Source of the DNA: Rossellomorea aquimaris
Lineage (GTDB): Bacteria; Bacillota; Bacilli; Bacillales; Bacillaceae_B
Length of the DNA: 64,000 bases
Assembly: GCF_000935355.1 (NCBI RefSeq)
Contig: NZ_JXZC01000001.1
Coordinates: 1,240,001-1,304,000 of the forward strand
Direction: 5' to 3'
Shown piece by piece: positions 1 to 64,000 of the stretch. The notes beneath the pieces are model-generated. The model was not told where the DNA came from, did not search any database, and worked only from the letters and a program-made list of their open reading frames with translations. Both the position numbers and the translations under genes were made by a program. Each line of letters opens with the position of its first letter. Within the stretch, counting starts at the first letter, position 1.

Positions 1-143
1 GTTTCCGTCACCGTGAGGCCGGTTGTCCGTGCCAACAACCCAAAGGTTAACGCGACAGGCATATATCCGATGGCAATGCTGAGTCCTCCCTGCAGACCCA
101 GACGAAAATCACTCACTTTTTTCGTGGAAAGCAGTGCCTCCAT
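1..143 (-). CDS. azlC: AzlC-family branched-chain amino acid permease subunit (5' fragment)
   Basis: The reverse strand opens at an ATG at 143 and runs off the window start, giving 47 N-terminal residues. After a short polar leader the segment GGLSIAIGYMPVALTFGLLA is the first membrane segment typical of AzlC, the large subunit of the AzlCD exporter of branched-chain amino acids and their analogues. A purine-rich stretch lies just upstream of the ATG. The gene is divergent from an XRE-cupin regulator, a common arrangement for AzlC loci. The rest of the gene and any azlD lie outside the window. Confidence 0.75.
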   Translation of the reverse strand, partial: MEALLSTKKVSDFRLGLQGGLSIAIGYMPVALTFGLLARTTGLTVTE

Positions 144-160
144 CCTCTCACATCCTTTAT

Positions 161-180
161 AATAGAAGTAATTTACTATT
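161..180. promoter_or_regulatory. Candidate operator palindrome in the azlC / XRE-cupin divergent region
   Basis: AGTAA-T-TTACT is a perfect 11-bp inverted repeat at 167-177, flanked by AATAG on the left and ATTT on the right, which extends the partial symmetry. It sits in the 102-bp space between the two divergent start codons, where an autoregulator would bind. Assignment to the XRE-cupin protein is inference. Confidence 0.35.
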
Positions 181-188
181 TTAATTTT

Positions 189-217
189 TTGATAATTTAT
201 TATATTATACATATAGA
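189..217 (+). promoter_or_regulatory. Candidate sigma-A promoter of the XRE-cupin gene
   Basis: TTGATA (189-194) and TATAGA (212-217) are separated by 17 bp and precede the Shine-Dalgarno at 230-237. The region is very AT-rich, so alternative -10 boxes exist, for example TATAGT near 221. Confidence 0.4.
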
Positions 218-245
218 CGCTATAGTATACAAGAGGAGTTTTAGC

Positions 246-803
246 ATGGAAAATTTCCCGATTCAAATTGGTGATAATATACGAAAAATCCGAAGGGAGC
301 GTGGCTTCAGTCTTGAGCAGATGGCAGAGCGCACCGGTGTAAGCAAGGCGATGATCGGTCAGATTGAACGTGGTGATTCGAATCCGACGGTCGCGATTCT
401 ATGGAAGATTGCCAATGGTTTAAAGGTTTCCTTCTCTACGCTGATTGAAAAGCCAAACAATCAAGTATCCATCATTCACTATCAAGACGTCCAGCCTGTT
501 CTTGAAGATAACGGCAATTACATCGTTTATCCCATCTTCCCTTTCGATCCCCTAAAAAAATGGGAAAGCTACCGGGTTGAAATGAAGCCGGGCTGCTCGT
601 ATCAAAATGAAGGCCATACGAAGGGTGTAGAGGAATACATCACGGTGCTGTCTGGGAAGGTCGACCTTAAAATCGGAGATGAAACCTATGAGCTGACAGA
701 AGGAAGTTCGATTCGTTTTGCCGCTGACTCCGGGCATGAATATGTAAATGATTCTGGAGAAACAGCTGTATGCCAGATGGTTATTTATTATGGCGGTGAA
801 TAA
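246..803 (+). CDS. XRE-family regulator with C-terminal cupin domain
   Basis: This 185-aa protein has an N-terminal XRE helix-turn-helix (about residues 8-62, including SLEQMAERTGVSKAMIGQIE) and a C-terminal cupin_2 domain (about 105-183, with EEYITVLSGKVDLKIGDETY). Such proteins are usually one-component repressors or activators in which the cupin senses a small metabolite. The ATG at 246 is chosen over an upstream in-frame ATG at 189 because AAGAGGAG lies 8-9 bases before it and the helix-turn-helix begins directly after. Being divergent from azlC, it probably controls amino-acid export. The ligand cannot be read from sequence. Confidence 0.88.
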   Translation: MENFPIQIGDNIRKIRRERGFSLEQMAERTGVSKAMIGQIERGDSNPTVAILWKIANGLKVSFSTLIEKPNNQVSIIHYQDVQPVLEDNGNYIVYPIFPFDPLKKWESYRVEMKPGCSYQNEGHTKGVEEYITVLSGKVDLKIGDETYELTEGSSIRFAADSGHEYVNDSGETAVCQMVIYYGGE

Positions 804-810
804 ACAAAAA

Positions 811-844
811 GATCCTGCATATGAGATGACATGCAGGATCTTTT
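811..844. terminator. Bidirectional intrinsic terminator after the XRE-cupin and yeeE-like genes
   Basis: The perfect 10-bp stem GATCCTGCAT/ATGCAGGATC surrounds a 10-nt loop. It has TTTT on the right and AAAAA on the left, so it can serve both convergent genes. Confidence 0.8.
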
Positions 845-855
845 AAACTATCCGG

Positions 856-2106
856 CTAGCAAAATGTATCCTTCGGTTTCGGCACCGACAATCCGAATAG
901 CGGACGAAGATACAGTGCCAGGAACGTACCTCCAAGGGCGAGGATCCCCCAAATATAACCGTGAAGGCTGAAGGAAGCAATCCCTCCGAAGTAAGCACCA
1001 ATGTTACATCCGAATGCCAAACGGGCACCGTACCCCATCAGCAGTCCACCAATGACGGACGCCATGGCATTTTTCCCAGTGATTTTATTAAATCGGAACA
1101 GGCCTCCTGCAGCAGATGCAACAAATGCTCCAAGGATGACACCGAAGTTTAATACCGTTGTGGAATCAGCAAAGATCGATGCTTGAAGAGCTTCAGCATT
1201 GGCTCCTGTCCAGTAGCCCCAGCCTGCCACGTCGACCCCGAACATTCCGGCAACCTTTGATCCCCATAGAGCAAAGGCAGAAGTGATTCCCCAAGGATTC
1301 CCCCGTGTCATGAGAGTGAGGGCATTTAACACAGCCAAAACAATCGCTGCTGCCATAAGTGGCCAGGATCCCCGTAAAATTCGTTTCCATCCCTTAGATG
1401 TTGGAAGTGTCGCCATACGGGGCGGGTTTTTCTTCTTTTCGACCCGCAGTGTTATCCACGCGATGAACCCAAAGAATAAAATCGAAACGGCCCATGCCCC
1501 GAAATACCCTAAACCGGTAGAGGTTGCTAATGAAATAGGTTTAAAGGACGGCATTTCCTCTGTCCAAAATGGAAGGTGATAGGCTCCGACTGTGGCACCG
1601 ACAATAAAGAATAGCAATGTGATAAACATAACGGAGCGGCCGCCGCCGATTGCGTAAAGGGTACCTGAAGCACAGCCTCCTCCAAGCTGCATGCCAATCC
1701 CGAACAGGAAGGCACCTACCAGTAAACTTACCCCGACGGGTGATACATAACCTGCCGCTTCTCCGCCAAAGAATGTAAAGCCTGTCGCAAGGATCGGAGC
1801 AAATAGCGTAACGGCAACGGCAAGCATCACCATATGTGCCCGCAGTGCCTGCCCGTTCCCTACAGACATCACTCTGCGGAAAGCAGAAGTGAATCCGAAT
1901 CGTGCATGAAATAATGTATATCCTAACAGAAGCCCCAGCACCAATAACACGATTTGGGCCATTTCTTGTGTAAAGAGTAGATATAGGCCAAGAATCGCTG
2001 AAACGATTAAACCGCCGGCCACTAAAGATGTCTGTGGCGGGTTCAATTCCTTACTCGCTTTCTCTGGGCCCTTTTGTTCATTAATCGGTTGAACATAGCC
2101 AGCCAT
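856..2106 (-). CDS. YeeE/YedE family sulfur-compound (thiosulfate) transporter
   Basis: This 416-aa integral membrane protein has about nine to ten hydrophobic segments. It carries the paired signature regions of YeeE/YedE (TsuA): GGGCASGTLYAIGGGRS in the middle and GARLAFGCNIGAYFGGIAS near the C terminus, each with a conserved cysteine. In the characterised TsuA family such cysteines line the thiosulfate path. GGAGG lies just before the ATG at 2106. The gene is monocistronic between two terminators. No TusA-like partner is seen next to it. Thiosulfate as the substrate is inferred from the family. Confidence 0.85.
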   Translation of the reverse strand: MAGYVQPINEQKGPEKASKELNPPQTSLVAGGLIVSAILGLYLLFTQEMAQIVLLVLGLLLGYTLFHARFGFTSAFRRVMSVGNGQALRAHMVMLAVAVTLFAPILATGFTFFGGEAAGYVSPVGVSLLVGAFLFGIGMQLGGGCASGTLYAIGGGRSVMFITLLFFIVGATVGAYHLPFWTEEMPSFKPISLATSTGLGYFGAWAVSILFFGFIAWITLRVEKKKNPPRMATLPTSKGWKRILRGSWPLMAAAIVLAVLNALTLMTRGNPWGITSAFALWGSKVAGMFGVDVAGWGYWTGANAEALQASIFADSTTVLNFGVILGAFVASAAGGLFRFNKITGKNAMASVIGGLLMGYGARLAFGCNIGAYFGGIASFSLHGYIWGILALGGTFLALYLRPLFGLSVPKPKDTFC

Positions 2107-2212
2107 GAATAATCCTCCTTAATCTGATTGAATTGGTTGGAATTTATTTTACAATAGTAATAGATTAGAAGGCTGTTGTCAAAAAGACAGACTTCCACTT
2201 ATTTTCTTCTAT

Positions 2213-2246
2213 TAAAAAAAGCTGCTTGAGAAATCTCAAGCAGCTT
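2213..2246 (-). terminator. Intrinsic terminator of the AEC transporter gene
   Basis: The stem GCTGCTTGAG/CTCAAGCAGC (10 bp, AAAT loop, 2221-2244) is followed on the reverse strand by a run of seven T. Confidence 0.8.
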
Positions 2247-2251
2247 CGGTT

Positions 2252-3157
2252 CTATAAGGATACAAGAGCCAGCATAATCGGAATCGTCACAATGCTCATA
2301 AGTGTAGTGACAAGGGTACTTGTAGACACTAAATCAGGCTCTGTATTGAACTGCAGAGAAAACATCGTCGTATTCGCAGCAGTCGGCATACTTGCCAAAA
2401 TGATGAGGATCGATCCCAACATGGTAGAAATAGGCAGGAGAGAAACGACGACGAGAGCTATGATGGGTGAAGCTACCATTCTCATGATCACAATAAAGGA
2501 AAGGGCGCCTCTTTCAACCTTCTTCCCTCCCAATGTCGCTAATTGCATCCCTAACACCACCATAATCGTAGGAATCGTTGCCTGGGAAACCAGATCAATG
2601 GTCTGACTCATGAATACCGGCACATCAAGATGCAACAATTGAAAGCCCAATCCAAGAAATGCACCATGCAGAATCGGCATCTTGACGATCTTCATCCAAA
2701 TTTCCCTCGTTTCCCTCTTTTTATCACTGCCACTGACAGCATAATAGAGGCCGATGGTATTCATCAGAAATGACTGTACCACCATCATAATGACCGCATA
2801 GCGAAAACCGAGCTCACCGAAAGCGAATAGGATGATCGGTACTCCATAGTTACCGCTGTTCATGAATACCCCGGATAGAATCATGGCCGACACTTTCGGT
2901 TTTGAATAGTTCCTAACCTTCGCCACTATTTTAATAGAAACAATCAAAATTACACAAAGCACGATACAAAATAGAAAAATATAAAGATAGTCCATATTCA
3001 GTGCATTCTCGTAAAAGGTCTTGAATGCAAGAAACGGATACATTAAGTATATGGCCATCTTCGAAATTGAATTGATCTCGAAACCAAGTTTCTTTTGGCC
3101 GATATATCCAACGGCAAAGACGAGTAATGCAGGCAGTACAATCAATATTACGTCCAT
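2252..3157 (-). CDS. AEC-family transporter (auxin efflux carrier type)
   Basis: This 301-aa membrane protein has about ten hydrophobic helices and the AEC (PF03547) pattern: the N-terminal segment VGYIGQKKLGFEINSISKMAIYL-like, a central GVFMNSGNYGVPI motif and a C-terminal MPTAANTTMFS motif. Bacterial members near malic enzymes often carry malate or malonate. It is the last gene after malic enzyme and the 2HCT symporter, separated by a weak hairpin at 3190-3214, so it may be co-transcribed at reduced level. A role in dicarboxylate transport is inferred from context. Confidence 0.82.
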   Translation of the reverse strand: MDVILIVLPALLVFAVGYIGQKKLGFEINSISKMAIYLMYPFLAFKTFYENALNMDYLYIFLFCIVLCVILIVSIKIVAKVRNYSKPKVSAMILSGVFMNSGNYGVPIILFAFGELGFRYAVIMMVVQSFLMNTIGLYYAVSGSDKKRETREIWMKIVKMPILHGAFLGLGFQLLHLDVPVFMSQTIDLVSQATIPTIMVVLGMQLATLGGKKVERGALSFIVIMRMVASPIIALVVVSLLPISTMLGSILIILASMPTAANTTMFSLQFNTEPDLVSTSTLVTTLMSIVTIPIMLALVSL

Positions 3158-3189
3158 TTACGTCACCACAATCTATTAAAATGAAAGAT

Positions 3190-3214
3190 AGGCTTGACTA
3201 CAAGAGTCAAGCCT
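3190..3214 (-). terminator. Hairpin between the 2HCT symporter and AEC genes
   Basis: AGGCTTGACT/AGTCAAGCCT forms a perfect 10-bp stem with a 5-nt loop. The T tract downstream on the reverse strand is broken (ATCTTTCATTTT). It could be a partial terminator or a processing site within the operon. Confidence 0.55.
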
Positions 3215-3227
3215 AAGTGTACCATAT

Positions 3228-4550
3228 TTACAAGAGCGGGATGATTAATCCGGCCAACAACAGGATCAATGCGCCGCCTAATCGGGAAGAGATTTGAGCG
3301 AAAGGCATGAGTTCCATTCGTTTCGATGCTGACAACACGGCAACATCTCCTGTTCCTCCCATATTGGCCATGCAAAGTCCCGCGGTGATCGCTGCTTCAA
3401 TCGGGTAAAATCCAACGACTTTCCCAAGGATAGCCGCTCCGATGATCGCCCCCAATACAACTCCGAATACGGTCAAGATATATTGCAGAGTCAACGCAGC
3501 AAGAACGGTATCTAAGTCTGTGTACGCGACACCGATCCCGAATAATAAAGCGAACGTCCAGTTGCTTGCTACAAATTGATACCACTGACTGGCTCCCTCT
3601 ACGACATTTTGAGGTATCATGTTAGAGATCTTTGCCGCAGCCACAAGAATGATCATGATGGCATATGGATGAAGGGGAAGGACGGATCCCAGCAATGTTC
3701 CAACCGTGAAGAATGTCAGGGCAGCGAGTAAGCCCACCCCCATCTTCTCTATGTTATACTTCTGCTTTGTTTTTTCGTAGGTAAAGCCTTTCATAAGCTG
3801 ACCGTTTCCGCTTAGGGAAGGTACTTTTTTTCCGATAATATCAAGAACCGATGCTAAAATGATGGCAAATACATTCCCTAATGCCAGTGCCGGCACGAGC
3901 ATGGAAATATAATAGCTCGGCTCATTCCCCATCATCTCGGAATAGATTTGACTCATGGGAACGGCTCCCGCTCCCATTCCACCACCCATGATGGGCATGG
4001 TAATGACGAGGATGGCTTCTTGAAGGGTAAACCCGACAAGAGACCCAAAGATTCCTGCTACAATCACAGCACCGGCTACCGCTCCGAAAATCGGCAGGAA
4101 ATAGCGCAGTCCCACTTTAACCAAAACCTTTGAATTCATTCCTAAAATACTTCCCGTGATTAATGCAGCAATATAGAAATTTAAAAATCCGCCTGATTTC
4201 ATGAAGTCCGTCATGGACGTGACGGTGGCTTTTGGAAGTAATCCTGCATAAACCATAAAAGCAGATCCAAAGATCGCAATGATCGCTCCCCCGCCGAGGA
4301 ACGTTTTCACGATCGGCGTACGATCTCCTATCCATCCAAATAATTCACCGAGGACCATCATGACGAGAAGACTTCCGATCATACCCCCTGGAAGGTTCCC
4401 CGTATACAAGCTTGCAAGCGTGATGCCCGTAAAGACCAGGAACCAAAGGATCGGCATATTGAAAATCTGAAGCGATCGATCTTTCGTAAGCGTCACATTC
4501 TCTTTTGTTTTTTCATTTTTATATGGAAGTGTTGATGCTGCTTGTCCCAT
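3228..4550 (-). CDS. 2-hydroxycarboxylate (malate/citrate) : Na+ symporter
   Basis: This 440-aa membrane protein belongs to the 2HCT family (CitS/MaeN/CimH). It shows the two related GGXG loops of the family, GGGMGAGAVPMSQIYS near residues 185-200 and MANMGGTGDVAVLSAS near 395-410. It imports malate or citrate with sodium. An ATG ten codons upstream overlaps the malic-enzyme stop codon. The ATG at 4550 is preferred because AAAGGGG sits about 9 bases before it. Together with the malic enzyme it forms an uptake-and-decarboxylation operon, probably driven by MalKR, whose genes lie directly upstream. Confidence 0.9.
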   Translation of the reverse strand: MGQAASTLPYKNEKTKENVTLTKDRSLQIFNMPILWFLVFTGITLASLYTGNLPGGMIGSLLVMMVLGELFGWIGDRTPIVKTFLGGGAIIAIFGSAFMVYAGLLPKATVTSMTDFMKSGGFLNFYIAALITGSILGMNSKVLVKVGLRYFLPIFGAVAGAVIVAGIFGSLVGFTLQEAILVITMPIMGGGMGAGAVPMSQIYSEMMGNEPSYYISMLVPALALGNVFAIILASVLDIIGKKVPSLSGNGQLMKGFTYEKTKQKYNIEKMGVGLLAALTFFTVGTLLGSVLPLHPYAIMIILVAAAKISNMIPQNVVEGASQWYQFVASNWTFALLFGIGVAYTDLDTVLAALTLQYILTVFGVVLGAIIGAAILGKVVGFYPIEAAITAGLCMANMGGTGDVAVLSASKRMELMPFAQISSRLGGALILLLAGLIIPLL

Positions 4551-4579
4551 ATTGTTCATCCCCTTTGTAATATTAATCA

Positions 4580-5770
4580 TTATGAAACTGAACTGTTTGT
4601 TTTGCTTGTCTTGGATGCAATCTTCCGAACGGACTCCCCTACTTTTTCTGCCACACGGGGATCAAGCGCCTTCGGAATAATATATTGAGGATTCAATTCA
4701 GAAGAGCTGACCACATCGGCTATGGCATAGGAAGCGGCCACTTTCATTTCCATTGTGATGTCCTTTGCATTCGCATCTAGAGCCCCCCTGAAAATCCCTG
4801 GAAAAGCAAGAAGATTATTGACCTGATTCGGATAATCCGATCTCCCTGTCCCCACTACCGCTGCGCCTGCTTCCAGTGCTTCCTCCGGATAAATTTCTGG
4901 AATGGGATTAGCCATGGCAAACACAATCGGCTGCTCATTCATCGTTTTAATATACTCTTTCTTGAGGGCTCCAGGTCCGGATACACCGATAAATACATCA
5001 GCCCCTTTTATCGCATCGGATAATTCACCCCGCACCCCTAACAGGTTGGTGCGTGAGGAGATATCCTCCTGGGTAGTATTCATCCATTTCTCACCACTGC
5101 ACAGGACACCTTCCAAACTTACGAGAGTAATATCTTCATAACCTGCGAATAAAAGGAGTTCCGCAATCGCGATTCCAGCTGCCCCTGCACCATTGATGAC
5201 AATTTTCACTTTCTTATATGATTTGTTTACGACCTTCAGCGCATTGACTAATGCGCCTAGAACGACAATGGCTGTACCATGCTGGTCATCATGGAAAACC
5301 GGAATATCCAACTCTTTCTTTAACCGGTTTTCAATTTCAAAGCAGCGAGGCGCTGAAATATCCTCCAGATTGATCCCTCCAAAAGAAGGCGACAAGGCTT
5401 TAATGATCGTGACGATTTCATCTACATCCTTCGTATCCAAACTAAGGGGGAATGCATCTATGCCACCGAACTTCTTAAACAACATGCTTTTCCCTTCCAT
5501 GACCGGGATCGCGGCTTCCGGACCGATATCACCAAGACCCAATACAGCTGTACCGTCTGTAACGATGGCCACCATGTTTCCTTTCGATGTCAGCGTATTG
5601 GCCTGCCTGGGATCCTCGGCTATCGTCTTACATACATCCGCGACCCCCGGTGTATAGACAAGACTAAGATCTTCTTCAGATGAAATATCAATCTTACTCA
5701 CCACTTCAATTTTCCCTGCATGGGATTCATGTATGGATAATGCTTCTTCCTTTAAATTCTTTCGAGTCAT
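4580..5770 (-). CDS. NAD(P)-dependent malic enzyme (short type)
   Basis: This 396-aa protein is close to the size of B. subtilis YtsJ-class malic enzymes. It has the N-terminal malic domain (VYTPGVADVCKTIAEDP, TDGTAVLGLGDIGPEAAIPVMEGK, PVFHDDQHGTAIV) and the NAD(P)-binding Rossmann motif INGAGAAGIAIAELLL. The catalytic tyrosine (VYTPG), lysine (MEGK) and metal-binding acidic residues (LEDISAPRCFEIE, HDDQHG) are present. It converts malate to pyruvate and CO2. AGGAG precedes the ATG. Its stop overlaps the following reading frame, so it is the promoter-proximal gene of the malate operon. Confidence 0.94.
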   Translation of the reverse strand: MTRKNLKEEALSIHESHAGKIEVVSKIDISSEEDLSLVYTPGVADVCKTIAEDPRQANTLTSKGNMVAIVTDGTAVLGLGDIGPEAAIPVMEGKSMLFKKFGGIDAFPLSLDTKDVDEIVTIIKALSPSFGGINLEDISAPRCFEIENRLKKELDIPVFHDDQHGTAIVVLGALVNALKVVNKSYKKVKIVINGAGAAGIAIAELLLFAGYEDITLVSLEGVLCSGEKWMNTTQEDISSRTNLLGVRGELSDAIKGADVFIGVSGPGALKKEYIKTMNEQPIVFAMANPIPEIYPEEALEAGAAVVGTGRSDYPNQVNNLLAFPGIFRGALDANAKDITMEMKVAASYAIADVVSSSELNPQYIIPKALDPRVAEKVGESVRKIASKTSKTNSSVS

Positions 5771-5784
5771 CCAATCGCTCCTAA

Positions 5785-5798
5785 CGTAATCGCTTACA
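5785..5798. promoter_or_regulatory. Candidate CcpA cre box 1 upstream of malic enzyme
   Basis: On the reverse strand TGTAAGCGATTACG matches the consensus TGWAANCGNTNWCA at 13 of 14 positions. It lies 15-28 bp before the start codon, where bound CcpA would block initiation or elongation. Confidence 0.55.
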
Positions 5799-5814
5799 AT
5801 GTGTACCTATCATA

Positions 5815-5828
5815 TGAAAACGCTTTAC
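5815..5828. promoter_or_regulatory. Candidate CcpA cre box 2 upstream of malic enzyme
   Basis: TGAAAACGCTTTAC matches the cre consensus at 12 of 14 positions. It lies 17 bp beyond the first cre-like box and touches the TTTCATA palindrome, so carbon repression and MalR activation could compete here. Confidence 0.4.
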
Positions 5829-5830
5829 CT

Positions 5831-5847
5831 TTTCATAGATTATGAAA
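5831..5847. promoter_or_regulatory. Perfect palindrome upstream of malic enzyme, candidate MalR site
   Basis: TTTCATA-GAT-TATGAAA is a perfect 7-bp inverted repeat with a 3-bp spacer. A further inverted copy (TATGAAAA at 5813-5820 and TTTTCATA at 5830-5837) overlaps it. CitB-family regulators such as MalR bind AT-rich repeats upstream of malate genes. The specific link is inference. Confidence 0.4.
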
Positions 5848-5867
5848 CTATTGGTTGACTTTTGAAA

Positions 5868-5896
5868 TTAAAAAAAGCAGCCGGGTGGGCTGCTTA
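5868..5896 (-). terminator. Intrinsic terminator of malKR
   Basis: AAGCAGCC/GGGCTGCTT overlaps the malR stop codon and is followed on the reverse strand by a T-rich run. Confidence 0.65.
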
Positions 5897-6601
5897 CAAA
5901 TAACTTTGAATGCGTGAACTATTCAGTTTGTTCCTTGTATATTGATAGACGGGCCGTCCAATACCATAGATCAGAGTTTCATCCACGACGCCGATATCTT
6001 TCAAAAACCTGAGGTACTTTCTGATCGACACCCGTGAAATGGACGTCACGTCTGCGATATCATCTGTTGAAAACGACTCTCCTTCAAAACTCATAATCTC
6101 ATCGTAGATAGATGATAATGTACTGCTCGTCAACCCTTTTGGAAGGGGTGCCTTCTCCCCGGCTTGTACATCCCTAAGTAAAAGTAAATCCAATTCACTC
6201 TGGTCGATGGTAGATTGCTTTTGAAGCATACGATTACTCTCCCGATAAGTCGTCAATGCTTTTTTAAACCGGTCAAATTCAAAAGGCTTGATCAAGTAGT
6301 CCACTACCCCCATGCGAAGGGCGCTCTGGATGTTATCGACTTCCGATGCCGCAGTGATGAGGATGACATCTGTCTCCAGCTGTTCCTTGCGTATCTGCCC
6401 TAATAAATCCATCCCGTTTCGTTTCCCAGGCATATAAACATCCAATAAAATCAGGTCAATCTTATACTCATTTACTTTCCCCAAGGCATCTTCAATCGAA
6501 TTCGAAATTCCGATTAATTGAAACCCTTTGATCTCTTCCAGATACCTTTGATTAAACCGGGCCACCATCGGATCATCTTCCACGATCAATACATTAATCA
6601 C
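5894..6601 (-). CDS. malR: CitB-family response regulator (MalR-like)
   Basis: This 235-aa protein matches the usual size of B. subtilis MalR. The receiver domain (residues 2-120) has acidic residues D9/D10, phosphoacceptor D54 (ILLDVYMPG) and K (LIKPFE). The C-terminal part contains a winged-helix DNA-binding region (SFEGESFSTDDIADVTSISRVSIRKYLRFL-like, about 160-200). The GTG at 6601 is chosen because it overlaps the end of malK and follows AAGGGGGGGAAGAAGG. The longer frame starting at 6634 lacks such a site. It probably activates the downstream malate genes. Confidence 0.88.
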   Translation of the reverse strand: MINVLIVEDDPMVARFNQRYLEEIKGFQLIGISNSIEDALGKVNEYKIDLILLDVYMPGKRNGMDLLGQIRKEQLETDVILITAASEVDNIQSALRMGVVDYLIKPFEFDRFKKALTTYRESNRMLQKQSTIDQSELDLLLLRDVQAGEKAPLPKGLTSSTLSSIYDEIMSFEGESFSTDDIADVTSISRVSIRKYLRFLKDIGVVDETLIYGIGRPVYQYTRNKLNSSRIQSYL

Positions 6602-8201
6602 CCTTCTTCCCCCCCTTATATGAAGCTTGAACAATCATCGTCGTCCCCGAGCCTACCTTTGATTCAATGTGAAGCGTCCCATTCAGTTTACCGAGACTAT
6701 CTTTCACTAAGAAGAGTCCGTATCCTCTTCCTTCCCCCTTAGAAGAGTATCCTTTGGTGAAGATCTCCTCTATCATTTCATTCGGTATTCCTTCTCCTGT
6801 ATCCGTCACGACCATTTCAAATCGCTCGTCCTGATAGTATAGCTCCATCAGCACTTCCTTTTCATGACTATTTGTCGTTGCTTCAACACTATTATCCAAT
6901 AGGTTTCCAATCACTGTAATCAGTTCATGTGTAACAGAAGGATCTTTGGGTTCCGGGATAAAGTCGTGACATTCAATGGTCAATGCAACGTTCTTTTCCC
7001 TTGCATAGCTCAGTTTTCCCATTATAAAACCAGCCAAGGCAGGATCCTTCACTTTCGACGTCACCGTGCTCACTTCATCGACACGTAAGGAAACAAGCTC
7101 TTTCACGTAACGATTTAAATGATTATAATCCTTCATCTTCACCAACCCAAGAATCACATGCATCTTATTCATAAATTCATGCGATTGGGCACGGAGCGCT
7201 TCCGCATACGATTTCACACCCGTTAACTGCTCAGCTAATTGATTCACTTCCGTTTTGTCCCTGAAGGTGGAGATTGCCCCGACTACTTCATCATTGACGA
7301 TTAACGGGACACGGTTTACCAGGATAGATACCCCATTGATCGTCTGCTCCTCGTCAAGCTCCGGTTTCCCCGTAGCGATGACTCTTTCCAACCGGGTGTG
7401 TGACATGTATTCTTTAATGGGCATTCCAATCGGATCCGAGCTTAGGCCCGCTTTATTAAATATTTTCAGGGCAGATTTATTCACTAATGAGATGGTCGTA
7501 TCTTTATTGACGGCCACCACTCCCTCATGTACCGACTGGAGCATCGTATTCCGCTCTTCCAATATTTTCGCTATCGTAATCGGCTCCAACCCAAATAAAG
7601 TTTTCTTTATGTATCTGGCTATAATAACCGCCCCAATGACTCCAACAATAATCCCGATCATGGATCCCACTAATATATTCCGGTGACTCATGGTCAATGC
7701 TTCCTCCACACTACCCAGGGAAATCCCAACTGCAACAGCCCCAATCTGTTGATTTTCATCGTTAAAGACAGGAGAAAACGCCCTGACGGATTTGCCCAAA
7801 GTCCCCTCTGAAATAGACAATGTTTCCTTCCCTTGAAGCACATCTTTCTCATCCCCGCCGACAAAATGCTTTCCGATACGGTCGGGATCAGGGTGAGATT
7901 TACGTATCCCTTCCATATCCATGACCACTACAAACAGAACCTCTGCTGATTTCTGGATATCTTGGGTGTATTCTTGAATTCGATCTTCACCTTTCCCTTC
8001 TAAACCGCTCTTCACAATCGTGGAATGAGAGACCGTCCGGGAAACGATTTTCGCCTTTTCTTCAATATTGGACTCAATGTTGTCATTGATTGTCCTGGAG
8101 ATAAGCAAGTCGGTCATCACAAGGGACACCAGGACAACGATGCACACGAAGAGAATGATGATGGTACTTAGTTTAAGCTGTTTCTTTTTCACAGGAGTCA
8201 C
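6594..8201 (-). CDS. malK: Dicarboxylate-sensing histidine kinase (DcuS/CitA family, MalK-like)
   Basis: This 535-aa protein has a transmembrane segment at 13-34, an extracellular sCache/PASp sensor (about 40-172), a second membrane segment at 176-196, a cytoplasmic PAS domain (about 212-320), the SpoOB-type histidine box (phospho-acceptor H341 in AQSHEFMNKMH) and a HATPase_c domain (NLLDNSVEAT, DTGEGIP, GRGYGLFLVKDSL). R100, H103 and R140 sit where DcuS uses basic residues to bind C4-dicarboxylates. It overlaps malR by a few bases, which indicates coupled translation. The malate ligand is inferred from family and neighbours. Confidence 0.9.
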   Translation of the reverse strand: MTPVKKKQLKLSTIIILFVCIVVLVSLVMTDLLISRTINDNIESNIEEKAKIVSRTVSHSTIVKSGLEGKGEDRIQEYTQDIQKSAEVLFVVVMDMEGIRKSHPDPDRIGKHFVGGDEKDVLQGKETLSISEGTLGKSVRAFSPVFNDENQQIGAVAVGISLGSVEEALTMSHRNILVGSMIGIIVGVIGAVIIARYIKKTLFGLEPITIAKILEERNTMLQSVHEGVVAVNKDTTISLVNKSALKIFNKAGLSSDPIGMPIKEYMSHTRLERVIATGKPELDEEQTINGVSILVNRVPLIVNDEVVGAISTFRDKTEVNQLAEQLTGVKSYAEALRAQSHEFMNKMHVILGLVKMKDYNHLNRYVKELVSLRVDEVSTVTSKVKDPALAGFIMGKLSYAREKNVALTIECHDFIPEPKDPSVTHELITVIGNLLDNSVEATTNSHEKEVLMELYYQDERFEMVVTDTGEGIPNEMIEEIFTKGYSSKGEGRGYGLFLVKDSLGKLNGTLHIESKVGSGTTMIVQASYKGGKKGD

Positions 8202-8263
8202 TCCAGTGTTTTTTTAGTATGATTCTTTATTTTACATGATTTCTGGTGTTTAAAAAGGGCCAT

Positions 8264-8294
8264 ATGAAAAAGAGGCTCCGAGTTGGAACCTCTT
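8264..8294 (-). terminator. Probable terminator after the serine hydrolase gene
   Basis: AAGAGGCTCC/GGAACCTCTT pairs with one mismatch around a short loop and is followed on the reverse strand by TTTTCAT. The T tract is modest. Confidence 0.45.
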
Positions 8295-8362
8295 GGTTAA
8301 AATATATTTGTTAAATCGTTTCTTCTAGCTGAGTAATACATTCTGCTTACAGGTATTATCCT

Positions 8363-9799
8363 TCAATCACCAACTGAACTTTTTTTGAAATAAACAACAA
8401 ATAACAATAGAACTCCATTCGTTGCCAGTATACCAACTAAAACCTTGATGAGGATAGCAATAGCAGGTGCATATAGATTGATTGTATTCCAAGGAGAGTT
8501 GAACAGATAGATTATAAGTGGAATCATAATAATTGATAACAGTATAGATAGCACTCCAATGAATATCCATACCTTCGACTTAATTTTGGTTTTCTTTATT
8601 AGTCGATATAAGTTCCAGGATGACAATAGCAGAAGAAAAAGAGTTACTATAAAAGTGCTCCATTGCATGTGATGGTTCAACTGCTGAACTTTCGGGGACT
8701 TTCCCTCTTCCACAATCATTTTGATTCCTTCCCTCATCCTAACGGTGGAAAGGACTTCAGAGAAGTTATTTTTGTTTGTGAGTAGGATAAATCCATAGTC
8801 TTGTTGGGGATTAATGAATAATTCAGCCCGGGAATCAGGTGTTTCTCCGCCGTGAAAATAATAAGAATTATCAACCTCTGTAGAGATTCTCCAGCCCAGT
8901 CCATAATACATATCTTCTTTTCTATGATAATGAGGTGAAGTATAAGTATTGAATGAATCCTTAGATAAGATCTTATCACCATCGAGCAGAATTTTAATGA
9001 ACTTTGACATATCACCCGTTGTTGAGACCATGTAACCATATGGGGCCCCACTATCATCAAAAATACCTCTGCTTTTCACGGGCTTTCCAAACCAAGATTG
9101 ATAGCCAGGCTGATATCCTAACTCTTTCGCAGATTCAAAATCCGATACAGTCCGACTCATCCCAATCTCGCTGAATATCTCATCATCCATAAATTCCGAA
9201 AATGTTTGGTTTGTGACATTCTCTATGATTCTTCCTAAAAGCAAATAATTCGCAGCACTGTATTGATGCACTTCCCCTGGTTCATAATTCAAATGAACAT
9301 TATTCAGATTTTGAACCGCAACATTTATTGCATTTTCCCCTCGCAGATTACGATCTGCAACATCCAACCCGTCATATGAACTGATTCCACTTGTATGTGT
9401 TAATAGGTGCCTAATGGTGATTTTCTTATCAAAACCATTTCTATCGTAATGAAAGGCAGGCAAATACCGATCAATCTCCTGATCAAGTTCAATCATCTTA
9501 TCATCAACTAACCTCATGATAGCAAGGCTGGTTAAAGGCTTGCTGATAGAACCAATCGTAAACAGGGTATCCTTTGTGACAGGAGTCCCTTTCCTTTGTT
9601 CCCCCCAACTTTCTTGAAACATGAGCTCTCCATTTTGAATAATCGCTAAAGAAGCCCCGGGAATTCCATACTTCTCCATGGATTCATTCATAAATCTTTC
9701 TAAGAGTTCTATTTGACTATCATTCTCTGCCCTTGCAGGGAACTGAAAAGAAAAAAAAACGAGGCAAAACAAGCATATAGCTATCAGTACTTTTCTCAA
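8363..9799 (-). CDS. Secreted or membrane-anchored serine hydrolase (beta-lactamase / penicillin-binding-protein-like)
   Basis: This 478-aa protein has a Sec signal peptide (residues 1-24, ending ARA) and a beta-lactamase class C/PBP4-like domain (about 28-360) with nucleophile S84 in the SxxK motif SISK. The second motif is YSA at Y180 rather than the usual YxN. HGG occurs in YYFHGGETPD. Three hydrophobic segments fill the C-terminal 110 residues. The start is TTG, preceded by GAGGGG about 9 bases upstream. It probably acts on D-Ala peptides or esters at the outer membrane face. The substrate is not assignable. Confidence 0.82.
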   Translation of the reverse strand: MRKVLIAICLFCLVFFSFQFPARAENDSQIELLERFMNESMEKYGIPGASLAIIQNGELMFQESWGEQRKGTPVTKDTLFTIGSISKPLTSLAIMRLVDDKMIELDQEIDRYLPAFHYDRNGFDKKITIRHLLTHTSGISSYDGLDVADRNLRGENAINVAVQNLNNVHLNYEPGEVHQYSAANYLLLGRIIENVTNQTFSEFMDDEIFSEIGMSRTVSDFESAKELGYQPGYQSWFGKPVKSRGIFDDSGAPYGYMVSTTGDMSKFIKILLDGDKILSKDSFNTYTSPHYHRKEDMYYGLGWRISTEVDNSYYFHGGETPDSRAELFINPQQDYGFILLTNKNNFSEVLSTVRMREGIKMIVEEGKSPKVQQLNHHMQWSTFIVTLFLLLLSSWNLYRLIKKTKIKSKVWIFIGVLSILLSIIMIPLIIYLFNSPWNTINLYAPAIAILIKVLVGILATNGVLLLFVVYFKKSSVGD

Positions 9800-9949
9800 A
9801 CCCTAGATCCCCTCACTTAATCCGTCATCGAATTTCATATACCATTTACATAAAATTACCATTAAATGATTATTCTCTCTAACGGCTTAGGGACTACCTT
9901 AAGGTAAGACTTGAGGTGTAATCGTTTATCTAAGAACTTTTGAATATAA

Positions 9950-9993
9950 AAAGATCAAATTTCTCTGTGATATACTTGAGAAATTTGATCTTT
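9950..9993. terminator. 16-bp perfect hairpin upstream of the serine hydrolase and downstream of the enoyl-CoA hydratase gene
   Basis: AAAGATCAAATTTCTC (9950-9965) pairs perfectly with GAGAAATTTGATCTTT (9978-9993) around a 12-nt loop. There is no long T run after it on either strand, but it is downstream of the reverse-strand gene at 10032-10808 and may terminate it. The remaining 9800-9949 holds a weak cre-like 12/14 match at 9917-9930 and nothing else clear. Confidence 0.5.
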
Positions 9994-10031
9994 GGAATTT
10001 TGGAACTGGCCCCGATTATGGACTAACCCAC

Positions 10032-10808
10032 TTACTTCCCCTTAAACTCCGGCTTCCGCTTTTGACTGAACGCCAATAAAGCCTCCACCCGGTCTTCCGT
10101 AGGAATGGTAATCTCATATGCTTTTCTCTCAATCTGCAATCCGGTTTGGAGGTCTACATTCATACCATTCTTCACGGCAAATTTAGCCTGCTGCAGGGCA
10201 ATCGGGCCATTTACCAGCATCGGTTCCACAAATGCATGGACTTCCCCCAGGAAATTCTCTTTTTCTACTACTCTTGTAACGAGTCCGATGTCCAAGGCTT
10301 CTTCTGAAGTTAATCGCTTAGCCGTCAGAATAAGTTCAAGTGCTTTGGATTCCCCTACTAATCGTGGAAGGCGCTGGGTTCCGCCTGCTCCCGGGATGAT
10401 GGCCAGGCTCGTTTCGGTCAGTCCCATTGTGGTGCCTGCTACTGCGATTCTGAAATCGCATGCCAGTGCCAGCTCCATTCCTCCGCCGAATGCGTAGCCG
10501 TTCATCGCGGCGATGGTCGGTTGTGGAAGGGTGGCGACGGATTGGAAGACTTCGCCGATTTTGTAAACATTGCGGATGACTTGTTGTTCGGTAAGGGTTT
10601 TGCGTTCTTTTAGATCGGCTCCAACCGAGAAGGCTTTCTCCCCGCTTCCCGTGAAGATGACGACTCTGACGTCCGGGTTGATGCGGAGTGCTTCGACTAC
10701 CTGCTGGAGTTCGTTCAGGGTATCGTAATTAAAGGCGTTCATTGCCTCAGATCGGTTGATGGTTACAGTGGCGACATTGCCTTTTTGTTCTAGTAAGATG
10801 GATTCCAT
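10032..10808 (-). CDS. Enoyl-CoA hydratase / crotonase family protein
   Basis: This 258-aa protein is a full-length crotonase. The oxyanion-hole segments FSVGADLKER and NGYAFGGGMELALACDFRIA are intact, and the two acidic catalytic positions are covered by GLTETSLAIIPGAGGTQRLPRLVG. It hydrates 2-enoyl-CoA in beta-oxidation. It stands alone, divergent from the small protein at 10961. A fatty-acid CoA ligase gene (lcfB) lies 0.5 kb away on the same strand but is separated by a terminator. The exact substrate chain length cannot be told. Confidence 0.9.
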   Translation of the reverse strand: MESILLEQKGNVATVTINRSEAMNAFNYDTLNELQQVVEALRINPDVRVVIFTGSGEKAFSVGADLKERKTLTEQQVIRNVYKIGEVFQSVATLPQPTIAAMNGYAFGGGMELALACDFRIAVAGTTMGLTETSLAIIPGAGGTQRLPRLVGESKALELILTAKRLTSEEALDIGLVTRVVEKENFLGEVHAFVEPMLVNGPIALQQAKFAVKNGMNVDLQTGLQIERKAYEITIPTEDRVEALLAFSQKRKPEFKGK

Positions 10809-10960
10809 GTTAGTTCTCCCCTTTGTTTAAGTGTTTCCTCCCTATGTATCATTCGACACAAACCGAGAAAACCCTTTCATTTTTTTAATGGAGCTGAACA
10901 CTTCACGGTTGAATGCATAGACTAAATGTGACATCTACCCATAAAGGAGCTGTATTTCTT

Positions 10961-11293
10961 TTGTATGATCCTTCAAATCAAAACCCTTACCTTCAGCATC
11001 AACAGGTGAATTCCTATTCGAACCAATATGCAAATGAAATTGCCTGGCTGCACAACTACTACCGCGAAACCAAAAGTCTTCCCGATCAATGGGTTGAGTA
11101 TATTCAGCCTCTGGTCACCCGTGCCCTGTCTGAAGTGGAAGAAGGCATCAACCTTACCCATCTCTTCCAGGAGTTCATTTTGTCAGGTGTACTGGTAGGG
11201 CAGGGATTCACACCCGAACAGGCGATCGAGCAGGTAGAAACGTGGGAGAAAGGTGAATCAAAGCTTTTACAGGCTAGCAAGGCGATGAAATAA
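10961..11293 (+). CDS. Conserved hypothetical protein, 110 aa
   Basis: This is a soluble, helical and acidic protein with an unusual N-terminal part rich in Asn, Gln and Tyr (YDPSNQNPYLQHQQVNSYSN). I do not recognise a domain. The frame is open from an ATG at 10913, but AAAGGAG lies at about 10945, inside that extension and 11 bases before a TTG at 10961. The TTG is therefore the likelier start. It ends in a strong terminator shared with lcfB. The first residues resemble a coat or linker peptide, and the function is unknown. Confidence 0.6.
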   Translation: MYDPSNQNPYLQHQQVNSYSNQYANEIAWLHNYYRETKSLPDQWVEYIQPLVTRALSEVEEGINLTHLFQEFILSGVLVGQGFTPEQAIEQVETWEKGESKLLQASKAMK

Positions 11294-11297
11294 CGTA

Positions 11298-11337
11298 AAA
11301 AAGATGCTCAGTATCCACTGAACATCTTCTTTTTTTA
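11298..11337. terminator. Bidirectional terminator between the 110-aa gene and lcfB
   Basis: AAGATGCTCAGT/ACTGAACATCTT pairs with one mismatch and is flanked by A6 on the left and T7 on the right. It overlaps the lcfB stop codon. Confidence 0.85.
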
Positions 11338-12891
11338 TGATTGAAGCACTTGTTCTTTCAGCGCTCTTCTTAAAATTTTCCCAGTTGTATTTTTCGGAAG
11401 CTCATCAATGAACTCGATGGAAGTTGGAAGTTTGTATTTCGCCAGATGCTCTTTACAGTAATCCAGCACTTCCTGTTCGGTTAAGGATGGCTCGCTTTTC
11501 ACAACATAGCTGCTGACGGCTTCACCCAGTTCGGGATGTGGTACACCGATGACCGCTGCTTCAACGATTCCAGGATGATTGTATAGCACTTCCTCTACTT
11601 CACGTGGATAGACGTTGTATCCTCCAACAATAATCAGCTCTTTTTTTCGATCGACAATATAGAAGTAGCCTTCTTCATCTACGCGGGCAAGATCTCCGGT
11701 GTATAACCAGCCATCACGGATCGTCGCGGCTGTTTCTTCTTCCATTTTGTAATAACCCTTCATGACATTAGGACCTTTGACGATCAATTCGCCGACTTGT
11801 CCGACTGGTACTTCTTCTCCCAGTTCATCGACGACTTTATTCTCCAGGTTCATAATCGAAGTTCCGATGGAGCCCGGTTTCCTCGGACGGTCTAATGGAT
11901 TGAAACATGTCACAGGTGATGCTTCGGATAGGCCATAGCCTTCAGAAATCATGACGTTGAATTTCTTTTCAAAGTTCTTTAGTAAGGCCACCGGCAGGGA
12001 AGCGCCGCCTGAAATACAGAGACGGAGAGTTGATAGATCTTCTGGATTTCCTTCTGGATACTGGTACAGGAAGTTGTACATGGTTGGTACACCGGCAAAT
12101 ACGGTTGGCTGATAGGCTTTGGACAGTTCAAAAATGTCTTTTGGACTGAAGCGTGGAACGATTAAAAGTGTCGCACCTGTCATCAATGGCGCATTCAGTA
12201 CCACTGTCAAACAGAATACATGGAACATTGGCAGTGCTGTGATGACGCGATCGTCTTCATTCATTCGTAAATAGCTGCCGACATCGGTTGCATTGGAATA
12301 AATATTTTTATGCGTCAGCATGGCGCCTTTTGGTTTTCCTGTCGTCCCGGAAGTGTAAAGGATGATGGCTACCTCATTTTCATCCACTTCCCCCCCCTTA
12401 AACGCAGGGTCTCCCTTACCAAGAACAGCTGTAAACGATTTCATTTTTGGATAAGCGAGAGAAATCTTTTCTAAGTCGATATCACTAGCTCTTTCATCCC
12501 CTGATTCACATAGGATGAAGTGCTCCACATCAGATATAAGATGCTGCATCTTTTCGATTAATGGTACAAGCAGATCAAGTGTGACGATAGCTTTCACGTC
12601 ACCATTTTTCAGGATGTAGCCAATTTCATCCGGTGTGTAGATCGGATTGATTGGTATTACCTTTAACCCCATTCGTAATGCCCCGTATAATCCAATGACG
12701 AAATGTGGTGAATTTCCTAATACAAGCGCGATGTGATCCCCTTTTTTCAGACCCAATTGCTCTAAGCCGCTTGCAAATTTCGATACAGCTGCATTTAATT
12801 GCCCGTATGTACTTGAGGTATTTAAGAAATGATAGGCTGTTTTATCTGCTTTCTCTTGAGCGATTTGGTCTAACCGTGTTGCGATATTCAA
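11335..12891 (-). CDS. lcfB: Long-chain fatty-acid-CoA ligase LcfB
   Basis: This 518-aa ANL-superfamily enzyme activates fatty acids to acyl-CoA through an acyl-adenylate. It shows the P-loop-like [20 protein letters not shown], the [16 protein letters not shown] motif, the [24 protein letters not shown] hinge region and the C-terminal lysine in [11 protein letters not shown]. It closely resembles B. subtilis LcfB (YhfL), including the N-terminal pattern [15 protein letters not shown]. The TTG at 12891 is chosen because AAGGGGAGGG lies 6 bases before it. The longer ATG form at 12957 would place the start upstream of the FadR-like operator. Confidence 0.92.
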
Positions 12892-12917
12892 TTGTATCCC
12901 TCCCCTTTTAGATAAAC

Positions 12918-12935
12918 TGAATGAATGGTCATTCA
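12918..12935. promoter_or_regulatory. FadR (YsiA)-type operator upstream of lcfB
   Basis: TGAATGA-ATGG-TCATTCA is a perfect 7-bp inverted repeat. It differs from the B. subtilis FadR box consensus TGAATGAMTANTCATTCA at one position. It lies 26 bp upstream of the TTG start. Known FadR targets include lcfA, lcfB and fad operons, and long-chain acyl-CoA relieves repression. Confidence 0.85.
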
Positions 12936-13000
12936 TCAAACTATTAAAAGTATTCAAAATATATTCTATATAAAGAATAGTATTAATACAAGTATCTTAT

Positions 13001-13030
13001 AGAAAAAAGCCGCCCAAATTGGACGGCTCT
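13001..13030 (-). terminator. Intrinsic terminator of the M14 peptidase gene
   Basis: AGCCGcCCA/TGGaCGGCT surrounds AAT and is followed on the reverse strand by TTTTTTCT. Confidence 0.75.
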
Positions 13031-13039
13031 TCCATTTTC

Positions 13040-15442
13040 TTATTGTGCAAAAATTGCATTTGAAACGAGTCTGAACAGATAATCCGTATGATCCCGGAAT
13101 GTTGGCTCGAGTCCGATCAATAATACATTTTCATCCTTCACGATAACGGGCTTACCTTGAGCCGCTTCACTGCTTTTCCAATGTCCGGCCAGGAAGAATT
13201 CACTGCTGTTTTGATAGCTTGATAGAATGTCTGCACTTCCTGTGTTTGAGTACCATGTCGGTTGATAAACAAATCCAAGGTCTTCTGTCTCGTAACCGGC
13301 TGTGTAAGTAGAATCCGTGTGGGATAATTGGACGATTCCGTTGCTGTTGGAGCTGCCTGTTTCCACTTTCACATCACTTAATCCAAGCTTTGTCGTAGCT
13401 TGGGATGCACCTGCACCCACGGCAAGATATTGTCCGCCATCCGCTACAAAACCTTCCACATTCGCTTTGAATGCTTCGTATTGTGCTGCATCCTTCAATC
13501 CGAATTCCGAATTGGCCACACTATTTTGATAGGAAATGAGGTTTGATCGCCCGTTATAAATAAACACATCCGTTGAACCCAGACCCTCTTCTGCTACCTG
13601 TCCGGGAGTCTTTTCTTCCACCGTGAAGCCAAGACGTTCAAGTGCCAGCTTCGTTCCAGAGTGGGATTGAGCTTTGTTCATTCCCCCATCTTTTAAGAGC
13701 GTCACATGCTGGGACGTAATTTCTTTCGCTCCAGCAGGCACAGATTGGGAAGAAACCGTGACAGCAGTATTTTTCACCAGGTCGGAAAGTTTTGCTTTTG
13801 CGTCTGCTCCTGCATACATTGTTCCATCTTCACCTCTGTGAAGAGTGTGTCCGCTATTTAATAATTGATTGGCAATCGCTATCGATTCCACGGAGGTATT
13901 CGGGATCGCATATGGTCCGTCCCCAATGACGTCTCCACTCTCATTAAGTGCTCTTACTTGTTTCGATTTAACATTCAGTTCAGTGTCACTGCTTACTTCC
14001 ACTGCATCGAAGCCCCATAATTCAGGAAGATTCCATGCAGAGATATCATACATACTCGGTGTATCTTCAGTGATGTCTTCACCGTCCCAAAGCATCGTGT
14101 TCGCAAGGCCGGCTTTCGCTTGATCCATCGGTACGATATACGTTCCTTTCGGATACGTCACGCCATCAAAGGTGAAATTCTTCTGAGCCTCTTCTACGAC
14201 AATATCATTATCTTGAAGATGCTGAACGGCCTTCACAGTAGCCGTTTGATCCTGCTCATCATTTGGCAGAATATAGGCAGATGGGAAATGGCCTTCCTTA
14301 TGAAACGGGTGGTCGAACTGTACACCGCGTTTAAAGACTTCGATCTGATCTTTAACCATATCCACTTTGTTTTCGCTCGCATAGCCCAGTGCACCCATCA
14401 CGGCATCATATGTCCATTGAACCCCGTCCCAATCATTGGTCGGTGCTTCAAGTGTATACCCATATGCCCCGTGGTACATGGCATACATTGGAGTGAAGAT
14501 CGGCGGATAATCATCCCAGCCTGCTGAATCATCACGTTGCGGGATATAAGTCCCTTCCATATTCTGATAATCTACTTTTGACGAATCCGTATGAGTATTT
14601 TCATAGTTTTCTTTATTCGACACGATACTGGATTCCATCGCCTCTGCTTGATTCAATGCCCACTTCGAATACAGATCATATTCATAGTTTGGATTATGAG
14701 GAGGCGTACAAGGCTCAATAAGACCTGGTTTCGTCGGTCCGCCGTATCCTCTCACATAACCATGCAGGTCAAGAAACACCATCGGGTTCCATTCCGTGAT
14801 CAGGTCAACCATATGCTCTGTTTCAGGTTGAGATTGCGTGATAAAGTCACGGTTCAAGTCAATGCCATTCCCGTTGAAACGTGTAGCATCAATCCGCCCA
14901 TCCGGGTTCGCCACAACATTGAAGATCAGGATATTATCCTCAAGGATCCCCATCGTTTGTTCGTCATTTTCTGTGGCGAAGCGCTCGATTAATTGAAGAG
15001 CTGCATCGGTTCCAACAAATTCTGTTCCATGGATGGATGCATTGATCATGACAGGGACCTTCAGATCTGGGTGCTTATCGATAAAGTCCTGTGCTTTTTC
15101 AGGGGACTGGATCATTTTTTTACGCAGACCTTTATAGTAACCATACTTCCCTTTCGCTTTCGCATCCGAGACGGTCACTACATACATGTCATGACCTGCT
15201 GCCGATTTTGTTTCGCTCTTCTCGACCGTCACACGATTGCTTTCCTGTGCGATCGCATCAAGCTTCCCTTCAATCTCAGAGTACTTCACAAAGTCATAGT
15301 GCTCACTATTAAATAAGCTTTTATCTTTCTCATCGAGTTGAGTACTTTGAATCGTCGTTTGAGGAGATTCTGCTAAAACGTTGAATGGTGTGGTGGATAG
15401 TAGAGTAAAACTGGCAATTCCTGCAATAATCTTCTGCTTCAT
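13040..15442 (-). CDS. Large secreted M14-family zinc carboxypeptidase
   Basis: This 800-aa protein has a signal peptide (residues 1-24, ending LAE) and an M14 catalytic domain (about 50-370). Zinc ligands H138 and E141 (HGTE) and H227 (DLHGY) are present, with substrate-binding NGNGIDLNRDF near 190-200 and the general-base glutamate E332 (GYTLEAPTND). The remaining 430 residues form a C-terminal region that looks like an accessory glutamine-amidotransferase-like fold, with no clear catalytic motif. It probably trims peptides or peptidoglycan stems outside the cell. It is monocistronic, with GGAGG before the ATG. Confidence 0.88.
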   Translation of the reverse strand: MKQKIIAGIASFTLLSTTPFNVLAESPQTTIQSTQLDEKDKSLFNSEHYDFVKYSEIEGKLDAIAQESNRVTVEKSETKSAAGHDMYVVTVSDAKAKGKYGYYKGLRKKMIQSPEKAQDFIDKHPDLKVPVMINASIHGTEFVGTDAALQLIERFATENDEQTMGILEDNILIFNVVANPDGRIDATRFNGNGIDLNRDFITQSQPETEHMVDLITEWNPMVFLDLHGYVRGYGGPTKPGLIEPCTPPHNPNYEYDLYSKWALNQAEAMESSIVSNKENYENTHTDSSKVDYQNMEGTYIPQRDDSAGWDDYPPIFTPMYAMYHGAYGYTLEAPTNDWDGVQWTYDAVMGALGYASENKVDMVKDQIEVFKRGVQFDHPFHKEGHFPSAYILPNDEQDQTATVKAVQHLQDNDIVVEEAQKNFTFDGVTYPKGTYIVPMDQAKAGLANTMLWDGEDITEDTPSMYDISAWNLPELWGFDAVEVSSDTELNVKSKQVRALNESGDVIGDGPYAIPNTSVESIAIANQLLNSGHTLHRGEDGTMYAGADAKAKLSDLVKNTAVTVSSQSVPAGAKEITSQHVTLLKDGGMNKAQSHSGTKLALERLGFTVEEKTPGQVAEEGLGSTDVFIYNGRSNLISYQNSVANSEFGLKDAAQYEAFKANVEGFVADGGQYLAVGAGASQATTKLGLSDVKVETGSSNSNGIVQLSHTDSTYTAGYETEDLGFVYQPTWYSNTGSADILSSYQNSSEFFLAGHWKSSEAAQGKPVIVKDENVLLIGLEPTFRDHTDYLFRLVSNAIFAQ

Positions 15443-15552
15443 ATATGTACCTCCAAATTATGTAATAGTATAATGATAGAATAAATATTCATAACGGTAC
15501 ATAAATATTTAGTCCTATATTTTGATTGGGAGGATTTTCCTAGTCGAGACGA

Positions 15553-15592
15553 AAAGAGAGAGCTTTCCTAAACCAGGAAGCTCTCTCTTTTA
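15553..15592 (-). terminator. Intrinsic terminator of the yhfI-lplJ unit
   Basis: GAGAGAGCTTtCCT/AGGaAGCTCTCTC forms a 13-bp stem with one mismatch. The reverse strand continues with TTTTC, and the forward strand also has a short T run. Confidence 0.75.
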
Positions 15593-15594
15593 TA

Positions 15595-16581
15595 TTAATA
15601 CACCAAATCCACAAATTCATCCTTCGTCACATTTCCGAAATAGTGTTGAATGTCAACACCTTCCAGTGATCCAGCAATGTCTTTTCGTTCGTAGCGGGTG
15701 CCTATCAGCTTTTCTTCGATGTCTTCTACATTCCCGACTCCGAAGAAATCACCAAAAATTTTACAGTTATCAATTTTCCCTTTGTTCACTTCTAGACGAA
15801 CGTCAATGGATCCGACCGGGAAGCGGTGAGAATGCTGAAGATTGAATTTCGGTGATTTTCCGTAGTTCCAATCCCAGTTCTGATAGCGTTCCTTAGAAAG
15901 CTCATGGATGTTCTTCCAATCTTCTTCCGTCAGGACATATTCTTCTACGTCGCTGCCGTCAAAAATATAATCCAGAAGGGTTGAACGGAATTGTTCGATG
16001 GTCATTTTTTCTGACAGGAATTCAGAAATGTTGGCCACACGGCTTCGGATCGATTTGATCCCTTTTGATTCAATCTTGTCCTTTTTCACCCGTAGAGCCG
16101 ACACGACGTTTTCCATTTCGGAATCGAACAGGAGCGTTCCGTGGCTGAACATCCGGCCTTTAGTGGAGAACTGGGCGTTACCGGAAATCTTTCTGCCTTC
16201 TGCGATAATATCGTTCCGTCCGCTAAGCTCCGCCTTCACCCCCAGCCTATGTAGGGCGGTTACAACGGGTTCAGTGAATTTTTTGAAGTTGTGGAAGCTC
16301 TCTCCGTCATCTTTCGTGATGAAGCTGAAATTCAGGTTTCCTAAATCGTGATAGACCGCTCCCCCGCCGGAAAGGCGGCGAACGACATGGAGACCTTGCT
16401 TCTCCACGTAGTCTGTATTAATCTCTTCGATCGTATTTTGGTTCTTCCCGATAATGATGGAAGGTTCATTAATATAAAATAATAAATAACTCTCATTAAT
16501 ATCTAAGTTCTTCAGTGCATATTCTTCAATAGCAAGATTGATCCTTGGATCCGTAATCCCTTTATTATCGATAAATAACAT
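15595..16581 (-). CDS. lplJ: Lipoate-protein ligase LplJ
   Basis: This 328-aa protein is close to the 331 aa of B. subtilis LplJ. It has the biotin/lipoate A/B ligase domain with RRLSGGGAVYHDLGNLNFSF, the lipoyl-AMP lysine motif GRKISGNAQ and the C-terminal accessory domain. It attaches free lipoate to GcvH and the E2 subunits of 2-oxoacid dehydrogenases through a lipoyl-AMP intermediate. It lies 11 bp after yhfI on the same strand and is probably co-transcribed. GGAGGAAGAAAG precedes the ATG. Confidence 0.95.
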   Translation of the reverse strand: MLFIDNKGITDPRINLAIEEYALKNLDINESYLLFYINEPSIIIGKNQNTIEEINTDYVEKQGLHVVRRLSGGGAVYHDLGNLNFSFITKDDGESFHNFKKFTEPVVTALHRLGVKAELSGRNDIIAEGRKISGNAQFSTKGRMFSHGTLLFDSEMENVVSALRVKKDKIESKGIKSIRSRVANISEFLSEKMTIEQFRSTLLDYIFDGSDVEEYVLTEEDWKNIHELSKERYQNWDWNYGKSPKFNLQHSHRFPVGSIDVRLEVNKGKIDNCKIFGDFFGVGNVEDIEEKLIGTRYERKDIAGSLEGVDIQHYFGNVTKDEFVDLVY

Positions 16582-16592
16582 CTTTCTTCCTC

Positions 16593-17327
16593 CTAAATAT
16601 CTATTTCCATATCTTTCTTCGCTAATAATACCTCGCCGTTATACATGGTTTTCGCTTCTGTTACCAATTGCTCCAGTTCGCCGAAGTGAGGTAAATGTGT
16701 GAGAATGAGCATTCCGGCATTGGTTTTCTGAGCAAGATTCCCTGCGTCGAGACTCGTCATGTGACCAGCATTCGAGGCATCCATCCCTCCATAAAAATTA
16801 CATTCACAGAGCAGTACATCTGCATCTTTCCCAAATGGAACAAATGACTGTTTAAAAGCCGAGTCTGCTGTATAGAACAGCGATTTGCCGTCTGCTTCGA
16901 TTCTCATTCCATAGCATGGCACGGGATGCTTGGCCTTCACAAATGTTACCGTAAAAGGACCAATCGATAATGATGTATCTTCCTTATATTCGTGAGCTTT
17001 CATTAAATCTTTATATGTAATCGTATCGTAACCCCGTTGATCCTCTCTATGGGCATATACAGGTAATGTACCTTTATTTTTCCCCAGGAAGTATTGAATC
17101 AATAATGCGTGTTGTAGTACACCTATATCAGCTACATGATCTGGATGATAGTGGGACAGAAGGACCGCATCTAAATCTGTCGCCTCTACGTGATGTTGCA
17201 GATGGGATAGTACACCACTGCCACAGTCAATAAGCAGTTTAAAGCCATTATGTTCAAGTAAATACCCGGTGCTCGCTTCTCCTGCCTTCGGATAGCCGCC
17301 CCATTGGCCAATAACGGTTAGCTTCAA
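16593..17327 (-). CDS. yhfI: Metallo-beta-lactamase-fold hydrolase YhfI
   Basis: This 244-aa protein has the MBL metal site LLSHYHPDHVADIG (HxHxDH), a downstream conserved Asp (YTADSAF) and a final His (LTHLPHFG). The pattern resembles RNase Z-like small hydrolases, and YhfI is the orthologue by synteny with lplJ and yhfH. The start is TTG, preceded by GAGG 6 bases upstream. The substrate is unknown, although members of this branch include cyclic-nucleotide and RNA phosphodiesterases. Confidence 0.88.
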   Translation of the reverse strand: MKLTVIGQWGGYPKAGEASTGYLLEHNGFKLLIDCGSGVLSHLQHHVEATDLDAVLLSHYHPDHVADIGVLQHALLIQYFLGKNKGTLPVYAHREDQRGYDTITYKDLMKAHEYKEDTSLSIGPFTVTFVKAKHPVPCYGMRIEADGKSLFYTADSAFKQSFVPFGKDADVLLCECNFYGGMDASNAGHMTSLDAGNLAQKTNAGMLILTHLPHFGELEQLVTEAKTMYNGEVLLAKKDMEIDI

Positions 17328-17415
17328 TTTGAACCTCGCCCTTCACTTTAGTTTGTACCCTTACTATACTTCATTGTGCCTATTTTTTCATTTTTTTCGC
17401 CTATTTTTGAATTAA

Positions 17416-17443
17416 TTGTTGACGAAGTTCATACTGTTATAAT
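17416..17443 (+). promoter_or_regulatory. Sigma-A promoter of yhfH
   Basis: An extended -10 (TG-T-TATAAT, -10 at 17438-17443) is preceded by TTGTTG at 17416-17421 with a 16-bp spacer. The expected leader is about 75 nt before the yhfH start. Confidence 0.55.
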
Positions 17444-17522
17444 ACAATAAAATAAATTAACACATCAGTTATATAACACGAACAATTGATGGGTGAAAAC
17501 AAATTTACGGAGGGTGATTAAC

Positions 17523-17657
17523 ATGGTAAAAAATATTGTGGAGTTCTTTCGAAATTTGCCGCCTAAGTCTTGTGCACAGTGTGGAGATACAATTGAAGAA
17601 CAGCATGAATGCTACGGCATTTATTGCGAGAAATGTACGACTGATTACGAGTATTAA
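17523..17657 (+). CDS. yhfH: YhfH-like small zinc-ribbon protein, 44 aa
   Basis: This small protein contains CAQCGDTIEEQHECYGIYCEKC, given here by key residues: C18, C21 and C34, C37 form a CxxC-x12-CxxC zinc ribbon. It starts at an ATG with GGAGGG upstream and ends before a strong terminator. Its place next to yhfI and lplJ matches the B. subtilis yhfH position. It is a compact metal-binding module with no catalytic domain, probably acting as a protein- or RNA-binding adaptor. The specific role is unknown. Confidence 0.8.
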   Translation: MVKNIVEFFRNLPPKSCAQCGDTIEEQHECYGIYCEKCTTDYEY

Positions 17658-17680
17658 GTATTAAAAATCAAAGGGGTAAT

Positions 17681-17719
17681 AAAAAGGATGCTCTTCAAAG
17701 AGAAGAGCATCCTTTTTAT
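17681..17719. terminator. Bidirectional terminator between yhfH and the YtkA-like gene
   Basis: AAGGATGCTCTTC/GAAGAGCATCCTT is a perfect 13-bp stem with A5 before it and T5 after it. Confidence 0.9.
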
Positions 17720-17721
17720 GT

Positions 17722-18474
17722 TTATTGTACTTCTACTATTTGCATTGTGTGTTCGTGAATTTCCTCACCTTTGGTCACATGAACCTGTACATTGTATGTA
17801 CCTTCTTCCGGGAAAGCATACGACCCATTATACTTACCGGCTTCACCTTCTGTTAAGTCGACCCACTCATGCTTCTCTTGACCCTCTTTATAAATTTCCA
17901 GACGCACTTCTGCTTTTCCCAGTGCTTTATCTTCATTTTCCACATGAACGTTCATTTCTGCTTCTTCGTTCATCTTAATCGTATCAGGCTTCATAAGATG
18001 GATGGAAACTGAACTTTCGTGATGACCGTGGTGATCGTCTTCGCTTTCCTCTCCATGTTCCTCTGCCTCTACTTCTCCAATTCCAATTACAGCTGTCGGC
18101 ATGGTGTGCATATCACGGGCCGTTACATGGACCTGCACAGTATACATGCCGTCTTCTTCAAAGGTCTTTTCGGCTTTATATACACCGTCTTTATCATGCT
18201 TCGCTTCAATCATTTCACTTTGTTCTTTATGACCATTTTTCCAAATCTCGTATTTCACTTCACCAGCGTCCTCGACGTTCTCATCACCTTGAGTGACTTT
18301 AGTCGAAAGAGAAACGGTTTCTCCCTTTTCCCCTTTTTCAGGGACGTCTAACTTTGCTTCAATCGCTTCCAGTTTCTCGTCTTCTTTTGCTCCGTTATCT
18401 TCATTTGAATTACCACATGCAGCGATAAACAATGCCAGGAAACCCACCAGCATAAATAAGCTTATTTTCTTCAT
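17722..18474 (-). CDS. Two-domain YtkA/FixH-like lipoprotein with His-rich linker
   Basis: This 250-aa lipoprotein has a signal peptide and lipobox (LFIAAC, lipidated C20). Two tandem YtkA-like beta domains follow (about 38-128 and 152-248), each ending in a similar strand (DGMYTVQVHVTARDMH and EGTYNVQVHVTKGEE). The linker (about 134-152) is rich in Glu, Asp and His, including DDHHGHHESS. YtkA-like domains occur near copper and cytochrome assembly genes. The His cluster suggests metal binding, which is inference. It is monocistronic between two strong terminators. Confidence 0.82.
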   Translation of the reverse strand: MKKISLFMLVGFLALFIAACGNSNEDNGAKEDEKLEAIEAKLDVPEKGEKGETVSLSTKVTQGDENVEDAGEVKYEIWKNGHKEQSEMIEAKHDKDGVYKAEKTFEEDGMYTVQVHVTARDMHTMPTAVIGIGEVEAEEHGEESEDDHHGHHESSVSIHLMKPDTIKMNEEAEMNVHVENEDKALGKAEVRLEIYKEGQEKHEWVDLTEGEAGKYNGSYAFPEEGTYNVQVHVTKGEEIHEHTMQIVEVQ

Positions 18475-18582
18475 GTCTACATTCTCCTTTGGACATTCTC
18501 TTTTTAGTGTCTCACCATTATGTACTTCTCACCAATTAGTATACACTGTCATGCATACGGATGGTTTGTCCATTTCATGAAG

Positions 18583-18619
18583 AAAAAACGGGAGATTTGT
18601 GTGGCATCTCCCGTTTTTT
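18583..18619. terminator. Terminator of yhgE
   Basis: AAAAAACGGGAGAT/ATCTCCCGTTTTTT forms a perfect 14-bp stem-plus-tract with a 9-nt loop. It can act in both directions. Confidence 0.85.
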
Positions 18620-18622
18620 TCC

Positions 18623-20830
18623 TTATGCTTCTACTGTTTTCGTATATTGTTTCTTGAATAACCCTATGAAGAATACAACTGTCAATGCGCTGAACACACT
18701 GAAGTATCCCAGCAGGATGAAGATGTTCTGCCACATGAAGGCAAAGTCCCCGCTTGAGATGACCGCTTTGAACGCTGATACCGAGTAAGTCATCGGTAAC
18801 AATGCACTGATTGGCTGCAGAGCACTCGGGATTAATTCTAATGGGAATGTCCCTGCACTCGTAGTTAATTGCAGGATCAATATAATAATCGCTACAAAGC
18901 GTCCCGGATCTCCTAAAATCGTTACAAGCATTTGGATGAGGGCCAGGAATGTAAGACTCGTAATGATCGTAGAAAGTAAGAATAATGGTACACTTTCCAC
19001 TTCAAGGCCCAATCCAAGTAGTAAAATACCGGCTGCAACCAGGGATTGAATGATCCCTACCACTGTAAGGACAGTGAATTTACCAAGGAACCAACTCATC
19101 CCGCTTGAAGGACGATTTGCCGGTTCTCTCAATGGATACACAATCGAAATCAATAGTGCTCCGACAAATAACCCTAGAGATAAGAAATAAGGAGCAAAAC
19201 CAGTTCCGTAGTTTGGAACATGATTGATTTTCTCATTTTTCACATCGACTGGACCAGCCATCATGTCATACGTATCGTCATCCGATTTGACACTGTTTGC
19301 TTCTTTTGATGCGTCTTTTAATTTAGTTTCATATTCTGTTGTTCCATCTGATAGTTTCGTTGAACCTTCTGCTAATTCTGTTGAACCATCGGCAAGTTTC
19401 TTTGAACCATCTGTTAGTTGAGTGGAACCATTGTATACTTTATTGAGACCTGAACTTAGTTCGCTTGCTCCTGAAGCGACACTTACTGTTCCTTGGTATA
19501 CTTCACCGAGCTTATCATTTAATAAGCCAAAGTTTTTCACAACTTCACCCTGACCTGCTTGAAGCTGATTGGATCCTTCATCCAGTTGGGCTGAGCCGTC
19601 CACTAATTGTCCGACTCCGGCATGAAGCTCCATTTGGCCCTTATTCAGTTTCTCAATACCGGCTGTAAGACCATCTGCACCATTTTTAAGGTCCCCTGCT
19701 CCCTTACTTAATGCACCTGTACCTGTTTGAAGATCCGAAGCCCCATTTTTTATTTGTGCAATGGCTGCTTCTAATCCAGCACGTTGCTCGTCAGGAAGAC
19801 TTCCCATCAATGGAGCCAATTGTTTTTCCAATTCATTTGCCCCGGAATTTATTTGCTGAGCACCTGTCCCTGCACTATTCGCATACCCTTTCAATTCTTC
19901 AAGCCCGGCAGCCAGTTTCTTAGTACCACCGTATAGTTCCGAATCTCTTGAAGTATTGGCAACTGCACTGGCTAATCCGGCATCCACCTGCTCTAAACCA
20001 GCCTTGCTTTTATCAATCCCTGCTGCAAGGGCATTGATTCCGGATTGGACATCCTGTGTTCCTTTATATAGTTGTTGTGATTTATCCGTCATGACCCCAA
20101 CACCGTCCGATAGTTCCTTAGAACCCTTTGCGAGTTTCTCGGCACCTGCCCGCGTTTTCGCCACACCGTCATTCATCTCAACATTCTTTTCTGCTAAAAC
20201 GGCTAAATTATCCTTCAACTTATTGGCACCTTGAGATAAATCGATCGCCCCATTATTGATTTCGGAAGCTTTGTCACTGGCCGTCCGGTAGCCGTCTCCC
20301 ATTTGCTTGATTTTATCAAACATGGTCTCTGCATAGGTTTCAGAGACAGACTTCGAAAGGCTCGCCTTGATCTCTTTCATCGCTGTATCACCGATTTGGG
20401 CGGACAGGAAGTTAAAGCTTTCATTCGGAACATATTTCAGAGAAAGCTTTTTAGGATGATCTTCTAGTAATGTTGTTCCATTTTCAGAGAAATCCTCCGG
20501 AATCTCAACAAGCATGTAATAATCCTGTTTCTCTAAATTTTTGTATGCTTCCTCCTTATCGACAAAGTGAAAGTCGAATTGCTCGCTATCCTTCAGTTTA
20601 TCAACAAGTTCATCCCCGATATGCAATTCCTTTCCGTCAAACTCAGCTCCCTGGTCGCTGTTTACTACAGCCACAGGTAAGTCTGATAACTGTTCATATG
20701 GATCCCAAAATGCCCACAAGAACATACCACTGTACAGAACAGGGATGAAAAGGACGGCTAGAATCGGAATGAGAAGTTTCTTATTTTTGAATATCGCTTT
20801 AAACTCTGAACCAATAAATGAATTCATCAT
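18623..20830 (-). CDS. yhgE: YhgE/Pip-family membrane protein
   Basis: This 735-aa protein has one N-terminal membrane helix (about 17-40), a roughly 500-residue extracellular region and about five C-terminal membrane helices (from about 545). The extracellular part is dominated by degenerate heptad-like repeats of the form xLxxGxxxLxxG. This matches YhgE/Pip (phage infection protein), which shares the ABC-2 permease-like C terminus and is related to ESX-type secretion factors. Start at 20830 or 20827 follows GGAGG. It is preceded by two operators for the adjacent repressor YhgD. Confidence 0.9.
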   Translation of the reverse strand: MMNSFIGSEFKAIFKNKKLLIPILAVLFIPVLYSGMFLWAFWDPYEQLSDLPVAVVNSDQGAEFDGKELHIGDELVDKLKDSEQFDFHFVDKEEAYKNLEKQDYYMLVEIPEDFSENGTTLLEDHPKKLSLKYVPNESFNFLSAQIGDTAMKEIKASLSKSVSETYAETMFDKIKQMGDGYRTASDKASEINNGAIDLSQGANKLKDNLAVLAEKNVEMNDGVAKTRAGAEKLAKGSKELSDGVGVMTDKSQQLYKGTQDVQSGINALAAGIDKSKAGLEQVDAGLASAVANTSRDSELYGGTKKLAAGLEELKGYANSAGTGAQQINSGANELEKQLAPLMGSLPDEQRAGLEAAIAQIKNGASDLQTGTGALSKGAGDLKNGADGLTAGIEKLNKGQMELHAGVGQLVDGSAQLDEGSNQLQAGQGEVVKNFGLLNDKLGEVYQGTVSVASGASELSSGLNKVYNGSTQLTDGSKKLADGSTELAEGSTKLSDGTTEYETKLKDASKEANSVKSDDDTYDMMAGPVDVKNEKINHVPNYGTGFAPYFLSLGLFVGALLISIVYPLREPANRPSSGMSWFLGKFTVLTVVGIIQSLVAAGILLLGLGLEVESVPLFLLSTIITSLTFLALIQMLVTILGDPGRFVAIIILILQLTTSAGTFPLELIPSALQPISALLPMTYSVSAFKAVISSGDFAFMWQNIFILLGYFSVFSALTVVFFIGLFKKQYTKTVEA

Positions 20831-20862
20831 GTTTTCCTCCAATTTTCCTGAATTTGAATAAT

Positions 20863-20885
20863 TGACCATTTAGTCCAAATAGTCA
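20863..20885. promoter_or_regulatory. YhgD operator 1 (yhgE side)
   Basis: This 23-bp imperfect palindrome begins TGACCATTT and ends AAATAGTCA, following TGAC-N15-GTCA. It lies 33 bp before the yhgE start. Two further sites share the same architecture. Confidence 0.65.
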
Positions 20886-20909
20886 TTTTATACAAAAAAA
20901 ATAAATAAA

Positions 20910-20932
20910 TGACTATTTTATTCATTTGGTCA
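20910..20932. promoter_or_regulatory. YhgD operator 2 (yhgD 3' / yhgE promoter side)
   Basis: This 23-bp palindrome begins TGACTATTT and ends ATTTGGTCA, with the same TGAC-N15-GTCA spacing as operator 1. The two are centred 47 bp apart, near the promoter for yhgE. Confidence 0.65.
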
Positions 20933-20953
20933 TTTTTTACCAAAAATGAAGGA

Positions 20954-21529
20954 CTATCGATTCGATAACCCTTTAATTAAATATAGTTCAAAGAGGTTGG
21001 CAATTTCATCTTTATCAAGGGGACCATGTGCTCGTTCCCAATCGAAAATAAGTGAAACGTACATCTTCAACATAACAAAGGCGGTCATTTCAGGATTACA
21101 TGGCTTAATCGCTTCTGAGGCGATCGCTTTTTCAATTCGTTTACTCACGAACTCAATGACCACTTTCTCCATGCGATCAATGACTTCCGATACAGCAGGA
21201 GTTCCCATCTCCCGTGCTTCTTGATAAAGCTTGATGGTCAGCTTATGCTCTTTCCTGAATTCAAGCATGCGGAACAATGCACGATGAACATTTTCAGAAA
21301 AGGATTCCTTGGGATCGATGACTTCTTCCGCTTCCCGTTTCATTTCGTTGATTAACGATGATACAATTTCATCAAACAATTCTTCCTTATTTCTAAAAAA
21401 AGTATAAATCGTCCCTTTTCCCACATTAGCCAATTTTGCCACTTGATCCATTGTCGTTGCTTTATAACCGAACAGTGAGAACGAATTCGTCGCTGCCTCC
21501 AGAACCTGTTTTTTTCGATCGATCGCCAT
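20954..21529 (-). CDS. yhgD: TetR-family repressor YhgD
   Basis: This 191-aa protein is the same length as B. subtilis YhgD. The N-terminal TetR helix-turn-helix includes VLEAATNSFSLFGYKATTMD and LANVGKGTIYTFFRNKEELF. The C-terminal 130 residues form a ligand-binding helical domain. ATG 21529 is chosen because AAGGGGTG lies 5 bases before it. It is the first gene of the yhgD-yhgE pair and is expected to repress both through three 23-bp operators. The inducer is unknown. Confidence 0.92.
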   Translation of the reverse strand: MAIDRKKQVLEAATNSFSLFGYKATTMDQVAKLANVGKGTIYTFFRNKEELFDEIVSSLINEMKREAEEVIDPKESFSENVHRALFRMLEFRKEHKLTIKLYQEAREMGTPAVSEVIDRMEKVVIEFVSKRIEKAIASEAIKPCNPEMTAFVMLKMYVSLIFDWERAHGPLDKDEIANLFELYLIKGLSNR

Positions 21530-21554
21530 GAACACACCCCTTAATATGACCATT

Positions 21555-21577
21555 TGACCAAATTTGTAATTCAGTCA
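21555..21577. promoter_or_regulatory. YhgD operator 3 (autoregulatory)
   Basis: This 23-bp site begins TGACCAAAT and ends ATTCAGTCA, again TGAC-N15-GTCA. It lies 25 bp upstream of the yhgD start. A direct repeat half-site (TGACCATTT at 21547) overlaps its left edge. Confidence 0.6.
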
Positions 21578-21715
21578 TTTTGTTAACATTGACTAATTTA
21601 TCACATTTCCTGCCGATCCACAAGTGTTTTTTTCTTATAGTATACCATTCATCCCTCATATAGATTAAGCCTTCGTGAATAGGCTATAAGGATAAAGTTT
21701 GTTTGGGGGTGTCTT

Positions 21716-23122
21716 ATGAATATTTACGTTGTTAAAAGCGGGGATTCTCTTTGGTCGATCGCTCAACGATATGGTGTAGGCATGAATCAAATTTCATACG
21801 GAAACCAATTGAAAAACCCCAATATTCTCGTGATTGGACAAAGTCTTCTTATTCCGGAACCTCTAAAAGAATACATCGTACAACCAGGAGATACATTGTA
21901 TAGCATCAGCCAAAAATATAATATAAGTCTAAATGAACTGATCGATTTCAATCAAATTTCTGATCCATCAATGCTATTCGTTGGTCAATTGATCGTTATG
22001 CCTTCCTTTATCCATAGAGTAAAATCGGGTGAGTCACTTTATGTCATTTCCTATAACTATAAAGTCCCGCTTCAGGACATTTTAAAGGCCAATTCTATTT
22101 CAAATCCTTCTCTCATTTATCCAAACCAGCAAATCAGGATTCCAAACACCAAACTAACGACAGAAGTAAATGCCTATATTACCCGGACAGACAGTGAAGG
22201 AGTAGCCGAAGTGAACGGTTTGGGAAGCTATTTCACTTACCTGACTCCCTTTACGTATTCCATTACAAGAGACGGTTCGGTCACTGAGTTAAATGATAGT
22301 GCTCTTATTTCAGCCTCATACAACCAAAACGTCGACCCTTTACTGGTTCTCACAAATTTTACAGGTGGAAAATTCGACTCTGATCTTGTTGCCACCATTC
22401 TAAGAAGTGAAACTCTGCAAAACACCTTAATCTCATCCATCTTAAAGAAAATGGAGCTGAAGGGCTATAAAGGTTTAAATTTTGATTTCGAATATGTATA
22501 TCCCGAGGACCGGGAAAATTATAATACTTTTTTAAGAAGAACCGTTGCAGCCTTAAAACCTAAAGGGTACTCTGTATCGACGGCCCTCGCACCTAAAATT
22601 AGAGCTGACCAAAAAGGACTCTTGTATGAAGCCCATGACTATAAAGCTCACGGAGATATTGTCGATTTCGTTGTCCTCATGACATACGAATGGGGATGGG
22701 CAGGCGGAAAACCATGGGCGATTGCCCCCATTAATGAAGTGAAAAAAGTACTTGATTACGCCGTAACCGTAATACCGAGAAACAAAATCATGATGGGCGC
22801 TCCCCTCTATGGACGCAACTGGAATGTTCCATGGGCAGACGGAACCTTTGCTAAAACGGTCTCGCCTCAAGGAGCACTTGATCTCGCAAGCAAGTATGGT
22901 GTAAGGATTCAATACAACGACGTTTATCAATCCCCTTATTTCACTTATTGGGATGAAACCGGCCAAAAGCATGAAGTCTGGTTTGAAGACGCACGAAGCA
23001 TGCTGGCCAAACAGAAAACGGTGGATGAGTATGGACTCAGGGGTTTAAGTTACTGGGTTTTGGGATCTGCCTTTCCACAGAATTGGATGCTGCAGCATTC
23101 AAGGTATCGGGTTGTGAAGTGA
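21716..23122 (+). CDS. LysM-GH18 spore peptidoglycan hydrolase (SleL/YaaH-like)
   Basis: This 468-aa protein carries three N-terminal LysM repeats (about 2-46, 50-94 and 100-144, each with a GDSL/GDTL/GESL start and a final IPxP/MPS/IP) and a GH18 domain (about 150-465). The catalytic DxxDxE-type motif is GLNFDFEYV, with the acid E at about 256. SleL/YaaH enzymes are N-acetylglucosaminidases that degrade spore cortex fragments during germination. No signal peptide is present, as in YaaH. Three rather than two LysM copies are unusual for this subfamily. The start follows GGGGGTG. Confidence 0.9.
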   Translation: MNIYVVKSGDSLWSIAQRYGVGMNQISYGNQLKNPNILVIGQSLLIPEPLKEYIVQPGDTLYSISQKYNISLNELIDFNQISDPSMLFVGQLIVMPSFIHRVKSGESLYVISYNYKVPLQDILKANSISNPSLIYPNQQIRIPNTKLTTEVNAYITRTDSEGVAEVNGLGSYFTYLTPFTYSITRDGSVTELNDSALISASYNQNVDPLLVLTNFTGGKFDSDLVATILRSETLQNTLISSILKKMELKGYKGLNFDFEYVYPEDRENYNTFLRRTVAALKPKGYSVSTALAPKIRADQKGLLYEAHDYKAHGDIVDFVVLMTYEWGWAGGKPWAIAPINEVKKVLDYAVTVIPRNKIMMGAPLYGRNWNVPWADGTFAKTVSPQGALDLASKYGVRIQYNDVYQSPYFTYWDETGQKHEVWFEDARSMLAKQKTVDEYGLRGLSYWVLGSAFPQNWMLQHSRYRVVK

Positions 23123-23129
23123 GTGGTGC

Positions 23130-23159
23130 ACCTCCTGTTGTCTGCAGGAGGTATTTTTC
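23130..23159 (+). terminator. Terminator of the LysM-GH18 gene
   Basis: ACCTCCTG/CAGGAGGT is a perfect 8-bp stem followed by ATTTTTCT. Confidence 0.75.
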
Positions 23160-23203
23160 TGTTGATTATCTTGAAGATTGGCGTAAATGCTTTCCTAATA
23201 GAT

Positions 23204-23232
23204 CCAAAAAAAAGACCGCCACCATGGCGGCC
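23204..23232 (-). terminator. Terminator of the hemEHY operon
   Basis: CCGCCA/TGGCGG with flanking GA/CC extends the stem, and an eight-T tract follows on the reverse strand. Confidence 0.7.
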
Positions 23233-23241
23233 TCCATAATC

Positions 23242-24645
23242 CTATTGCAGGTACTCCAATACTTTCGATACGGTCTTTTCTCCCTGCTCGATACAGTCCG
23301 GGATACTTACTCCTTCATAAGAACTCCCGGCGATAAATAGTCCAGGCAGGCTCGCTTCAGCCTGTTCATACATGTCCAGGATCCGTTCCCTGTGGCCCAC
23401 TGTATATTGCGGCATGGAGTTCTTATAACGGGACACGATCGTAAACTCAGGAGCACCCTCTATAACCATGACCTTGCTCAGGTCTTCAAGGACAATCTGC
23501 TGAATTTCATCATCAGATAAATCGACGATGGTTTCGTCACCCGATTTCCCCAGGTAGCATCGCAATAGTGCCTTTCCTTCCGGGGCGGTGTGGGGCCATT
23601 TTTTATGGGTCCAGGTACCTGCCGTCAAGGAATAGTCACTGTTTCTTGACACGAGGAATTCCGTACCGGCGATGTCTTTTTTTATGGCATCCTGTGAAAA
23701 TCCCATTGCAACGGTTGCCACCGAGGTAGCTGGCATTTCTTTCAAAAAGGCTAAGAATGGGTAGGTGGGAAACATGGAATGTACTACATGATGAGGTGTA
23801 GTGACGATTACGCTATCGGCTTCTAATTGCTCCCCGTTTGTGAAGGTAATCGTATAATCATTGCCGTCTTCTTTTTCTATGTTGGTTACTTTCATGCTTT
23901 TGTATACCGTGTTCGGCTCCAGACCTTCCTCCATGGCGTCGATCAAGGACTGAAGCCCTCCTGTGAATGTAAGGAAGTTACCTTTTTCATCCGTGTTGGC
24001 TGATTGGCCGCTCTTTTTGATACCTGCTATTAAACTGCGATGTTTCTGTTCCAATTCGTAGAGTTGCGGGAAAGTTGACATTAAGCTTAATTGATCGATA
24101 TCTCCGGCAAAGATTCCTGTTAGGAGTGGTTCAATCAAATGGTCAACAACTTCATCCCCCATTCTTCTTCTAAAGAATTTCCCCAGGGACTGATCTTCTG
24201 TTTCCTGTGAGCGGGGAAGCACGAAATCTGCCGCAGCCCTCATCTTTCCTGTCAATGAAAACAGACTGGTCGTAATGAAAGGGGCGATTTGGGTTGGAAT
24301 ACCTACGATGGATCCACCGGGTATGGGGTACAGCTCACCACCCGCTATCACATAGGACGTGCCTTTACGATTACGGATGAGCGTATCCTCGATTCCCAGT
24401 CGTTCCGCTAAGCGGGAGACTTCCGGTTTGCTGGCTAAACATGAGTCCGGTCCCTTTTCGATCACATACCCGTCTCTTTTCAAGGTTTGCACTTTTCCAC
24501 CGAGTCGATGGGTTGCTTCCACCAGCTTTACTTCTATGGGAAGGTTTTTTTCTTTTATTTCCTGTTGCAGGTAGTACGCCGTCGTTAATCCGGTGATCCC
24601 TCCACCTATGATTACGACCCTTTTATTTTGTTCCAACACGTTCAT
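23242..24645 (-). CDS. hemY: Coproporphyrinogen III / protoporphyrinogen oxidase HemY (CgoX)
   Basis: This 467-aa flavoprotein carries the N-terminal FAD dinucleotide-binding motif VVIIGGGITGLTTAYYL, the arginine-containing RLGGKVQT loop and the C-terminal FAD motif GLFIAGSSYEGVSIPDCIEQG. In Firmicutes it oxidises coproporphyrinogen III to coproporphyrin III in the coproporphyrin-dependent heme pathway. It is the last gene of hemEHY. An ATG at 24645 is used here. A GTG two codons later (24639) has better spacing from AAGAAGG and is an alternative start. Confidence 0.93.
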   Translation of the reverse strand: MNVLEQNKRVVIIGGGITGLTTAYYLQQEIKEKNLPIEVKLVEATHRLGGKVQTLKRDGYVIEKGPDSCLASKPEVSRLAERLGIEDTLIRNRKGTSYVIAGGELYPIPGGSIVGIPTQIAPFITTSLFSLTGKMRAAADFVLPRSQETEDQSLGKFFRRRMGDEVVDHLIEPLLTGIFAGDIDQLSLMSTFPQLYELEQKHRSLIAGIKKSGQSANTDEKGNFLTFTGGLQSLIDAMEEGLEPNTVYKSMKVTNIEKEDGNDYTITFTNGEQLEADSVIVTTPHHVVHSMFPTYPFLAFLKEMPATSVATVAMGFSQDAIKKDIAGTEFLVSRNSDYSLTAGTWTHKKWPHTAPEGKALLRCYLGKSGDETIVDLSDDEIQQIVLEDLSKVMVIEGAPEFTIVSRYKNSMPQYTVGHRERILDMYEQAEASLPGLFIAGSSYEGVSIPDCIEQGEKTVSKVLEYLQ

Positions 24646-24751
24646 CGCCTTCTTTAACAATATATCTTATTGAACAATAGAGAAGGACTAAAGCGGTGAG
24701 TGTAAACTCATTTGCCTCAGTCCTTCATTTGTTTCAGCCAAAAACGAGAAA

Positions 24752-25681
24752 TTATTTAAGGTGTTTTAACACGACTTCTGCCATTGCATCGATGAATTCA
24801 GGTTTGGCATTCGGCATTTCAGGACGATAGTACGAAGCTCCAATATCATCTGTTACCACTTTACATTCATAATCATTGTCATATAGCACTTCTAGATGAT
24901 CTGATACGAAACCTACCGGTGTGTAGACGAATGTCTTGTATCCTTTTTCTTTATAAAGATCACGGGTTAAGTCCTGAACGTCAGGACCTAACCAGGGGTC
25001 AGGAGTGTTCCCTTCACTTTGCCAGCCTACTGCATATTCCTTCACGCCTGCGCCCTCTGCGATCATCTTCGCTGTTTCCTCTAATTGCATTGGATATGGA
25101 TCGCCTGACTGCAGGATACGTTCCGGTAAACTGTGGGCGGATACGATCAGGACAGCATGACTCTTTTCCTCATCTGACATGCTTGCATAGGTTTCTTTCA
25201 CTCTATCCACCCAATACTGAATGAATTTAGGTTCATCATACCAGCTCTCAACGGATGTGATGTGTGGTCCACCCAGCTTTTCTGCCGTTTCCTTCGCACG
25301 TCCATTGTAGGATTTAACACTGAACGTGGAGAAATGAGGGGCAAGTACAATCGAAACGGCTTCTTCAATGCCATCTTTATGCATTTGTTCAACAGCATCT
25401 TCCACGAAAGGTTCGATATGCTTCAGACCAAGATACATTTTAAACTCAATGCCATCCTGAATGCTGTTTAAATGTTCTTCAAGGCTCTTCGCCTGATCCA
25501 GGGTGATCTTAGCCAGTGGGGAAATCCCACCGATCGCTTCATAACGGCCACGTAGATCTTCCAGCAATTCAGCCGAGGGAGCTCTTCCATGTCGGATATG
25601 AGTATAGTAACGTTCCAAATCTTCTTCTTTATATGGAGTTCCATAGGCCATCACCAATAGACCCATTTTTTTCTTTGTCAT
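24752..25681 (-). CDS. hemH: Ferrochelatase HemH (coproporphyrin ferrochelatase, CpfC)
   Basis: This 309-aa protein is full length. It carries the catalytic histidine in [13 protein letters not shown] and the conserved acidic [11 protein letters not shown] segment near residue 265. It inserts Fe2+ into coproporphyrin III in the second of the three terminal heme steps. It lies between hemE and hemY on the same strand. A compound inverted repeat (24682-24726) lies in the 106-bp space to hemY and may tune hemY level. Confidence 0.95.
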
Positions 25682-25771
25682 ACCATTTCACCTCATTATC
25701 AGTATCATACATTCCATTATTGTGCCATGTTTCTTCAGATGAATCCATGGATACACACATATGAATGTGCT

Positions 25772-26803
25772 CTACCTGGCACTGTATTCATGTACGAAAC
25801 TTGCAAGACGCTTTAATGTATCCGGATTAACTTGCGGAAATACCCCGTGTCCCAAGTTAAAGATGTGGCCAGGAAGCTCCATTCCTTGATCAAGGATCTC
25901 TTTTGCTCTATCTTCGATCACTTCCCAAGGAGCTAACAGAATCGCAGGATCCAGATTTCCCATAACTGTTTTGGAGATGCCTCTTTCTCTTGCTTCTTTA
26001 ATCGGCAGGCGCCAGTCCAAACCAACTACATCAAGAGGAAGGTCATGCCATTCATTTGCCAAGTGACTTGCTCCAACACCAAACATGATCAATGGTACGT
26101 TCTCTTCCTTCAATTCTGTAAAGATCTTCTCCATGACCGGCTTAATGAATGTACGATAATCTTGTATATTCAATGCACCGACCCATGAGTCGAAAATTTG
26201 GAAAGCAGACGCTCCTGCTTTAATTTGAGCTTTCGCATACGTCACTGTCATGTTTGCAAGTTTATCCATTAATGCAAACCAGGCTTGAGGTTCTGCATAC
26301 ATAAACGCTTTTGTTTTATTATAGTTTTTCGAAGGACCGCCTTCAATCATGTAGCTTGCCATTGTAAATGGTGCACCGGCAAATCCGATCAATGGCACGG
26401 ACAGTTGCTCCTGGGTCAATAATTTAATGGTATTTAATACGTAAGGAACATCATTTTCGGGGTCGATTTCCCCCAGCTTCTCTACATCCGCTGTCGTACG
26501 AATCGGGTTATCGATCACCGGACCGATCCCTGATTTGATTTCTACATCCACTCCTATAGAAGGAAGTGGTGACATAATGTCTTTATAAAGGATCGCTGCA
26601 TCCACATCATATTGTTCCACCGGCAGCCTTGTCACATATGCACAAAGCTCAGGTTGGTGTGTAATTTCAAACAGAGAATACTTCTCTTTGATTTTACGGT
26701 ATTCAGGTTGTGAACGCCCGGCTTGTCTCATATACCAAACCGGAGTATAGTCCGTCTTCTCTCCCCTTGCTGCTCGTAAAAAAGTATCATTCATTTGTTT
26801 CAT
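25772..26803 (-). CDS. hemE: Uroporphyrinogen III decarboxylase HemE
   Basis: This 343-aa protein has the N-terminal substrate motif [16 protein letters not shown] and the catalytic Asp in LYKDIMSPL. The second signature [17 protein letters not shown] is intact. It removes four carboxyl groups from uroporphyrinogen III and opens the hemEHY operon. Two start codons are possible, M1 or M4. No penicillin-binding protein gene (pbpF) lies upstream, unlike B. subtilis as I recall its order. Confidence 0.95.
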
Positions 26804-27586
<783 letters not shown>

Positions 27587-27589
27587 AAC

Positions 27590-27622
27590 ATAAGCTGCCA
27601 TATTCCTGGCAGCTTATTTATT
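27590..27622 (+). terminator. Terminator of hmoB
   Basis: ATAAGCTGCCA/TGGCAGCTTAT is a perfect 11-bp stem followed by TTATTATCC. Confidence 0.7.
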
Positions 27623-27774
27623 ATCCTGATATTTATACCTTCAATCTTAATCATTACACTTAAGGTGTACATACATAATTACAAATTATTAACAGTATAC
27701 TTTATCGTATTGGTCATAGATATTTACTTTGCTGGTTAACACTACACAACGTATATGAAAGGAGTGGAGTACCG

Positions 27775-28350
27775 ATGAGTCAAACGTGTTTGCTTCTGAT
27801 TGACTTCCAAAAGGCATTTAGTCATCCTTCATGGGGAAAGCGTAATAATCCGGGTATGGAAGAAAACGCCTATCAGCTTCTTCACGCCTGGAGAGAAAAA
27901 GCATGGCCGGTCGTTCACGTACAGCACTCTTCTAATGATATGGAATCACCGCTGCATTCCAGTTCAGCAGGTTTCGATTTTATAGAAGAATTCCTTCCAC
28001 TACGAAACGAAAAGCAAATCATCAAGCACGTCAACAGCGCCTTTATCGATACAGACCTGGATTTATATCTGAAACGGGAAAAGTTCACCTCCCTTGTCGT
28101 CATGGGCTTAACGACGAATCACTGTGTGTCCAGTACGGTTCGGATGGCTGCGAATTTAGGGTATGATGTGACGGTACCTTTTGATGCTACAGCATGCTTT
28201 GAAACAAATTCCTATGACGGTTCATTATTTTCTGCAGAAATTGTACACGGACTGTCACTTGCTAATCTTCATCATGAATTCGCCACCATCGCTTCAACAG
28301 AATCCATTCTTTCTTCACGATTAAAATTAAGTAAACCTGTTACATTCTAA
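27775..28350 (+). CDS. Isochorismatase-family cysteine hydrolase
   Basis: This 191-aa protein has the catalytic triad of the cysteine hydrolase family: D10 (LLIDFQKAF), a lysine near residue 79-82 (EKQIIKH) and the nucleophile C in GLTTNHCVSSTVRMAANLGY near 119. The cis-peptide MGLTTNHC signature is intact. Members hydrolyse amides such as nicotinamide, N-carbamoyl compounds or isochorismate. GGAG precedes the ATG. It is monocistronic and ends in a very long hairpin. The substrate cannot be assigned. Confidence 0.85.
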   Translation: MSQTCLLLIDFQKAFSHPSWGKRNNPGMEENAYQLLHAWREKAWPVVHVQHSSNDMESPLHSSSAGFDFIEEFLPLRNEKQIIKHVNSAFIDTDLDLYLKREKFTSLVVMGLTTNHCVSSTVRMAANLGYDVTVPFDATACFETNSYDGSLFSAEIVHGLSLANLHHEFATIASTESILSSRLKLSKPVTF

Positions 28351-28366
28351 AAAATGTTTTGTTTTC

Positions 28367-28429
28367 GCAAAGGGGCTTAGTCAAAGGGGATGAACTCATC
28401 CCTTTTGACTAAGCCCCTTTGCGTTTTTT
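28367..28429 (+). terminator. Very long terminator hairpin after the isochorismatase-family gene
   Basis: A 27-bp stem (28367-28393 with 28396-28422) has a single G-T mismatch and only two unpaired central bases, and is followed by GTTTTTTC. It begins GCAAAGGGGCTTAG. It is much longer than the other terminators here. Confidence 0.85.
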
Positions 28430-28458
28430 CAATATAAACTCTTCTCGCAAAAGCTTTT

Positions 28459-29112
28459 CTACTCTTTACTACCAGCTTTATACAAGATTCCATTTCGATT
28501 CGCATAAATCGCTGCCTGCGTACGATCGGCCACTCCAAGCTTGCTCAGGATATTACTTACATGAGTTTTGACAGTCTTAACCCCAATAAATAGCTCTTCT
28601 GAAACTTCCTGGTTCGTCATTCCTTCTCCCAGGCATTTCAATACATCCATTTCCCTAGAGGTCAGCTCCTCATGAGGCAACGCTTCCCTAGTGCGGAAAC
28701 GGTTCATCATTTTATCCGCCACTTTGGAGGCAATGACGGACTCCCCTTTCACCGCTTTATAAATAGCAGATGTCACTTCTTCCGCACTTGCCGTTTTCAA
28801 CAAATAACTATGTGCTCCTGCTTCGATGGCGGGAAACACTTTTTCATCATCATAATAGCTTGTGAGAATGATGATTTTACAGTGTGGATGAAAGGTCAGG
28901 ATTTTCTTGGTTGCGTCTATTCCGTTCCCGTTCTCCATTAATAAATCCATCAAAATCACATCAGGCATATACAGCTTCGCAAGCTGAGCGGCTTCTTTTC
29001 CACTTTTTGCTTCCCCAAGAAATTCGATCCGATCCTCTGTCAGCAAATAGGTTTTCATTCCTAATCGAACCATTTCGTGATCATCAACAATCATCACCTT
29101 TACCTTATCCAC
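28459..29112 (-). CDS. liaR: NarL-family response regulator LiaR/VraR
   Basis: This 217-aa protein has a receiver domain with D10/D11, phosphoacceptor D56 (VILMDLLME) and K near 104 (LLKTAS). The C-terminal LuxR-type helix-turn-helix contains LTSREMDVLKCLGEGMTNQEVSEELFIGVKTVKTHVSNIL in pieces. It closely follows the LiaR/VraR cell-envelope stress regulators and is adjacent to LiaS and LiaF. The start is GTG, preceded by GAAGGGGG. It is the last gene of liaFSR here. Confidence 0.9.
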   Translation of the reverse strand: MDKVKVMIVDDHEMVRLGMKTYLLTEDRIEFLGEAKSGKEAAQLAKLYMPDVILMDLLMENGNGIDATKKILTFHPHCKIIILTSYYDDEKVFPAIEAGAHSYLLKTASAEEVTSAIYKAVKGESVIASKVADKMMNRFRTREALPHEELTSREMDVLKCLGEGMTNQEVSEELFIGVKTVKTHVSNILSKLGVADRTQAAIYANRNGILYKAGSKE

Positions 29113-29129
29113 CTGTTTTCCCCCTTCGA

Positions 29130-30158
29130 TTAAATTGGAATCCGCAGGTCAATATACGTTCCTTCTTTCTCTTTAGAACGAATTTGAAACAATCCTCCGA
29201 TTTCCTCGGCCCGTTCTCTCATCGTCTGCAGTCCGTAAGATGTCATCTTGTTTTCTTTCAGGTTAAAACCTCTTCCATTATCACTAATGTACAGTGTGAC
29301 ATATCCACCCTTTTTCTCCGTCACAATCTTTACTTTCGTGGCCTCAGAATGACGCAGGATATTGGATAGGCTTTCCTGAATAATTCTGAACATGTGGGTT
29401 TCGGTTCCCTTTGAAAGATTCTCGATCCCATTAAGACTTGCTTCGATCTCGATTTGTGTTTTTTCCTTTAATTCTCTAATTAAAATGGTTAATGCTTCAC
29501 AAAGACTTTCACCTTTCAAATCGATCGGTCGTAAATGGAGGAGAAGAGCCCTCATCTCCCCTTGCGCTTTTCCCGCAATGTCCGCTACTTGTTTAACGAT
29601 CATTTCAACCTTCTTCGAGTCTTTCCCGATACTTTTTTGCGCGGCAGAAGATAGCATATTTAATGCGAATAATTGCTGACTGACTGAATCATGAAGATCT
29701 CTCGCCAGCCTTTGCCGTTCTTCCATCACGGCTGCCTGGTGAGCCTGGTCGGCAAGCTCGGATTTTTCATCAGCTAACCTCTGGAGTGATTTCACCTGTT
29801 CTTGAATAAACACAGCAAGTTGATTTAACTCATCCGATAAGATCCCAAGCTCATCGTGTTCAAATCGGTCCACCCTGGCAGAAAACTTCCCGCTTCTTAA
29901 CAGCGTTACAAAGGTGGAAATATCATCAATTCTCCCTTTAAATGTATACCCTGTGCGAAATCCGAAATATATGCTTAATAATAGAAGAATGCTTGCAAGC
30001 CAAATGGTTATATAAAGGGAAACCTGAAGAGAAAAGCTTGGGTTGTCAGCTAAGTACAGATAGACTTGCAAGGAAATAAAGAAAAGCAGGACAGTCATGA
30101 TGGACATCATGAAAAAGCTTTTAAAAATCCAGCTGCGAATATTTGATGACTTTTCCAC
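29130..30158 (-). CDS. liaS: Cell-envelope stress histidine kinase LiaS/VraS
   Basis: This 342-aa protein has two membrane helices (about 11-35 and 44-66) with a very short extracellular loop, a HAMP region (about 68-120), a HisKA_3 domain with phospho-acceptor H156 in RLARDLHDSVSQQLFALNML, and a HATPase_c domain ending GYGLQTMRERAEEIGG-like. The short loop marks an intramembrane-sensing kinase. Start GTG 30158 is chosen because AAGGAGGGG lies 5 bases before it, 12 codons inside the longer frame. It is inhibited by LiaF in the characterised system. Confidence 0.9.
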   Translation of the reverse strand: MEKSSNIRSWIFKSFFMMSIMTVLLFFISLQVYLYLADNPSFSLQVSLYITIWLASILLLLSIYFGFRTGYTFKGRIDDISTFVTLLRSGKFSARVDRFEHDELGILSDELNQLAVFIQEQVKSLQRLADEKSELADQAHQAAVMEERQRLARDLHDSVSQQLFALNMLSSAAQKSIGKDSKKVEMIVKQVADIAGKAQGEMRALLLHLRPIDLKGESLCEALTILIRELKEKTQIEIEASLNGIENLSKGTETHMFRIIQESLSNILRHSEATKVKIVTEKKGGYVTLYISDNGRGFNLKENKMTSYGLQTMRERAEEIGGLFQIRSKEKEGTYIDLRIPI

Positions 30159-30195
30159 TTTCTCCCCTCCTTTCACCTGATATATCCGGTTCAAA

Positions 30196-31011
30196 TCACA
30201 CTCGGCTGATTCGAATCGATCCTATTTTTACATTAACGTTCAGTTTGATCTTTTTGCTTGCAAGCTCGTATTCAGGGGAACGGTAATAAAGCTCCGAACG
30301 AATATCAGCAGACTTTTGGTCGAATAATTTAATATCCCCCACCTGCACTTTCAAGGTGATCTCCACGGGAACGTTTTCTGGAATGATCATCTTTACATCA
30401 CCTATCCAGCCCTTAATATCAATGGGAGTTTCCCCTTCAGGTATAAAGGCCTTACTAAAATCAAAATAGTAATCTCCAATGGCATTGTAAAGATTCATAG
30501 ACTCCAGCGGCCAGTTTGGCTCAGAGAAACGTATATCCCCCACAATAAACCCTTTGTTCATTTTATTTTTCTTTTGAAGGATTTTCTCCCCCATCGGCTG
30601 GGTTTCGAAACCTATTTGAGATGCCTCCTCTTTATTTGGTGATTCATTGCTTATGCTAATCTTGATGGGCTTATTTCTTCCCACTCTATTAATGGCAATG
30701 GCAATTATGAAGAGAGGCCATAGTTTCCACCAGCTTCCATAGTCGAAATCCACTACATCATACCCATCGAGTATAATGAGCCCCCCTAACACCATACTGA
30801 ATAATCCGAACAGCAATTTCCCAAAGCTTCCCTTCAAAAAACTGTCTATCGTACACTTCAAGCCAAGGAGCAACAACAAAATAGGAATAATATTGACAAA
30901 TATCTGCGTTATTTCCAAGGAAATGACACCGATATTCAATAATAATAACAACAACCCTACCGCCATCAACATAAACGAGAAAAACCATTGTTTCCTTCCC
31001 TTATACCTCAT
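30196..31011 (-). CDS. liaF: LiaF-like inhibitor of the LiaRS system
   Basis: This 271-aa protein has an N-terminal membrane part with about four helices (to residue 100) and a C-terminal DUF2154/LiaF beta domain. The latter contains FIVGDIRFSEPNWPLESMNL, AIGDYYFDFSKAF and GWIGDVKMIIPENVPVEI, which repeat the GD pattern of LiaF. It starts at an ATG after GAAGGTGG rather than at the longer frame to 31119. It forms liaFSR with 37-nt and 17-nt spacing. No liaI or liaH is adjacent. Confidence 0.85.
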   Translation of the reverse strand: MRYKGRKQWFFSFMLMAVGLLLLLLNIGVISLEITQIFVNIIPILLLLLGLKCTIDSFLKGSFGKLLFGLFSMVLGGLIILDGYDVVDFDYGSWWKLWPLFIIAIAINRVGRNKPIKISISNESPNKEEASQIGFETQPMGEKILQKKNKMNKGFIVGDIRFSEPNWPLESMNLYNAIGDYYFDFSKAFIPEGETPIDIKGWIGDVKMIIPENVPVEITLKVQVGDIKLFDQKSADIRSELYYRSPEYELASKKIKLNVNVKIGSIRISRV

Positions 31012-31128
31012 ACCAACACCACCTTCGCATCTACTATTAGTTTCGCTAAATATGCATGAATTCCTGTTATGACTTTCATTATAGATTGGTTTCTCAACGT
31101 CTTTGAGGAACATCGGCATGATTCTTCC

Positions 31129-31144
31129 TCAGTCTCGAGACGGA
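31129..31144. promoter_or_regulatory. Palindrome in the liaF / yhfA divergent region
   Basis: TCAGTCTCGAGACGGA is a 16-bp inverted repeat with one mismatched pair and a perfect core GTCTCGAGAC. It sits 118 bp before liaF and about 109 bp before yhfA. LiaR and VraR boxes also contain AGTC/GACT half-sites, so it is a reasonable autoregulatory site. No promoter elements are obvious beside it. Confidence 0.4.
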
Positions 31145-31252
31145 AAAAATGTTTCTGTCGTGCATCACACCTTTTTCACTATTTTCATAATCTATAGTAC
31201 AGATCAGGGCAGATGCCCAAAGTTTAGCAATGATTTAGAGGGGGGGTTCCAA

Positions 31253-32650
31253 ATGGAGATTGATTTAACGGCTCTTCATTGGATTTATTTAGCTTTCATA
31301 GGATTCATCATCCTATTCATGATTTTTCGGAAAGACACGACGATCGTATGTATTCTGGGAATCTTCAGTATTGCCCTGGTGGCAACAGGATCATTAAGCG
31401 GATCGATTAGTAGTATATTTAATAGCTTTATATTCGCCATCACCGAACTGCTTTCTACCATTCTCGTGATTTCCATTATCGTAGCGATGAGTAAGGTACT
31501 GACATCTACGGGGATTAATGATGTGATGATTCGGCCGTTTACGAAGTTCATCCGCACTCCGGCCCTTGCTTACTGGACAATCGGCCTAGTCATGATGTTT
31601 ATATCATGGTTCTTCTGGCCTTCGCCTGCTGTAGCCCTCCTAGGTGCCGTGTTAGTGCCAGTCGCCCTTAGAGTCGGATTACCCGCACTTGGCATTGCCA
31701 TGGCCATGAATTTATTCGGACACGGTATCGCCCTTTCGGGAGACTTTGTCATCCAGGCAGCCCCGAAGTTAACAGCCGACGCAGCCGGCATACCTGTATT
31801 AGATGTTATTTCTGCAAGTATCCCCCTAATTATCGTGATGGGTGTCGTCACAACCGTTACTGCTTTCCTTTTCCTTAAAAGAGATATGCAGAGAGGAATC
31901 CTTTCGGTGGATTCGAGCTCCCTGGCGTCCATCAACCAGGTCCAGGAGGAGTCACCCAACCTGTTATCTTCAGGGTGGAAACGAACAATTGCCATTCTTA
32001 TCCCTATTTTATTTGCCCTGGATATTACCGCCATGGTTCTATTTGATCTTCAAGGAGGAGATGCAACCGCACTGATCGGTGGAACATCCATCGGTATACT
32101 TCTCTTGATTTCATTGGCAGCCTATAAAGGAAAGGGATTGGAGAAAACGACGAGTTTCATGATTGACGGCTTTCAGTTTGGATTTAAAGTGTTTGGTCCC
32201 GTGATCCCAATCGCTGCTTTCTTCTACTTGGGGGATTCAGGGTTTCAAACGATTATCGGCGACTTCCTTCCTTCAACATCTCAAGGAATCGTCAATGACC
32301 TCGGGGCATCCCTTGCTGCCGTCGTTCCCCTCTCTACAGCAGTCGGGGCAATCACCCTTACGACAGTTGGAGCGATCACGGGCCTCGACGGATCCGGTTT
32401 TTCCGGTATTTCCCTAGCAGGTTCTGTAGCCAATCTATTCGCAGACAGCATCGGCTCAGGGGTCGCAACCCTCACCGCCCTCGGGCAAGTCGCAGCCATC
32501 TGGGTCGGCGGTGGAACACTCGTCCCATGGGCCCTCATCCCGGCTGCCGCCATCTGTGGAGTCGATCCATTCGAACTCGCAAGGCGGAACATGCTTCCAG
32601 TCGTCATCGGATTAGTAGCAACCACGATTGTAGCGATATTTTTGATTTGA
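31253..32650 (+). CDS. yhfA: Membrane transporter, YhfA-like (IT superfamily)
   Basis: This 465-aa protein has about eleven hydrophobic helices and glycine-rich permease loops, for example FGHGIALSGDFVIQAAPKLTADAAGIP and the C-terminal TALGQVAAIWVGGGTLVPWALIPAAAICGVDPFEL. Length and its position near yhaA match B. subtilis YhfA as I recall it, an uncharacterised ion-transporter-superfamily permease. ATG 31253 is chosen because GAGGGGGGG lies 6 bases before it. The longer frame from 31103 has no supporting site. The substrate is unknown. Confidence 0.75.
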   Translation: MEIDLTALHWIYLAFIGFIILFMIFRKDTTIVCILGIFSIALVATGSLSGSISSIFNSFIFAITELLSTILVISIIVAMSKVLTSTGINDVMIRPFTKFIRTPALAYWTIGLVMMFISWFFWPSPAVALLGAVLVPVALRVGLPALGIAMAMNLFGHGIALSGDFVIQAAPKLTADAAGIPVLDVISASIPLIIVMGVVTTVTAFLFLKRDMQRGILSVDSSSLASINQVQEESPNLLSSGWKRTIAILIPILFALDITAMVLFDLQGGDATALIGGTSIGILLLISLAAYKGKGLEKTTSFMIDGFQFGFKVFGPVIPIAAFFYLGDSGFQTIIGDFLPSTSQGIVNDLGASLAAVVPLSTAVGAITLTTVGAITGLDGSGFSGISLAGSVANLFADSIGSGVATLTALGQVAAIWVGGGTLVPWALIPAAAICGVDPFELARRNMLPVVIGLVATTIVAIFLI

Positions 32651-32658
32651 ATATAGTG

Positions 32659-32697
32659 AGGGACGGACCTTGTTTTAGGTCCGTCCCTCTATTTTTC
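32659..32697. terminator. Bidirectional terminator between yhfA and the PAP2 gene
   Basis: AGGGACGGACCT/AGGTCCGTCCCT is a perfect 12-bp stem with a TGTTTT loop, followed by CTATTTTTC. It overlaps the PAP2 stop codon. Confidence 0.75.
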
Positions 32698-33288
32698 ATG
32701 TTTCGGCCTCTTCTCATAGAGAAAGATGCACAGTACGAAAAAGGAGTATCCGAGCAGGTATCCGGCTGCGACATCTGATGGGTAGTGAGCCTGTTCCACT
32801 ATTCTGCTGAGTCCTGTCAGTATGGAAAGAATGATGGCTACTGTGTAGAGCGTTATTTTCACTCCTGTGGAAGAAATCTCTTTACTGATGAAATAAGCAA
32901 TGACGAGTAGGAAGACCAGTCCCACCATGGCATGGCCGCTTGGAAAGCTGAACCCTTCCTCTCCATGTGAAAACGGAGGTCTCTCTCTTTCCATCAAACC
33001 TTTGATTGTTTTATTCAGCACGTTACTCCCGGCTACCAGGACAACAACTGTGATGATTCCCACAAAGTCCTTCTTGGCCCACCAAAGATATAAAATAAGG
33101 GCGATGGATGTGATCCCGATCACTAATTCAGTGCCGATTACGGAAAACAATTCTATTAAGTGCAGGTTGCTCATGCTGGACAAGAAATACTCATCACCTA
33201 CAATCTCCATCTCATAAAAAACAAAATGCGCGATGGTCATAAACAGTACAAATGAAATGATGGCCGTTATGTATTGAAACTTCATCAT
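32689..33288 (-). CDS. PAP2-family membrane phosphatase
   Basis: This 199-aa protein has about five helices and the three PAP2 motifs: KGLMERERPPF (motif 1 with K and RP), FPSGHAMVG (motif 2, PSGH) and SRIVEQAHYPSDVAAGY (motif 3, catalytic H). It probably dephosphorylates undecaprenyl pyrophosphate, phosphatidylglycerophosphate or diacylglycerol pyrophosphate at the outer membrane face. GGAGG precedes two adjacent ATG codons. It is convergent with yhfA and has no operon partner. Confidence 0.92.
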   Translation of the reverse strand: MMKFQYITAIISFVLFMTIAHFVFYEMEIVGDEYFLSSMSNLHLIELFSVIGTELVIGITSIALILYLWWAKKDFVGIITVVVLVAGSNVLNKTIKGLMERERPPFSHGEEGFSFPSGHAMVGLVFLLVIAYFISKEISSTGVKITLYTVAIILSILTGLSRIVEQAHYPSDVAAGYLLGYSFFVLCIFLYEKRPKHEK

Positions 33289-33387
33289 CTTGATCCTCCT
33301 TGAATTTCACTCTATTTACCCACTTCCCACTCAATATTTAGTGTTATAATATTCGTAATATTCATCAAATATTAGGAGGTTGTGCAC

Positions 33388-34593
33388 TTGCTGAATGAAT
33401 TATATCAGAAATTAGAAGAACGTTGGATAGAAATGGTTGAGATCAGAAGATTTCTTCATCGACATCCTGAATTATCCTTCCAAGAGAAAAATACAGCTGC
33501 ATACATAGCTGAATACTACAAAAGCATCGGCGTTACAGTTAAGGAACATGTCGGCGGCAATGGGGTAGTCGCAAGAATCGAAGGAGCTCTCCCCGGTAAA
33601 ACGGTTGCCCTTCGTGCCGACTTTGATGCCCTTCCCATTCAAGATGAAAAGGATGTGGAATATCGCTCCACCGTTCCAGGGGTCATGCATGCATGCGGAC
33701 ATGACGGTCATACAGCAACCCTGTTAGTATTGGGTAAAACCCTGCATGAAATGCGCAGTACACTTTCTGGTACAGTGGTTCTTATTCATCAGCATGCGGA
33801 AGAATATGCACCAGGAGGAGCGAAACCCATGATTGAAGCGGGCTGCCTCGATGGAGTGGATGTTATTTTCGGAACTCATTTATGGTCAAGTGAACCCCTT
33901 GGAAAGGTTCTATATCGAACAGGTCCCATCATGGCTGCTGCTGATAGATTTGAAATCGTCATCAAGGGGTCCGGGGGGCACGGGGCACAACCTCATAAAA
34001 CAAAGGATTCCATCGTGATCGGGGCTCAGGTTGTTTCCGAACTACAACAAATTGTCAGCAGAAGAGTGAATCCGATCGACCCGGCCGTCGTCACAATCGG
34101 TTCCTTCATGGCAGATAACGCATTCAATGTGATTGCCGATTCCGCTAAACTCATTGGAACCGTCCGTACATTCAATCCTGAGGTCAGAGACTTTATTGAA
34201 GAAGAGATCGAACAAATCCTGAAGGGTGCATGTCTTTCAGCACGTTGCGAGTATAAATATGTGTATGAACGGGGATATCCTGCTGTCGTTAATCACGCAG
34301 AAGAAACGGATCTGTTGATTCAAAGTGTGGATAAAGTCGATGAAGTTCATAGAGTGGAAGAAATTGAAATGCAAATGGGCGGGGAAGATTTCTCTCATTA
34401 CTTAGAACATGTAAAGGGTACCTTCTTTTTTACAGGAGCCAAGCCCGAAAATGTTGAAGTTGCCTTCCCCCACCATCACCCCAAGTTTGACATTAATGAA
34501 AAGGCTCTTCTGATAGCCGCTAAATCACTGGCGTCTGCTACCATCGAATATCAACAAAGGCATTCTGCCACAGAAACGACGCTGACAAATTGA
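33388..34593 (+). CDS. yhaA: M20-family amidohydrolase YhaA
   Basis: This 401-aa protein is an M20D amidohydrolase. It shows the metal-binding pattern MHACGHDGHTATLL, catalytic and metal residues HQHAEEYAPGGAKPMI, the central lid/dimerisation domain (GSGGHGAQPHKTKD) and the C-terminal MGGEDFSHY motif with a final HHHP segment. Enzymes of this type cleave N-acyl-amino acids or indole-acetyl conjugates. A TTG at 33388 is chosen because GGAGG lies 8 bases before it. A GTG at 33382 is only 2 bases from that site. Confidence 0.9.
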   Translation: MLNELYQKLEERWIEMVEIRRFLHRHPELSFQEKNTAAYIAEYYKSIGVTVKEHVGGNGVVARIEGALPGKTVALRADFDALPIQDEKDVEYRSTVPGVMHACGHDGHTATLLVLGKTLHEMRSTLSGTVVLIHQHAEEYAPGGAKPMIEAGCLDGVDVIFGTHLWSSEPLGKVLYRTGPIMAAADRFEIVIKGSGGHGAQPHKTKDSIVIGAQVVSELQQIVSRRVNPIDPAVVTIGSFMADNAFNVIADSAKLIGTVRTFNPEVRDFIEEEIEQILKGACLSARCEYKYVYERGYPAVVNHAEETDLLIQSVDKVDEVHRVEEIEMQMGGEDFSHYLEHVKGTFFFTGAKPENVEVAFPHHHPKFDINEKALLIAAKSLASATIEYQQRHSATETTLTN

Positions 34594-34601
34594 CTCATAA
34601 A

Positions 34602-34636
34602 AAAGGATCAGGTACCATAAGGCCTGATCCTTTACT
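34602..34636. terminator. Terminator of yhaA and the DoxX gene
   Basis: AAAGGATCAGG/CCTGATCCTTT is a perfect 11-bp stem with a 10-nt loop and A6 to its left, usable by both convergent genes. Confidence 0.75.
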
Positions 34637-34637
34637 C

Positions 34638-35045
34638 TTAATAAAAGCGATGATTTTTCTCGATCTTACTTACCACCAATACCCACCAGATCAGGAGGGG
34701 TTGAAACAATAACCTCACCCAAAGCAGCACTACATTCGCTTCTTCATTCCCTGGAGCTGGAATTCCTTTAATGGCCGCATAGATATTGGCAGGAAAGATG
34801 AGAACTAAATAAATCGCTGTGATGATTCCGGTTTTTTCACGTGTCTTTGGAATGAGCAGCAGCACAGCTAATATAAATTCAATCATTCCCGTAATATAAA
34901 TGATTTCTTCTCTCAGGGGTATGAATTCAGGAATCATTCGGGCAAATCCTTGCGCTTCAATAAAGTGAAACATTCCTGCTAAAAAGAAGAAGAATGAGAA
35001 TAGAATAAGTCCTAACAGCTTCAATCCCTTTTTACGTTTGTTCAT
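34638..35045 (-). CDS. DoxX-family membrane protein
   Basis: This 135-aa protein has four hydrophobic helices in the DoxX/DoxD arrangement: LLGLILFSFFFFLAGMFHF, REEIIYITGMIEFILAVLLLIP, TGIITAIYLVLIFPANIYAA and LWVRLLFQPLLIWWVLVV. MFHF(I) and the FP(A)N motif are typical. DoxX proteins are associated with redox and membrane functions, though most are uncharacterised. A TTG immediately before the ATG is an alternative start. It is not part of the ecs operon, being separated by a terminator. Confidence 0.82.
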   Translation of the reverse strand: MNKRKKGLKLLGLILFSFFFFLAGMFHFIEAQGFARMIPEFIPLREEIIYITGMIEFILAVLLLIPKTREKTGIITAIYLVLIFPANIYAAIKGIPAPGNEEANVVLLWVRLLFQPLLIWWVLVVSKIEKNHRFY

Positions 35046-35150
35046 CAAGTAAACACCTCTCTAAATCAATGTAACAGTACTACCTAACTATACCTGAATA
35101 TTCAGAGGAAATAAAAAAATGCGTCCGTTTCCCGTAAAGCCCACATCACA

Positions 35151-35180
35151 AAAAAAGATCGACCATCATGATCGACCTTC
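35151..35180 (-). terminator. Terminator of the ecsABC operon
   Basis: The stem 35155-35179 uses several G-U pairs only on the reverse strand (AAGGTCGATCATGATGGTCGATCTT-type pairing), followed by TTTTTT. This makes it reverse-strand specific. Confidence 0.7.
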
Positions 35181-35188
35181 CCTCACTA

Positions 35189-35893
35189 CTATTCTAAATC
35201 ATTAAAGTACCGAATCCGATAAGCAAATTTTGCCACTTCCCCGAGTTGATCAAGAAGCTGATAGTTTGCATAAGCTCCAACGACTGCCCCTACCCCCGGA
35301 ATGAGTTGAAACAATTTTACGAAATCAATGTAATCCCGATACTCCTGTTGAAAGGTTCGCCAATCCAATTCCATCAGCTTTTCTTTTTCCTCATCCCAGT
35401 TTTCGATGATGGAAAGGACATGTTTTTTATGGGAATCACTGGAGAATGCCAGCTGAAAGACATACAGAAGAAACAGTCGTTCTTCATATTGTTTTACATC
35501 ATACCCATGAATGGCAGAGCATTCGCTCAGAAATTTCATTTTGATTGATAAGAGCAAGGGGAAATCCGCGAGGCCGAGAAAGATTCCTCCTGCACCTGTA
35601 CCTGCTCCTTCAATCGTCGCAGCTTTTCGGTAAAATTCCATCCGTTCCTTCATTAGCTCTTCTCTTTCCTCTAATGAAGCCTTCAATGATATCTGATGAA
35701 GAGGTACCCACTCGCTGCCCTTTAACGTAACTTCTACCATCCTCTTAATGCTTTCCGTTATCAATCTGTGCGCTTTCTCAGGAATCAATTGATTCACTTT
35801 TGTTTGAGCTTGCTTAGAAACCCGTTGAAAGATAGACGATTTTCTACTGAACTTACGTTTCCAGGAATCGAGTTCCTCTCTTTCATGGTTCAC
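35189..35893 (-). CDS. ecsC: EcsC
   Basis: This 234-aa protein is near the size of B. subtilis EcsC (236 aa). It has a basic, helical N terminus (RKFSRKSSIFQRVSKQAQTKVNQ in part) and an amphipathic middle with GAGTGAGGIFLGLADFPLLLSIKMKFL, then a C-terminal GVGAVVGAYANYQLLDQLG segment. EcsC is the third gene of the ecs operon. Its own function is unclear, and deletion of ecsA or ecsB rather than ecsC gives the secretion and competence phenotypes. The start is GTG after GGTGG. Confidence 0.9.
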   Translation of the reverse strand: MNHEREELDSWKRKFSRKSSIFQRVSKQAQTKVNQLIPEKAHRLITESIKRMVEVTLKGSEWVPLHQISLKASLEEREELMKERMEFYRKAATIEGAGTGAGGIFLGLADFPLLLSIKMKFLSECSAIHGYDVKQYEERLFLLYVFQLAFSSDSHKKHVLSIIENWDEEKEKLMELDWRTFQQEYRDYIDFVKLFQLIPGVGAVVGAYANYQLLDQLGEVAKFAYRIRYFNDLE

Positions 35894-35959
35894 ACTGAAC
35901 CACCGTCCTTTTTTATCGGCTTATTCATTCTATACGTTCTTTCCCACTGGATAGTTTCA

Positions 35960-37189
35960 CTAAAACAATGTTTCTTCCATCTTTTTCAATCGCTGTACTA
36001 AGTAAAATTGGCTGAACAAAATAGAGAATGACAGCCCAGCCAGGAGGGTGATCAATCCTTCCATCCAAGCCCCCTTAATGAATAAAGGAAGGGAAAATAT
36101 AACCGATTGGATCATCATCGCCTGATTCATGATTTTTTGGAAGGATGATTTCTTTAATTCCTTTGATACGGGATAAATGAGCACCCAAATTTTATAATCG
36201 AACCGTTTAAACAATGGTATGAGCTGAAAAGCAGTTAAATACAGAAACACCAAAGCCGTCAGAATGCTGAAAATAAAGGACGAATTTGAATAAATCAGCA
36301 AAACGCCGATCAGGGTCAATCGAAGATAAAGACCTGAATATTCACTTGTCCTCACCAAGGAGCGAAGATACAAATAGCGATAAGTAGATGCCTGGGAGAA
36401 TGATGTTTTCACCATTCCATCAAGCCATTTTCTCCTGTGCACCTTCCCTTTCAGCTTAGGTACATCTGTGAACATATTGGCGATTCGGTAGAAAATCAGC
36501 ATCCGCTGCTGCTCCAGGTCGATTAACAAATCCCATTTAAGATTTTTTCCTTTTGTTGACTGATAAAAGTAGAGCGCATATCCGATCATGATGGTGGCAA
36601 CGACCACGACCATCACGATAGCAGCGCCAGATAACACTAAAAAGACGAGAGCACCGCTTAATAAAAAGCGCATAAAGCTGTCGATCCAATGAGCTTCCTT
36701 TTCCTGAAATCGCAGCATAAACCAGCGTACATACAGGTTCCAGACCTTTAATGCTAAAATAAAGCCAAGTAACGGAAAGAAGCTTCCAAAGCTGCTGCCG
36801 GATACAGCTACATACATTGGCATCAGTGCAGCCAATACGAGCAGCTGAATATACGATTGAAACATGAAACTGATCCAGATGCATTTGGTGAAATAACGGG
36901 ATAGGCGCATTTCCAATGGCAAAAGAAACACGGCATCCGCTTCCCTAAGAAACGTATAAACGGGACTCCATGCCAGTAAGAGACCCAGGATCACCGCCAT
37001 GATGAGTGGTGCCGGAAAAGCCGGATCCAGGGTTTTCACCCACTGGTTATACGTATACGCTGCTCCTCCCAATGCAAAAATCAGGACAAATAATAAATGA
37101 TCGTTAAACATGTATTTCAAGTACTTTTGAAGCTCTTGATTATACTCTACGATTCGTTTCTTCCAAATACTTTCCACCTTATTCATCAT
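35960..37189 (-). CDS. ecsB: ABC transporter permease EcsB
   Basis: This 409-aa protein has about ten hydrophobic helices grouped in pairs and a long cytoplasmic middle segment (about 200-290), as in EcsB. With EcsA it forms an ABC exporter that affects protein secretion, intramembrane proteolysis by RasP, competence and sporulation in B. subtilis. Its ATG overlaps the end of ecsA by about 11 bases, and AAGGA lies 8 bases before it, so translation is coupled. Confidence 0.93.
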   Translation of the reverse strand: MMNKVESIWKKRIVEYNQELQKYLKYMFNDHLLFVLIFALGGAAYTYNQWVKTLDPAFPAPLIMAVILGLLLAWSPVYTFLREADAVFLLPLEMRLSRYFTKCIWISFMFQSYIQLLVLAALMPMYVAVSGSSFGSFFPLLGFILALKVWNLYVRWFMLRFQEKEAHWIDSFMRFLLSGALVFLVLSGAAIVMVVVVATIMIGYALYFYQSTKGKNLKWDLLIDLEQQRMLIFYRIANMFTDVPKLKGKVHRRKWLDGMVKTSFSQASTYRYLYLRSLVRTSEYSGLYLRLTLIGVLLIYSNSSFIFSILTALVFLYLTAFQLIPLFKRFDYKIWVLIYPVSKELKKSSFQKIMNQAMMIQSVIFSLPLFIKGAWMEGLITLLAGLSFSILFSQFYLVQRLKKMEETLF

Positions 37190-37922
37190 GGGATTCTTCC
37201 TTTGTCAGCTGGATATAAATATCATCTAAAGTCGCATCCGGCATGGAGAATTCCGAACGAAGTTCCAGAAGCGTACCTTTTGCGCAAATTTTCCCTTCAT
37301 GAAGGATGATGAATGAGTCACAATATCTTTCTGCCGTTGCTAAAATATGCGTAGACATCAGTATTCCAGCTCCACTTTGCTTCATTTCCTGCATCCAATC
37401 CAGCAGCGACTGAATCCCAAGTGGGTCTAATCCAACAAAAGGTTCGTCGATGATATAAAGACTGGGCTGAATGAGAAAAGCGCACATGATCATCACCTTT
37501 TGCTTCATCCCTTTTGAGAAGTGGGCAGGAAACCAGCTCATTTTTTTCTCCATACGAAAGGCCTTCAATAATTTATCAATTCTACCTTTATATTCAGACT
37601 CTGATAATCCATAAGCCATGGCTGTGAGTTTTAAGTGATCTTCAAGGGTAAGCTCATCATAAAGAATCGGCGTTTCCGGTATGTATGAAAACTGTTTTCG
37701 ATACTGATCGGCATCACTCTTCAAGGTATGACCATTTATGGACACTTCTCCTTGCTTGGGTTCCATGAGACCGATTATATGCTTGATAGTCGTACTTTTC
37801 CCTGCCCCGTTCAGGCCGATTAATCCGACAATTTCATTTGAATGTATGGAAAATGATATATCCTTTAATACCGGTTTTCGGGTATATCCGCCAACCAGGT
37901 GTTTGATTTCTAATAATGACAC
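37179..37922 (-). CDS. ecsA: ABC transporter ATP-binding protein EcsA
   Basis: This 247-aa ATPase is the same length as B. subtilis EcsA. It has Walker A GLNGAGKS, Q-loop IPETP, signature LSxG replaced by FSKGMKQKVMIM, Walker B LYIIDEPFVGLDPL and the switch His in STHILATAERYC. GTG at 37922 is chosen because it gives the SLLEIKHLVGGY start, and AAAGGA lies 11 bases before it. A TTG at 37931 is too close to the site. It leads the ecsABC operon. Confidence 0.93.
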   Translation of the reverse strand: MSLLEIKHLVGGYTRKPVLKDISFSIHSNEIVGLIGLNGAGKSTTIKHIIGLMEPKQGEVSINGHTLKSDADQYRKQFSYIPETPILYDELTLEDHLKLTAMAYGLSESEYKGRIDKLLKAFRMEKKMSWFPAHFSKGMKQKVMIMCAFLIQPSLYIIDEPFVGLDPLGIQSLLDWMQEMKQSGAGILMSTHILATAERYCDSFIILHEGKICAKGTLLELRSEFSMPDATLDDIYIQLTKEESHDE

Positions 37923-38056
37923 GAGCAGCAACGTCCTTTCTCTTCTACATGGTTTTCTCTATTTTATCAAAATTTCATGGTAAAGGCATTGTTAATCCAG
38001 TTTCTCATTCCACATTTTAACATTCATAACTCTACCCGATTTGCACATCATAATAT

Positions 38057-38510
38057 TTGAAGGGGCCAGCAATAAGAAAAAGGGGATGGTTGTTAAAGAC
38101 CAGCTAACCGATTTCACTATTGTTTGCGACTGTAAGGATTGTCGTCTTCTATAGTGAATGACACACTCACCATATTCATTTGTTCAAAAAATTGATAAAT
38201 GAGGTGTTTGTTAAAGCACACTTTGACTGAATCAACTTACTTTATTAGCTTATTAAGCTTAGGAGATAAGGGGATGGTCACATTGCACAAAGTCATTCAT
38301 GTTTCTAATGGTTTACACATATCATCCTTATAGCAAATGAGGTGTTTGTCCAAGACGGCTAACAGTTTCTATTGTCTGAATTGCTTAAATAGCGAAAAGA
38401 TAAGGGGATGGTCGCATTGAACAATTTTCATTCTAACCCAGAATGGTACACATTTCGAAGCTACTAGCGAATGAGGTGTTTATCAAAGAGAATGAAGCCT
38501 GACATATAAA
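38057..38510 (+). repeat. Degenerate tandem array with alternating SD-like motifs between ecsA and hit
   Basis: Two motif types alternate on the forward strand: ATGAGGTGTTTRTYMAAG (38199, 38337, 38471) and AAGGGGATGGTYR (38080, 38268, 38402), with a decayed copy TAAGGATTGTCGTC at 38132. Successive motifs are 54-71 bp apart, giving composite units of about 134-138 bp for the two clear copies. Possible small frames behind these motifs start with TTG: 38208-38333 (41 aa), 38346-38420 (24 aa, TGA overlapping the next TTG) and 38417-38467 (16 aa). A nested 38283-38333 frame also gives 16 aa. Their sequences are unrelated. The array ends in a forward-strand terminator at 38532. Confidence 0.7.
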
Positions 38511-38531
38511 CCTTTATAGTATTACCCCTTC

Positions 38532-38580
38532 AAGAAGAGAGGCAGGAAAATCGTTCCTGTCTCTTCTTCATTTATTTTCT
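38532..38580 (+). terminator. Forward-strand terminator closing the tandem array
   Basis: AAGAAGAGA(gg)CAGGAA/TTCCTGTCTCTTCTT forms a 15-bp stem with a two-base bulge and a 5-nt loop, followed by CATTTATTTTCTCTTTC. No T tract exists on the reverse strand. No annotated gene lies upstream on this strand, so it implies a forward transcript through the array. Confidence 0.65.
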
Positions 38581-38631
38581 CTTTCATGATAAAATACATA
38601 AAAATGCCATTAATGAAAGGTGGAGAAAGCA

Positions 38632-39054
38632 TTGAGTGACTGTATTTTTTGCAAGATTATCGACGGTGAAATTCCTGCTATGAAAGTGTACGAGGATGAG
38701 CATGTCCTTGCTTTCCTTGATATTAGCCAGGTGACGAAAGGGCATACATTACTTATTCCTAAAGTACATAAAGAAAATATCTATGAACTGACTCCTGATA
38801 TTGCAAGCCACCTTTTCTCTGTTGCACCTAAGATTGCTGACAGTATCAAGGCCGAGTTTAACCCAGTCGGAATGAACCTGTTAAGCAATGCAGGTGAAGA
38901 AGCAGGACAATCCGTCTTCCATTTCCACATGCATTTCATTCCCCGCTATGGCCAGGGAGATGGCTTTGGAGCCGTCTGGAAGACACATAATGATGACTAC
39001 AATTCAGAAGACCTGAAAGGAATAGCTGAATCCATTGCACAGCATCTTTCCTAA
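38632..39054 (+). CDS. hit: HIT-family nucleotide-binding protein Hit
   Basis: This 140-aa protein has CIFCKIIDGEIPAMKVYEDE at the N terminus and the histidine triad FHFHMHFIPRYG near residues 98-110. HIT proteins hydrolyse nucleotide conjugates such as Ap4A or AMP-lysine. A TTG at 38632 is preferred because AAAGGTGGAG lies 6-7 bases before it. A GTG at 38620 would lie within that site. It is divergent from ecsA across the unusual repeat region, as in B. subtilis hit-ecsA order. Confidence 0.92.
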   Translation: MSDCIFCKIIDGEIPAMKVYEDEHVLAFLDISQVTKGHTLLIPKVHKENIYELTPDIASHLFSVAPKIADSIKAEFNPVGMNLLSNAGEEAGQSVFHFHMHFIPRYGQGDGFGAVWKTHNDDYNSEDLKGIAESIAQHLS

Positions 39055-39060
39055 TAATTG

Positions 39061-39098
39061 AGCCTGATCCCGGAAGTTAAAGGGATCAGGCTTTTTTC
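39061..39098 (+). terminator. Terminator of hit
   Basis: AGCCTGATCC/GGATCAGGCT is a perfect 10-bp stem with a 12-nt loop followed by TTTTTTC. Confidence 0.85.
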
Positions 39099-39112
39099 AG
39101 AATAATTAATCT

Positions 39113-39140
39113 TTGACAACGATACTCGGTATGTTATAAT
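39113..39140 (+). promoter_or_regulatory. Strong sigma-A promoter of trpP
   Basis: The consensus -35 TTGACA (39113-39118) and -10 TATAAT (39135-39140) are separated by 16 bp with an upstream TG at 39132. Transcription would start near 39147, leaving a leader of about 77 nt that holds the TRAP site. Confidence 0.85.
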
Positions 39141-39188
39141 GTACCTATCTTTTCGCTAATGGCAACAGTGCACATTAGGTGAAGCAAA

Positions 39189-39221
39189 TAGTATAGTATA
39201 GTTTAGTTGAGGAGAGATGAG
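39189..39221 (+). promoter_or_regulatory. TRAP-binding site (seven NAG repeats) overlapping the trpP ribosome-binding site
   Basis: UAG, UAG, UAG, UAG, GAG, GAG and GAG start at 39189, 39194, 39199, 39204, 39209, 39214 and 39219, with exact 2-nt spacers. Less regular AAG and UAG copies occur just upstream (39182 and 39176). The last repeats overlap the Shine-Dalgarno. Tryptophan-bound TRAP wrapping this RNA would block translation, as known for B. subtilis trpP. Confidence 0.9.
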
Positions 39222-39223
39222 AA

Positions 39224-39760
39224 ATGAATACAAAAACACTTGTATCCCTGTCATTATTAGTAGGGATCGGAGCCGTCCTGCACACTGTGATCCCGGGAAT
39301 TTTCTTAGGAATGAAGCCGGACATGATGCTGACGATGATGTTTCTTGGCATTATATTATTTCCAGCCAAGAAGAACGTATTGTTATTAGGTTTATTAACA
39401 GGGGTTATTTCAGGACTAACAACTCAGTTCCCTGGTGGATTCTTACCTAACCTGATCGATAAGCCGATCACGGCATTCGTTTTTTACGGACTTTTCCTGG
39501 CCACTAAAAAAATCACTCGTTCACTTGTAGGAGCTTCTGTTCTGACAGCTATTGGTACACTCGTATCAGGAAGTGTCTTCTTACTTTCTGCTTATGTGAT
39601 TGTCGGTCTGCCTGGAGCATTTTTTGCTTTATTTGCAGCAGTCGTACTTCCGGCTACACTAGTTAACGCTGGAGCAATGTTTGTGGTATATCCAATCATT
39701 AACGGGATTTTAAAACGTTCAACCATTCGAGAAGCTGTTACAACAGAACAGCTATCCTAA
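39224..39760 (+). CDS. trpP: Tryptophan transporter TrpP
   Basis: This 178-aa protein has about five to six helices and resembles B. subtilis TrpP (YhaG, 172 aa). Shared features include a PDMMLTMMFLGIILFP segment, the FPGGFLPNLIDKPITAFVF loop and the C-terminal LPATLVNAGAMFVVYPIINGIL. It imports tryptophan. The leader contains the TRAP-binding triplets, so translation is expected to fall when tryptophan is plentiful. The trp regulator genes themselves (mtrB) are not in the window. Confidence 0.92.
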   Translation: MNTKTLVSLSLLVGIGAVLHTVIPGIFLGMKPDMMLTMMFLGIILFPAKKNVLLLGLLTGVISGLTTQFPGGFLPNLIDKPITAFVFYGLFLATKKITRSLVGASVLTAIGTLVSGSVFLLSAYVIVGLPGAFFALFAAVVLPATLVNAGAMFVVYPIINGILKRSTIREAVTTEQLS

Positions 39761-39774
39761 ATTAGATCATAGTA

Positions 39775-39822
39775 AAGCCCTCCATTTAATATGCTACCGG
39801 CATTAAATGGAGGGCTTTCTTA
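39775..39822. terminator. Terminator of trpP and the following small gene
   Basis: AAAGCCCTCCATTTAAT/ATTAAATGGAGGGCTTT is a perfect 17-bp stem with an 11-nt loop, followed by CTTACTT. Confidence 0.8.
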
Positions 39823-40014
39823 CTTGACTGCAACCCACAAGAGTACCCCGATTAAAAAAGTGATCACCCCACCGGATCCCAATATGGCAGCACGCTTTTT
39901 CAATATATTCTTAGGAGGATACATTCCCGGCCTTTGAATGGTAATGAAGTTATACACCATACTTAGAAATAATACGCCACAGAGAGCAAAGAACCCAAAG
40001 ATTATCCCGTCCAT
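39820..40014 (-). CDS. Small membrane protein, 64 aa
   Basis: Two hydrophobic helices (about 1-22 and 45-63) flank a basic loop (RPGMYPPKNILKKRAAIL). GGAGGGGG precedes the ATG at 40014. It is convergent with trpP, and the shared terminator overlaps its end. I recognise no domain. It resembles the many short two-helix proteins of Bacillaceae of unknown function. Confidence 0.65.
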   Translation of the reverse strand: MDGIIFGFFALCGVLFLSMVYNFITIQRPGMYPPKNILKKRAAILGSGGVITFLIGVLLWVAVK

Positions 40015-40178
40015 TACTTAGAACCCCCTCCTTTACTCCACCTCTTACCTTTATTTTTATGCTGAAAATAAGCAGGTTATGAATTCACTTGTTTTAATCT
40101 GTTCTAAAAGGGAAAAGGAGAATACATGTTGATTGTAGAAATAGAGTATTATAGAAATAGAAGAACGAGGTGATCATA

Positions 40179-40550
40179 GTGAATAAAAAATCTCTTGCTT
40201 ACGGGCTTTTAATTGGTGGAGTGGTTGGAGGAGTAGCATCCCTTCTGACGTCTCCTTCATCAGGGAAAGAAATCCGGGCACAAATTAAAGACAAGAAGGA
40301 CGATTGGTCAGAAATAATCGATGAGATGAAGGTTCATATTGGTGAATTGAAAGAATCCATCGGCACCCTGTCTCAAGAAGGAAAAGAAACGGTCCTTCAG
40401 CTATCAAAGGATCTTCAAGCTTCATTCAAGCAATGGCAGGCTTCGACAGAACCAAATAATCGACGACTTCAAGAAGAAATCCAATCCATCCAAAGAACCA
40501 TCGAAGACTTGGAAAAATCGATTAACTCAGCAAACACTACGAATCAATAA
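40179..40550 (+). CDS. yhaH: YtxH-domain protein YhaH
   Basis: This 123-aa protein has an N-terminal glycine-rich membrane segment (LAYGLLIGGVVGGVASLLTSP) followed by the YtxH signature PSSGKEIRAQIKDKKDDW. A long charged coiled-coil tail (about 40-118) follows. It matches YhaH by position next to hpr and trpP. GTG 40179 is used because GAGG lies 8 bases before it. YtxH-type proteins are general-stress or envelope proteins, and the role of YhaH is unknown. Confidence 0.82.
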   Translation: MNKKSLAYGLLIGGVVGGVASLLTSPSSGKEIRAQIKDKKDDWSEIIDEMKVHIGELKESIGTLSQEGKETVLQLSKDLQASFKQWQASTEPNNRRLQEEIQSIQRTIEDLEKSINSANTTNQ

Positions 40551-40556
40551 CCAAAA

Positions 40557-40606
40557 CCCCGCATCCCTCCATTCACTAATGATGGAAGGCTGCGGGACTT
40601 TTTTTA
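40557..40606 (+). terminator. Terminator of yhaH
   Basis: CCCGCATCCcTCCAT/ATGaTGGAaGGcTGCGGG pairs with three small interruptions around TCACTA, followed by ACTTTTTTT. Confidence 0.75.
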
Positions 40607-40942
40607 GTTTGTTTGGATAGGGGGGATTGTAACGTTTCTGCAGAAACATTTAGAAACATTTAAAAAATTAAATATACTCCTTTCTTTTCTTTCAATATAA
40701 TGATTACACGTACAAATCCCGTCATCACAGTATTCATCTACTCACCAACTGCTGTTTTCCTATGAATATATCAGCCAAAAATTATATACTTCGAAAAATT
40801 TTGTCAATTTAACCTTTATTAATTATTATTTTATTGGCATAATAAAATATAAGCGCTTTCTTTTTTATGATAGTTGTTTTGGTGAGTCATTTTCGTACTA
40901 CTTAAATTCAAAAAAGATTTTCTAGCAAAGTGGGTGAATGAG
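40607..40942. other. AT-rich upstream region of hpr
   Basis: This roughly 330-bp stretch has no frame with a plausible start. It holds a 14-bp palindrome GTTTCTG-CAGAAAC (40634-40647) followed by two AGAAACATTTA-like direct repeats, and a cre-like box at 40848-40861. The AT content between is high, consistent with a heavily regulated promoter. Confidence 0.5.
40848..40861. promoter_or_regulatory. Candidate cre box upstream of hpr
   Basis: TATAAGCGCTTTCT matches TGWAANCGNTNWCA at 12 of 14 positions and has the palindromic core AAGCGCTT. It lies 82-95 bp before the hpr start. Confidence 0.4.
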
Positions 40943-41518
40943 ATGAAGGAAAGAGAATTTACTTTGAAAGAGGCTATGCTCTTCAGTCAAAGAATGGCCC
41001 AGCTTAGTAAGGCTCTGTGGAAGGCCATAGAAAAGGACTGGCAGCAATGGATAAAGCCATACGACTTAAATATTAACGAACATCATATTCTCTGGATTGC
41101 GTATCATTTAAAGGGTGCTTCTATTTCAGATGTGGCCAAGTTTGGTGTTATGCATGTTTCGACTGCATTTAACTTCTCCAAGAAATTAGAAGAACGGGAA
41201 TTACTGCAGTTTTCTAAACGGGAGAACGATAAACGAAACACCTATATTCAATTGACGGACAAAGGGGAAAAAATCCTTCTCGAACTAATGAAGAATTATA
41301 AGCCTGAAAGTCACTCAATCTTCCAAGGAGTTTCTCCATTAAGAGAATTATATGGAAAGTTCCCTGAAATGATCGAGATGATGACCGTCGTACGAAATAT
41401 ATATGGGAATGATTTTATGGAGATATTTGAAAAATCGTTTCATAACATTGAAAATGATTTTTCTGATGATAACGGAAAACTGGGAGAACTATTTCAGGAT
41501 GAAGAAGAACTGGCTTGA
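40943..41518 (+). CDS. hpr: MarR-family transition-state regulator Hpr (ScoC)
   Basis: This 191-aa protein is nearly identical in its core to B. subtilis Hpr: [37 protein letters not shown] and the recognition helix [20 protein letters not shown]. It represses extracellular protease, sporulation and peptide-uptake genes. ATG 40943 is chosen over a GTG at 40934 on spacing from GGGTG, which is weak for both. The C-terminal tail is shorter than in B. subtilis. Its stop lies 1 base from that of convergent yhaI. Confidence 0.93.
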
Positions 41519-41519
41519 C

Positions 41520-41849
41520 CTACAAGCTCTTCTTTAAAAGTTTCATCAAAGCTGGATAGAGGTTTTGAGCTAAACAGCCATCCACCACTTCCTGAACCTT
41601 CAGCTTTGAATGAAGCTCTTCTTCAAACTCTTTGAAAAGCGGAGTATTGTACACAAATCCTTCCGCTTTTTGCTTTTCAAGTTTCATGCTCAATCTATCA
41701 CATGTAATAAAGAACTCCTTCACTTCTCTCTCCGACAAACCATTACGAATAATTAATCGATGAAATGGAAAACCATTTTCGGGAATCATATCAACCATCA
41801 ATCGTTGATAATACTCAAGTTTCTCTAAACGTTTCACTAATTCATTCAT
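41520..41849 (-). CDS. yhaI: YhaI-like DUF1878 protein
   Basis: This 109-aa soluble helical protein has the DUF1878 features PFHRLIIRNGLSEREVKEFF and a C-terminal QEVVDGCLAQNLYPALMKLLKK segment. GGAGGGTG lies 6 bases before the ATG at 41849. It is convergent with hpr, the same relation as in B. subtilis. Function is unknown. Confidence 0.82.
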   Translation of the reverse strand: MNELVKRLEKLEYYQRLMVDMIPENGFPFHRLIIRNGLSEREVKEFFITCDRLSMKLEKQKAEGFVYNTPLFKEFEEELHSKLKVQEVVDGCLAQNLYPALMKLLKKSL

Positions 41850-42042
41850 ATTAATCACCCTCCATTCATTGCACAAATTCTCATACTCTCATTGTACAAA
41901 ACTATAACATACCTGTCCCAAAAACTTCGCCTAAAAAATAAGAAAAAATCATGGCAAAATGTATTGATTTTTTCCGGCAATCGTAATAAAGTATGTAAAG
42001 CACTTATCTAAAACCTATTCGTCTAATGGAGGCGATTTTTTT

Positions 42043-42579
42043 ATGCATTGCTGGAAAACAATCAATCTGGAAAAACAATTCGGGTTTTACCGAGTCTTTT
42101 TACTTTCAACCATCATCATGATGATGGTATTCTCATTAATATACGTACCAATTAACTTACTATTCCCAAGCGCGTTCTATGATAACCATTTCCTTGGATT
42201 CTTAATAGGACTGTTAAGTATATATCCATTGCACAAGTTTTTTCACGTTGTACCCATTCTGCCCTTTGTTAAAAAAATCAAGTGCAGATGCAATCGAAAA
42301 TTATATCTATTACCGATCGTTTCATTGCGGGTGGATCAGCCTATCTCAAAGTTCCGTTATATGCTTGCACTGTTGGCACCCTTCTTCATACTAAACGGCA
42401 TTTTGATATACGGATGCATCTATTTCCCACACTACTCTCATTACTTTTCAATGCTGCTTGCATTCCATTCCGGAATCTGCGCCATTGACTTTATTTATGC
42501 GAGACAACTAATGGATTCGCCAAAGGATGCATTAATTGAAGAGAATGATGATGGATACGAAATATTGATTTATCAGTAA
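42043..42579 (+). CDS. yhaJ: YhaJ-like DUF3267 membrane protein with altered HExxH
   Basis: This 178-aa protein has about four membrane helices (24-46, 52-72, 105-128, 132-152). DUF3267 proteins are predicted zincin-type peptidases with HExxH in a membrane helix. Here the corresponding site reads PLHKFFHVVP, with K in place of the catalytic E, so metal-dependent catalysis is doubtful. Its position beside yhaI fits YhaJ. A GGAGG-like site precedes the ATG. Activity is inferred to be lost or non-peptidase. Confidence 0.7.
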   Translation: MHCWKTINLEKQFGFYRVFLLSTIIMMMVFSLIYVPINLLFPSAFYDNHFLGFLIGLLSIYPLHKFFHVVPILPFVKKIKCRCNRKLYLLPIVSLRVDQPISKFRYMLALLAPFFILNGILIYGCIYFPHYSHYFSMLLAFHSGICAIDFIYARQLMDSPKDALIEENDDGYEILIYQ

Positions 42580-42640
42580 GGATGATGGATGGCCATTGAA
42601 ACATACACTCGATGGAATATATCATCCTTCTATTTTTATC
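42578..42640 (+). terminator. Terminator of yhaJ
   Basis: AAGGATGAT/ATCATCCTT forms the outer stem and CCAT/ATGG an inner one, followed by CTATTTTTATC. It overlaps the stop codon. The following 180 bp to 42820 show nothing further that I can support. Confidence 0.65.
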
Positions 42641-42820
42641 AAAGGTCTCTTTGCTGAGATTCTTCGATTACGTGCTCATAAATACCTACCTGCACTGGGT
42701 TTAATGTAACAAAGAATGTGAAAAAGTCTTTTTTGCACGATTTCGGCAATACTCTCGCTACCAATTAGAGAAATAATTTGGTAATGTATAGCTTATAGGA
42801 GATAACGGGGAGGGGTTTGG

Positions 42821-43000
42821 ATGATCTCCATGTTTTTAGTTTTTGCAGTTTTCATCTTATTTTATATAAATAAAATGACAAATGCATTATGTTTACAAAA
42901 AGAAATACCTGAAGAACGCCAACCTAAGGTGTTTAGAACCATCAATATCCTAATCACCATACTACTGGTCTCTTCTTATATAGAAATACTCTTTACATAG
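42821..43000 (+). CDS. Small two-helix membrane protein, 59 aa
   Basis: The ATG at 42821 follows GGGGAGGGG. The protein has two hydrophobic segments, MFLVFAVFILFYI and TINILITILLVSSYIEILF, joined by a charged loop (QKEIPEERQPKVFR). It ends just before a strong terminator that it shares with the YjcZ-like gene on the other strand. I recognise no family. Confidence 0.65.
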   Translation: MISMFLVFAVFILFYINKMTNALCLQKEIPEERQPKVFRTINILITILLVSSYIEILFT

Positions 43001-43016
43001 AACATGAAAATGGACA

Positions 43017-43056
43017 AAACAAAGCCGATCCGGATTTTTTCGGATCGGCTTTGTTT
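43017..43056. terminator. Bidirectional terminator between the 59-aa gene and YjcZ-like gene 1
   Basis: AAACAAAGCCGATCCG/CGGATCGGCTTTGTTT is a perfect 16-bp stem with an 8-nt loop. Confidence 0.85.
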
Positions 43057-43067
43057 AACTATTCAAA

Positions 43068-43154
43068 TTAGCAAACGTATGCTGCACCAATGATGATTAA
43101 CAAAATGAATAGAACAACGATTAACGCAAATCCTCCGCCGTAAGCACCTGACAT
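43068..43154 (-). CDS. YjcZ-type tiny membrane protein 1 (28 aa)
   Basis: The reverse-strand frame has SGAYGGGFALIVVLFILLII before GAAYVC. A glycine-rich head is followed by one hydrophobic helix, the signature of the YjcZ/tiny-TM family found in spore-formers. AGGAGG-like sequence precedes the ATG. Two close paralogues follow. It lies before terminator 43017-43056. The function is unknown. Confidence 0.8.
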   Translation of the reverse strand: MSGAYGGGFALIVVLFILLIIIGAAYVC

Positions 43155-43207
43155 CTGCGCTTCCTCCTTTCATGTATGAAAAAGCCACCTAAATAGGAAT
43201 AAAGCAA

Positions 43208-43240
43208 AAGGGGCCAGCCTTTCAAAGGTATTGCCCCCTC
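43208..43240 (-). terminator. Terminator of YjcZ-like gene 2
   Basis: AGGGGC/GCCCCCT forms the outer stem and CCTTT/AAAGG the inner stem. On the reverse strand TTTTGCTTT follows. Confidence 0.55.
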
Positions 43241-43280
43241 TTACAGTCTTTATCCGGTAAACCTAAACCCTGAGGCTAAA

Positions 43281-43364
43281 TTATAGCCATGCTGCACCTA
43301 CAATGATTAACAGGATGAACAGTACTACGATTAACGCGAAACCTCCGCCGTATGCGTGACCCAT
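43281..43364 (-). CDS. YjcZ-type tiny membrane protein 2 (27 aa)
   Basis: The frame reads MGHAYGGGFALIVVLFILLI and ends in VGAAWL. It is nearly identical to the neighbour at 43068 from residue 5 on but has a different head and no terminal cysteine. GGAGG precedes the ATG. Its own terminator shows it is a separate transcription unit. Confidence 0.8.
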   Translation of the reverse strand: MGHAYGGGFALIVVLFILLIIVGAAWL

Positions 43365-43451
43365 AACTTCCCACCTCCTTTGAAGCGCTAATTTATCTTA
43401 TTCAAGTTAGCTGCCATTTGTTTTAGGCTAATGTCATAAATTTAAGTTTTT

Positions 43452-43538
43452 TTAGCAAATATATGCGGCACCAACGATGATTAATAAGATGAACAGCACT
43501 ACGATTAACGCGAATCCGGAATTGTATCCACAGCTCAT
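43452..43538 (-). CDS. YjcZ-type tiny membrane protein 3 (28 aa)
   Basis: The frame reads MSCGYNSGFALIVVLFILLI and ends in VGAAYIC. The head differs from the two neighbours (CGYNSG) and carries a cysteine. AAAGGAGG lies 8 bases before the ATG at 43538. The longer frame to 43649 is not supported. It is the third copy of a tandem set. Confidence 0.82.
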   Translation of the reverse strand: MSCGYNSGFALIVVLFILLIIVGAAYIC

Positions 43539-43725
43539 ATTTATTACCTCCTTTTCTCTCTTCGCTCTTATCATATGAAAGTACCTAGGAAATGGGTGTG
43601 TAAAATGCCCATTTTTCTGAAGATTAAGTTGGAAAATATTTTTTTTCATGGAAAAAGTGTGTTATAGTATGTTTTGTAGAAATTTGACAAGCCATTAAAC
43701 GAATTTAGTGTAGGAGTTGGTCACC

Positions 43726-44682
43726 ATGAAAAAATGGATCATTTCAGTATCATTGGCTGCCGGAGTCGCTGGACTTGCAGGATGCAGTGGAGACGGTGCT
43801 GAAGGAAACAGTGACGTTGTTGCAACGACAAAAGCTGGCGACGTAACAAAAGATGAACTTTACAAATCAATGAAGCAAAAATTCACTCCACAAATGGAAC
43901 AAGCCCTTCAAGAACTGGTTTACACGAAAGTACTTGAAGAAAAGTATGACGTGTCAAAAGAGGAAGTTGATGAAAAGCTGAATGAAGCCAAAGATCAATT
44001 GGGACCTCAATTTGAAATGTTCTTACAACAATATAATCTTGATGAAAAATCGTTTAAAGAATACTTAAAGCTTCAATTACTTCAAGAAAAAGCGGCGATT
44101 TCCGACGTGAAAGTGACAGAAGAAGAAGTAAAAGAATACTACGAGACATGGAAGCCTGATATTCAAGTTCGTCACATTCTTGTGGATGATGAAAAAACCG
44201 CCAAAGAAGTAAAACAAAAATTAGCTGATGGTGGAAAGTTTGAAGATCTTGCAAAGGAATACTCTAAAGATCCCGGTTCTGCTGAAAATGGCGGAAGCTT
44301 GGGCTGGGTAGACAATGCAGGTCGTCAAAACTTCGTACCTGAATTCTCTAAAGCACTGGACACTCTTGAAAAAGGCAAAGTGAGTGAGCCGATCAAGACA
44401 GAATATGGCTACCACATCATTGAAGTGACAGATAAAAAAGAAAAGAAATCCTTTGATGAGATGAAGAAGGAAATCGAAAAAGAATTGAAGCTTTCGAAAG
44501 TGGATCCTCAAAAAATCCAGGAAGCCATGAAAGCTGAAATCGAAAAAGCTGATTTAAACATTAAAGATAAAGATTTAAAAAAGGCGTTTGATCAAGTGCT
44601 AAATCCTCCAGCTGCACCTGAAGGCGGAGAAGCTCCCGCTGCACCTGAAGGAGAAGAAGCTCCTGCACCTGCGGAGGAATAG
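43726..44682 (+). CDS. prsA: Post-translocation foldase PrsA
   Basis: This 318-aa lipoprotein has a signal peptide with lipobox LAGC (residue 19 lipidated after trimming), an N-terminal chaperone domain (about 30-130), a parvulin PPIase domain (about 133-232: IQVRHILVDDEKTA, GSAENGGSLGWV, SEPIKTEYGYHIIEV) and a C-terminal part. It folds secreted proteins at the membrane-wall interface and is usually essential. The last 30 residues are a Pro-Ala-Glu-rich tail (PAAPEGGEAPAAPEG), not common in B. subtilis PrsA. ATG 43726 follows GGAG by 10 bases. Confidence 0.95.
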   Translation: MKKWIISVSLAAGVAGLAGCSGDGAEGNSDVVATTKAGDVTKDELYKSMKQKFTPQMEQALQELVYTKVLEEKYDVSKEEVDEKLNEAKDQLGPQFEMFLQQYNLDEKSFKEYLKLQLLQEKAAISDVKVTEEEVKEYYETWKPDIQVRHILVDDEKTAKEVKQKLADGGKFEDLAKEYSKDPGSAENGGSLGWVDNAGRQNFVPEFSKALDTLEKGKVSEPIKTEYGYHIIEVTDKKEKKSFDEMKKEIEKELKLSKVDPQKIQEAMKAEIEKADLNIKDKDLKKAFDQVLNPPAAPEGGEAPAAPEGEEAPAPAEE

Positions 44683-44685
44683 ACC

Positions 44686-44726
44686 AAAAAGGACTGACGG
44701 ATCCATTCCGTCAGTCCTTTTTTAAT
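44686..44726 (+). terminator. Terminator of prsA
   Basis: AAAAAGGACTGACGGA/TCCGTCAGTCCTTTTT is a perfect 16-bp stem with a 5-nt loop and a T6 tract. Confidence 0.92.
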
Positions 44727-44741
44727 GTATGTGTATGATAA

Positions 44742-44921
44742 TCAAGAAGATAATTGACGTCTTCTCTGCTTCTCCTCTTCCATACGATGGATGTAGACTT
44801 CCCCTTCCTTCTCGATCCATTCATCTTCCATATTCTTTTCTTCCTTAGCTGATTTAATCGTCATAAAGGCACTCCCGAAAATCCCTGCTACAACCAAGTA
44901 CATCCAAATAGGCAGTGTCAT
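44742..44921 (-). CDS. yhaL: YhaL-like small membrane protein, 59 aa
   Basis: A membrane helix (PIWMYLVVAGIFGSAFMTI) is followed by a charged tail with EKEGEVYIHRMEEEKQRRR. The IEKEG...RMEEE pattern matches B. subtilis YhaL, a sporulation-associated protein, and its position beside prsA and yhaM agrees. ATG 44921 follows AAAGGAG by 9 bases. The 83-aa frame to 44993 lacks a ribosome-binding site. Confidence 0.82.
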   Translation of the reverse strand: MTLPIWMYLVVAGIFGSAFMTIKSAKEEKNMEDEWIEKEGEVYIHRMEEEKQRRRQLSS

Positions 44922-45005
44922 CTGCTTCATCTCCTTTATAGGTTTGTCCTCTTTTATTAACACTATATGTAGTGAATAGATAAAACAGTACACTTATTCT
45001 ACTGA

Positions 45006-45040
45006 AAAAGCCCCCAATCCATGGACCGGGGGGCTTTTGT
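45006..45040 (-). terminator. Terminator of yhaM
   Basis: AAAAGCCCCC/GGGGGGCTTTT is a 10-bp stem with a 12-nt loop. The reverse strand continues TTTTTCAGT. Confidence 0.8.
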
Positions 45041-45044
45041 TTAC

Positions 45045-45986
45045 CTATTTATGAAAAGTCGGTTTATAGAATGATCGATTATCCAGGGCGAATACTCTTT
45101 CTGTATATTCTCCTGGTTTGACTCGCTCCAAAGCGCGGTCCAGCATATTCATCTTTGCATCTACATTATCGATGTAATGAAGGATTTCAGCTTCACGAAT
45201 GAGTGGCGGTTTAGGACTTCCCCACTCCGCTTTTCCATGATGACTCAGTACCAGATGTTGAAGGATCATCACTTCTTCCCCTTCAATTCCAAGTTCGTCG
45301 GCAGCTTTACCAATCTCATTGACCATAATAGAGATATGGCCGATCAGATTCCCTTCAATTGTATACGTTGTAGAGGTAGGACCTGACAGCTCGATGACCT
45401 TCCCTAAGTCATGCAGGATCACCCCGGCATAGAGAAGATCCGAATCCAGGGAAGGATAAAGTCCAGCAATGGCTTTCGAAAGATCCAGCATCGAGACAAC
45501 GTGATACGCAAGCCCTGATACAAATTCGTGATGGTTCTTAGTAGCCGCCGGATATTCCAGGAAAGGCTTCTGATATTTTTTAATCAAGTGTCTTGTGATG
45601 CGTTGGATATTTGGATTTCTCATTTCAAATATATACTGAGTGATCTTACTCGTCATTTCATCAATGCTCACCGGCGCCGTTTCAAGAAAGTCGGAAATGG
45701 CATAACCATCTGCGGGGGAAGCCGGGCGAATCTGTTTGATCTTGAGCTGACTCTTTCCACGGTAACTATGTATATCCCCAACAACCTTAACGATTGTTTC
45801 AGGCTGATATGCCTTCTCATCCTGCTCAGAAGCATCCCAAAGCTTAGCTTCCATATCTCCACTCTTATCTTGCAGAATCAGCGTTAAAAACGGCTTTCCT
45901 GTATTTGTCGTACCTTTGGTCATTTGTTTAATTAAAAGTGGTAAATCGATGGTTTCTCCTACATTAAAATGTGTAATCCCAGACAT
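45045..45986 (-). CDS. yhaM: 3'-5' exoribonuclease YhaM
   Basis: This 313-aa protein is close to B. subtilis YhaM (314 aa). It has an N-terminal OB-fold nucleic-acid-binding domain (about 10-95) and an HD domain: H165-region [28 protein letters not shown] and [15 protein letters not shown]. It degrades RNA and DNA from the 3' end with a metal cofactor. The start follows GGAGGAGAAGAG. An MFS gene separates it from yhaN, whereas B. subtilis groups yhaO-yhaN-yhaM. Confidence 0.95.
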
Positions 45987-46171
45987 CTCTTCTCCTCCGT
46001 CCAACTATATTAGTAGTTTAAGTATATCATATTTCGTCAAAGTACATGGGTGGAAAGGGCTGGGGTGAATTTAGATGCTGTTGTGCCGCCTTTCTGCAAA
46101 TCGTTTGCCAGATTTCAAATCATTCAAAATCGTGAACACACTTTAAAGGTCCTTCCCTCTCCTCCCACAAT

Positions 46172-46198
46172 AAAAAACCGCCCCATGGGAGACGGTTC
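46172..46198 (-). terminator. Terminator of the MFS gene
   Basis: ACCG..CC/GG..CGGT pairs imperfectly around CATG and is followed on the reverse strand by TTTTTTATT. Confidence 0.6.
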
Positions 46199-46202
46199 CA
46201 TT

Positions 46203-47408
46203 CTAATTCACTAACGCTTTCTTCTCTTTCTTACTAATCCAAACCTTCGTCGCTACCAGCCCTACGAGCATAATGAATGCTCCGAAGAAGTATGGAATAT
46301 GTATATTCCACTCAAAAAGTGTCCCTGCAAGTAATGGCCCAGCGACGTTACCAAGACTGAGAAACGAGTTGTTCAGACCCATTACGGTCCCTTGTCTTTC
46401 ACCTGCCAGTTTTGAAATAAGGGAATTCAACGATGGACGGAGCATGGAGTTTCCGACAAAGAAAACGGCGGTTGTGATCAAGACCCCTATAAAGCTGGTG
46501 GCAAATGTCATGATGACAAATCCCAGTGCACTGAGGAGTAAAGAGCCCGTTACGACTTTTTCTTCTCCGAACCTCTTCGTCGCCCTTCCCACACCCGCTC
46601 CTTGAACAACGGTACCGATGATACCGATAATCAAAATGATGATACCGACTTCCTGCGGACCATATCCATAACGTTCAAGTGCATAGTAGCTGAATATGGA
46701 TTGGAAGTTAGCCAATCCAAAGCTCATGATGAACACAAGAATCAATAGAAATCCGACAGGACTCAAGACAGCATTCTTCATGACCACAAAGCGGTTTTCA
46801 CGTCTCTCGTTCGGATCGAACGTTCTTTTTTCCTTAGGATAGGATTCAGGTAATATGATGACCGAGACGATCGCTGCAATGGAGGCTGCGATCCCTGCAA
46901 AAATAAATGGATAGGAGAGATCGATTTCTGCCAGCCACCCTCCGATTCCAGGCCCTATGACGATACCTAGACCCATGGCTGCACCCAGGATCCCCATCCC
47001 TTGACCCCGATTATCCTCATCCGTTACATCTGATACATAGGCCATTGCCGTTGGCATTAATGCAGAACCGAAAACACCTGCCAGGATTCTGGACAGGAAT
47101 AGCATCCATAATCCTACAGCGAAGGCGAAAATGAATTCAGCTATGGCAAAGCCTATCAGGCCGATTGTGATTAATGGTTTCCTCCCGATTCGATCGGATA
47201 ACCGTCCCCAAATGGGAGCAAATAAAAACTGCATAAATGCAAATACAGCCACCAACGCTCCAAGCGTTTGGGCATTGGCGCCGAATTTTTCTACGTAGAA
47301 AGGAAGAATGGGGATGACCAGACCGATTCCAACCATGACGATAAATAAATTAAAGCTGAGCAGTGCCAATGGCCCCCTATTTCGTTTCCACCCTTTTGTT
47401 TTTGTCAT
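46203..47408 (-). CDS. MFS drug:H+ antiporter (DHA1 type)
   Basis: This 401-aa protein has about twelve helices with motif A GRLSDRIGRKPLI in loop 2-3 and antiporter motif C in helix 5 (GLGIVIGPGIGGWLAE). It belongs with Bmr/Blt/NorA/YkuC-type multidrug pumps. A basic N terminus (KTKGWKRNRG) precedes the first helix. GGAACAC-type weak site lies before the ATG. It is inserted between yhaM and yhaN on the same strand. The substrate is not predictable. Confidence 0.88.
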   Translation of the reverse strand: MTKTKGWKRNRGPLALLSFNLFIVMVGIGLVIPILPFYVEKFGANAQTLGALVAVFAFMQFLFAPIWGRLSDRIGRKPLITIGLIGFAIAEFIFAFAVGLWMLFLSRILAGVFGSALMPTAMAYVSDVTDEDNRGQGMGILGAAMGLGIVIGPGIGGWLAEIDLSYPFIFAGIAASIAAIVSVIILPESYPKEKRTFDPNERRENRFVVMKNAVLSPVGFLLILVFIMSFGLANFQSIFSYYALERYGYGPQEVGIIILIIGIIGTVVQGAGVGRATKRFGEEKVVTGSLLLSALGFVIMTFATSFIGVLITTAVFFVGNSMLRPSLNSLISKLAGERQGTVMGLNNSFLSLGNVAGPLLAGTLFEWNIHIPYFFGAFIMLVGLVATKVWISKKEKKALVN

Positions 47409-47548
47409 ACTATGTGTTCCTTCTTTCCAGCAATCATTTCTTCACCATGAGACTTCTTTTCATAATCAGCCGTCATGAATGTTTAAACAAGTCCTTGTAG
47501 TATTGTAACGAATCCAGGAGTTTTTTGCTAATTCTATTGGACAAAAAA

Positions 47549-50524
47549 TCAGGTTGTGCGGATCGATTCCTTTTCCAACCGTTTTAACACAATCATTTCC
47601 TCACAGGAGAACGTATTTTTAATATGAGGATGACAGGTAAAGAACAGAATTTGATGCTTCTTAGCCATTTTCCTCAACAGCTTTAAAAATGCGTTCGTTC
47701 TCTCTCTATCAAAGTTGACTACCCCATCATCGATCAATATCGGCAATGGGTACTTGTCTCGGAAAGATTGTATAAGGGCGAATCGGATGGCGATGTAAAG
47801 CTGCTCTTTCGTTCCTTGACTGAGCTCCACTGCGTGAAAGACTGCACCATCCTTCCTCTCTACCTTGATCATCTCCCCTTCCTGCAAGAAAATGTGAAGA
47901 TAGTGATCTTCTGTGAGCTCCCTGAAATTTTGTTCTGCAAGCTTCATCACCTTAGGCATCTTGGTTTTCTGATAGAGATCCATTGTTTTGCTTAAGGACA
48001 CTTGTGCTAACGTATATTTTGACCATTCATACGCAAGCTCCTGAAGCTCCGCTTTCTTACCTTGAAACTCCTGGAGGATGCTTGAGTAACTCTTTCCTTC
48101 TTCTAACACTTTTATTTCATACGAAATGGAAGCGAGCTCTTTTTGATGAGCGGACAGCTCTGCCGCAAGCTCGTCGATTCTTTGTGACAAGCTTGTTAAT
48201 TCTTTTCTGCTTTCTTCCTGGGAATCGAACCGAAGAAATGTATCGAAGGTCCGTTTCGTCATCCGTGTTTTCATTCCACTATACTGAGCAGTTAGTTCGT
48301 TTCTTTCTTCGACGCGAAGTGCTTTTTCGCGAAATTCAGCTTCCACCAGGCAGCCAGCAGACTCAATAAGGGTTTGGCTTTCATCCCTGACTTTTCTCAC
48401 TTCAATGGAAAGCTTCTCTATCTCAAGAGAAAGAGGCTCAAGCTCTGATTGGATACTATTGATTGTAAGCTTTCTTTTTTCAATATCCTGCATGATCCCC
48501 TTCAGTTTAATCAAAGCCTCCTCGACTGTCGTAAACGTGAAAGAATGTCGGTGGAACCATTCCTGGCAGCCTTCCTTATACTCATTCATTTTGTGGACCA
48601 CATAGGCTTGTTCTTCTTTCAAGTGGATATAAGCCTCATAATCAGCGACCGCTTCTTTCATTTTGACAAACGCATCACGCAGCCACTCCCAGTGAAAATC
48701 AGAAGGTAAACAAAGCTCTGATTTCAAGTGGGATAATCTTTTTTCTCCCTGAACAATTTCGTTCTCTATCCCCTTCTGTTTCTCACGGAGCTTCTGAAGT
48801 TTTGCTTGCTGCTCTTCTAATGAAAGAATACGCTGCTTCCACTCGTTCCTCAATTCCATTTGCTGCTTTAAGTTTTGCTCGGTTCTTTCGGGAGAATTAA
48901 ATTCCATCTTCCCTTCAGGCTGGAGCTCTTTAGCTCTTGCTTTAGCTTTTTGAAGGCTTTTTGATTCTTCCTGCAGATTCCCCCTGGCCTGCATTCCCAT
49001 TGCTCCGACCACAATGAGGAGAAGCAGGCTGATCCCTGTAACCAGCCAATTCCCGGTTACGATAGACCACGCACCAAACCCAAATAAAAGGAGGAGTGAT
49101 GCACCAATTAATAGGAGCTGTTGAGAAAAGGATGCCTTCTTTCTGGTGAATCGTTCCTCTGCTTCTTTCACTTGTAAGTTCATCCAATGTGCCTGGTCCC
49201 GTGAAGCTTGCCGGGAAGATTGGTTTTTCACAGTCCTTTGTAATTCTTGATACTCATCTTCTTCCATCAGCCTATCTTCTAAATCATCACATTTGGTTTC
49301 AATGAGGCGGAGCTCTTCTTTTTCCTCTTCGTAATGCTTCTGCAAGCTATCACGTTCATGAAGGAGCTTTGATTGCTGATCCAGCGCATTGTGAATACGG
49401 TCAGACATCATTAAGCTTGTATCCAGTGAACGGATTTCTTCCATCTCTACTGTCAATCCCAATTCCCGGATCGTGTCATTGATTTTACTACGAACCGTTC
49501 TCAGTTCTCTGCTCCGTTCACTACTTTCTTCTTTCCATTTCAGATAAAAGGATTGTTGAGAGATTATCTTTTCCATATATGGAATGTCTTCATTTAAGGA
49601 AGTATCAATTTCTTCAGATTCTAATCTATGTCGGAGTTTCTCTTGTTTCACCATCAGGGATTCAAGGTGCGCTGATACCTGTCTTTCCTCGGTTTTAAGC
49701 TCGTTTAAGCGCTCTAATCCTTTTGCAGGAAAATCGATTACTTCCAGCTGAGAAAGCCGCTCTTTCACTCTTTTGAAGCCAGTGAGTGAATCCCAGTTTT
49801 CATTGACCGAAACCAGGTACTGTTTCTTTTCAGTAAGATCCGCCTTCTCTGCCTCCATGGATGTAACGCAGGCTTCCAACGATTGCCTCCTTGCTATAAG
49901 AGGAAGGTATTGTTCATTTTTTTCTTTTCCTTCCCTTACTTGGTTTTCAAGGGATTTTAAATGAGTCAGCACCGCATTGATCTGTGGTTTCCTACCTGAT
50001 TTCTTAAACAACTGCTCTCTTTCTTTTTGCCAGTTCTGATCCAGCTTTAAAAGGAGGTCCGTCCCTGTCGAGCCTGCAGAGAACAGGTAGCGGTTCAGGT
50101 CTTCTTTCTTGAGGCGCTGGATGTTTTGGAGTCCTTCCAGGTTGAATGAGAATATGTTTTGGTAGGTGGCTCTCTCCATATTCCCCAGCAATTGTTGAAG
50201 GGTTTCTTCTCCTTCCATTCTTCCATCTTCGAATTGGACGGTTACGTTGCCTGCTGCCTTGCCCCTGATGCGCTCGATACTAACGATTCCATGACCTTCC
50301 AATTGGCAAAGGATTTTCCCGCCATACTCTGCAGATGATTTCGGTTCATACCTCAGGAGTGATTGGTGCTTAGTCGGAAAACCGAATAAAATGCTATGAA
50401 TGAAAGACATTATCGTCGATTTACCAGCTTCATTTTCCCCAAAAAACAATTGAAGGTCTCTAAGTGAATAACGCTTATTTTCTATTTTTCCGTATCCGTA
50501 TATATGAAGTTCGAGTAGTTTCAC
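47549..50524 (-). CDS. yhaN: SMC/Rad50-like ATPase YhaN
   Basis: This 991-aa protein has the Walker A motif FGENEAGKSTI at residues 28-39, two long coiled coils around a central membrane-like hydrophobic patch (LLLIGASLLLLFGFGAWSIV and WLVTGISLLLLIVVGAM, about 465-510), and C-terminal signature LSQGTKEQLYIAIRFAL with Walker B PILIDDGVVNFD. It pairs with YhaO as Rad50-like partner. GTG 50524 follows GGAGG by 8 bases. A central pair of membrane helices is unusual for Rad50 but typical of YhaN. Confidence 0.92.
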   Translation of the reverse strand: MKLLELHIYGYGKIENKRYSLRDLQLFFGENEAGKSTIMSFIHSILFGFPTKHQSLLRYEPKSSAEYGGKILCQLEGHGIVSIERIRGKAAGNVTVQFEDGRMEGEETLQQLLGNMERATYQNIFSFNLEGLQNIQRLKKEDLNRYLFSAGSTGTDLLLKLDQNWQKEREQLFKKSGRKPQINAVLTHLKSLENQVREGKEKNEQYLPLIARRQSLEACVTSMEAEKADLTEKKQYLVSVNENWDSLTGFKRVKERLSQLEVIDFPAKGLERLNELKTEERQVSAHLESLMVKQEKLRHRLESEEIDTSLNEDIPYMEKIISQQSFYLKWKEESSERSRELRTVRSKINDTIRELGLTVEMEEIRSLDTSLMMSDRIHNALDQQSKLLHERDSLQKHYEEEKEELRLIETKCDDLEDRLMEEDEYQELQRTVKNQSSRQASRDQAHWMNLQVKEAEERFTRKKASFSQQLLLIGASLLLLFGFGAWSIVTGNWLVTGISLLLLIVVGAMGMQARGNLQEESKSLQKAKARAKELQPEGKMEFNSPERTEQNLKQQMELRNEWKQRILSLEEQQAKLQKLREKQKGIENEIVQGEKRLSHLKSELCLPSDFHWEWLRDAFVKMKEAVADYEAYIHLKEEQAYVVHKMNEYKEGCQEWFHRHSFTFTTVEEALIKLKGIMQDIEKRKLTINSIQSELEPLSLEIEKLSIEVRKVRDESQTLIESAGCLVEAEFREKALRVEERNELTAQYSGMKTRMTKRTFDTFLRFDSQEESRKELTSLSQRIDELAAELSAHQKELASISYEIKVLEEGKSYSSILQEFQGKKAELQELAYEWSKYTLAQVSLSKTMDLYQKTKMPKVMKLAEQNFRELTEDHYLHIFLQEGEMIKVERKDGAVFHAVELSQGTKEQLYIAIRFALIQSFRDKYPLPILIDDGVVNFDRERTNAFLKLLRKMAKKHQILFFTCHPHIKNTFSCEEMIVLKRLEKESIRTT

Positions 50525-50541
50525 CTCATCCACCTCCACGT

Positions 50542-51750
50542 TCAGCCTTTATTTTGTAACAAGTGCTCTGTTTCTCCTATTAAAGATTTCTTCTCATCTT
50601 CCCCTAGGGGATCCAGGAAGCGGTAAATAGAAGGGTGCTCATACAGCTCTGACAGAGCATCCTCCCACTCTTCTTCATTCATGCCATTTAACGTCGCCAT
50701 GACTTCCTGTGTAAACGGATCCCGTTCAATGCCCCGACTCGCTTGTGTTCGATCCCACCTTATTGAATGAACCCACTTCACCCCCTGTTGACGTTCATAA
50801 TCTGACTGCAATGCTTCCAACAGATCACCATTTTCTATTTTCCCTGCCATGTCCCGGGGAAGCGAATCATCATCGGTCAGGAGGATCTCTATTAACATAT
50901 CCCCCTCGTTCAAGGGTTCCAGGGCTTGCTGGATACGTTGAAACACTTCTCCAAAGCGATTGACGCCTTTGAGGGATACTGTACAAGTCTTCCACAACAT
51001 GTCGTGAGTCGGAATGAACGTTAATTTCGTATGGTGCTGATCAAGCTCAACTTCATAACATCCCTTCATCCCGGTTTCTTTCCTGTGCCTTCCCTGGATG
51101 TTTCCTGGATAGACGATAAAAGGATTTTCATGTAGGATCCGTCGCTCATGAATATGCCCCAGGGCCCAGTAGTGGTAATTCTTCTCCAAGAGTTCACTGA
51201 CAGTAAAAGGGGCGTATGTTTCATGAGAAGAGTGGACACTTCCCTCGCTCCCGTGAAGGATACCGATTGTATAGCGGTCTTCGGATCGTTTAGGAAAGCC
51301 TTCTATTCTTCGATTTCTAATATGTCTGGTACCATAGCTAAATCCCACAATATCTACGGGTTCTCCACTTTGCGTGGTAACTTGCTTCACTTCGGTATCC
51401 TCGTTAAAAATATGTATATTCTCCGGCATATCGAGCTCTAATCGATAGCTTCCCAGATGATCATGATTGCCATGCACGACATATACGGGGATATTATTTG
51501 AGTGCAACAGATTATATTGCTTCAATAATTTAGCTTGCGCCCGAATACTTCTATCTTCTTCGTCAAATAGATCCCCGCTTATGATCATAAAGTCAATTTG
51601 TCTATGAATCGCTTCCTTTACCACTCTTTCAAAAGAAGCAAAGGTACTATTATGAATACGTTCAAACACTTCTTTCGGTAAATGTTTAAGTCCAATAAAT
51701 GGACTATCCAGATGTAGATCTGCCACATGAAAAAAACGGATTTTATCCAT
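50542..51750 (-). CDS. yhaO: Mre11/SbcD-like metallophosphoesterase YhaO
   Basis: This 402-aa protein has the phosphoesterase motifs ADLHLDSPF, ISGDLFDEE, VVHGNHDH, ILHGSEG and GHIHERRIL in order. It is the nuclease partner of YhaN, resembling SbcD or Mre11. Start at 51750 follows GGGGAGGG. The frame then ends 17 bp before yhaN, so both are in one operon. The promoter region carries a LexA-like box, matching the SOS control of yhaON that I recall from B. subtilis. Confidence 0.93.
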   Translation of the reverse strand: MDKIRFFHVADLHLDSPFIGLKHLPKEVFERIHNSTFASFERVVKEAIHRQIDFMIISGDLFDEEDRSIRAQAKLLKQYNLLHSNNIPVYVVHGNHDHLGSYRLELDMPENIHIFNEDTEVKQVTTQSGEPVDIVGFSYGTRHIRNRRIEGFPKRSEDRYTIGILHGSEGSVHSSHETYAPFTVSELLEKNYHYWALGHIHERRILHENPFIVYPGNIQGRHRKETGMKGCYEVELDQHHTKLTFIPTHDMLWKTCTVSLKGVNRFGEVFQRIQQALEPLNEGDMLIEILLTDDDSLPRDMAGKIENGDLLEALQSDYERQQGVKWVHSIRWDRTQASRGIERDPFTQEVMATLNGMNEEEWEDALSELYEHPSIYRFLDPLGEDEKKSLIGETEHLLQNKG

Positions 51751-51770
51751 GAAGTTCCCTCCCCGCACTA

Positions 51771-51784
51771 CGAATATACGTTCT
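51771..51784. promoter_or_regulatory. LexA (DinR)-like box upstream of yhaO
   Basis: CGAATATACGTTCT matches the B. subtilis SOS consensus CGAACATATGTTCG at 11 of 14 positions. It is 21-34 bp before the start and about 12 bp downstream of the -10, where LexA would block the promoter. Confidence 0.6.
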
Positions 51785-51795
51785 GATATTCTTTC

Positions 51796-51825
51796 ATTAT
51801 ATCCTAAAACGGGGGATAATTTCAG
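51796..51825 (-). promoter_or_regulatory. Sigma-A promoter of yhaON
   Basis: On the reverse strand the -35 CTGAAA (51825-51820) and a consensus -10 TATAAT (51801-51796) are separated by 18 bp. Confidence 0.55.
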
Positions 51826-51854
51826 TATGTATTCACAATTTGCACGATTAACAG

Positions 51855-51888
51855 AAAAAGGCTGCCCCGGGCACGGAGACAGCCTTTC
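51855..51888 (-). terminator. Terminator of yhaQP
   Basis: AAAGGCTG/CAGCCTTT is an 8-bp stem with a 15-nt GC-rich loop. The reverse strand follows with TTCTG. Confidence 0.65.
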
Positions 51889-51896
51889 GTTTCAGA

Positions 51897-53147
51897 TTAT
51901 TTTTTGGATGTTAAATCTATTGCTTTCTTAATATCTTTATAGGAATTGGACTTTCCATAAAGAAGCACTCCTCCACGATACACACGTGCCCCAAATACCC
52001 CGAGAATAATGATCGTAGCAAGAAGGACCACAATGCCGATGACCGGTTCATACACCGGAAGATTCAGCATCCCTACGCGCAGGAACATCACCATTGGAGT
52101 AAAAAACGGGATATAAGAAGTAATCGTGACAAAGCCCGCTTCCGGATTTCCAAGACCGAACATGGAAATAAAGAATCCGATCATGATCAGGAAGGTCATC
52201 GGCATGATCATCTGCTGCACATCTTCAATTCTACTGACAAGGGATCCCAGTAATGCTGCAAGGGTCGCATACAGGAAATATCCTAATAAGAAGAAGATGA
52301 TCGCGTAAATAACGACACTCGCGGACAGAGATTCAAATCCGAACCCTTCAAAAAATCCACCTACTAGTTCATCCTTCTTTCGAATCATAGTAAAATAGCC
52401 TACTGCCAGGATAACCGCTAATTGAGTCAAGCCGGCGAGACCGATTCCAATGATCTTGGCAAACATTTGTTTTACTGGAGACACACTTGATATAAGGATT
52501 TCCATCACTCTGGAGCTTTTTTCCGTCGCGACCTCCATGGCCGTCATGTTAGCGTAAGCAATGACAGAGAAATAAATAAAGAACAATAGGACATAGACAA
52601 TGCCCCTCGCCTGGCTCAGTTCTTCTTCAGACTTGGCTCCTTCGACAAGGGCTTCCTTTTCAAAGGGAACAGGACCGCTTAACAGGACCAGTTCATCACC
52701 TGAAAGCTCCAGTTTACTTGCAGCCAGTGAAGACTTCACATTTTGCAGGGCGACTTGTAATTCCCCGCTCACATTGGACTCTGATAATGAATTGGATTTA
52801 TACAGAGCTTGCGGAAGACCTTCAGGGCTTTCACTTAAAATGAGTAATCCTTTTAATTCTTCAGATTCTATTTTCTTTTCGATTTCTCCCATCGATTGAG
52901 TGGCAGGTTCCAGCTCGATCTCGCTATTTGTGATCTTCATCTGCTGCACAAGGGGGTCATACAGGTTGCCCGACTCGTCCTGAACCGCTATTATACTCGT
53001 GTCATCATTACTGAAGTTCGAGATGATACTATCAAAATTGGCCAGTAATACGAGGACAGCTGCTATAATGACGGTGGATATGATAAAAGATTTTGCCTTA
53101 AGCTTTGATAAATAAGAGTGACTAAGAATCAAGAAGAAATTATTCAT
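51897..53147 (-). CDS. yhaP: ABC-2 permease YhaP (NatB-like)
   Basis: This 416-aa protein has an N-terminal helix (about 20-40), a large extracellular domain (about 42-170) and about six C-terminal helices, the architecture of NatB-type ABC-2 permeases. The cytosolic motif AMEVATEKSSRVMEILISSV is characteristic of the family. It overlaps yhaQ by 8 bases. The pair resembles sodium or peptide exporters, but the exported compound is not known. Confidence 0.9.
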   Translation of the reverse strand: MNNFFLILSHSYLSKLKAKSFIISTVIIAAVLVLLANFDSIISNFSNDDTSIIAVQDESGNLYDPLVQQMKITNSEIELEPATQSMGEIEKKIESEELKGLLILSESPEGLPQALYKSNSLSESNVSGELQVALQNVKSSLAASKLELSGDELVLLSGPVPFEKEALVEGAKSEEELSQARGIVYVLLFFIYFSVIAYANMTAMEVATEKSSRVMEILISSVSPVKQMFAKIIGIGLAGLTQLAVILAVGYFTMIRKKDELVGGFFEGFGFESLSASVVIYAIIFFLLGYFLYATLAALLGSLVSRIEDVQQMIMPMTFLIMIGFFISMFGLGNPEAGFVTITSYIPFFTPMVMFLRVGMLNLPVYEPVIGIVVLLATIIILGVFGARVYRGGVLLYGKSNSYKDIKKAIDLTSKK

Positions 53148-54039
53148 AAGAAGTCCCCACCTTTTCTATGAAGATATCGTTCAGGGACGGTTCTTCTAAT
53201 TCGAACTTACGAAGGAATCCCTTTTGAACAACGTCATGAAATACACTTTGAGCAGCATCCTCAGACTCGACCTGAAGAAGAACTCCTTCTGTTGTTTCTT
53301 TCAGCTTTGTCACGCCTTTCATATCCTTTAGATATAGAAGATCAAAATCGGAGTGAATCACTACATTCTTCTTCCCAAAGGAACGCTTGATCTCCTTCAA
53401 GCCACCATGCACCACGGGACGTCCTTTATGCATGATGCACAGGCTTTCACAGAGCTCCTCTACATGCTCCATGCGGTGGCTGGAGAAAACGATTGTGGTT
53501 CCATTATTCTTGATTTCCCTGACCGCATCCTTTAATAATTCAACATTAACCGGATCCAGACCGCTGAAAGGTTCGTCAAGAATCAGTAAACTGGGCTTAT
53601 GAATGACCGATGCGATAAACTGAATCTTTTGCTGATTTCCTTTTGAAAGTTCTTCAACTTTCTTGTTGACGTTTTGAGGAACATTGAATCGATCCAGCCA
53701 GTAATTCAGTTCTTCCATGATAGTCTTTTTCTCCATCCCACGAAGACGTGCCAGATAGACGATTTGATCACTTACCTTCATTTTAGGATAAAGCCCTCTC
53801 TCTTCAGGCAAATATCCAATTTCCGGACTTGTGGAATAATCGATCTTTTTCCCTTTCCACGTAATCTGCCCTTCCGAAGCATCTATCAACCCTAACACCA
53901 TTCGAAATGTCGTCGTCTTCCCGGCCCCATTCGCGCCCAGGAACCCAAACATTTCACCTGATGGGATGTCCAGTGACAGCTGATCAACTGCTGTAAATTG
54001 TCCAAACCTTTTGGTTACCTGTTGTATATTCAAACTCAT
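53140..54039 (-). CDS. yhaQ: ABC transporter ATPase YhaQ
   Basis: This 299-aa ATPase has Walker A GANGAGKTTTF, Q-loop YLPEERG, signature LSKGNQQKIQF, Walker B LLILDEPFSGLDP and switch H in SSHRMEH. A C-terminal 75-residue extension follows (DUF4162-like), as in NatA-type ATPases. It is the first gene of the yhaQP operon. The size equals that of B. subtilis YhaQ (298 aa). The overlapping stop/start with yhaP indicates coupling. Confidence 0.92.
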   Translation of the reverse strand: MSLNIQQVTKRFGQFTAVDQLSLDIPSGEMFGFLGANGAGKTTTFRMVLGLIDASEGQITWKGKKIDYSTSPEIGYLPEERGLYPKMKVSDQIVYLARLRGMEKKTIMEELNYWLDRFNVPQNVNKKVEELSKGNQQKIQFIASVIHKPSLLILDEPFSGLDPVNVELLKDAVREIKNNGTTIVFSSHRMEHVEELCESLCIMHKGRPVVHGGLKEIKRSFGKKNVVIHSDFDLLYLKDMKGVTKLKETTEGVLLQVESEDAAQSVFHDVVQKGFLRKFELEEPSLNDIFIEKVGTSYE

Positions 54040-54225
54040 TTCAGCATTCCCCTCCTATACCCGTAAACAAGCATCTTTTTTTCTCTCTAGTACTCTACGA
54101 TTTCATCCACAAAAGGTTTCATTTCCCAATTCTTTTTCATTATCAAATTATTTAGACTTTCCAAAAAAATGATAATATGAAAAAATAAAAGAGTAAATGA
54201 ATTCTATACAAAGGGGTAAAATACG

Positions 54226-54411
54226 ATGAAGGTCTACAAACTGACAGTCTTTGAAAAAGACGGAAAAAAGATTCTGGATGAATCCTTCGAAGCTTCATCC
54301 GATAGCGATGCAAAGAAAATGGGAGAATCCATGTTAGAGGAAAAGGGGTATGCCGATCATACTCACCGCTGTACTTCTCCTCTGGGGAAACTATTGTTGT
54401 TCCATGTGTAA
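54226..54411 (+). CDS. yhzD: YhzD-like small protein, 61 aa
   Basis: The protein is short and charged (KVYKLTVFEKDGKKILDESF, then SDSDAKKMGESML, then DHTHRCTSPLGKLLLFHV), with no membrane segment. The DHTHRCTSPxGKLLLFH ending matches the YhzD-like family found in Bacillaceae next to yhaQ and yhaR. AAAGGGG precedes the ATG. The conserved C-terminal His and Cys suggest metal or ligand binding, which is inference. Function is unknown. Confidence 0.78.
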   Translation: MKVYKLTVFEKDGKKILDESFEASSDSDAKKMGESMLEEKGYADHTHRCTSPLGKLLLFHV

Positions 54412-54422
54412 GACTTACATCC

Positions 54423-54467
54423 TGCATTACGGGTCACCTCGAGTGGCTTGTGATGCATCTTTTGTTA
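54423..54467 (+). terminator. Terminator of yhzD
   Basis: A 15-bp stem (54423-54437 with 54443-54457) contains four G-U pairs on the forward strand, around CTCGA, and is followed by TCTTTTGTTA. Confidence 0.6.
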
Positions 54468-54487
54468 TATGGGGGAGATTCATTGAA

Positions 54488-54522
54488 CAAAAAAGAACCA
54501 ACCTCCATCAGGTCAGTTCTCG
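54488..54522 (-). terminator. Terminator of yhaR
   Basis: AGAAC(CA)ACCT/AGGT(CA)GTTCT has a CA/CA internal loop and CCATC apex. The reverse strand continues with TTTTTTG. Confidence 0.65.
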
Positions 54523-54529
54523 TTAACCA

Positions 54530-55324
54530 CTATTCCCCCTTGAATTCAGGTCTTCTTTTTTCCACAAATGCACGAATGCCTTCCTGGTGATCGGAGGTTT
54601 GACGCATGAGCCATTGACCCTCTTTTTCAAGATCAAGCGCACGTTGAAGCCTGTCTTTGTTTAATGTGACATACACTTCTTTCGTTTTCAGCATCGCTTT
54701 TGTCGGTGCACTTAATACTTGCTTCGTGTAGCGCTCGATGCCCTCCTCCAGTTTACCCGAAGGTATCGCTTCATCGACAAGTCCTTTCATAAGGGCTTCT
54801 TGTCCTTCAAATACTTTACCGTTCCATATCATTCGTTTTGCTTTGTGCGTTCCCAGGCGTTCCTGAAGAAGAAAGTGACTTCCTCCATCCGGAATCAGTG
54901 CGATGCCGATAAAGTTCATGGCGAGCTTGCTGTCTTCTTCACACAAAATATAATCAGAGCAAAGCGCCAGGCTGAACCCAAGACCTGCAGCAGCACCATG
55001 TATACCTGTCAAAACTATTTTAGGCATGGTGTATAGCGTCATCACCAGTTCACTGATGGTATCCATAATACTTGAGAACTGTTCTTCTCCGCTTAATGAA
55101 AGCATGGATTTGATATCTCCTCCAGAAGAAAACCCCTTTCCTTCCCCTGTCAGGACCAATAAAGAAATAGATGGGTCATTTTTCACTTCTTTTAATGCAG
55201 CCAGGAGCTCTCCCATAAGCCCTGCATCCAACGCATTCAGTGATTGAGGACGGTTCAGCTGTAGCCTTGCCACCTTACCTTTCTTATGTAATTTTACTGT
55301 TTCGTATTGATTTGACACTGTCAA
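54530..55324 (-). CDS. yhaR: Enoyl-CoA hydratase/isomerase YhaR
   Basis: This 264-aa crotonase has GKGFSSGGDIKSM and GIHGAAAGLGFSLALCSDYIL as oxyanion-hole segments. The catalytic position region reads IALIPDGGSHFLLQERLG, with the first glutamate position replaced by a neutral residue typical of the isomerase-like branch. It corresponds to YhaR by position after yhaPQ and yhzD. TTG at 55324 follows GGGGAGGG by 6 bases. A longer frame to 55351 lacks support. Confidence 0.88.
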   Translation of the reverse strand: MTVSNQYETVKLHKKGKVARLQLNRPQSLNALDAGLMGELLAALKEVKNDPSISLLVLTGEGKGFSSGGDIKSMLSLSGEEQFSSIMDTISELVMTLYTMPKIVLTGIHGAAAGLGFSLALCSDYILCEEDSKLAMNFIGIALIPDGGSHFLLQERLGTHKAKRMIWNGKVFEGQEALMKGLVDEAIPSGKLEEGIERYTKQVLSAPTKAMLKTKEVYVTLNKDRLQRALDLEKEGQWLMRQTSDHQEGIRAFVEKRRPEFKGE

Positions 55325-55404
55325 AAAAATCCCTCCCCTTTCTTCTAGCATAGCGTAATATCCTATTTTTAGGAATTATTATTTTGAATAGTACAATAAT
55401 TCAA

Positions 55405-55436
55405 AGGAGAGATCGACTTCGGATCGACCTCTCTCT
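55405..55436 (-). terminator. Terminator of the acyl-CoA synthetase gene
   Basis: GAGAG..TCGA/TCGA..CTCTC pairs with G-U wobbles on the reverse strand around TTCGG. The downstream T tract is weak. Confidence 0.45.
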
Positions 55437-55442
55437 TACGAG

Positions 55443-57056
55443 TTATATTTGTTTCATTTTATCCTGCACTTGATCCCTCAAGGCTCTCTTCAAAAATTTC
55501 CCTACAGACGTTTTGGGAATCTCATCAAGGAACAGGATTTCATCCGGCAGCCACCATTTGGCAAACTGAGGTTTCAGAAAGTCCATGATTTCTTCTTTGG
55601 ACACATTTCCTTTTCCCGAGTCCTTTAACACCACACAAGCGATCGGGCGTTCCTGCCATTCTTCATGGGGAACTGCAACTACCGCTGCTTCGAATATATG
55701 TTCATGTGCCATGAGAGCATTTTCAATGTCTACAGAAGAAATCCATTCTCCACCTGATTTGATCAAGTCCTTTGTGCGGTCAACGATTTTAATGTAGCCC
55801 TCTTCATCGATGGTGACGACATCACCTGTATACAGCCAGCCATCACGGAATGCTTCCTCTGTTCTTTCATCCTCATAGTATTCAGAAGCAATCCATGGTC
55901 CTCTTAGGGCAAGCTCTCCCATTTCCTTTCCATCCCAAGCCACTTCCCCGTCTTTCCCGACGATTTTCATGTCTAATCCAGGGACGAGGATCCCTTGCTT
56001 TGCTTTCAAATCAAGCTTTTCTTCAGCAGATAGGGCATCATGATAGCTTTTCGATGCTGCAATCACAGCAAGTGGACTTGTTTCTGTCATTCCATATGCA
56101 TGCATGAACGGAATCCCGAATTTTTCTTCAAAGGTCCTGATCATTCCTTTAGGAGCAGCTGATCCCCCACATAAAACGGAACGAAGGCTTGAAAGATCAT
56201 AATCATTTTTCTCCAGTTCATTGAGCAGCCCAAGCCAAATCGTCGGTACACCAGCAGAGATGGTTACCTCCTCATCCTGCATTAACTTAGCCAGCAATCC
56301 AGGAGTGAAGTATGGTCCAGGAAGTACCTGCTTCGTTCCAAACCAAACCGATGCGAACGGAAGTCCCCATGCATTTACATGGAACATCGGTACGACGGGG
56401 AGGGCCACGTCTCTTTCACAGACACCAGTCGTATCAGCAAGCCCCAGCGCCATGGCATGCAGGACGATTCCACGATGAGAATAAATGACCCCTTTAGGAT
56501 TTCCGGTCGTGGCTGAGGTGTAACACATCCCGGCAGGAGCATTTTCATCGATGTCAGTCCTGAATTGGAAAGAAGGGTCGCCTTCCTCAAGCAACCTTTC
56601 ATAATGATAAACTGGTTCCAAAGTGGTTTCCGGCAAGTCTCCATCCGTCATTACAATGAACGCTTTGACGGTCGGTATCTGGTCTTGGATTTTTTCAATG
56701 AGCGGTACGATGTCTGAGTCGATGAGCAATACCTGGTCCTTGGCGTGATTGATTATATATACGATGTGCTGAGGTGATAAGCGGATATTGATCGTATGTA
56801 GTACGGCACCACTACATGGAATGGCAAAGTACGCTTCAAGATGCCGGTGATGATTCCAAGCCAGTGTACCGACCTTATCCCCTTCTTCTACCCCAAGTTT
56901 AGAAAGGGAGCTTGCAAGTCTGCGTGTCCTTTCCCCCCACTGTTTATAGGTAAAGCGGTTAATTCCGGACTCCGTACGTGAAACAATTTCTTTCTTAGGA
57001 AAATACTTTTCAGCTCGTTCAATCATTTGTGTCAGAAGCAGAGGTGTTTGCATCAT
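55443..57056 (-). CDS. Medium/long-chain acyl-CoA synthetase (AlkK-like ANL enzyme)
   Basis: This 537-aa ANL enzyme has the motifs YTSATTGNPKGVIYSHRG, GMTETSPLAV, YTGDVVTIDEEGYIKIVDRTKDLI and the catalytic lysine in PKTSVGKFLKRALRDQ. The SATTGNPKG P-loop and LPMMHVxAWG-like VPMFHVNAWGLPFA place it with AlkK-type synthetases rather than with LcfB. It is monocistronic. Two adjacent ATG codons follow GGGGAGAG. A near-consensus cre box lies 23 bp before the start, pointing to glucose repression. Confidence 0.88.
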   Translation of the reverse strand: MMQTPLLLTQMIERAEKYFPKKEIVSRTESGINRFTYKQWGERTRRLASSLSKLGVEEGDKVGTLAWNHHRHLEAYFAIPCSGAVLHTINIRLSPQHIVYIINHAKDQVLLIDSDIVPLIEKIQDQIPTVKAFIVMTDGDLPETTLEPVYHYERLLEEGDPSFQFRTDIDENAPAGMCYTSATTGNPKGVIYSHRGIVLHAMALGLADTTGVCERDVALPVVPMFHVNAWGLPFASVWFGTKQVLPGPYFTPGLLAKLMQDEEVTISAGVPTIWLGLLNELEKNDYDLSSLRSVLCGGSAAPKGMIRTFEEKFGIPFMHAYGMTETSPLAVIAASKSYHDALSAEEKLDLKAKQGILVPGLDMKIVGKDGEVAWDGKEMGELALRGPWIASEYYEDERTEEAFRDGWLYTGDVVTIDEEGYIKIVDRTKDLIKSGGEWISSVDIENALMAHEHIFEAAVVAVPHEEWQERPIACVVLKDSGKGNVSKEEIMDFLKPQFAKWWLPDEILFLDEIPKTSVGKFLKRALRDQVQDKMKQI

Positions 57057-57078
57057 ATTCGATCTCTCCCCTCAATTC

Positions 57079-57092
57079 GGTAAGCGTTTACA
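57079..57092. promoter_or_regulatory. CcpA cre box upstream of the AlkK-like synthetase
   Basis: On the reverse strand TGTAAACGCTTACC matches TGWAANCGNTNWCA at 13 of 14 positions and is palindromic (GTAAACGCTTAC core). It lies 23-36 bp before the start codon. Confidence 0.65.
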
Positions 57093-57269
57093 AAAATGTC
57101 TGATATTTATGTCTATTTTAAGTAATTCTACCTTTTTACGATTAATCCTTTATGTAATGTTGAAAAATTCCGATAATTGACGTTTTATCTTTTGTTACAA
57201 CCAGCTATGAGTTGATGATATGGTGACTTATGTAATGTACAAATTCTTGTGGTTGCACATGATCAGACA
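57093..57269. other. Upstream region of the AlkK-like synthetase
   Basis: This AT-rich stretch of about 180 bp has no open frame with a start and no hairpin. I see nothing to annotate apart from possible -10-like TATAAT variants. Confidence 0.3.
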
Positions 57270-57312
57270 AAAAACACGCTGTGCAGGATCTTCTCCCGAA
57301 CAGCGTGTTTTT
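57270..57312. terminator. Terminator of hemZ
   Basis: AAAAACACGCTGT/ACAGCGTGTTTTT is a perfect 13-bp stem with a 17-nt loop and T7 in both directions. Confidence 0.85.
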
Positions 57313-58809
57313 TTATGAAAACAAATCATCAAGAATCTTTATCTTCTTTTCTGTATACTCTTTAAAGCCAAGGTTATAGGCGTTAGGCTCTTTCGGATTG
57401 GCAAAGTGAGTGATCTTTCCTGTCTTCGGATCGATAAATTTACTTGCCGCTCCACATCCTATTCCGATTATCGTCTGTACTTCTTCCATGATCATGATGT
57501 TATAAATGCTATCCTGTCCGGGCAGGGCGTAACCGACATTTTCCAGGTTCCCGAGAATGTTCTTCTGACGGTACAAATAGTATGGCTCGTAACCATGCTC
57601 CTTTGTCCACTCTTCAGCTCGATTCATCATCTTATCGATTTCGAACCGGTCTGCCACCTTGTACTTGTCTTTGTTCTTCGTCATTTCAGAAGCACGTTTA
57701 AAGGAAAGAGTGTGGACAGTCAACGATTCCGGCATGAGTTTCTCGGTTTCATCCAAAGAATGCTGAAGCTCCGGAAGTTCTTCACCGGGAAGGCCGATAA
57801 TCAGATCCATATTGATGTTGTTCATTCCCATGTCGCGGGATAAGTGAAATTTATCAATTGTCTCTGCCACTGTATGATGACGGCCGATCGCTTTTAGTGT
57901 TTCCTGAGTGTACGACTGAGGGTTGATGGAAATGCGATCGATATTCCATTTATTGAGTACCTCAAGTTTATCAGTGGAGATCGTATCGGGTCTCCCCGCT
58001 TCCACTGTCACTTCCCTTACCTTGTCCACATCGGGGAAGGAGCGATACATTTCTTCGTATAAGGCATCCATTTCTTCTGCGGTGATGGACGTCGGTGTAC
58101 CGCCACCGTAATAAATAGTCGTAATCTTGACGTTGTTCTTCTTCAGCCAGCGTCCCATTTCCTGGATTTCGTAGTGAAGTCCGGCCAGGAAGGAATCGAC
58201 CCGTCCTTGTTTGCCAAGAATGGCATATGCCGGGAAAGTGCAATAGGCGCATTTGGTCGGACAAAATGGGATTCCGATATAAATGCTTACTTCATGCTGC
58301 AGATCATAGAGGTCTGGTACAACAGATAACTGTCGGTCTACTATATTTTGCATCAGCTGAATTTTTTCATCGGTAATGAGGTATTCTTCCTTCAATTTCG
58401 AATGAATTTCTTCCTGGGGCACTCCCAACTGCGTCTGCTTATGCAGGAGCTTGGTTGGTCGGATTCCCGTTAAAATCCCCCACTTTTGCCTGATTCCCGT
58501 CAAGTCTTGAAGTACATTTAAATACACATGGGATACGGCAGTTTTCAACTGTTTGAATCGTTCTTTCTCATTTTCATACGTTGCCCAATCATGTTCATAC
58601 TTGGCAGTGTATGATTGTTCAGAGAACGGTTTTGTTAATAACGCTTCTGCTCTAATCTTTTCTTCTATCGAAAGCTCTATATGGACTTGAAGATCAGCGC
58701 CTTCACAAACACCAAAGTGAATCACGGATTCTTCAAAAAATAAATTCGCAATCAATCTCAGAGGGCGCTCGAAACGCTCATCCTCGATCCCTTTTATCAA
58801 AACATTCAC
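57313..58809 (-). CDS. hemZ: Oxygen-independent coproporphyrinogen dehydrogenase-like HemZ
   Basis: This 498-aa radical SAM protein has the 4Fe-4S motif C183-P-T-K-C187-A-Y-C190 and the SAM-binding TIYYGGGTPTSI. It resembles HemN-like HemZ of B. subtilis (501 aa). The N-terminal 170 residues form an extra domain (RPTKLLHKQTQ near 117-127) absent from HemN. HemZ acts in anaerobic heme synthesis. It is unlinked to hemEHY here. It starts just downstream of a 9-base G run. Confidence 0.93.
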   Translation of the reverse strand: MNVLIKGIEDERFERPLRLIANLFFEESVIHFGVCEGADLQVHIELSIEEKIRAEALLTKPFSEQSYTAKYEHDWATYENEKERFKQLKTAVSHVYLNVLQDLTGIRQKWGILTGIRPTKLLHKQTQLGVPQEEIHSKLKEEYLITDEKIQLMQNIVDRQLSVVPDLYDLQHEVSIYIGIPFCPTKCAYCTFPAYAILGKQGRVDSFLAGLHYEIQEMGRWLKKNNVKITTIYYGGGTPTSITAEEMDALYEEMYRSFPDVDKVREVTVEAGRPDTISTDKLEVLNKWNIDRISINPQSYTQETLKAIGRHHTVAETIDKFHLSRDMGMNNINMDLIIGLPGEELPELQHSLDETEKLMPESLTVHTLSFKRASEMTKNKDKYKVADRFEIDKMMNRAEEWTKEHGYEPYYLYRQKNILGNLENVGYALPGQDSIYNIMIMEEVQTIIGIGCGAASKFIDPKTGKITHFANPKEPNAYNLGFKEYTEKKIKILDDLFS

Positions 58810-58907
58810 GTTCTAATCACCTTTTCCAAAATCTAATAAGCTTTTATAAGTGTACAGAAAGGGGGGGGGAATGGTCAATGGCCGGCGGGCTCAACTCATA
58901 TAAAAAC

Positions 58908-58943
58908 AACACCCCGCATTTCCTCATGGAAGTGCGGGGTGTT
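58908..58943. terminator. Terminator of yhaX
   Basis: CAACACCCCGCA/TGCGGGGTGTTG is a perfect 12-bp outer stem with a TTTCC/GGAAG inner pairing, followed by CTTTTC. Confidence 0.8.
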
Positions 58944-58948
58944 GCTTT

Positions 58949-59821
58949 TCAGGATTTAATGATGTTCATTTTTTTCAGGAATGGGATGGGGTGCTGCTTC
59001 CGGAATAGTTCTGTTACAAAGTACGGGATGCCTTTTTCGCTTTGGCTGCGTGTAATCCAGTTCGCTGCTTCTCTTACCTGTCTTGGGGCGTCTCCCATAG
59101 CAACACCAAGACCGCAGCATTCCAAGGAATCGATGTCATCCAGCCCCGATCCGACCATCACGATTTGATCCTTCTTCACTCCAAGGCGCTCAGACAGATA
59201 CATCAGCCCCCGTAGCTTCGATACGCCCCTTGGTACGATATCCAGCTTATAGTCAGATGTCGGAATGGCGTCCACCTCTTCATACATCCCTTTTAAAGAT
59301 GCGACAACGTCCCACACATCTTCCCGGTGCTCCATGACCACCGATATCTTCGGAACCGACATTGGATTCTCTAAGAGATAATCACTCACACGGTCCACAA
59401 ATTGCTTACTATACAGTAATTTGGACTCTCTTTGCCAAGAGATTTTCGCCATATCCCTTGCCTGGGAATTGGCTTTGCCAACGATGGAGCGCTTCTCATG
59501 GGAAAGGTGTACCTGACTAGAGAACCCTTCGAGGAATTGAGCAATTTCATACGTAATGTCTTCGGCAATCTTCTTTACATACATCGGTTTTTCGAGCTCA
59601 CCAGCGATATAGGCCCCACTATGTGTGACGAGCGGGGTTTTGAGCTTTAGGGCTTTGGCTACTTTTTTTGCTGAAGCAAAGCTCCTGCTTGTAACCAATG
59701 TGACCGGTACCCCTTTATCTTGGACGTACTCAATTGCATCCTTTGTTTCCTTCGCAATTTTTCCGTTTTCATTTACAATTGTACCATCAATATTTAACGC
59801 TAACATTCTATAGATCATCAT
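58949..59821 (-). CDS. yhaX: YhaX-like HAD-fold protein with degenerate active site
   Basis: This 290-aa protein has the Cof-type HAD fold with motif II-like LVTSRSFASAKKVAK, motif III-like YKLDIVPRGVSKLRGL and C-terminal GVAMGDAPRQVREAANWITRS. Motif I reads LNIDGT: the first (nucleophilic) aspartate of DxD is N. Motif IV reads VGSGLDD, with the usual GD replaced by GS. YhaX of B. subtilis carries the same NIDGT as I recall, so this is a conserved non-standard member. It may bind a phospho-ligand without hydrolysing it. Confidence 0.85.
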   Translation of the reverse strand: MMIYRMLALNIDGTIVNENGKIAKETKDAIEYVQDKGVPVTLVTSRSFASAKKVAKALKLKTPLVTHSGAYIAGELEKPMYVKKIAEDITYEIAQFLEGFSSQVHLSHEKRSIVGKANSQARDMAKISWQRESKLLYSKQFVDRVSDYLLENPMSVPKISVVMEHREDVWDVVASLKGMYEEVDAIPTSDYKLDIVPRGVSKLRGLMYLSERLGVKKDQIVMVGSGLDDIDSLECCGLGVAMGDAPRQVREAANWITRSQSEKGIPYFVTELFRKQHPIPFLKKMNIIKS

Positions 59822-59967
59822 TGGTGTCCCCCCTATATGTTGTCTACTCCCTTTCTTTACTTTTATGAATGAAGGGAGACAAATATGACAAGGGGGTCAG
59901 GTAATTCGGAAATTATGAATTCACGGAGGAGCGGTGCCCGATTCCACCTTTTATGCATCTTTATACC

Positions 59968-60006
59968 TTTAAAAAAGACCGACTCCCCATCAGGAAGTCG
60001 GTCCAT
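59968..60006 (-). terminator. Terminator of yheA
   Basis: GACCGACT/AGTCGGTC is a perfect 8-bp stem around CCCCATCAGGA, with TTTTTTAAAGG following on the reverse strand. The 150-bp stretch upstream of yhaX (59822-59967) shows no other feature. Confidence 0.7.
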
Positions 60007-60011
60007 CACTA

Positions 60012-60365
60012 TTATTTCTGCATTGAACCGTAAAGTTCTTCAAGCGGCTTCATGATGACTTTGTTCAAGTCATTGATGACCATGCTCATGCGTTGCTCAG
60101 CTTCCATAAGCTTTGCGATTTTTTCGTGTTGTTGAACAAGTTGAGCTGTCTTTTGAGCTTGCTCTACTTCTTCTTGAGAGATTTCTTCACCGCTCATTTG
60201 TTTTTGTTGAAGATTCATTTGAATGTTTCTGAAGTTTTCAAACATCTTGTTAGCAGATTCGTCATTGTTTACTTCGTCATACATTTTTTTCAGTTGTAGA
60301 AATTCATCGCTTTGACGCAAAGCACTTTCCAATTCGTTCGCTTGATCGTATAAGTTAATAGCCAA
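60012..60365 (-). CDS. yheA: YlbF/YmcA-family protein YheA
   Basis: This 117-aa helical protein has the Com_YlbF pattern: LYDQANELESALRQSDEFLQLKK, FRNIQMNLQQKQMSGEEISQEE and LVQQHEKIAKLMEAEQRMSMVINDLNKVIMKPL. Related YlbF, YmcA and YaaT form a complex that affects RNase Y. YheA is a stand-alone paralogue of unknown role. AGGAGG precedes the ATG. It forms a short unit upstream of yhaX. Confidence 0.9.
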   Translation of the reverse strand: MAINLYDQANELESALRQSDEFLQLKKMYDEVNNDESANKMFENFRNIQMNLQQKQMSGEEISQEEVEQAQKTAQLVQQHEKIAKLMEAEQRMSMVINDLNKVIMKPLEELYGSMQK

Positions 60366-60460
60366 AATACGTACCTCCTATAATTTCACTCTATGTTTCC
60401 TACACCACTATAACAAACTATAGAGTGAAATTCTAGGAAGGACCCTTAGGCCATGCTGAA

Positions 60461-61600
60461 TTAAGAGATAAAGAGGGCTATGACCCCTTGAACGATTCCG
60501 ATCACTCCTCCAAGTAATGCCCCTAAGTAGGTGATCATCTTGAATTCACGACGGGAAATGCCGAGAACCAATTCTTCCAATCTTCCAACTGAAAAAGATT
60601 CAACCTGCTCCTGCACAATATGCTGCAGGTGCATCTTCTCCATGAGGTTCGGAATCTTCTTCGATAAGAGGTCCGTCCCTCTGTCCACCCATCTTGGGAG
60701 CTGGAGGTTGAAGAAGGAATCCTTATGTGGCTCAATAAAGTGTCTTAACGGCTTACATAGGTGGCCTTCGATGTTGACGAGTTTGATCAGGGATGCCTGG
60801 AAGGTCTGAATCAGATCATCTTCCGGTAATCGATCGAGAAATTCTCCCAGCTTCATTTGTTTCAGTTTGGACCATTCTTTTGTCAGCAGATTGAATAGGA
60901 TTTCCTGTGTCCCCTCATGCTTGATGAACTTTACGATTTCAGGTTGTACTTTGTCAGCAACCGATGTGTTACCCAGGAACATTCCCAGCATGTTTCCAAG
61001 CATACCCCGTTCTTTCAGAAAATCGTCAATCATTATTTTCACTTTCAGCTTTCCTTCAGGGCTTGTGAAATAGGCTTCCGCCCGGTTTGCGATAAAGTCA
61101 ACAAGCTTAGGAATACTTTCTTCTACTTTTTCCTGCCATTTTTCAGGAAGAGCCTCTTCAAGATTTTTAGATGTGTAGGACGCCTTCGTATCTTTCACCT
61201 TTACAGCTACCCACTCCTCAAGCCATCCATTAATTCGCTCTGAGGAGACAGGGATTTGCAGGATGTCCAGCCATTCATTCACGGTTTTGTCCGATGTGAA
61301 GACAGGCTGTATTTCTTCTGACAGCCAATGGGTTACATCCTTTTGAAAATGTTCGTTCATCACTTTTTTCTGAAGGCTTTCAGGAGTGATTAAGTGCTCG
61401 ACCACCATTTTCCCAAGTTGTTCTGCCAATTCTCCCCGGCGTTTTGGGATCAACCCCGGTGTGAATGGTACTTTAAATTTCCCGATATAGTAAGCCCTAT
61501 AAGGTCTGAATAACATTTTAATGGCTAATGAATTGGTGACTCCTCCAATGAGGGCTCCAATCAAAACCATGAACAGTATTAGGATGAAAGCATCCATCAT
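60461..61600 (-). CDS. yheB: DUF445 membrane protein YheB
   Basis: This 379-aa protein (B. subtilis YheB has 377) has one N-terminal helix pair (ILFMVLIGALIGGVTNSLAIKML), a long amphipathic middle predicted as helical, and a C-terminal helix (YLGALLGGVIGIVQGVIALFI). The segment KMLFRPYRAYYIGKFKVPFTPGLIPKRRGELA is the DUF445 signature, given here in part. Found with yheC and yheD in spore-formers. GGAAGG lies before the ATG. Its role is unknown. Confidence 0.92.
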   Translation of the reverse strand: MMDAFILILFMVLIGALIGGVTNSLAIKMLFRPYRAYYIGKFKVPFTPGLIPKRRGELAEQLGKMVVEHLITPESLQKKVMNEHFQKDVTHWLSEEIQPVFTSDKTVNEWLDILQIPVSSERINGWLEEWVAVKVKDTKASYTSKNLEEALPEKWQEKVEESIPKLVDFIANRAEAYFTSPEGKLKVKIMIDDFLKERGMLGNMLGMFLGNTSVADKVQPEIVKFIKHEGTQEILFNLLTKEWSKLKQMKLGEFLDRLPEDDLIQTFQASLIKLVNIEGHLCKPLRHFIEPHKDSFFNLQLPRWVDRGTDLLSKKIPNLMEKMHLQHIVQEQVESFSVGRLEELVLGISRREFKMITYLGALLGGVIGIVQGVIALFIS

Positions 61601-61731
61601 GATTGCACCTTCCTTTTCTACTTCTCCAGTTTGAACATTTTGCCCGGGTTTACATAGAATGCTATATCAACATTAGCCCAATAAATAATTATAGAATCAT
61701 TCTTACGGGTTATGCAAACGGGGAATGCCGG

Positions 61732-63069
61732 ATGAAGATAAAATGTTCATTTAGTTCGCATAAAAATATTCATGATCATCATCACTTATACATCCCTAAG
61801 CAGATGATGAATCGATACCCTTTTCAACGGAGCATGACGTTGAAATGTGGGAACTCCCTTCTTACTGTTACATGTAAGGAGGCTTCGACTGATTCTTTAC
61901 AGATTATGTTAGATACTAGCGATTCATTATTCTCTTCTATACCAAATCTGGAAAACATATGGATATTCATCGATTCAAGGAATGCCATCATTCACATGGG
62001 ACCGGTTGTGGCCCTATTAATCAACCAATTTTCTTTGAATGAATTACATTCACACTCTTTAAAAGAATATTTTACAGAGTGTCAGAGCTGGTTTCAACGA
62101 AAAGGTGGACTTTTTTACCTGCTTCCACTCTCAACCTTTGTTGGAGACCTCCCTGAAGGGATCGCATATCTCGATCAAGAATGGCAGTCCACAACGCTTC
62201 CTGCTCCTCACGTCATTTACAATCGTTGTCATTCCCGGAAGGTAGAAAGAACCCCTTCCTACAAAAAAGCCCTTACCCGCTCTGAAGATCGCCAAATCCA
62301 TGTTTTCAATTCTGGTTTTCTATCGAAAAACGATGTTTACAATGCATTGAAAGACAACCCGTCCCTAGCACATCACTTGCCCCAAACAATGCACGGAATC
62401 GATTCATTGGAGAAAATGCTTTCCTTGAATAACGATGTGTTCGTTAAAGGGATAAACGGGAGCAAGGGACGTTACATCATGCGTATTCAAAAAAGAGATA
62501 AAGGATTTATCATGTACCAAAATTCATTCTCCTCTCAGAGTCCACTTACTTTCCCAACTTACTCAGCTCTCTATAAACAAATTAGGTCCTGGTGTAGACC
62601 TTCCTCTTATATCATTCAGGAAACCATTCCTTTCCTTACTGTGAAAGGTCAGCCATTGGACTTTCGGTTTCTATGTCATCTCAATGGGACAGAAAGCTGG
62701 GAGATCGTCTCTTCTGTTGCACGTGTTGCATCACAGGATCAATTCGTGGCAAACGTCGATCAGGGGGGAAGCATTGAAAGACCTCTTTCCATCTTGCACA
62801 CTGTTTTTCCACATAAGAAAAGCGTTGAGATTCTAACTGCCATGAAGGAATTATGTACGACTTCAGCCATGCTCCTTTCTGAGACTGTTGATGGCCACTA
62901 CGCGGAGCTTGGCATTGATGTCGGCATCGATGAAAGCGGGAAGCCTTGGCTCATCGAAGTCAATTCCAAACCTTCTAAACGAACGTATCTGGAAAATGAC
63001 CGGACCCGTCCGTCGGTTAAAGCACTCTATGAATATAGCTTCACAAAATGGATGAACAAGGAGGATTAA
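61732..63069 (+). CDS. yheD: YheC/D-family ATP-grasp protein (YheD-like)
   Basis: This 445-aa protein has an N-terminal part (about 1-150) that differs from YheC and a C-terminal ATP-grasp fold (about 200-440). ATP-grasp features include VFVKGINGSKGRYIMRIQ, the DFRFLCHLN metal region and GIDVGIDESGKPWLIEVNSKP. YheC/D proteins are spore-coat-associated. ATG at 61732 gives a plausible start; the open frame extends to 61603 without a better site. It is divergent from yheB and 4 bp from yheC. Confidence 0.85.
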   Translation: MKIKCSFSSHKNIHDHHHLYIPKQMMNRYPFQRSMTLKCGNSLLTVTCKEASTDSLQIMLDTSDSLFSSIPNLENIWIFIDSRNAIIHMGPVVALLINQFSLNELHSHSLKEYFTECQSWFQRKGGLFYLLPLSTFVGDLPEGIAYLDQEWQSTTLPAPHVIYNRCHSRKVERTPSYKKALTRSEDRQIHVFNSGFLSKNDVYNALKDNPSLAHHLPQTMHGIDSLEKMLSLNNDVFVKGINGSKGRYIMRIQKRDKGFIMYQNSFSSQSPLTFPTYSALYKQIRSWCRPSSYIIQETIPFLTVKGQPLDFRFLCHLNGTESWEIVSSVARVASQDQFVANVDQGGSIERPLSILHTVFPHKKSVEILTAMKELCTTSAMLLSETVDGHYAELGIDVGIDESGKPWLIEVNSKPSKRTYLENDRTRPSVKALYEYSFTKWMNKED

Positions 63070-63073
63070 AACG

Positions 63074-64000
63074 ATGAACCATTCAATGGGCATTATGACC
63101 CTGACTCCACAAGTAACGAACAGCTACTTTACTGAAATTGCGAAGCAATCCCTTTCTTATCCTATTGACCTGTATCTGTTCTCTCCCCAAGGAATATCTC
63201 CTTTACACGAAACGGTGGACGGATACTATTTCAATAAGGAGTCACAAACATGGGAAAATGAAGCCTTTGAAATCCCCGTATATATCTATGACCGTACGTA
63301 TTACCAGAAGGATATGCAGTCCCGTCAAGCAAAGGCCGTTGTTCAGTGGCTAAAAAACCAGAAGCAAATTCGATTTCTCGGCTATGGACTACCAAACAAA
63401 TGGCATCTATACGAAAAACTTAAAAAGACTTCTCTCTCCCCTTATATACCTGAAACGCACCTTGTGACCGATGGAATTCATTTATTAAATCTTCTTACCG
63501 AACATAAAGATATAATAATCAAACCAGTCGATGGGGCCCATGGATATGCCGTTTACCATCTCGTGATAAGCAAACAGGACATAGTCGTTCGAACAACAAA
63601 AAAGCAAGGGATCATGGAACAATCCTTTCCTAACAAAGAGATTTTTCTTAAGTGGCTGAACCGAATTCTTCAGAAGCACACATTCATTTGTCAAAAGCGC
63701 CTTCTCAACCTGACGAAAGACGATGCTCCTTTTGATCTTCGCATTCTTCTGAATAAAGACGCTTATGGAGAATGGAGAGAATTTCAGCGGGCGATCCGAG
63801 TAGGGGAAGAGAAAGGAATTCTGACCAATATCAGCCGGGGGGCTTCCTATAGATCATATAGTGATTGGAAGGCTATACAGGATTCTTCATGGGACTATAT
63901 TGAAGAAGAACTCACTGACATCCTCGAAGAAATGCCTTTAATACTGGAAGAACAGTTTTCATCTCTATTTGAAATTGGCGTGGATCTCATTATTGCAGAA
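63074..64000 (+). CDS. yheC: YheC-like ATP-grasp protein (cut by window end)
   Basis: This frame opens at ATG 63074 after AAGGAGG and is open to the window end (309 residues). It contains MGIMTLTPQVTNSYFTEIAK, YDRTYYQKDMQSRQAKAVVQW and FLGYGLPNKWHLYEKL at the N terminus, and DIIIKPVDGAHGYAVY plus FDLRILLN in the ATP-grasp part. The N-terminal pattern is that of YheC. It lies 4 bp after yheD, so the two are likely co-transcribed. The C terminus is missing. Confidence 0.88.
   Translation, partial: MNHSMGIMTLTPQVTNSYFTEIAKQSLSYPIDLYLFSPQGISPLHETVDGYYFNKESQTWENEAFEIPVYIYDRTYYQKDMQSRQAKAVVQWLKNQKQIRFLGYGLPNKWHLYEKLKKTSLSPYIPETHLVTDGIHLLNLLTEHKDIIIKPVDGAHGYAVYHLVISKQDIVVRTTKKQGIMEQSFPNKEIFLKWLNRILQKHTFICQKRLLNLTKDDAPFDLRILLNKDAYGEWREFQRAIRVGEEKGILTNISRGASYRSYSDWKAIQDSSWDYIEEELTDILEEMPLILEEQFSSLFEIGVDLIIAE

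Follow-up and report, generated by a model that had tools for sequence, protein, structure and literature searches.

A small RNA encoded between hinT and ecsA has been described in bacilli. The accessible parts of the published reports place Bvs196 of B. velezensis in this gap, with a length of ~294 nt and a Northern blot signal of an independent RNA of ~300 nt (PMC9147052). A Bvs196 promoter fusion is switched on in the forespore and depends on sigmaF and mainly on sigmaG; the RNA binds spo0A and sspN-tlp in vitro, with a micromolar Kd for spo0A; and its deletion mutant has altered spore resistance, an effect shown for B. velezensis only (PMC9147052). The B. subtilis homolog is called S357 in one place of the same report and S547 in another (PMC9147052). 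In B. subtilis the hinT-ecsA gap encodes ncr1670, which occupies 1077037-1077292 and is 256 nt long with an Hfq enrichment of 2.77 (PMC3574147) and has been equated with S357 (PMC4410918). Repeats and mini-ORFs go unmentioned in the accessible text of PMC9147052, where the terms ORF, open reading frame, peptide and Shine have 0 occurrences. The sRNA itself is already known; the new part is its repeat and mini-ORF architecture, of which we found no report for an S357-type sRNA in the open-access papers searched.

Other known systems offer partial likenesses. CsrB/RsmZ-type sponge RNAs carry one short G-rich motif in many copies within one sRNA and titrate their partner. SR1/SR1P is a dual-function sRNA with one conserved peptide, and lambda bar is a single translation-inhibiting minigene of about two codons.

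Comparison between genomes identifies the ecsA-hit gap of our window, the whole 64,000-nt stretch of Rossellomorea aquimaris DNA that was analysed, as the predicted site of an independent sRNA gene on the forward strand, the Rossellomorea ortholog of S357/ncr1670/Bvs196. By its gene neighbours and the published positions, the locus matches the family's place between hit/hinT and ecsA. The RNA is assigned to the known family because it occupies the same hinT-ecsA gap as Bvs196 and ncr1670 and because copies of one of its repeated elements, motif A, lie in the gaps of the B. subtilis group. Three A copies each are found in the hinT-ecsA gap of B. inaquosorum, B. tequilensis, B. mojavensis and B. 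nakamurai; and motif A, a closing stem and a -10-like element share the gap in L161, L164, L183, L178, L171 and L190, the kinship to S357/Bvs196 being judged on such B. subtilis-group loci rather than on the sequences of B. subtilis 168 or B. velezensis. The putative promoter and the terminator also have the same orientation. By contrast, the S357/Bvs196 RNA measures 256-294 nt and the Rossellomorea RNA ~510 nt, and the latter has four A-type and two B elements where the B. subtilis-group loci that we viewed have, by eye, 2-3 A and no B. Rfam release 15 gave no covariance-model match at E <= 1 within 36500-40000 of the window, and nothing at gathering score in L161, L183, L109, L095 or L188. 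The features of the gap and its flanks are as follows.

37179-37931, minus strand: ecsA, flanking the gap
38023-38052, plus strand: putative promoter, sigmaF/sigmaG-like by its resemblance to the consensus (TTCATA 38023-38028, 17 nt, CATCATA 38046-38052)
38059-38065, plus strand: GAAGGGG, 5' arm of an end-to-end stem pairing with 38525-38531, and likely the 5' end of the RNA
38080-38154, plus strand: element A0, AAGGGGATGGTTGTTAAAGAC, frame from ATG 38086 to the stop at 38152-38154, MVVKDQLTDFTIVCDCKDCRLL
38197-38230, plus strand: element A1, AAATGAGGTGTTTGTTAAAG, GTG frame 38204-38230, MFVKAHFD, stop TGA
38268-38333, plus strand: element B1, extended Shine-Dalgarno (SD) sequence AAGGGGATGGTC at 38268-38279, TTG frame 38283-38333, 16 aa, stop TAG
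38335-38362, plus strand: element A2, AAATGAGGTGTTTGTCCAAGA, GTG frame 38342-38362, MFVQDG, stop TAA
38402-38467, plus strand: element B2, extended SD AAGGGGATGGTC at 38402-38413, TTG frame 38417-38467, 16 aa, stop TAG
38469-38502, plus strand: element A3, GAATGAGGTGTTTATCAAAGA, GTG frame 38476-38502, MFIKENEA, stop TGA
38525-38531, plus strand: CCCCTTC, 3' arm of the end-to-end stem, just before the terminator
38537-38570, plus strand: intrinsic terminator found in the sequence, stem 38537-38565 plus tail
From 38638: hit, 138 aa, flanking the gap

Motif A is AAATGAGGTGTTTRTYAAAGA, with the consensus AAATGAGGTG.. over 464 distinct copies, and motif B is AAGGGGATGGTNNNN-TTG. Part of this layout had been anticipated by the original prediction, made from the sequence alone. 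The sequence does carry ATGAGGTGTTT at 38199, 38337 and 38471 and AAGGGGATGG at 38080, 38268 and 38402; the predicted units of ~134-138 bp reappear as two sets of direct repeats, D1 with three copies 138 and 134 bp apart and D2 with two copies 134 bp apart; 38283 and 38417 are the starts of the two 16-aa TTG frames; and the forward terminator is present, with its stem at 38537-38565. The copy at 38080, our A0, is a hybrid in which a B-like SD is followed by A-like codons; other species read ACGGGGTGGTTGTTAAAGACC here, and its ATG is GTG in their version of the element. A supposed decayed copy at 38132 is absent from both the direct repeats and the motif-A model matches. The TTG frames of 41 and 24 aa exist, but each lies inside a longer ATG frame (44 and 27 aa), and they are unconstrained.

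The anatomy of the family, as predicted from many loci, is well supported: the ends are joined by a covarying stem, a terminator follows, and A is usually present in 2-4 copies, often with B between them. A CATNHTA or ATTCTAA element lies 3-9 nt before a GWAGRRG start in 158/202 loci with at least two A copies, against an expectation of 0.1 from shuffled upstream DNA, although the loci are related and hence do not amount to 158 independent cases. In other genera the arms of the stem change together (GAAGAAGGAAAA/TTTTCCTTCTTC, GTAGAGGAA/TTCCTCTGC, GAGGAAGCGATG/CATTGCTTCCTC). In an anchored search with 88 distinct 5' arms, drawn from the 167 of 206 loci that could be anchored, the locus's own 3' arm beat the median foreign arm in 70/88 and stood at or above the 95th percentile in 25/88. 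This search replaced an unanchored one, in which GGGGATGGTT/AATCGTTCCT won as closing stem in 18 loci, a misassignment in many Rossellomorea loci. The RNA folds better than its shuffles (z -4.73, or -3.86 minus the terminator), which is as expected of an ordinary sRNA.

How widely is the motif spread? A strict A pattern matched at least 91/249 genomes of the order, against 1/249 for the reversed pattern. In our own genome the three A copies of the window are the best matches to a motif-A model (E 2.7e-4 to 1.0e-3), the next two having E values of 0.48 and 0.86. At E < 0.01 the model matched 90/150 genomes of the order, a hand count of the table with a model that includes sequences from some of the scanned genomes. 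In a separate genome scan, the matches listed include Metabacillus, Priestia, Cytobacillus, Neobacillus, Bacillus and others. The gene for sigmaG, sigG, was above cut-off in 146/150 genomes, and the three without a proper sigG (best E about 1e-37) all lack a motif-A match at E < 0.01. This co-occurrence test is weak because 60/150 genomes in all have no match at that cut-off; the same 60, set against sigG in 146, imply that the RNA is not needed for sporulation.

Gene order is kept as well. The hit gene was found in 61/61 related genomes by a search with the Hit protein, and comparison of the ecsA-hit gap, as the original prediction had suggested, revealed at least one motif A upstream of hit in 48 of the 50 loci, out of these 61, whose upstream DNA was examined. 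Both exceptions have sigG and lack the RNA upstream of hit: in L055 the ecsA-hit gap is only 145 nt, and in L052 there is no ecsA at that place. Over 206 loci, A is present in 3 copies in 130, 4 in 36, 2 in 21, and 0, 1 or 5-9 in 19, the loci with six or more including tandem copies of the whole gene; B is present in 2 copies in 116, 1 in 58, 0 in 28 and 3-4 in 4. The whole RNA gene stands in two or three tandem copies in L043, L071, L114 and L101 (6-9 A in the gap). Several gaps hold extra sequence, upstream of the RNA in L006, L011, L012, L014, L015, L016, L017 and L020 and downstream in L027; it contains a GC-rich segment (..GCGGAAAGCGAGCACCTGCAGCGGAAATCAACCAGCACTCACTTC.. in several) and, judged by eye alone, resembles a dispersed repeat.

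Among 59 strict-pattern loci (L058-L117 minus L107), 50 adjoin hit or ecsA, four are second loci away from both genes (L074, L109, L095, L100), and four (L069, L070, L098, L104) are likely chance matches that appear, by eye, to lie inside coding genes. L113, left unassigned, has a lone, apparently intergenic match at ~952 on the reverse strand, without an array. The second loci in L074 (619-912) and L109 (674-968) are of Priestia type, with four A, one B with ATG, and their own closing stem and terminator. The two-A array of L095 (698-1200), from B. ectoiniformans, adjoins a gene for small acid-soluble spore protein H (PF08141, E 1.5e-24), and L100 has one A copy in a neighbourhood that by eye resembles that of L095.

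Both elements look like sites of ribosome engagement, and we infer that translation could start at B and, within A, in the frame of the GTG. In element B, AAGGGGATGGTC can pair over an extended length, though imperfectly, with the 16S tail GGATCACCTCCTTTCT, which is present in 3/3 complete congeneric genomes and was not found in the draft genome of our own strain. The duplex of AAGGGGATGGTC with the tail is calculated at -13.6 kcal/mol; a perfect SD would reach -20.7, and motif A gives -10.3. At a fixed spacing behind this SD the codon is TTG in 203, ATG in 14 and GTG in 2 (219/228 distinct copies), and in a hold-out set it is TTG in 25, ATG in 7 and AAA in 2 (32/34 NTG). A looser search for B gave NTG in 204/248 sites, the rest being largely A0 hybrids with AAA or stray matches. 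Such swaps between TTG, ATG and GTG at one position are the substitution pattern of a start codon, and we read B as a putative initiation site.

Motif A is a stranger case. It carries a GAGGTG core, so that the SD-like core overlaps its own GTG, and this GTG is nearly invariant (472/479 when GGTG was not forced at extraction), which appears unlike the behaviour of an ordinary start codon. An SD-like 4-mer lies 5-15 nt upstream of the GTG in only 6/509 copies, and in 336/509 a stop precedes any other NTG in the GTG frame. Spacing directed by the SD-like core would place a codon AAA/GCA in the P site. The changes within the motif are codon-like in the GTG frame (F/S, V/I/T, K/A/Q, D/E/G). In a mutual-information analysis of the 464 distinct copies, extracted with GGTG forced, 6 of the 10 strongest column pairs fall within codons of that frame. 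A hairpin in motif A with UGUY/RACA stems, plausible by eye, had no mutual-information support at its candidate pairs in these copies and was dropped.

A further constraint concerns where the frames end. We counted frames as open or closed to the next element and compared them with shuffled spacers, using one representative per cluster at 75% identity. Motif A has its GTG frame open in 29/247 (expected 78.5±6.9), against 80 and 90 for the other two frames (expected 79.7 and 81.7). The B frame is open in 12/123 (expected 42.8±5.1), against 43 and 38 (expected 43.8 and 46.1). Divided by class, A before B is open in 14/127 (expected 47.1), A before A in 16/112 (30.4) and the last A of an array in 8/102 (49.5). 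At 60% identity the figures are 9/91 for A before B (expected 33.1), 8/79 for the last A (39.4) and 9/96 for B (33.2). The excess of closure for A before A is weak, and at 60% identity it is no longer frame-specific (15/88 open, expected 22.7; other frames 16 and 27, expected 23.3 and 23.9). In L161, L164 and L183, all of the B. subtilis group, the frame of the last A runs open through 55, 56 and 37 codons.

Where an A lies downstream of B (233 distinct B frames), the frame stops ahead of A in 223, at a TGA inside it in 10, and runs past it in none; shuffled spacers predict 70.1 open, and with counting from codon 4 the other two frames are open in 86 and 72. These stops fall 4-48 nt ahead of most following A motifs, and at 7 nt in 33/233. 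For a hold-out, 40 further loci were fetched after the rule had been fixed and spacers like those already used were removed; in the 38 cases left the predicted frames are open in 5 (expected 14.4) and the other frames in 14 and 19 (expected 15.2 and 15.3). In the second loci (L074, L109, L095, L100), 13/13 frames end within 21 codons, and 9/9 frames with an element after them close before that element. Comparison across genomes thus shows the family, its predicted anatomy and the frame constraint.

This result corrects the reading of the frames. The original prediction rightly singled out the TTG frames of B; through A, the constrained frame is that of GTG and not of ATG AGG, since translation from the AUG inside AAATGAGG would use a frame that is at chance (80/247 open, expected 79.7). 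The closed GTG and NTG frames likewise led us to reject an SD decoy without translation as a full explanation. The suggestion that the same motifs, read on the opposite strand, are C-rich loops that bind SDs is without support, as it is the forward strand that carries the promoter-like element, the terminator, the closing stem and the frame constraint.

What the frames encode seems to matter little. Differences from the nearest relative, counted over the three codon positions outside the motifs, are 216/205/254 for A and 110/110/132 for B, and no purifying selection on the peptide is seen in these near-even changes. As raw counts, codon changes are nonsynonymous and synonymous in 424 and 108 cases for A and in 209 and 67 for B. 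The first codons of the A frame are restricted, with V/I/T/A in 448/464 at the codon at 10-12 and D/E/G in 409/464 at 16-18. With peptides so little conserved, starting and early stopping seem to be selected rather than the peptide, and the frames may be kept for starting and stopping and not for their product. The phrase "tandem sRNA or peptide array" in the original prediction is close to the mark: the locus belongs to a known sRNA family and its motifs head short frames, whose peptides are not kept.

Set beside the other known systems, the RNA shares some features and differs in others. Like the CsrB/RsmZ sponges it has a G-rich motif in many copies, suggesting titration of a partner; unlike them it keeps no ANGGA, its motif being a match to the anti-SD with a constrained reading frame behind it. 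Repeated ANGGA in hairpin loops, the hallmark of a CsrA sponge, was not found in the A consensus (AAATGAGGTG..) or in B (AAGGGGATGG), and there is no stem covariation at A. With SR1/SR1P it shares a translated part, here a predicted one, and differs in having several unconserved peptides. Lambda bar-type minigenes likewise combine a strong SD with a very short frame and tie up translation components; they are single minigenes of about two codons, whereas this is a conserved chromosomal array.

We hypothesize that the RNA acts as a decoy in the forespore. It would be transcribed forward from the sigmaF/sigmaG-like promoter to the terminator and would close on itself through the stem between its ends, with two kinds of ribosome-engaging element alternating along it. 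At B, a frame of ~12 codons would open at a TTG, replaced in some species by ATG or GTG, that stands at a fixed distance behind an extended SD; at A, the GAGGTG core would head a frame of ~10 codons in phase with its GTG. Ribosomes would load again and again, make throw-away peptides and terminate before overrunning the neighbouring element, and late in the forespore the RNA would serve as a decoy that engages ribosomes, perhaps while translation winds down. Read from sequence, this whole account, a forespore sRNA that engages ribosomes on alternating A and B mini-ORFs with a late decoy role, has in our judgement a little less than an even chance of being right. In its accessible portions, a ribosome-profiling study of sporulation reports that translation efficiency falls late and that ribosome coverage is high at the SDs of late sigmaK and sigmaG genes (PMC11339384). 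The translation silencing on which the decoy idea leans is described there in the mother cell, not the forespore, and no discussion of an S357-type RNA was seen in those portions (PMC11339384).

A classical base-pairing sRNA is the alternative that we take most seriously, although we think it unlikely. Its targets would be mRNAs, spo0A and sspN-tlp among them; the GAGGTG and GGGGATG motifs would serve protein binding or pairing and attract ribosomes by accident, and stops would be selected only to keep accidental translation from unfolding the RNA. The in vitro binding to both mRNAs and the changed spore resistance of the deletion mutant (PMC9147052), the Hfq enrichment of 2.77 for ncr1670 (PMC3574147) and the non-random folding all fit such a role, but the reported Kd for spo0A is micromolar (PMC9147052), and B's extended SD, with TTG, ATG or GTG at fixed spacing, is left unexplained. 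Rather improbable, in our view, is a translation-coupled sensor, in which translating one mini-ORF would open or close the next element and the supply of ribosomes or charged tRNA would set the shape or stability of the RNA. The short distance from B stops to the following A would suit it, as would the pairing of A with its upstream spacer, which is slightly better than with shuffled spacers (mean z -0.46 after B, t -5.7), and a predicted fold of the window's RNA that joins A2 to the end of frame B1. However, the pairing bias is significant but small, so that upstream sequestration of A was rejected as a general rule; no single hairpin is kept between genera, and no pair covariation is seen at motif A.

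We give little credence to the micro-peptides themselves as the product: the restriction of the first A-frame codons speaks for it, yet beyond these codons changes are almost even over the positions, nonsynonymous changes far exceed synonymous ones, and peptide lengths vary. Very unlikely is an attenuator leader of hit. The terminator does sit just upstream of that gene, but the same design occurs at the four second loci, where neither hit nor ecsA adjoins, the gene is copied in tandem in L043 and L071, and the B. velezensis Northern shows an independent RNA of ~300 nt (PMC9147052). Decayed duplications without function, also raised in the original prediction, have next to no chance of being correct; the units are imperfect repeats, but many genera of the order share the motif sequence, the element order and the closing of the right frames, and comparison has already refuted this explanation.

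If the ribosome-engaging decoy is the right reading, its broader significance, which we put forward tentatively and with more doubt than confidence, is that a sporulation RNA filed as non-coding may be a chain of minimal translation units. Two initiation elements would have been kept over the Bacillales, each frame having to end before the next; the RNA would act as a natural trap in which initiating ribosomes are parked or drained while the forespore enters dormancy; and A, with a GTG inside its SD-like core, would be an unusual translation start. How a spore entering dormancy shuts down translation and stores its ribosomes is still an open question, and a string of ribosome-engaging mini-ORFs, if real, would give it a gene that is testable in B. 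subtilis. The analysis also gives concrete positions to inspect in existing ribosome-profiling data from sporulation. If true, it would mean that a "non-coding" RNA can be shaped by selection on where ribosomes start and stop, without selection on any peptide.
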